A DNA stretch of 17,327 nt, taken from contig JADHVS010000085.1 of NCBI GenBank assembly GCA_016783865.1, positions 1 to 17,327 on the forward strand, given 5' to 3'. Of this stretch, positions 1 to 17,327 are shown piece after piece. A program made the translations under genes and the position numbers. Under the pieces are notes generated by a model. That model did not search any database. It was not told the origin of the DNA and saw nothing but the letters and a program-made list of their open reading frames with translations. This DNA comes from Bacteroidales bacterium (GTDB taxonomy: Bacteria; Bacteroidota; Bacteroidia; Bacteroidales; SM23-62). Position 1 is the stretch's first letter; each line of letters begins with the position of its first letter.

Positions 1-778
1 GAAAAGCAATATCCAGGAATTCCCTGACGGTATGGGTGGTGTTAGTGGCGATCACAAAATCCTCAGGCTTCTCATGCTGAAGTATCAGCCACATGGCCTC
101 AATATATTCCGGGGCATATCCCCAGTCGCGGCTGGAATCAATATTTCCCAGCTCGAGGCTTTTTTCCAGTCCGAATTTAATTTTCGCCACGGCATTGGTG
201 ATTTTCCGGGTCACAAACTCCATCCCCCGCAACGGCGATTCGTGGTTGAACAGGATCCCTGTGGCGGCAAAAAGCCCATATCCCTGGCGGTAGATCTTTA
301 CCACGTTGTGCGCATATAACTTGGCTGCTGCATAGGGGCTTGAGGGACAAAATACCGTCTCTTCATCCTGGAAGGGGAAGGTATTGTCCCCGTACATTTC
401 GCTTGTTGAGGCCTGGTAAAGCCTGGCTTCCGGTGTGATCAGCCGGATGGCTTCCAGCATCCGGGTCACTCCCAATCCCGTCACTTCACCCGAAGCAATG
501 GGTTGTTCAAATGAAGCTCCGACAAAACTTTGTGCGGCCAGGTTATAGATCTCATCCGGCCTGACCGTTTTCAGTGTTTCAATGATCGAAAAACAGTCGA
601 TCAGATCACAGGGCAGCAGCTCAAGCCGGTCAAAAATATTGAGGTACTGAAGCCTCCAGAAATTGGGAGTGGATAATCTGCGGTAGGTACCGAAAACTTT
701 ATATCCTTTCTTCAGCAGAAAATCGGCTAAATAGGCTCCGTCCTGGCCGGTGATGCCGGTTATCAGCGCTTTTTTCAA
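1..778 (-). CDS. gmd: GDP-mannose 4,6-dehydratase, copy 1 (3' end outside window)
   Basis: Extended SDR sugar-nucleotide enzyme that converts GDP-D-mannose to GDP-4-keto-6-deoxy-D-mannose, precursor of GDP-fucose and related deoxysugars, in the cytoplasm. About 259 N-terminal residues are visible. They include the NAD(P)-binding glycine motif GITGQDG at residues 8-14, the family's RLSTPNFWRL segment, the catalytic TSE near 125-127 and YAAAK near 149-153, and NHESPLRG near 178-185. The frame aligns with the copy at 6004-7053 without a gap (offset exactly 6275 bp), at roughly 85-90% nucleotide identity by eye. One visible difference is SEMYG here against SELYG in copy 2. The start is taken as TTG (complement of 776-778) because copy 2 begins the same way and no ATG lies close by. 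A heptamer array begins about 5 bp upstream. The C-terminus is cut by the window edge, so intactness is unknown. Confidence 0.93.
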   Translation of the reverse strand, partial: MKKALITGITGQDGAYLADFLLKKGYKVFGTYRRLSTPNFWRLQYLNIFDRLELLPCDLIDCFSIIETLKTVRPDEIYNLAAQSFVGASFEQPIASGEVTGLGVTRMLEAIRLITPEARLYQASTSEMYGDNTFPFQDEETVFCPSSPYAAAKLYAHNVVKIYRQGYGLFAATGILFNHESPLRGMEFVTRKITNAVAKIKFGLEKSLELGNIDSSRDWGYAPEYIEAMWLILQHEKPEDFVIATNTTHTVREFLDIAF

Positions 779-782
779 ATCA

Positions 783-922
783 GGTTTCAGGTTCCGCGTT
801 CAGTGTTCTGCGTTCGACGTTTTACGTCCTTCGTCCTTCGTCTTTCGTCCTTCGTTCTTATCCGGCATCTGGCATCCGGCATCTCGTATCCCGTATCGCG
901 TATCATTCCTCATTCCATCTTG
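783..922. repeat. Heptamer array with drifting unit (20 units in register)
   Basis: From 783 to 922 the sequence can be cut into 20 consecutive 7-mers with no phase slip. Neighbouring units usually differ by one to three bases, while distant ones look unrelated: GGTTTCA, GGTTCCG, CGTTCAG early on; CGTCCTT and CGTCTTT in the middle; ATCCGGC, ATCCCGT, ATCGCGT later; CTCATTC at the end. The array fills the space between the gmd copy 1 start and the ATPase remnant. I see no gene in it. The resemblance to cyanobacterial STRR heptanucleotide repeats is by structure, not by a search. Confidence 0.85.
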
Positions 923-962
923 AGTACGCGCTTTCTCATCCAGTACCTGAAGAGTGGATCGG

Positions 963-1487
963 TCAGGGTTGGGGTGGGGGTGGAGGCCGAGACGAGTCCC
1001 ACATCTTTTCCAGGTAGTCGTTCTCCAGGATCAGCGACTCTTCCAGCAGCTGGTCAAATGAAACCGGTTTGGATTTGTTCAATCCTTGCAGAAGCGCTGC
1101 CTGCTGGGCAAAAAGCTGGGTGTAGTATGGGTGCCCTCCGGTGAAGGCCAGGATCCGGCCCAGCAGCTCTTCTCCGTCAGCAGCTCCCATTCGTCGGGTT
1201 GCGGATTCCCAAAACCCAGGATAAACTCGTACTGGTCAACCGCCTGCCGGAACTGAATGTTCTTCATCAGCTCCATCAGATGCGTCCGTAACTGGTAGAC
1301 CGACCAACTCCACTTCTTGTTGGAGAGCACCCGGGTGGTGATCTCCGCTGCCAGGGAGAGGATGTCGGGTGTGGTAAAGAAGTCGATCGAGGTACCGGTT
1401 GATGGTTTCGATCTCTTTCTGACGGCCGATAAGCTGGTCGCCGGTCACCGGTTTCCCGGCAGTGATCAATGTTTCAGGATGCGACAC
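963..1487 (-). pseudogene. P-loop ATPase remnant (frameshifted, Walker motifs lost)
   Basis: Three pieces in different minus-strand frames join into one degraded protein. The N-terminal piece carries IGRQKEIETINRYLDR (about 1375-1487), like the start of archaeal-type P-loop ATPases (ATPase_2/AAA group). It shifts into a piece reading TTPDILSLAAEITTRVLSNK and ending near GFGNPQPDEWELL (about 1150-1370). That shifts again into LAFTGGHPYYTQLFAQQ and a C-terminal helical stretch (about 963-1150). The TGGHPYY motif is typical of this group. Walker A and B should lie between the first two pieces and are missing, so an internal deletion of well over 100 residues accompanies the two frameshifts. It cannot make a working ATPase. 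The exact family is a guess from memory of the motifs. Confidence 0.7.
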
Positions 1488-1506
1488 AGGGTGTAGGGTA
1501 CAGGGG

Positions 1507-1580
1507 GTGTATGGTTAAGTTTTAAGTGGTTAAGTGTTAAGAGTTTTAAGTTTTAAGTGGTTAAGTGTTAAGGTTTTATA
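1507..1580. repeat. TTAAG-type short repeat array
   Basis: Units ending in TTAAG follow one another at 7-9 bp spacing (GGTTAAG, TTTTAAG, TGGTTAAG, TGTTAAG). The same word set recurs at 2192-2250 and 8032-8072, and in inverted orientation at 8316-8360 and 8395-8425. The array runs into the 3' end of the four-helix-bundle remnant at 1568-1690. Just before it, 1488-1513 holds similar GGGTGTA/GGGTACA words. Confidence 0.8.
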
Positions 1581-1690
1581 GTCTTTTGAGACGATATTAA
1601 GCCTTGGAGCATGGAGGAGATCTCCACTGAATAAACTCCTTTTTTGAATTCCGCTCAGCCCCCTCAGCAATATTCGAAGGAATTGAATTT
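1568..1690 (-). pseudogene. Four-helix-bundle protein remnant, copy A
   Basis: The minus strand reads SANSIPSNIAEGAERNSKK followed by EFIQ, then after a frame change VEISSMLQGLISSQK and a stop supplied by the TTAAG array. The first part is the conserved centre of four-helix-bundle (23S rRNA intervening-sequence type) proteins. The second is their C-terminal helix end. About 45 residues that belong between them (compare the intact gene at 3304-3690) are gone. The deletion joint is the same as in the copy at 8060-8310. Copy A has also lost its first ~40 codons: the sequence jumps from GCTGATTT straight to the bases upstream of the start codon in the other copy, consistent with a deletion across a short GATTT repeat. 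Confidence 0.75.
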
Positions 1691-1710
1691 GCTGATTTAT
1701 AAAAATCTTC

Positions 1711-1917
1711 TTAAAACTTGAAATCTTCTGACCGTAATCCGGATTGCCTAACAATGGAACGGAATGTACCTTTTGGTATTTCTTTTCTATTAGCCGGAAT
1801 GATTACGGTATAATCATCTTTGCGATATTTTTGATGGCTGCCTTTTTGTGAAACGAACCGGAAGCCCCTGGAGCATAGAGTATCGATTATTTTTTGTGAG
1901 GAGTAGAGTTTAGACAT
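1711..1917 (-). CDS. hicA: HicA-type toxin (mRNA interferase)
   Basis: A 68-residue protein of the HicA/YcfA family: a small dsRBD-like fold that cleaves mRNA at the ribosome when not bound by HicB. The visible signature is QKGSHQKY at residues 24-31, with the catalytic His28 following Gly26-Ser27; length and basic character fit the family. The start ATG overlaps the end of hicB by 8 bp, so the pair is one operon in the antitoxin-first order. It appears intact, unlike the remnant of the same pair at 8742-8943. Confidence 0.88.
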   Translation of the reverse strand: MSKLYSSQKIIDTLCSRGFRFVSQKGSHQKYRKDDYTVIIPANRKEIPKGTFRSIVRQSGLRSEDFKF

Positions 1918-2122
1918 GAATCAGTGTTTCTCCAATCATAGTTTCTTTGATGGAGATAATGTCCTCAGCAGCATCGTTATCTTCAAAATAGAGTTCAAGC
2001 GCTTCATTCAAATTGTCAATAGCTTCCTGAATAGTTTTCCCGAAACTTGAAATATCAACGTTCAGACACTGCGACACATAGTACTTGTCTTCTTTATACA
2101 CAATATATTTCAACTTTTTCAT
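1910..2122 (-). CDS. hicB: HicB-type antitoxin
   Basis: A 70-residue protein with the partial RNase-H-like HicB fold: YIVYKEDKYYVSQCLNVDI at residues 6-24, then SFGKTIQEAIDNLNEALELY, a classic HicB pattern. It should bind and neutralise the HicA encoded directly downstream (8-bp overlap). I see no added C-terminal HTH or RHH DNA-binding domain, so operon autoregulation, if any, is not evident from the protein. A good -7 box lies 18 bp upstream. A second hicB copy, about 80% identical by eye, is decayed at 8742-8943. Confidence 0.88.
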   Translation of the reverse strand: MKKLKYIVYKEDKYYVSQCLNVDISSFGKTIQEAIDNLNEALELYFEDNDAAEDIISIKETMIGETLIHV

Positions 2123-2139
2123 ATTCTCTTCTTTGATAC

Positions 2140-2176
2140 AAATGTACGAAGATTTACTGTATTTGTTACGTGTAAC
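2140..2176 (-). promoter_or_regulatory. Putative hicBA promoter with nearby inverted repeat
   Basis: On the minus strand TACATTTG (2140-2147) matches the Bacteroidota -7 consensus TAnnTTTG exactly and would give a leader of about 10 nt before the hicB ATG at 2122. The -33 box is poor. An inverted repeat, GTTAC-GT-GTAAC (2165-2176), sits at about the -33 position and could be a regulator site. Inferred from sequence only. Confidence 0.5.
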
Positions 2177-2191
2177 TGTTTCAGTGTTCTA

Positions 2192-2250
2192 TAAGTGATT
2201 AAGTTTTAAGTGGTTAAGTGTTAAGAGTTTTAAGTGGTTAAGTTTTATGT
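2192..2250. repeat. TTAAG-type short repeat array
   Basis: Same units as 1507-1580 (GTGATTAAG, TTTTAAG, TGGTTAAG, TGTTAAG). It lies upstream of the hicBA promoter and is followed by GTGCCTTGTGGTTAAC-like words up to the HEPN remnant. The block opens with TTCTATAAGTGATTAAG, found again at 8028-8042. Confidence 0.8.
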
Positions 2251-2299
2251 GCCTTGTGGTTAACATCGTTTAACACGAACGACACGAAAGAGACTTATG

Positions 2300-2425
2300 T
2301 TACGGATGTTCAATATGCTCGGAAATGATCGAAAAGATTTTTTCTGCAAGCGAAAGATTCAACGCTATTTCTTCTTTTCCAGGGATGAAGTATCTGGGGC
2401 CAGGATATCTGTTGCAAATATTCTA
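2300..2425 (-). pseudogene. HEPN toxin C-terminal remnant
   Basis: Directly after the MNT gene at 2426-2752, the minus strand encodes NRYPGPRYFIPGKEEIALN followed by LSLAEKIFSIISEHIEHP and a stop (2300-2302). This matches the end of HEPN-domain proteins that pair with MNT nucleotidyltransferases: an RYP motif, a short proline-rich segment and a final helix of the type ALELAEKI. The N-terminal three-quarters of the domain is absent. An in-frame stop lies just upstream, and a short 22-codon ATG frame (MPNRIF...) overlaps the MNT stop, perhaps the original HEPN start now joined out of frame. It is non-functional as a toxin. Confidence 0.65.
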
Positions 2426-2752
2426 TTAGGCATAGATCGTCTTACCCTTTGTGTAGATTTCTTTATAAAACAAATCTCCCATTGCAATCCGTTTGTTTAT
2501 TCTAGACTCGTCGTCTACTATAATGTCAAAGTGTATTGGAAATTTCTTTGACAAAGTGATCCACAGTTGTTTTTTAAGTTGAATTCTGAAATCCCTGACT
2601 TCATCCTCAGGTATTTCTTTAATTACTAAAAGATCTATGTCACTTTCAGTATTTGGATTTCCTTTTGCATAGGACCCAAATAAGATAATTTTTTTAACTC
2701 CATAGGGTTTTATTATCGAAATAACCTCTTGAAGTAAGTTATCTTTATTCAT
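2426..2752 (-). CDS. MNT-type nucleotidyltransferase (antitoxin of a HEPN/MNT pair)
   Basis: A 108-residue minimal nucleotidyltransferase. The catalytic motif GS-x10-DxD is complete: GSYAKG at residues 26-31 and SDIDLL from 37, with Asp38 and Asp40 as metal ligands. In HEPN/MNT toxin-antitoxin systems this protein silences the HEPN RNase, in characterised cases by adding AMP to it. Here the HEPN partner downstream survives only as a C-terminal remnant, so this is probably an orphan antitoxin. The gap to the next gene upstream (DUF2283) is almost entirely octamer array. Confidence 0.88.
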   Translation of the reverse strand: MNKDNLLQEVISIIKPYGVKKIILFGSYAKGNPNTESDIDLLVIKEIPEDEVRDFRIQLKKQLWITLSKKFPIHFDIIVDDESRINKRIAMGDLFYKEIYTKGKTIYA

Positions 2753-2760
2753 GAATTAAA

Positions 2761-2817
2761 TAGTTTCAGGGTTTCATTACTTTTTACTCTGAAACTTTGT
2801 AACTCTGAAACACTATA
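2761..2817. repeat. Octamer array (ACTCTGAA family)
   Basis: Units of 8 bp: TAGTTTCA, GGGTTTCA, then ACTCTGAA, ACTTTGTA, ACTCTGAA, ACACTATA. It fills the gap between the MNT start and the DUF2283 stop codon and includes that stop (2813-2815). The same family recurs at 3242-3305 and 3702-3749. Confidence 0.8.
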
Positions 2818-3040
2818 AAAGATTTTGTGCCATACTATTCAGTGTTCTTTTAACAGGGTTGATAATGGTTAGCCCTTTTATCTCATTTGATTCCGGATCA
2901 ATTCTAATGATAGTTCCATCGCCAATATCAATTCCTTCTGCTATTTTTGGATTCCCAAATGATATATAGAGGACATCGGCTTCCCCATCATAATCCCATT
3001 TGATTTTTTCCTTTTTTTCCTGAATCTTTATTGTTTCCAT
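2813..3040 (-). CDS. DUF2283 domain protein
   Basis: A 75-residue protein. From residue 14 it reads WDYDGEADVLYISFGNP, then EGIDIGDGTIIRIDPESNEI and KGLTIIN, the hallmark of DUF2283, a small beta-rich family of unknown function. The gene directly upstream in the same operon (3028-3279) overlaps its start and resembles a nuclease-like toxin often seen beside DUF2283 genes. DUF2283 is therefore a candidate antitoxin, but this is inference. The stop codon is shared with the octamer array at 2761-2817. Confidence 0.85.
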   Translation of the reverse strand: METIKIQEKKEKIKWDYDGEADVLYISFGNPKIAEGIDIGDGTIIRIDPESNEIKGLTIINPVKRTLNSMAQNLL

Positions 3041-3279
3041 AGAATTTGCCTATTTGCATTGTACTTGCTGCAATAATATGCAGTTAAAATAAAGCCATTT
3101 CTTTCCCCGGTTTCTTTGTATACAACAACGAGATATTTGTTTTTTGTAACTGGAGTTTTAGAATACAATCTCACGGCAAGAAGCTCTCCAAAATCACCAT
3201 TAAAAATAAAATCGGGTTCTTCCAGAGTTTCAATAATAGAGACTCTGTAACTCTGTGACTCTGTAACTCTGAGACTGTT
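3028..3279 (-). pseudogene. Nuclease-like toxin partner of DUF2283, 5' end replaced by octamer array
   Basis: The minus-strand frame reads ETLEEPDFIFNGDFGELLAV, then RLYSKTPVTKNKYLVVVYKE, a GFILTAYY strand and ANRQILWKQ, stopping at 3028-3030 just inside the DUF2283 gene. This matches the C-terminal two-thirds of a small phage-Barnase/RelE-like nuclease family usually near 90-100 residues (family recognition from memory). The N-terminal ~30 residues are missing. Instead the open frame runs back into the ACTCTGTA octamer array (3242-3279), reading SLRVTESQSYRVSII, and meets a TGA at 3280-3282. There is no ATG. The array seems to have overwritten the beginning of the gene. Confidence 0.65.
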
Positions 3280-3305
3280 TCAGCGTTTCAGCGTTTCAGT
3301 GTTTC
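3242..3305. repeat. Octamer array with drifting unit (8 units in register)
   Basis: Eight consecutive 8-mers: ACTCTGTA, ACTCTGTG, ACTCTGTA, ACTCTGAG, ACTGTTTC, AGCGTTTC, AGCGTTTC, AGTGTTTC. The unit changes completely from one end to the other without losing register. The right end reaches the stop codon of the four-helix-bundle gene (3304-3306); the left end lies inside the truncated nuclease frame. Confidence 0.85.
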
Positions 3306-3690
3306 ACATTTTCTTATGTCCTTCGTACGTTGTTTTAGCCAGGTAGTTAATAAAATGTTTAATTTGTGCTGACAGATTTAAGCAATCATCCAGCAAAGAT
3401 GAATATTGTTCTTCTGTGAAATGCTTTGCATCGGCGCAGCGGTGTATTTGTGAACGGGTTTCACCCAGACTTCCTTTTGCGATATACAGGTATTGGATAA
3501 ACTCTTTTTTACCGTCCCGTTCATAACCTTCAGCAATATTATCCATAACGGATCCACAGGATCGCAAGATTTGATCTTTAAGTGAAAAATCTTTCGATAA
3601 TGTTGATTTTATTGATAATTCTCTGATTTTTATACAAAGGGAACGGGCATTCTTCCAGATTTCAAGATCTTCGAAACGTTGAACTTTCAT
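3304..3690 (-). CDS. Four-helix-bundle protein (23S rRNA intervening-sequence family)
   Basis: A full-length 128-residue member of the family first noticed inside 23S rRNA intervening sequences and related to the Avd accessory protein of diversity-generating retroelements. Visible signatures are FEDLEIWKNARSL at residues 6-18, DQILRSCGSVMDNIAEGYER at about 39-58, KKEFIQYLYIAKGSLGETRS, and a last helix near LNLSAQIKHFINYL. It is predicted all-helical and cytoplasmic; the molecular role is unknown. It is the only complete copy here: two internally deleted relatives lie at 1568-1690 and 8060-8310. Like them it is flanked by short-unit arrays, here octamers on both sides in the same orientation. 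Confidence 0.85.
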   Translation of the reverse strand: MKVQRFEDLEIWKNARSLCIKIRELSIKSTLSKDFSLKDQILRSCGSVMDNIAEGYERDGKKEFIQYLYIAKGSLGETRSQIHRCADAKHFTEEQYSSLLDDCLNLSAQIKHFINYLAKTTYEGHKKM

Positions 3691-3701
3691 TTGATTTTTT
3701 T

Positions 3702-3749
3702 CTCTGAAACTCTGTAACTCTGAAACCCTGAGACTGTTTCAATGTTTAC
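3702..3749. repeat. Octamer array (CTCTGAAA family)
   Basis: CTCTGAAA, CTCTGTAA, CTCTGAAA, CCCTGAGA, CTGTTTCA, ATGTTTAC in register, immediately upstream of the four-helix-bundle gene. It is a direct repeat of the array on that gene's other side (3242-3305): both contain CTCTGTAACTCTGA and GAGACTGTTTCA. Confidence 0.8.
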
Positions 3750-3793
3750 TCACGAAATCATTTATTTTCAATGGTGTTCGTGAATGCTTCGCA

Positions 3794-3982
3794 TTTCGGG
3801 TTCCGGGTATCTTTTTAACCACCCCGTCACTCGCTCCGCTCGTGCCACCCCTCCTTAAAATAAGGAGAGGAAACTTTCTTTTTTCGTACTTCGTACTTGC
3901 GTTCGTACTTTGTACTTCTGACTTCTGGCTTTGAAATGGCTTCGCCGAGCTCCGCGGAGTTTATCCCGTTTATTGCGGGGCT
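3794..3982. repeat. 189-bp direct repeat, left copy
   Basis: Positions 3794-3982 and 4639-4827 are the same sequence at a constant offset of 845 bp, with about four mismatches by eye. The unit contains, in order: GGGTTCC words; a GTCACTCGCTCCGCTCGTG element with a CCTCCTT/AAGGAG hairpin (3819-3870); a CGTACTT-type heptamer array (3885-3931); and GC-rich stem sequences (GCTCCGCGGAG near 3949 and CCCG...CGGG near 3965). The two copies bracket the MNT/HEPN module at 3993-4627. No gene is visible in it. Confidence 0.9.
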
Positions 3983-3992
3983 CCGGTTCGGA

Positions 3993-4302
3993 TTAAGGAG
4001 TTTGTTGGAGGAATTCTTTTATCCGGTGATAAATGGTTTCAGCCAGTTCGATAAATCCTTTTGCTTCATCAGGAGTTGGTTTCCCGTTGGGTAAAAGGCC
4101 TAATTCACCCGGGTATCTGGCATCAATATAGAGCTGGTCGAGTACGATCATATTCTTCAATTACCGCTTTAAATGACTTTTCAATTGCCTGCTGAACATG
4201 GAAAGCGACCTGATGGGTCAGCGATTCCTGACCCAGGATTTGTTTGATCAGAAGAAGATCTGATTCTGCGCTAAGTAACCAATCCTTTGTTATCTTTTTC
4301 AT
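3993..4302 (-). pseudogene. HEPN toxin with internal deletion and frameshift
   Basis: The N-terminal half starts at ATG 4300-4302, overlapping the MNT gene by 32 bp: MKKITKDWLLSAESDLLLIK, then HQVAFHVQQAIEKSFKAVIEEY, the usual first helices of a HEPN domain. The C-terminal half lies in another frame: VLDQLYIDARYPGELGLLPN, then EAKGFIELAETIYHRIKEFL, stopping at 3993. The total length of 310 bp is not a multiple of three. About 35-40 residues normally found between the halves, including the helix with the conserved HDL motif, are missing. The protein is unlikely to act as an RNase. It pairs by position with the intact MNT gene at 4271-4627. Confidence 0.8.
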
Positions 4303-4627
4303 ACAGTATTTTCCCATTGGTAAGTATTTCCCTGGCAAACAAACTATTTGTTTCGATGAATTTGTTATGCATCGCTTTGGTATGAACAATAAGATCAACC
4401 GGATATTTTTCTTTGATCCCGGAAATGACACGGGAAACTCTCAGGTAAATCCGGCTCTTTTCCGCAAAACTTAATGGGATCCTGTTATCACTTGTAACTA
4501 CTAAAATATCAATATCGCTATCTTCAGACGGTTCACCATATGCATATGAACCAAACAGGATGATTTTTTCAGGTTGGATTTGTTTCAGCTTATCAATAAG
4601 TAGTGGTATGTATGAGGTGCCTTTCAT
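4271..4627 (-). CDS. MNT-type nucleotidyltransferase (antitoxin of HEPN/MNT pair)
   Basis: A 118-residue protein with a complete GS-x10-DxD motif: GSYAYG at residues 26-31, SDIDIL at 37-42. It is predicted to inactivate its HEPN partner, whose gene overlaps its 3' end but is broken. The ATG at 4625-4627 (MKGTSY) is chosen because it puts the catalytic motif at the same residue number (Gly26) as in the MNT protein at 2426-2752. The longer frame reaching 4693 would translate the direct-repeat element and adds no recognisable domain. Confidence 0.86.
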   Translation of the reverse strand: MKGTSYIPLLIDKLKQIQPEKIILFGSYAYGEPSEDSDIDILVVTSDNRIPLSFAEKSRIYLRVSRVISGIKEKYPVDLIVHTKAMHNKFIETNSLFAREILTNGKILYEKDNKGLVT

Positions 4628-4638
4628 AATGTTCAGGG

Positions 4639-4827
4639 TTTCGGGTTCCGGGTATCTTTTTAACCACCCCGTCACTCGCTCCGCTCGTGCCACCCCTCCT
4701 TAAAATAAGGGGGGGAAACTTTCTTTTTTCGTACTTCGTACTTGCGTTCGTACTTTGTACTTCTGACTTCTGGCTTTGAAATGGCTCCGCCGAACTCCGC
4801 GGAGTTTATCCCGTTTATTGCGGGGCT
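4639..4827. repeat. 189-bp direct repeat, right copy
   Basis: Second copy of the element described at 3794-3982. Differences seen are AAGGGGGGG for AAGGAGAGG in the hairpin arm and two C/T or A/G changes in the GGCTTCGCCGAGC segment. It lies between the MNT gene and the downstream end of the AbiEii-type gene; no gene is visible in it. Confidence 0.9.
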
Positions 4828-4846
4828 TCGCTTCGTAATTCATTCG

Positions 4847-5563
4847 TCATTCCTCCTCCGGCCGTGCTTCCTCTATCGGTGTTTTTCCGGCGCCCAGGGA
4901 GTTGTCGTTGCCGAAGAGGAAATCGCGGGAGATGATGTCGAGTTTTTGCTTGAATTGCTCCAGATTTACAGGTTCACGAAGCCATTTCTGTTCGGGAAGC
5001 CAGGAGACCGGAAACGTGGTCAGTCGCATCAGAACGTCCTGTTCGTTTATAATCTGTTTTTTTATGGCAATCCGGTAGATCGTTTTCCAGTTAAATGAAA
5101 AATGCCCGGCGAATGTCACAATATCAAAAATGTCTTTTGCTTCATCGCGACTGAGCATTGCCCCTAGTTTATTTGTAAGAATATTTAACGGATTATCCAA
5201 CGGAATCGAATTTTGAAACAACGTTTTGCCCTCCCTGAAAGCAATGTCGTTGACAAATTCCAACTTCATCCTAACCTCCCCTTCAATCCAGATCCTGACG
5301 AACTCATCCGCATCAATGGTCGAACCTGTATCAACGTGAATGTTCTCCTGCAACAAAAGATATATCCTCCTGGTCTCCTCCTTGAAATTAATATCCCGAT
5401 TGACGAAAAAATCAAGATCGTCGCTAAACCTGTGATGCAGGTAATATCTTCCCAATGCCGTTCCACCTGTCAAATAGAATGAGCCAAGCTTTCCGGTAAG
5501 CAGGTTGAGAACTCTATCCTGAAGTTTATAAAGTTTTTTGTAATTGATCGCGGATGAATTCAT
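4847..5563 (-). CDS. AbiEii-type nucleotidyltransferase toxin
   Basis: A 238-residue nucleotidyltransferase of the AbiEii/AbiGii toxin family (type IV-like toxin-antitoxin and phage-abortive systems). It has GGTAL at residues 33-37 and HHRFSDDLDFF at 43-53 (the R-x-S-x-D-x-D core), a KLEFVND strand near 98-105, and NKLGAMLSRDEAKDIFDI near 132-149, the family's third motif. Related enzymes transfer NMPs to targets such as tRNA or GTP-dependent sites. The gene overlaps the end of the small gene upstream (5526-5828) by 38 bp, marking a two-gene unit. The C-terminus is acidic (EEARPEEE). It looks intact. Confidence 0.85.
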   Translation of the reverse strand: MNSSAINYKKLYKLQDRVLNLLTGKLGSFYLTGGTALGRYYLHHRFSDDLDFFVNRDINFKEETRRIYLLLQENIHVDTGSTIDADEFVRIWIEGEVRMKLEFVNDIAFREGKTLFQNSIPLDNPLNILTNKLGAMLSRDEAKDIFDIVTFAGHFSFNWKTIYRIAIKKQIINEQDVLMRLTTFPVSWLPEQKWLREPVNLEQFKQKLDIISRDFLFGNDNSLGAGKTPIEEARPEEE

Positions 5564-5828
5564 ACCGGGGAATTAATGACTTGAATCGAACTGACCGGAT
5601 TGTTTTATCGGTGAGTAGCTGAGCTATTCTTTCAGGAGGAATTATTGACAAGATTGTAAACCATGGGTACGACTCAATGAGTTTCCTGAAGAGGGTGGCT
5701 TCGGTGTAATGGCCGGCTTTCTTGCGTTTGCCTTCCAGCACCTCGAGGCACTCCTCCGGGGGGATGTTGTAGTCCCACATCAGGGAGCGCATCAGGGAGA
5801 GGCGTTCTTCGTAAGGGGCGAGGTCCAT
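5526..5828 (-). CDS. Small partner of AbiEii-type toxin (putative antitoxin)
   Basis: A 100-residue protein whose 3' end overlaps the AbiEii-type gene by 38 bp. It begins MDLAPYEERLSLMRSLMWDY and has hydrophobic positions compatible with two or three helices (LFRKLIESYPW, ERIAQLLTDKTIRSVRFKSL). I do not recognise it firmly. Its position and a pattern of LMWDY, then a VLE..GH..E segment, then a final RFK..IPRYEF resemble small proteins commonly encoded before AbiEii genes in Bacteroidota (DUF6922-like), and the 90-residue protein at 14309-14581 occupies the same place in the other AbiEii pair. The antitoxin role is inferred from context. The start ATG is 3 bp from a GAATTAT-type heptamer array, leaving no room for a Shine-Dalgarno site. 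Confidence 0.6.
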   Translation of the reverse strand: MDLAPYEERLSLMRSLMWDYNIPPEECLEVLEGKRKKAGHYTEATLFRKLIESYPWFTILSIIPPERIAQLLTDKTIRSVRFKSLIPRYEFIRDQLQKTL

Positions 5829-5831
5829 TTC

Positions 5832-5866
5832 AATTACGAATTACGAATTATGAATTATGAATTATG
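5832..5866. repeat. Heptamer array (AATTACG/AATTATG)
   Basis: Five 7-mers in register: AATTACG twice, then AATTATG three times. It lies directly upstream of the start codon at 5828, so the mRNA leader of that unit is probably made of the array. Confidence 0.85.
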
Positions 5867-5869
5867 AGT

Positions 5870-5989
5870 CCCCTCTGAAAAGGGGGTTTTAAATGGAGGC
5901 ACTACGTGCCTGATGAAGGCGCTTCGCGCCTGATTATCAGCCGAAGGCTCCATCAGGTGCGAAGCACCTCTATCAGGGCCGCAGGCCCT
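5870..5989. repeat. Array of five small palindromes with covarying stems
   Basis: After a CCCCT...AGGGG stem (5870-5885) come five short perfect palindromes with 3-nt loops: AGGCAC-TAC-GTGCCT (5897-5911), AGGCGC-TTC-GCGCCT (5917-5931), AGCC-GAA-GGCT (5939-5949), AGGTGC-GAA-GCACCT (5955-5969) and AGGGCC-GCA-GGCCCT (5975-5989). Spacers are GATGA, GATTATC, CCATC and CTATC. The first two units are in the opposite orientation to the last three, judged by loop and spacer. Stem sequences differ while pairing is kept. The array lies in the 3' flank of gmd copy 2 and could be transcribed as a chain of hairpins. Confidence 0.85.
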
Positions 5990-6003
5990 CCATCATTCCT
6001 CCT

Positions 6004-7053
6004 CTATTCATATTTCAGTTTTCGGGAGAGGATCTTCTTCTCATTCGGATAATTCCATGCATCCCAGGGAAAGTGTTTGCCTCCAAGCCAGTCGCCCCAT
6101 CGTTTCATATCTTGTTCAACCATGAGTTGCACCAGTTTCCTGAAATCAGTCCTGGGTTCCCATCCCAGTATTTCCCTGCTTTTTGAGTAATCCCCCTTCA
6201 GGTAACTTACATCAACCGGCCGTTGATATTTTTTTTCTCTCTTCACAAACTCATGCCAGTCAAGACCGGCATGTTGAAAAGCAATTTCCAGGAATTCACT
6301 GACCGTGTGGGTGGTATTGGTGGCGATCACAAAATCGTCAGGACGCTCCTGCTGCAACATCAACCACATGGCCTCAATGTATTCCGGGGCATATCCCCAG
6401 TCGCGGCTGGAATCAATATTCCCCAGCTCAAGGCAGTTTTCCAGTCCGAATTTGATTTTAGCCACGGCATTGGTTATTTTCCGGGTCACAAACTCCATCC
6501 CCCTCAGTGGCGATTCATGGTTGAACATAATCCCTGTGGAGGCAAAAAGTCCATATCCCTGCCGGTAGATCCTGACCACGCTGTGGGCATATAGTTTAGC
6601 TGCTGCATAGGGACTTGACGGACAAAAAACCGTATGTTCATCCTGGAACGGAAATGAGTTATCCCCGTACAGTTCACTCGTTGAGGCCTGGTAAAACCGG
6701 GCATCCGGCACGGTTAACCGGATGGCTTCCAGCATCCTGGTTACCCCGAGTCCCGTTACCTCACCGGAAGCAATCGGTTGTTCAAATGAAGCTCCAACAA
6801 AACTTTGTGCGGCCAGATTATAGATCTCATCAGGCCGGGTTGTTTTCAATGTTTCAATGATCGAAAAACTATCGATCAGATCACAGGGCAGCAGCTCAAT
6901 CTGATCAAAAATATTGAGATACTGAAGCCGCCAGAAATTGGGGGTGGATAATCTCCGGTAGGTCCCAAATACCCTGTATCCTTTCTTTAACAGAAAATCC
7001 GCTAAATAAGCTCCATCTTGTCCGGTGACGCCGGTTATCAGGGCTTTTTTCAA
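6004..7053 (-). CDS. gmd: GDP-mannose 4,6-dehydratase, copy 2 (complete)
   Basis: A 349-residue extended SDR enzyme forming GDP-4-keto-6-deoxy-D-mannose from GDP-D-mannose, first step towards GDP-fucose, GDP-rhamnose or related sugars for surface glycans. It has GVTGQDG at 8-14 (cofactor binding), NLAAQSFVG at 79-87, TSE at 125-127, YAAAK at 149-153 (catalytic Tyr149, Lys153), NHESPLRG at 178-185 and SRDWGYAPEY in the C-terminal substrate domain. Length is normal for the family. The start is TTG at 7051-7053; a start at the next Met would delete the cofactor motif. The sequence upstream of TTG, through GGTTTCAGGTTCCGCGT, is the same as in copy 1, so the duplication includes the flank. No other deoxysugar gene is visible next to it. 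Confidence 0.94.
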   Translation of the reverse strand: MKKALITGVTGQDGAYLADFLLKKGYRVFGTYRRLSTPNFWRLQYLNIFDQIELLPCDLIDSFSIIETLKTTRPDEIYNLAAQSFVGASFEQPIASGEVTGLGVTRMLEAIRLTVPDARFYQASTSELYGDNSFPFQDEHTVFCPSSPYAAAKLYAHSVVRIYRQGYGLFASTGIMFNHESPLRGMEFVTRKITNAVAKIKFGLENCLELGNIDSSRDWGYAPEYIEAMWLMLQQERPDDFVIATNTTHTVSEFLEIAFQHAGLDWHEFVKREKKYQRPVDVSYLKGDYSKSREILGWEPRTDFRKLVQLMVEQDMKRWGDWLGGKHFPWDAWNYPNEKKILSRKLKYE

Positions 7054-7055
7054 AT

Positions 7056-7145
7056 CAGGTTTCAGGTTCCGCGTCGCTTCCTGCTTCGCTACTGCTCGCA
7101 GCTTCGGCTCCTCGCAATGACGAGGTTTCAGGGTTTCAGGTATTT
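7056..7145. repeat. Heptamer words plus a GTCATTGCGAGG-type dispersed repeat
   Basis: It starts with GGTTTCA, GGTTCCG as at 783-796. On the minus strand 7074-7125 contains CGTCATTGCGAGGAGC followed by GAAGC-rich words, a motif I know as a widespread intergenic repeat in several phyla (from memory). It ends with GGTTTCAGGGTTTCAGG. No gene is visible. Confidence 0.6.
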
Positions 7146-7146
7146 A

Positions 7147-7198
7147 CCACCCCGTCACTCGCTCCGCTCGTGCCACCCCTCCTTCAAAAAAGGAGGGG
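7147..7198. repeat. GTCACTCGCTCCGCTCGTG hairpin element
   Basis: A ~52-bp element CCACCCCGTCACTCGC...TGCCACC followed by a hairpin with arms CCCCTCCTT and AAGGAGGGG. Further copies lie at 3819-3870, 4664-4715 and 11799-11848; related stems occur at 8521-8552 (reverse orientation) and 5870-5885. The hairpin lacks a clear T-run on the minus strand, so a simple intrinsic terminator is not obvious. A dispersed REP-like element is the better description. Confidence 0.75.
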
Positions 7199-7221
7199 AA
7201 ATCTTCTTAATTCGTAATTCT

Positions 7222-7626
7222 TCATTTCTGCCGTATCTCCCCGATAAATTCCCGGAACAGAAATAGTTTGTTTTTCAGGATGTTGTAGATAATTTCCAGG
7301 TCGATCCGTTCATACCTGTGAACAATGAAGTTACGGAATTTTACCAGTTCTTCATATTCGGGACGGGGTGACAGAATTCCCAATTCCTGCAGTTTTTTCA
7401 TGTTCTCCGCGGCCGACCGTAGGGGACTGATATGATTCAGCGCCAGGAGCCGTTCGCTTACATCGATCATCACCTCTACAGAGACCTGCAAAGCGCGTTC
7501 CAGGGCATTCTGAAGAAGGGAGCTGTGCTGTAATGCATCAAATGAGGTGATGTTCCAGCTTTCGATCCCGGCAAGCTTCTCCTCCATGATCCGGAGTTTG
7601 GCTTCAATGATCCCATTGTACTTCAT
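7222..7626 (-). CDS. hepT: HepT-type HEPN RNase toxin
   Basis: A 134-residue DUF86/HepT protein, the RNase toxin of HepT/MntA systems. The catalytic R-x4-H-x-Y motif is complete: Arg98, His103, Tyr105 within KFRNFIVHRYERID. In the characterised Shewanella system, MntA adds AMPs to this tyrosine to switch the toxin off. It overlaps the upstream mntA-like gene by 23 bp. This is the only HEPN toxin in the window with its middle and active site intact, yet the start of its own antitoxin gene is damaged. A second hepT at 14622-14742 shares the same first ten residues (MKYNGIIEAK) but is deleted internally. Confidence 0.9.
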   Translation of the reverse strand: MKYNGIIEAKLRIMEEKLAGIESWNITSFDALQHSSLLQNALERALQVSVEVMIDVSERLLALNHISPLRSAAENMKKLQELGILSPRPEYEELVKFRNFIVHRYERIDLEIIYNILKNKLFLFREFIGEIRQK

Positions 7627-7993
7627 AGCCTCTGTAAATTAATTGTTTTTTCATCCAGGCAATCGCATCTTCATACTCCCGGCAGGTAAGGGAGTACCAG
7701 GCGGCATATTGATCCATTGCTTCGTTGCGGATGAACAGCTCCCTCCCCGTCAGCGCTTCAAAAGCCAGTTGTACCCCTGCAGTATTCAACAGGGTAAGAT
7801 CGCAGGAGACTCCCTGTGTAACGGTCTCCACCACCCCGATGATCCGGGGAATCAACAAGGCACGCTTCGTATCATCTTCCACCCAAACGGCAAGATCGAT
7901 GTCTGCTCCTTCGCGTATCTCTCCATCCTGAGCGGAGCCAAAGAGGAAAGCAAACAGAATCTCAGGGAAATTTTGTTTCAGTTCAGAAGCAAG
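7604..7993 (-). CDS. mntA: MntA-type nucleotidyltransferase lacking its native start
   Basis: The frame encodes 129 residues colinear, without indels, with residues 8-136 of the intact MntA at 14720-15130. It includes FLFGSAQDGE and EGADIDLAVW (the GS-x10-DxD site) and the end YRGYEVQWDH. The first seven residues (MNIAIQN) are replaced: upstream of 7993 the frame stays open through a C-rich run and a GGTTTCA-type array, reading LKPETFPPSLLASELK, with no ATG. A GTG at 7880-7882 starts after the catalytic aspartates and would give an inactive protein. Translation may begin at a non-standard codon, or the gene may be silent. If silent, the intact HepT next door would have to be controlled in trans, perhaps by the second MntA. 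Confidence 0.75.
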   Translation of the reverse strand, partial: LASELKQNFPEILFAFLFGSAQDGEIREGADIDLAVWVEDDTKRALLIPRIIGVVETVTQGVSCDLTLLNTAGVQLAFEALTGRELFIRNEAMDQYAAWYSLTCREYEDAIAWMKKQLIYRGYEVQWDH

Positions 7994-8007
7994 GAGGGAG
8001 GGGGGGA

Positions 8008-8072
8008 AGGTTTCAGGTTTCAGGGTTCTATAAGTGATTAAGTGTTAAGTGGTTAAGTTTTAAGTGTTAAGA
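8008..8072. repeat. GGTTTCA and TTAAG arrays
   Basis: GGTTTCA, GGTTTCA, GGGTTCT, then GTGATTAAG, TGTTAAG, TGGTTAAG, TTTTAAG, TGTTAAG. It abuts the 5' end of the truncated mntA on one side and supplies the terminal codons of the four-helix-bundle remnant on the other. Confidence 0.8.
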
Positions 8073-8310
8073 ATTTTTTTCTTTTGGGAGGTTATCAGGC
8101 CCTGGAGCATCGAGGAGATTTCCACTGAATAAACTCCTTTTTTGAATTCCGCTCAGCCCCCTCAGCAATATTCGAAGGAATTGAAATCGCTGATTTCGTC
8201 ATCTGGTTCTTCAACTCAAACTCCTTACATCCCTTCAAAACATTGATTATTTCCACTGATAACGTGCAAGCCCTTTTCCAAACCTCTAATTCCTCAAACG
8301 ATTTATACAA
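8060..8310 (-). pseudogene. Four-helix-bundle protein with internal deletion, copy B
   Basis: From a TTG start at 8308-8310 it reads MYKSFEELEVWKRACTLSVE, then FELKNQMTKSAISIPSNIAE and GAERNSKKEFIQ, typical of the family's first two helices. It then runs into WKSPRCSRA and a stop at 8095. Read in the next frame, the same bases give VEISSMLQGLITSQKKK, the family's C-terminal end, with a stop at 8060-8062 in the TTAAG array. About 45 central residues present in the 3304-3690 protein are missing and the ends are joined out of frame. The joint is the same as in copy A (1568-1690), so the deletion happened before they separated. A partial 5' copy (frame L-YRSFEELD) lies at 8358-8387. Confidence 0.8.
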
Positions 8311-8425
8311 ATCTTCTTAAAACTTAACCACTTAAAACTTAACCACTTAACACTAAATAAATCCAACTCTTCAAACGATCTATACAAATCTTCTTAAAAC
8401 TTAAAACTTAACCACTTAACACTTC
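8311..8425. repeat. Inverted TTAAG-type arrays with duplicated gene 5' fragment
   Basis: CTTAAAA, CTTAACCA, CTTAAAA, CTTAACCA, CTTAACA words (8316-8352), then a second copy of the four-helix-bundle 5' end (8358-8387) and its upstream bases ATCTTCTTAAAACTT, then the same words again up to 8425. Orientation is opposite to the array at 8032-8072, so the remnant gene is framed by inverted arrays. A tandem duplication of about 78 bp explains the repeated 5' end. Confidence 0.75.
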
Positions 8426-8741
8426 ATGAAATGGCTTCGCCCGGTCAGTCACAGGCTGACAGGTTTCGGGTTCCGCGTTCCGCGTTCAGCGAAGAGATTT
8501 TGCCTCATGGCTTTTGGCGAAACTCCCCCTCCCTTTTTGGGGAGGGCTGGGGTGGGGTAGTTAACCGAGTAGCGAATTTACTCAGAAAAGAACCTAAAAG
8601 TCAAGTTTTTTTTGAAGTTTTTTCGTGGAATTTTGATTTTTTTCTTTGTATGTTCAATGCGAACCTAACTTAAAGGGTTGGTTGTTAGGGAAAAAGGTTT
8701 CGGGTGATGAAGGTGATGGAGTGATGAGGTGATGGGGTTCC
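8426..8741. other. Intergenic stretch with several repeat types, no gene seen
   Basis: Contents: GGCTTCGCCCGGTCAGTC (8436-8453; similar words near 17057-17074), a GTCAG/CTGAC stem (8449-8465), heptamers GGTTTCG, GGTTCCG, CGTTCCG, CGTTCAG (8462-8489), a CCCTCCC/GGGGAGGG hairpin (8524-8546), an A+T-rich run of T tracts (8595-8650) and GTGATGA/GGTGATGG words (8704-8737). I find no convincing frame or RNA gene. The T-rich part has no recognisable function. Confidence 0.6.
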
Positions 8742-8943
8742 GAAATTTCTGATGGCTACCCTTTTGTGAAATAAATTGAAATTAGCTTACGGCATCTTTA
8801 TCTTCAAAATATAACTCCAGGGCCTCTTTGAGATTATCGACAGCCTCCTGAATGGATTCCCCAAAACTTGAGATATCCACATTGAGGCACTGGGAAACGT
8901 AGTATTTTCCTTCTTTATAAACGATATATTTTAGGTCCTTCGT
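8742..8943 (-). pseudogene. hicBA remnant fused by internal deletion
   Basis: The minus strand reads KDLKYIVYKEGKYYVSQCLN, then VDISSFGESIQEAVDNLKEA and LELYFEDKDAV, colinear with HicB at 1910-2122. The first codon is ACG where the intact copy has ATG. After codon ~50 there is a stop (8782-8784), immediately followed in frame by FQFISQKGSHQKFR, the heart of HicA including its catalytic His. The end of hicB and start of hicA (over 30 codons) have been deleted and the rest of hicA is missing. Neither product can be made normally. The HicB part is close enough to the intact copy to suggest duplication or repeated acquisition. Confidence 0.8.
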
Positions 8944-8955
8944 GGTAAAAAAGGG

Positions 8956-10947
8956 TTAGCCGATAATCTTTTGTCTTTCCAGGAAATGAATAATCTTATC
9001 AGTCTTATCTTCAGCCGAATCCGCTTCCAACACAATCGCGGGATTGATCGGCTCATCGTAGGTGCTATCGATTCCTGGCAAATTCTCCACCTTCCCCTCT
9101 TCCGCCAAGGCATACAGCCCGTACTTGTCGTTCTTCTTGGCGAAATCGATGTCAGATTTAAGGTAAACCAGGTAGAATCGCTCCTGCCCGATGATACCCG
9201 ATACCTGTTGCCGGATATTTTCGTCAGGAGAGATAAAGGAGCAGATGGTGATGATCCCCTGGTCATTGAGCAGCTTGCAGATGTGCGCCACGCGCCGCAG
9301 ATGTTCTGCCCTGTCGGCCGGCGAAAAGTCCAGTTCCCTGGATAGCCCGCTTCTCACACTCTTCCCATCCAGGAGTACTGTCGTCGCCCCTATATCAAAC
9401 AATCTTCTCTCAAGGCCATAAGCGACTTCGTTTTTTCCAGAACCATGTAATCCCGTTATCCAAATGGTTGCTCCTTTTTGATGCAACCTGCCCTCTCTCT
9501 CTTCTGAGTTAATAAGCGAATTACCCTGAACTATATGACTAATTTCTAATTTCGAATTTCGAATTTCCAATTTCGTCACGACAGCATCCAGTATCATGCC
9601 TACTGCCACCGTATTGTGAGTGACTGGATCAATGAGCACAAAACTCCCCGTATTCCTGTTCTTTTTATACGCATCAAAAAACAGCGGCTTCACGGTCGTC
9701 ATAACCACTCTCCCGATCTCGTTGAGTTTGAAATGGTCGGTCTCCGGCTTCTCCAGGGTATTCACATCAACCCGGTAGCGAATAGTCTCGATCCGTGCTT
9801 TGGTGGTATTGGTGGTCTGCTTGATATAGAATTGAGTATAGGGATCCATCGGCGCCTCATCCATCCACACCAGCATCGCCTCAAAGCTTCGTCCGATCCG
9901 CGGCAAGTTACCAGGATGCACCAGCATATCGCCGCGGGAGATATCGATCTCGTCGGTGAGCGTTAGCGAGACTGACTGCGGGGGGAAAGCGTAAGACGTA
10001 AGACGTGAGACGTGAGACGTGGGACGTGAATCGTGTTCAGAAAATTCCTCCTTCCTCCTTCCTCCTTCCTCATTCTTTTGCGGACTGTGGACTGCGGACT
10101 GCGGACTCGTAATAGCCGTCACCGTCGTGGTTTTCCTTGATGGTAAAACCATCACCTCGTCCCCAGTCCTGATAATTCCCGATGCTACTCTTCCCGCAAA
10201 TCCCCTGTATTGCAAATCCGGGCGGATCACATACTGAACGGGGTAGCGCAGCTCCTCGAAGTTGCGGTCGGAGGTGACGTGGACGGTCTCCAGGAACTCC
10301 AGCAGGCTTTTTCCGTGATACCAGGGCATCTTGTCCGAGATATCTACCACGTTGTCGCCTTTGAGTGCCGAAAGGGGAATGAAGTGAATGTCGGGGATGT
10401 CGAGCTGCGTGACAAACTTGTGATAATCTTCACAAATGGACTCGAATACTTCCTGTTTGTAATCCACCAGGTCCATCTTGTTCACGGCCACCACCACGTG
10501 CCTGAGCCCCAGCAGGGAGACGAGGTAGGAGTGGCGACGGGTTTGGGTGATCACCCCTTTGCGGGCGTCCACCAGCAGGATGGCGAGGTTGGCCGTGCTG
10601 CCGCCGGTGATCATGTTGCGGGTGTACTGCTCATGTCCGGGGGTGTCGGCGATGATAAACTTCCGCCGGGCAGTGGAGAAATACCGGTAGGCGACGTCGA
10701 TGGTGATCCCCTGCTCGCGCTCTGCTTTGAGTCCGTCGAGCAAAAGGGCGTAGTCGATCTCCCCTCCGGCATGCCCTTCACGTTTGCTGTCGCGCTCCAG
10801 GGCCGAGAGCTGGTCTTCGTAGAGCTTCCTGGAGTCAAACAGCAGCCGGCCGATCAGCGTCGATTTGCCGTCGTCGACGCTGCCGGCGGTAAGAAGCCGG
10901 AGGAGGTCTTTCTTTTGGTCCTGATCGAGGTAGGCTTTTATGTCCAT
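8956..10947 (-). CDS. cysNC: Sulfate adenylyltransferase large subunit fused to APS-kinase-like domain
   Basis: A 663-residue protein. Residues 1-455 are CysN, the EF-Tu-like GTPase that with CysD makes adenosine 5'-phosphosulfate from sulfate and [11 protein letters not shown] at 22-29, DTPGH at 101-105, NKMD at 156-159 and DEIDISRGD at 332-340. Residues 492-663 are CysC-like: TGLHGSGKN at 498-506, [10 protein letters not shown] at 526-535, FISPDENIR and GIDSTYDEP. Two oddities stand out. First, residues 280-319 are encoded by a heptamer array where homologues have only a short loop (from memory), and 458-470 in the interdomain linker come from another array. Second, the kinase P-loop ends in Asn instead of Ser/Thr, and the usual LDGDN reads LDGKS, so kinase activity is doubtful. 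The ATG at 10945-10947 starts the conserved domain properly. cysD lies upstream, separated by a MazEF-like pair. Confidence 0.93.
9540..9574. repeat. Heptamer array inside cysNC (linker)
   Basis: TAATTTC, TAATTTC, GAATTTC, GAATTTC, CAATTTC in register. On the coding strand it reads [12 protein letters not shown] at residues 459-470, between the CysN and CysC-like domains. Related words fill the gap upstream of the gene (10948-11050). Confidence 0.85.
9991..10109. repeat. Heptamer array inside the CysN coding region (17 units)
   Basis: 17 consecutive 7-mers: GTAAGAC and GTGAGAC (9991-10018), GTGGGAC, GTGAATC, GTGTTCA, GAAAATT, CCTCCTT three times (10047-10067), CCTCATT, CTTTTGC, then GGACTGT, GGACTGC, GGACTGC, GGACTCG. 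Total 119 bp, read as residues 280-319 of the minus-strand protein without a stop. Conserved CysN sequence resumes at once on both sides (VTAI before, [15 protein letters not shown] after). Confidence 0.9.
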
Positions 10948-11090
10948 ATTTTCAAATAATCAATAATCAACTACCAAATTTCAAATAATAGTCAAGTTCC
11001 AAAATCCAATTTCCAAATGTTTTTGAATTTGAGATTTTGATCATTGAAATTTATTTGTTATCGCGCATCACGTATCGCATATCGTTTTCA
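10948..11090. repeat. Short-word intergenic repeats upstream of cysNC
   Basis: AATTTCAAATAAT- and CCAAATTTCC-like words (10950-11050), related to the array in the CysNC linker, followed by heptamers TATCGCG, CATCACG, TATCGCA, TATCGTT (11059-11086) that end at the mazF stop codon. No gene or clear promoter is visible. Confidence 0.7.
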
Positions 11091-11435
11091 TTAGTCAAGA
11101 TCAAGTACTATTTTCAAATTGCTTTTTATTTTCAGGGCAAGTTCCTGGGAAATCGTTCCCACTTTTTTTAAGAGTCTTTTATTATCAATTGCCCGGATCT
11201 GATCAATCATGATATCACACGCTTCATTCAATCCACAACAACCTCTATGCAGGTGAACTCTTAAAATTTCACTTTCCCGTTGAACATGGGTCGTTATGGG
11301 GCAGATTATGGATGATAAATGGGACTTGTTCAACAGATCTGTTTGAACAACTATCACGGGTCTAACTTTACCAGGTTCTGTTCCTATCGTAGGATTCAGA
11401 TCTGCAATCCAGATTTCAAATTGTTTCACCTTCAT
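11091..11435 (-). CDS. MazF/PemK-type endoribonuclease toxin
   Basis: A protein of about 114 residues of the MazF/PemK mRNA interferase family: KVKQFEIWIADLNPTIGTEP then GKVRPVIVVQTD, the characteristic N-terminal barrel with the KxRPVIVVQ signature. Next come SSIICPITTHV and a C-terminal DQIRAIDNKRL motif. The arginine in GKVRP and the S/T in the CPITT strand are the usual active-site region. The ATG at 11433-11435 is preferred; a TTG two codons earlier would add only two residues. It overlaps the antitoxin gene by about 20 bp. It interrupts the expected cysD-cysN adjacency. Confidence 0.9.
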   Translation of the reverse strand: MKVKQFEIWIADLNPTIGTEPGKVRPVIVVQTDLLNKSHLSSIICPITTHVQRESEILRVHLHRGCCGLNEACDIMIDQIRAIDNKRLLKKVGTISQELALKIKSNLKIVLDLD

Positions 11436-11655
11436 AATCAATTAGTTCAAAATCGTGAAGAACCGTCATAGAATCATTCATAACCAGGGTGGATTCTTTT
11501 TCCAATTTGACTGCCAATAATTTTCGTTGTTGAAATTTATTGTAGAATTCCAGGGCTTCATTGATATACCGGTTCCGGGATTTCTTCATATGCTTGATAA
11601 CCTGTTCAGTATCTGAAAATACTGAATCATCCAGTTTTAATGATAACGTCTTCAT
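11416..11655 (-). CDS. Ribbon-helix-helix-like antitoxin (MazE-type partner)
   Basis: A 79-residue protein beginning MKTLSLKLDDSVFSDTEQVI followed by SRNRYINEALEFYNKF, the strand-helix-helix pattern of RHH/CopG-type DNA-binding antitoxins. The C-terminal half (KLEKESTLVMNDSMTVLHDF) should wrap the toxin. It is translated ahead of the MazF-like toxin and overlaps it. A good promoter with a palindrome in its -7 region lies directly upstream, as expected for an autoregulated pair. Confidence 0.8.
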   Translation of the reverse strand: MKTLSLKLDDSVFSDTEQVIKHMKKSRNRYINEALEFYNKFQQRKLLAVKLEKESTLVMNDSMTVLHDFELIDYEGETI

Positions 11656-11675
11656 ACTATTTGTTTTTTATATCA

Positions 11676-11707
11676 CAAAAGTATATACTATTTTGGAATA
11701 TTGCAAA
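11676..11707 (-). promoter_or_regulatory. Bacteroidota-type promoter with overlapping palindrome for the mazEF-like pair
   Basis: On the minus strand TTTG (11704-11707), a 20-bp spacer and TACTTTTG (11676-11683) match the Bacteroidota consensus TTTG-N19-21-TAnnTTTG. A perfect 10-bp palindrome AGTATATACT (11680-11689) overlaps the -7 box, a likely operator for the RHH antitoxin. The expected start of transcription is near 11669, leaving a leader of about 14 nt. Confidence 0.7.
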
Positions 11708-11733
11708 TTTTTTTTGGGGTCATGTAATTCATT

Positions 11734-11910
11734 CATGGTAGTCATGAAAGTGATGAAGGTGATGACGTGATGGGAGTGATGAGGTGTATTTTTTTTTACC
11801 ACTCCGTCACTCGCTGCGCTCGTGCCACCCCTCCTTAAAGAAGGAGGGAAAATGTTTAAGATTCGCTCTTCGCTTTTAATTGTTAATTCCTCATTCCTCA
11901 TTCCTCATTC
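11734..11910. repeat. Mixed repeat block downstream of cysD
   Basis: GTCATGAAAGTGATGAAGG-type words (11734-11787), a T run, a GTCACTCGCTGCGCTCGTG hairpin element (11799-11848) and ATTCCTC heptamers (11886-11909) that abut the cysD stop codon at 11911. No gene is visible. Confidence 0.75.
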
Positions 11911-12819
11911 TCAGAAGTATCCCTCACGTTTTTTCTGCTCCATAGATGCCTCCTGGTCAAAGTCGATGACCCGGGTCGTTCTCTCGGATTTGGTCACGGT
12001 CATCATCTCTTCGACGATCTTTTCGATGGTGTCGGCACCGGACTCCACGGCGCCGGTGAGGGGGTAGCAGCCGAGGGTGCGGAAACGGACCTTTTTCATG
12101 AAGCTCTTTTTGCGCAGTTCTTCCGGCATCCGGTCGTCGTCGACCAGGATGAGGTTGCCGTCCACCTCTACCACTTCGCGCTCTTTGGCATAGTAGAGAG
12201 GTACAATGGGGATCTGTTCCAGCCGTACGTATTGCCACACATCCAGCTCGGTCCAGTTGCTGAGAGGGAAGACGCGGATCGACTCCCCTTTGTGCACCTT
12301 GGCGTTGTAAAGGTTCCATAATTCGGGACGCTGGTTCTTGGGGTCCCACTGGTGGTAGCGGTCGCGGAAGGAGAAGACCCGCTCCTTGGCCCGGGACTTC
12401 TCCTCATCCCGGCGGGCTCCCCCGAAAGCGGCATCGAACTTGTACTTACTAAGCCCTTCCAGAAGGGCCTGGGTCTTCATGATATCGGTATGCACCTTGC
12501 TGCCGTGAGTGAAGGGGCCAATACCCGATTCAAACCCTTTCTTATTGTAATGAACGATCAGATCCCATCCCTTCTCTCTGGCATGATTATCCCGGAATTC
12601 GATCATCTCCCGGAACTTCCATTTTGAATCAATGTGCATCAGGGGGAAAGGGACCTTTCCGGGATAAAAGGCTTTCTCGGCCAGACGTACCATCACGGAG
12701 GAGTCCTTGCCGATGGAGTAGAGCATCACGGGATTTTCAAATTCGGAAGCCACCTCGCGAATGATGTGGATGGATTCGGCTTCGAGTTCGCGGAGGTTGT
12801 TCAACGTATATTCTGACAT
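11911..12819 (-). CDS. cysD: Sulfate adenylyltransferase small subunit
   Basis: A 302-residue PP-loop ATP pyrophosphatase subunit that, activated by CysN GTP hydrolysis, forms adenosine 5'-phosphosulfate. It has [18 protein letters not shown] near residues 34-51 (PP-loop SxGKDS), [36 protein letters not shown], and the C-terminal [17 protein letters not shown], all diagnostic. Start chosen at ATG 12817-12819 ([12 protein letters not shown]), which matches the normal beginning. A longer frame to 12876 would add 19 residues translated from the heptamer array and is unlikely. cysNC is the functional partner, 960 bp downstream beyond the mazEF-like pair and repeats. Confidence 0.95.
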
Positions 12820-12832
12820 ACAAGGATTGTTT

Positions 12833-12951
12833 CTAGTTGCTTGTTGCTGGTTGCTAGTTAATTCCTTATTCCTCATTCCTCATTCCTCATTCCCTATTCT
12901 GTTATCCGGCATCGCGTATCTCGTATCGCGCATCGCGTATCGCACATCAGC
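12833..12951. repeat. Heptamer array with drifting unit (17 units in register)
   Basis: Seventeen 7-mers without phase slip: CTAGTTG, CTTGTTG, CTGGTTG, CTAGTTA; then ATTCCTT and ATTCCTC units (12861-12888); then ATTCCCT, ATTCTGT, TATCCGG; then CATCGCG, TATCTCG, TATCGCG, CATCGCG, TATCGCA, CATCAGC. It fills the gap upstream of cysD from 14 bp before its start codon to the stop codon of the next gene (12947-12949), which lies inside the last unit. Confidence 0.9.
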
Positions 12952-13273
12952 GCTTATTCCTCGCTGCAATGGCAAATTTCATGAAATAGGATTCAATGGA
13001 CGGATCGTCGTGTACATACAGAGCTTGCAGAAATTGATCTTTGGCACGCAATACCTCTCTGGTTCTGTACGATTTTTTTGAAATAAGCAGTTCAACCGTT
13101 GCATCAAACAAATCCAAGGCACGGATTAAAGCCGGTTCAAAATTATCACCCCGTTGCTTCAGTTTCAATGTTCTCCCAACTTCGCTGCCGATATTCCCCA
13201 TCTGTTCAAGGATGGTTAACCGTTCCCACCGCTCACGGTCAATCGCATAGGGAGGTGTGTTAACTTTATTCAT
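12947..13273 (-). CDS. Conserved small protein encoded with DUF5674
   Basis: A 108-residue protein, probably all-helical, with RERWERLTILEQMGNIGSEV at about residues 13-32 and RALDLFDATVELLISKK near 70-86. I recognise the WEKL.I.EQM.NIGSEV pattern from small uncharacterised proteins commonly encoded next to DUF5674 genes, but know of no function. It follows the DUF5674 gene with an 8-bp gap, so the two are co-transcribed. A toxin-antitoxin-like role is suggested only by the company it keeps in this window. The stop codon lies in the heptamer array. Confidence 0.7.
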   Translation of the reverse strand: MNKVNTPPYAIDRERWERLTILEQMGNIGSEVGRTLKLKQRGDNFEPALIRALDLFDATVELLISKKSYRTREVLRAKDQFLQALYVHDDPSIESYFMKFAIAARNKR

Positions 13274-13281
13274 GAGGGAAA

Positions 13282-13623
13282 TTACATGTGAACTTTACGG
13301 TATACAAGGGCAATGATTTTTTTCCGAATCTCTTCATCTTCCACCCCTCTCGACATATTTTGCTGACGCGGGCGAATGTTGATCATGGAATCGAATTCAA
13401 CAAATTCATCTGATCCATAGTTGAGCGGATAGAGATTGATGCCCCACAAATCATGCTGCTGTGATCCCTGTTCAAGCAGATACTGCTCCTGATCCACATG
13501 TAATTCCGCATCCACAACCAGGATGTCACGGTTCAGATCAACCACTGCTTTGACCAGATTTCCATACATGGATGTGGCCATTTCGGTAAGTTCAGCGACC
13601 GTTATATCAGCGATTTCTTTCAT
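13282..13623 (-). CDS. DUF5674 family protein
   Basis: About 113 residues. YGNLVKAVVDLNRDILVVDA, then ELHVDQEQYLLEQGSQQHDL and WGINLYPLNYG, then FDSMINIRPRQQNMSRGVED and EEIRKKIIALV match DUF5674, a small family of unknown function. Start: ATG at 13621-13623 (MKEIADITV) is preferred over the ATG at 13636-13638, because the latter sits only 1 bp from a strong -7 box (13640-13647) and would lie at or before the transcription start; the shorter start also fits the family length. The next gene (12947-13273) belongs to the same unit. Confidence 0.8.
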   Translation of the reverse strand: MKEIADITVAELTEMATSMYGNLVKAVVDLNRDILVVDAELHVDQEQYLLEQGSQQHDLWGINLYPLNYGSDEFVEFDSMINIRPRQQNMSRGVEDEEIRKKIIALVYRKVHM

Positions 13624-13639
13624 TGGCTCTACTTTCATG

Positions 13640-13647
13640 CAAAGGTA
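13640..13647 (-). promoter_or_regulatory. Putative -7 box for the DUF5674 pair
   Basis: TACCTTTG on the minus strand matches TAnnTTTG exactly. No clear TTTG box lies about 20 bp upstream; that position falls in a CATGGAGT repeat. It decides the start of the DUF5674 gene (see that entry). Confidence 0.45.
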
Positions 13648-13657
13648 TGTACAAAGT

Positions 13658-13701
13658 CATGGAGTCATGGAGTCATGAAGGTGATGAATTCCTCATTCCT
13701 C
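13658..13701. repeat. CATGGAGT octamers and ATTCCTC heptamers containing a stop codon
   Basis: CATGGAGT, CATGGAGT, CATGAAGG, then ATTCCTC, ATTCCTC. On the minus strand the last units read GAGGAATGAGGAAT and provide the final Glu-Glu codons and TGA stop (13693-13695) of the AbiEii-type gene. Confidence 0.8.
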
Positions 13702-14316
13702 AATGTACAGATCTATCGCCTTCTCAATCAGGAACTCTCTGATCTCTTCTTCGGGGATAGGCAAACCCATGTACTCAATGGCTTCGGAATAATTTATATC
13801 GTTGAAGAAACAAACCTGAGCCCTGAAAAGCTTTTCAGAGAATAGTTGGTCAAAGATCTCTTCAGCCCGTTCAGAGATTTGTTTGATTGTGAAGTGATCC
13901 CTGAGGATGAAAAAGAGATCCACATAGTCCTTCCATTTGGATCGTCGCCCGAGTGCATAGGCTTTCATCGCAGCCAGATCGATCAGGGAAGGCATCCGGA
14001 TGCTATCCTCGAAGAGATCTTGAGCCTGAACCGGAAAGGGATACTCGTAAAAAGTAAATTTTACATCATGAATGGTCACATTCAGTTGTTCGGTTACCCG
14101 GCGTGTGATCTCATACGGAAAGCCGAATACTGCCAGCTTGTTTACAATGCTTTTCGGCCGGATGGGAGAATGCTTGAACAGATCAAAATCAACGGATCTC
14201 CGGTGGCCAATATGCAGTGCGATAGCGGTTCCTCCAACCAAAATAAACTCCCGTTTAAACACCTTTAACAGAGGAAGCAATTCGACCTGAGTTGCGGTTA
14301 AGATCTCCTTATGCAT
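13693..14316 (-). CDS. AbiEii-type nucleotidyltransferase toxin, second system
   Basis: A 207-residue protein with the AbiEii core: GGTAIALHIGHRRSVDFDLF at residues 28-47 (GGTA plus R-x-S-x-D-x-D), a YEYPF segment near 92, and LIDLAAMKAYALGRRSKWKD then YVDLFFILRDHF near 111-138, the family's distal motif. Predicted to modify a cellular RNA or protein by nucleotidyl transfer when not neutralised. Distinct from the 238-residue protein at 4847-5563: little identity outside the motifs. Its start overlaps the small upstream gene by 8 bp. The C-terminal ...IEE and stop come from the ATTCCTC array, so the original end may have been altered. Confidence 0.87.
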   Translation of the reverse strand: MHKEILTATQVELLPLLKVFKREFILVGGTAIALHIGHRRSVDFDLFKHSPIRPKSIVNKLAVFGFPYEITRRVTEQLNVTIHDVKFTFYEYPFPVQAQDLFEDSIRMPSLIDLAAMKAYALGRRSKWKDYVDLFFILRDHFTIKQISERAEEIFDQLFSEKLFRAQVCFFNDINYSEAIEYMGLPIPEEEIREFLIEKAIDLYIEE

Positions 14317-14581
14317 GGCGGGAAAAGAAGAGAGAGAAATAATGATGGATCTCGGGAAAATAATTCAATTTTTTACGTCCTTCAGCGCCGAAAAAGACTT
14401 TTGAAACACGTTCCATTCCCATCAGATTGATTAGCTTCAGAATGTCATCCAAACTGGCATAATTCAGGATGGTTTCCACCAGGAACTCCTCGCTGATCTC
14501 CTCTTTTTTATCTTCCGGGGTGTACCAGAAGAGGGAACTATGCTCGCGGATAAAGGCTTTTATTTCGGGGGAATGTTCCAC
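14309..14581 (-). CDS. Small partner of the second AbiEii-type toxin (putative antitoxin)
   Basis: A 90-residue protein from a GTG start at 14579-14581, with HSSLFWYTPEDKKEEISEEF, then LVETILNYASLDDILKLINL and a terminal YFPEIHHYFSLFFSRH. The LFWY...lVE.iLNYgs...FF pattern resembles DUF6922-like small proteins encoded ahead of AbiEii genes (from memory). It occupies the same place as the 5526-5828 gene in the first system. The antitoxin role is inferred from order and overlap. A short inverted repeat TTCCA/TGGAA (14577-14589) covers the start codon. Confidence 0.65.
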   Translation of the reverse strand: MEHSPEIKAFIREHSSLFWYTPEDKKEEISEEFLVETILNYASLDDILKLINLMGMERVSKVFFGAEGRKKLNYFPEIHHYFSLFFSRHA

Positions 14582-14621
14582 AATTGGAATGAGGAATAAG
14601 GATCACATCCGGCATCCCGCC

Positions 14622-14742
14622 TCAGCTTTCCCTGATTTCAGTGATAAAGTGCAGAAAGAGCGGGAGCTTGTTTTTCAGGATGTTATAAATGATCTCCAGG
14701 TCAATCCGTTCGCTTTGCTTCAATGATCCCATTGTACTTCAT
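14622..14742 (-). pseudogene. hepT with internal deletion
   Basis: It starts MKYNGIIEAK, the same ten residues as the intact HepT at 7222-7626, and overlaps mntA by 23 bp in the same way. The sequence then jumps directly to codons for ERIDLEIIYNILKNKLPLFL and HFITEIRES, equivalent to the intact protein from residue 106 on, in a different frame, stopping at 14622-14624. The first frame itself stops after MKYNGIIEAKRTD. Roughly 95 residues are gone, including the R-x4-H-x-Y catalytic motif. The toxin is dead; its antitoxin gene is complete. Confidence 0.85.
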
Positions 14743-15130
14743 AGCCTCTGTATAGTAATTGTTTCTTCATCCAGGCAATCGTATCCTCATATTCCCGGCA
14801 GGTAAGTGAATACCAGGCAGCATAGTGATCCATGGCTTCATCGCGGATAAAAAGTTCCCTCCCCGTCAGCGCTTCAAATGCCAATTGTTCCCCGGCATCA
14901 TTCAACAGGGTCAGATCGCAGGAGATCCTTGGCACGACGGCTTCAACCACCCCGATGATCCGTGGGATCAATTCAGCACGTTTCGAGGGGTCCTCCAGCC
15001 AGACGGCCAGATCGATGTCCGCTCCTTCCCTGACTTCGCCATCCTGTGACGATCCAAACAGGAACGCAAAACATATTTCGGGAAACCGGCTTTTGAGATC
15101 TGAAGCAAGATTTTGAATAGCTATGTTCAC
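14720..15130 (-). CDS. mntA: MntA-type nucleotidyltransferase antitoxin (intact)
   Basis: A 136-residue minimal nucleotidyltransferase with an exact GS-x10-DxD motif: FLFGSSQDGEVREGADIDLA, Gly26-Ser27, Asp38, Asp40. In the characterised system MntA AMPylates the HepT tyrosine. The hepT gene overlapping its end is internally deleted, so here it is an orphan. Because it is about 80% identical by eye to the start-less MntA at 7604-7993, whose HepT is intact, it might act on that toxin in trans. A good promoter lies upstream, partly inside the SLC13 transporter gene. Confidence 0.88.
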   Translation of the reverse strand: MNIAIQNLASDLKSRFPEICFAFLFGSSQDGEVREGADIDLAVWLEDPSKRAELIPRIIGVVEAVVPRISCDLTLLNDAGEQLAFEALTGRELFIRDEAMDHYAAWYSLTCREYEDTIAWMKKQLLYRGYEVQWDH

Positions 15131-15156
15131 TTTTCTGTAAGCGTTTGCTTTGAATA

Positions 15157-15186
15157 CAAAGTTACGGAATTTTGTCAGTATCCAAA
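15157..15186 (-). promoter_or_regulatory. Putative promoter of mntA
   Basis: On the minus strand TAACTTTG (15157-15164) matches TAnnTTTG. TTTG (15183-15186) lies 18 bp further upstream, slightly short of the usual 19-21, within the last codons of the transporter gene. It would give a leader of roughly 20 nt before the ATG at 15130. Confidence 0.5.
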
Positions 15187-16932
15187 GACGAGCTTCAAAA
15201 TCACAATCGTCGCCACCAGGTACATCAACGATAACGGAAATCCTACCCGGATGTAGTCCCTGAACTTATAGCCGCCCGGTCCATAGACCATCAGGTTGGT
15301 CTGGTAGCCGAAAGGAGTCATGAATTCAGCAGAGGCGGCGTAGGCGATGGCGAGGATGAAGGGTTTGAAGTTGTCAGCTCCCAGTTCGGTAGCGGCAGCC
15401 AGGGCGATGGGGAAGGTAACCGCAACAGCCGCGGCATTGGTAACAAACATCGAGATGATGTTGGTGATCACATAGAGGCTGATCATCACTACCAGGGAAT
15501 TATCGCGGGCAAAGCTGATGATGTAGTCGGCCATTTGGGTGGCCAGCCCGGAATTGAAGATGGCTTTCCCGATGGCCAGGGCTAAGACGAGGAGGAAAAA
15601 AAGATTGAAATCGAGGGTCCGGCGGACGTCGGTGAGCTTGATCATGTTGGTCATGGCAATGAATCCGATCACGCAGAGCAGCCCGATGAAGAGGGGGAGG
15701 ATCTTGACCGCCGACAGGGTGAAAGCAGCCAGGAGGATGATGTAGAATACGGTGACCTTCCACCCTTCCAGCCGTTCGATCTGCTTGACGCGCGTGACCA
15801 CCTGGATGTCCTGGTCGGCATCGGACGGGAAGTTCTTGCCGGTCACCAGCAGCAGCAGATCGCCCGCCTTCAGTTTGATCTCCCCGAGCTTCCCCCGGAG
15901 TTTTTCGCTGTTCCGCTGGATGGCAATGATGGCGGCATCGTAGTGCAGCCGGAACTGGAATCCTTTGGCCGTTTGGTTGTGCAGCTTGGAGTTGTCGGGG
16001 ATCACCGCCTCCACGATATTATTTTGCGGTTGGTTGATCATCTTGGTGCCATAGGGCAGGATCAGGTCTTTCGTCCCCTGGACCAGTTCGATGATCCTAT
16101 CCGTATTACCCGAGAAGAAAAGGCAGTCATTTTTATGGATCACCTCTTTTGGAGATACGGGTGAAATAACCTCTTTATTCCGCAGGATCTGGACCAGGTA
16201 AAGGTCGTTCAGGTTGCGCAATCCGGCCTCTTCGATGGTTTTTCCCGTGAAATTGGAAAGGGGAGGAACGATGGTCTCGGTGAGGTATTCCCGGCTCTTT
16301 TCATCGTACTGGCTCAGGGCATTATCCCGTTTGGGCAGCCATCTGGATCCAATGAAGATGAGGTACAACGTGCCCAGGATCGTCACAGGGATCCCCACGT
16401 AAATAAAGTCTAAGAGGTGCAGGGAAGGCAATCCCGATTCGATGGCCAATCCGTTGACAACCAGGTTGGTGGATGTGCCGATGAGGGTGATAGTGCCTCC
16501 CATCAGGGCGGCATAGGAGAGGGGGAGCAGTACCTTGGAAGGGGAGATCCCCTTTTTGCGGGCCCAGTCGTAGACAAAGGGCATCATGAATGCTACCAGC
16601 GGAGTATTGTTGATCCAGCCGGAGAAAAAGGCGACGCCTGTCGTCAGCCGGGTAAGAAACTTCTTATAGGTAAGGTTGGGCCGGAGCAGTCTGTTCAGCA
16701 CAAAACCGATAATCGCCGTCTTCTTGATCACCTCACTGATGATGATCAGCAACAGAATCAGGATGATGCTCTCGTTGGAAAGGCCGTGCAGGATATCCTG
16801 GATGCTGATGATGCCCGAGAAGTAGAAGATCACCACCGCCAATAAAAAGATCAGCGACGGCTGGCTCCACTCCTGGTAGAGGGCTACCAGCATGAAGATG
16901 ACGACGACGATGACGATGTAGATCTCGATCAA
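15175..16932 (-). CDS. SLC13/DASS-family transporter with central RCK_C domains (putative sulfate importer)
   Basis: A 585-residue inner-membrane protein. Membrane segments occupy residues 1-197 and 393-585. In between, two TrkA-C/RCK_C domains (about 216-296 and 302-380; LNDLYLVQILRNKEVISPVS and KLKAGDLLLLVTG are visible) face the cytoplasm. DASS hallmarks are WINNTPLVAFMMP at 106-118, GTSTNLVVNG at 152-161, VTNAAAVAVTFPIALAA at 497-513 and TPFGYQTNLMVYGPGGY at 539-555. Members with this domain order are usually sodium-coupled anion (sulfate) importers. The nearby cysD and cysNC support sulfate as substrate, but the substrate is inferred. Start is TTG at 16930-16932, directly after an in-frame TAA; no upstream alternative exists. 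Confidence 0.9.
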   Translation of the reverse strand: MIEIYIVIVVVIFMLVALYQEWSQPSLIFLLAVVIFYFSGIISIQDILHGLSNESIILILLLIIISEVIKKTAIIGFVLNRLLRPNLTYKKFLTRLTTGVAFFSGWINNTPLVAFMMPFVYDWARKKGISPSKVLLPLSYAALMGGTITLIGTSTNLVVNGLAIESGLPSLHLLDFIYVGIPVTILGTLYLIFIGSRWLPKRDNALSQYDEKSREYLTETIVPPLSNFTGKTIEEAGLRNLNDLYLVQILRNKEVISPVSPKEVIHKNDCLFFSGNTDRIIELVQGTKDLILPYGTKMINQPQNNIVEAVIPDNSKLHNQTAKGFQFRLHYDAAIIAIQRNSEKLRGKLGEIKLKAGDLLLLVTGKNFPSDADQDIQVVTRVKQIERLEGWKVTVFYIILLAAFTLSAVKILPLFIGLLCVIGFIAMTNMIKLTDVRRTLDFNLFFLLVLALAIGKAIFNSGLATQMADYIISFARDNSLVVMISLYVITNIISMFVTNAAAVAVTFPIALAAATELGADNFKPFILAIAYAASAEFMTPFGYQTNLMVYGPGGYKFRDYIRVGFPLSLMYLVATIVILKLVFGY

Positions 16933-17126
16933 TTAAGAATTACGATTTTATTAGTCGAAGGTATAACCTTTTGGGGTTTTCATGCAAGGAATTACCACAT
17001 TAGGCACAATAGGGCACAGTAGTTCTAATGTGTTCTATGTGTCTATTGTGGTGTAGAAATGGCACAGCTTCGCCCGGTGAGTCCCAGTTGAAACCTAGCG
17101 CATTCCTCATTCCTCATTCTCCATTC
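16933..17126. repeat. Intergenic repeats upstream of the transporter
   Basis: It contains an imperfect inverted repeat (CACATTA at 16996-17002 with TAATGTG at 17026-17032; CACAATAG at 17005-17012 with CTATTGTG at 17043-17050), CTTCGCCCGGTGAGTC words near 17057-17074 and ATTCCTC heptamers (17102-17122) that abut the stop codon of the antiterminator gene. A weak -7-like TACCTTCG (complement near 16953) could serve the transporter gene. No gene is visible. Confidence 0.6.
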
Positions 17127-17327
17127 TTACCAAAACCTCTTATACCTCTCCTCCTTCTCTTTCCTCTCTTTCACTATATTCTCCGGCAGCTTCTCCAACA
17201 GCAGCGGAGAGATCGTTACAGAGAGCACCGTCTCCAGGTGGTCAATCCGGATGATCACCTTTTTATTTCCTGCCAAAGAAATCAATTCCCCGATGGTTCC
17301 GATAAGGGGTCCGGCCGTCACTTTTAC
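17127..17327 (-). CDS. NusG-like (UpxY-type) transcription antiterminator, C-terminal end
   Basis: The last 66 codons of a gene that continues beyond the window. VKVTAGPLIGTIGELISLAG followed by KKVIIRIDHLETVLSVTISP is the KOW domain of NusG-family proteins; a strongly charged tail (ERKEKEERYKRFW) follows. In Bacteroidota, NusG paralogues of the UpxY type head capsular or exopolysaccharide operons and keep polymerase elongating through them. Because the N-terminal domain is outside the window, assignment as UpxY rather than another NusG paralogue rests on divergence from housekeeping NusG and on the nearby sugar-nucleotide genes. Confidence 0.75.
   Translation of the reverse strand, partial: VKVTAGPLIGTIGELISLAGNKKVIIRIDHLETVLSVTISPLLLEKLPENIVKERKEKEERYKRFW

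Follow-up and report, generated by a model that had tools for sequence, protein, structure and literature searches.

Period-7 repeat arrays lie in frame within a CysN loop and recur in loops of other conserved enzymes

Heptanucleotide repeats are common in prokaryotes, where period 7 is dominant and slippage has been proposed (Mrazek 2007, as told in PMC4679880; this and the other cited sources are used here for the parts of them that were accessible). Described examples include TAACTGA repeats, GGGAATC in Xanthomonas and Nostoc, and GGGACCG elements in Geobacter, the last of which are found both between and within genes. A translated 7-base array is known from neuO of E. coli K1, for which translation is full-length if the number of units is divisible by three (PMC13001214). 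Rickettsia palindromic elements (RPEs) and intragenic REPs are repeats of extragenic type which lie in frame inside unrelated genes (PMC10969869, PMC3733652). The last three reports, together with PMC4692102 and PMC2700814, are the nearest published cases to the one described here; the accessible part of PMC4060949 contains nothing on period 7 in genes.

Genes, and needed genes in particular, would be expected to exclude repeats whose unit length is not divisible by three. Here, we analysed a stretch of 17,327 nucleotides from a Bacteroidales bacterium (contig JADHVS010000085.1, hereafter the window) together with related genomes, and we found heptamer arrays in loops of MurG, AroA, AlaS, HisS, NadE and CysN, with a different unit in each of the arrays of the MurG domain. 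In a search of the openly licensed literature, we found no published account of heptamer arrays that appear repeatedly in the same loops of conserved enzymes.

Period-7 arrays in the cysNC gene

The window carries a cysNC gene on the minus strand (8956..10947), which encodes a bifunctional sulfate adenylyltransferase subunit 1 / adenylylsulfate kinase of 663 aa and whose reading frame stays open throughout. The whole protein matches NF004035 (CysNC) over its full length with 878.3 bits, compared to a curated cut-off of 715, and a structure match to CysNC was also obtained. Residues D101, P103, G104 and H105 as well as N156-D159 are invariant in the 30 sequences compared; DTPGH at D101-H105 and NKMD at N156-D159 are presumably the GTPase motifs of CysN. 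The open reading frame of the partner subunit, cysD, lies upstream on the same strand (11911..12876, minus strand; NF009214, 499.5 bits against 413).

Three period-7 arrays, detected by TRF and by a lag-7 scan, are found in the CysN part. Written on the plus strand, their units are ACGTGAG (array 1, 9986..10029), TTCCTCC (array 2, 10043..10077) and TGCGGAC (array 3, 10079..10109); on the coding minus strand they are read as LTSHVSR, GGRRKEE and VRSPQSA, respectively. As read on the coding strand all three units are free of stops, while the opposite strand of unit 1 contains one. An earlier note on this DNA had described an array read in frame inside CysN, and the open frame with its stop-free units bears this out. 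To describe the array as 119 bp that consist only of 7-mers goes slightly too far: the three arrays cover 105 of the 119 bases, but bases 10030-10042, between arrays 1 and 2, do not have period 7. A similar adjustment applies to the number of added residues, given as about 40 (280-319). According to the alignment and the structure model, the insert does comprise codons 281-318 (9994..10107, minus strand), which replace a short loop between two strands, but the net gain is 31 residues (a loop of 50 compared to 19).

A fourth array, with the unit AATTTCG, is located in the linker between CysN and CysC (9538..9575, minus strand, residues ~456-471; TRF and lag-7 scan) and was missing from the earlier note. 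By eye, relatives show other heptamer-like peptides at this linker site, including one protein (P0010) without the loop insert. Only 2 of 1000 dinucleotide shuffles of cysNC yield any period-7 array, compared to the four observed. Direct 7-bp tandem units beyond chance characterise the heptanucleotide simple repeats of prokaryotes, and the window has such units.

Outside cysNC, TRF detected arrays of the same kind at 818..859 (CGTCTTACGTCCTTCGTCCTT) and at 12861..12899 (ATTCCTC), the latter over the 5′ end of the cysD reading frame, and another array at 11886-11910. A second repeat type with steps of about 7/8 bases, TTAAGTGTTAAGTGG-like and its complement, was also found by TRF at 1512-1578, 2192-2251, 8031-8071 and 8316-8424.

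The sequence around the arrays is conserved. Outside the insert and the linker, cysNC is under purifying selection (dN/dS 0.066 over 598 codons), in agreement with the earlier observation that conserved flanks continue.

The CysC part of the gene (8956-9480) has a kinase domain that reads GLHGSGKN and DGKS, and APS kinases usually have GKS/T and DGDN. Residues G504, K505, N506 and D527-S530 of this part are invariant in 43 relatives, and the genome of one relative (G001) has a separate APS kinase-like match besides the fused CysC. The fused CysC domain may be regulatory. The window also contains many genes of toxin-antitoxin type at 2426-5828, 7222-7882, 11091-11441 and 13693-15130 (nucleotidyltransferases, HEPN, HepT-like, two AbiEii and one PemK/MazF) and a 23S rRNA intervening-sequence protein at 3304-3690. 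By eye, the ORF at 7604-7882 is a near copy of the one at 14720-15130.

Different repeats in the same CysN loop

The domain that carries the insert is, we assume, the EF-Tu-like domain II of CysN. The alignment to 1zun_B breaks at 1zun_B residue 292, the insert site, and picks up at residue 299. In the predicted structure (model A2, pLDDT 80; an earlier model, A1, with a pLDDT of 56 was set aside as poor), residues 284-314 have a pLDDT below 50 and are flanked by strands at 272-280 and 325-330. Residues 458-464 of the linker also have a pLDDT below 50. The CysN loop is accordingly modelled as disordered.

We compared the loop across CysN homologues, taking the best 120 of 8000 scored. The loop has 19 residues in 86 of these 120 proteins and is long in 30, with 4 unparsed. 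After P0002 and P0017 had been left out as near copies, 28 of the 30 long loops entered a test for periodicity, in which 174 of 879 positions show a residue match at lag 7, compared to 62 in shuffles (z 15.0). Among lags 3 to 12, lag 7 is the only one elevated in these 28 loops. The seven-residue periodicity is the print left in the protein by three 7-mers per seven codons.

The content of the loop changes between close relatives. Among 63 pairs of proteins with 90-95% core identity, 43 show a loop identity below 0.4, where shuffled-letter loops average 0.26, and different repeats occupy the same CysN loop in different relatives. This result supports the proposal made for the window that arrays can be inserted into genes or expand inside them. 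The idea that this loop tolerates arrays is likewise upheld by the variation of the relatives' repeats and by the short 19-residue form in most of the best-scoring homologues. The comparison of relatives, which had been suggested as a check, found no conserved non-repetitive segment of the same length in the CysN loop. The wording 'essential-type GTPase' of the earlier note is too firm for CysN, but MurG, AroA, AlaS and HisS contain arrays as well.

A tree of 62 of the 120 proteins, built with the loop excluded, groups the long-loop proteins together with a support of 0.60 when P0041 is included and 0.93 when it is left out. The insert-free protein P0010 (81% identical) falls within the insert clade, with a weakly supported placement. 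With the exception of P0010, a long loop is kept by the whole insert clade, as could be expected if loops were selected for a function, for example as disordered localisation or partner-binding segments for which repeats are the raw material. Nonetheless the loop ranges from 19 to 77 residues in the loop parse, most of its sequence is not shared and arrays also affect enzymes that are unrelated to each other, and we consider selection for such a function very improbable.

An assembly artefact or a chimera in metagenome contigs was also considered. Some related contigs break within the cysN gene (L040 and G044), one of the loci used for comparison (L001, the cysN locus of G001) is a MAG sequence, and we know of no isolate that bears the insert. 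However, P0002, which comes from another contig, has a loop identical to that of the window and 8 residue differences elsewhere, which speaks against an assembly error. Furthermore, many assemblies repeat the pattern, with frames that remain open and with repeats placed in the same loops of three genes, and the CysN loops have their seven-residue period. An artefact is thus extremely improbable.

In L001, the CysN loop holds a dispersed palindromic repeat with 16 inverted pairs rather than a period-7 array. Exact 27-base copies of this repeat are found at positions 6260, 7795 and 10103 of L001, and L091 and L082 carry copies that span 97-110 bp at 85-87%. Outside L001, copies lie in five other stretches of G001. 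The CysN loop therefore appears to be a general repeat sink and not the site of one element.

The repeat of L001 is a palindromic dispersed element in frame, as in RPEs and intragenic REPs, and the insert of the window might likewise have come as a mobile repeat element that was later eroded. In-frame palindromic elements are published (PMC10969869 and PMC3733652, accessible parts), and similar-looking peptides are seen by eye in other CysN loops (P0004, P0005 and P0023-P0026). The window insert itself has a different make-up: it consists of three different direct-repeat arrays and is not palindromic, with no pair of inverted repeats of at least 8 bases in 9960-10130. The arrays of MurG, described below, bear on this explanation as well.

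Arrays in other genomes and enzymes

Genome-wide figures are based on samples of the relatives G001 and G002 and of 15 further genomes. Per 100 kb, the density of period-7 arrays is 75 in the window and 27 and 23 in the samples of G001 and G002. Ten additional family genomes range from 6 to 27, and five genomes outside the family have 0, 1.3, 6.9, 8.5 and 31. No period-7 array was found in 100 kb of E. coli K-12 or in 80 kb of a Maribellus genome (G054). In the window and the larger samples, period 7 tops the other periods from 5 to 12: for example, there are 70 arrays of period 7 compared to 19 of period 8 in 259 kb of G001, and 61 compared to 16 in 264 kb of G002. Period 7 is without a lead in some small samples (3 against 3 in G043, 6 against 8 in G044 and 2 against 10 in the outgroup genome G066). 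These samples support the view that the earlier note caught one case of a pattern running through the sampled genomes.

The supply of arrays alone does not decide where they are found in genes. The outgroup genomes G062 and G061 are array-bearing too, with 31 and 7 arrays per 100 kb, yet their CysN matches (L028 and L022) of 1896 and 1893 bases have no space for a large insert. We also observed that L022 is array-rich, with 31 period-7 arrays in 16 kb.

The units are diverse: 187 arrays pooled from the window, G001, G002 and G041-G044 fall into 90 unit classes. Across these ninety classes there is a weak shared pattern, T-Y-N-(C/A)-(G/T)-N-N, which scores 4.09 bits compared to a mean of 3.63 and a maximum of 3.89 in 40 random sets (40 starts for the real units and for the controls). 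Slippage alone gives no account of this pattern. We also entertain, as a doubtful possibility, a period-7-specific repeat-writing process, perhaps a polymerase, a reverse transcriptase or a repair pathway with a 7-base step and the loose rule T-Y-N-M-K-N-N, which would keep producing heptamer arrays genome-wide. If this were true, enzyme loops would be constantly rewritten with new seven-residue-periodic peptides, and the low-complexity inserts of Plasmodium proteins are a suggested counterpart of bacterial loops rewritten in this way.

In the window and the samples of G001 and G002, 47 of 144 arrays are internal to ORFs, at least 60 bases from both ends. Since genes were called by a simple longest-ORF rule, these counts rely on Pfam checks of 30 ORFs, comprising 20 of the 23 array ORFs in the samples of G001 and G002 (all except three with lengths of 169 to 207 aa) and 10 of a further 17 (five of the seven omitted are AroA). 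All 30 have a Pfam match at E 0.001. Placed by hand, the array lies within a Pfam match or between two in 23 of the 30, where for AlaS, HisS and the acyltransferase the second matched stretch is assumed to be on the far side of the array, a point on which the Pfam table is silent. It lies outside the match in five (a DUF4838 protein, AlaDH, GT2, MutS and aconitase), and two could not be placed (PD40 and one FG-GAP protein).

According to Pfam, the hosts of in-gene arrays include MurG, AroA, AnmK, Mur ligase, heptosyltransferase, saccharopine dehydrogenase, AlaS, HisS, NadE and acyltransferase. For example, an acyltransferase of G042 (L203, 3860-3980) has about 16 perfect AACCAGC units directly in front of residue 125, the point at which its match resumes at profile position 69. 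Among the in-gene arrays scanned, this is the longest perfect run. An in-gene array is not always an insert, because several short ones, in MurC, Tex and GHMP kinase, give no net length gain compared to Pfam and may be chance events.

Of 43 family genomes, 41 have a MurG match and all 43 an AroA match, and the comparison covered 30 loci for each enzyme. The 14 arrays of the MurG domain all fall in one loop (query 237-253), in 13 of the 30 related sequences. Five sequences carry six further arrays just behind the MurG domain, within the linker that leads to a fused Mur ligase (the fusion was confirmed by Pfam in two of the five). Among 23 outgroup sequences, none has a period-7 array in the MurG loop, and a single array is located elsewhere. 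Positions 325-364 of AroA account for 12 of the 13 arrays, spread over 9 of the 30 sequences. One of the 30 MurG sequences (G006) has an internal stop, and MurG also shows period-6 arrays, 17 of them in 16 of the 30 family sequences.

The 14 arrays of the MurG domain belong to 14 different unit classes, so that no element sequence is shared between them. Together with the direct, non-palindromic repeats of the window, this makes the arrival of the insert as a mobile element unlikely, even though the L001 loop gives it some weight.

Another explanation is that the arrays are contingency loci, in which adding or losing a 7-mer would put the gene out of frame and turn the enzyme off, as for NeuO of E. 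coli K1. A change by a single unit does shift the frame, at least four perfect units follow in a row in 11 of 55 in-gene arrays, and gene switching by a translated heptanucleotide array is known (PMC13001214, accessible part). However, instead of a uniform array near the 5′ end, the window has imperfect arrays of three kinds in the middle of the gene (codons ~281-318 of 663), and the hosts include MurG, AlaS, HisS and AroA. An OFF state of these four enzymes should be lethal or costly. Switching of this kind is thus a distinctly improbable explanation.

Proposed growth and persistence, and relation to known systems

Similarity between units decays with distance inside arrays of at least 42 bases that lie outside genes (n=34), with values of 0.78, 0.72 and 0.66 at lags 14, 21 and 28. 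Such a decay is predicted by stepwise local duplication. It is weaker in 10 in-gene arrays (0.84, 0.84 and 0.77 at the same lags). A unit class is shared with the other 97 arrays by 24 of the 47 in-gene arrays, compared to 4.4% expected for random units, and regularity is equal in both settings (0.851 in genes and 0.845 between genes, p 0.36). Slippage combined with selection against frameshift might predict more interruption in genes than is seen in these values and in the perfect acyltransferase run. The decay, the shared unit classes and the equal regularity together argue for a common supply by local duplication, followed by selection.

A strand test on the units gave 4 of 6 and not 6 of 6; the consensus units are suspected of hiding single-base variants. 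A search with a two-unit composite of G002, in which 40 of 79 candidates were scored, gave 40 partial matches and, as its one full match, the composite itself.

We infer that period-7 arrays arise and grow by a slippage-like local tandem duplication of about 7 bp. Inside genes, an array would persist at places that allow the chain to form a bulging, disordered loop or linker, provided that the total length stays in frame and that the units are stop-free on the coding strand. These survival conditions would explain why CysN, the CysN-CysC linker, one MurG loop, one AroA loop and others collect arrays repeatedly, with units that differ between species. Tolerance would act as a filter, and the inserts would be translated but would probably have no specific function. 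Overall, we think it probable that the insert in CysN is extragenic-type repeat DNA retained as coding sequence in a tolerant loop, and that such loops act as repeat sinks.

The arrays amount to a natural experiment that asks which loops of proteins accept arbitrary sequence, and they offer a test of the reasons for the prevalence of period 7 among bacterial repeats. They also provide a path by which non-coding repeats turn into protein. On the practical side, gene callers, aligners and assemblers may break at array sites.

The case can be set against the known systems, as far as the accessible parts of the reports on repeats describe them. The host gene family is CysNC, from which the window version differs by its longer loop. 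Heptanucleotide repeats of other prokaryotes involve one or few units per genome and are mostly intergenic, whereas here there are 90 unit classes with many arrays within conserved genes. In contrast to neuO, a single phage-borne, phase-variable gene with a uniform 5′ array, many conserved enzymes carry arrays here, at mid-gene and with mixed, imperfect units. RPEs and intragenic REPs are alike in being extragenic-type repeats in frame within unrelated genes, and the L001 loop resembles them; they are palindromic and have a family sequence, whereas the insert of the window is made of direct 7-base arrays, and units in the same loop differ from species to species.
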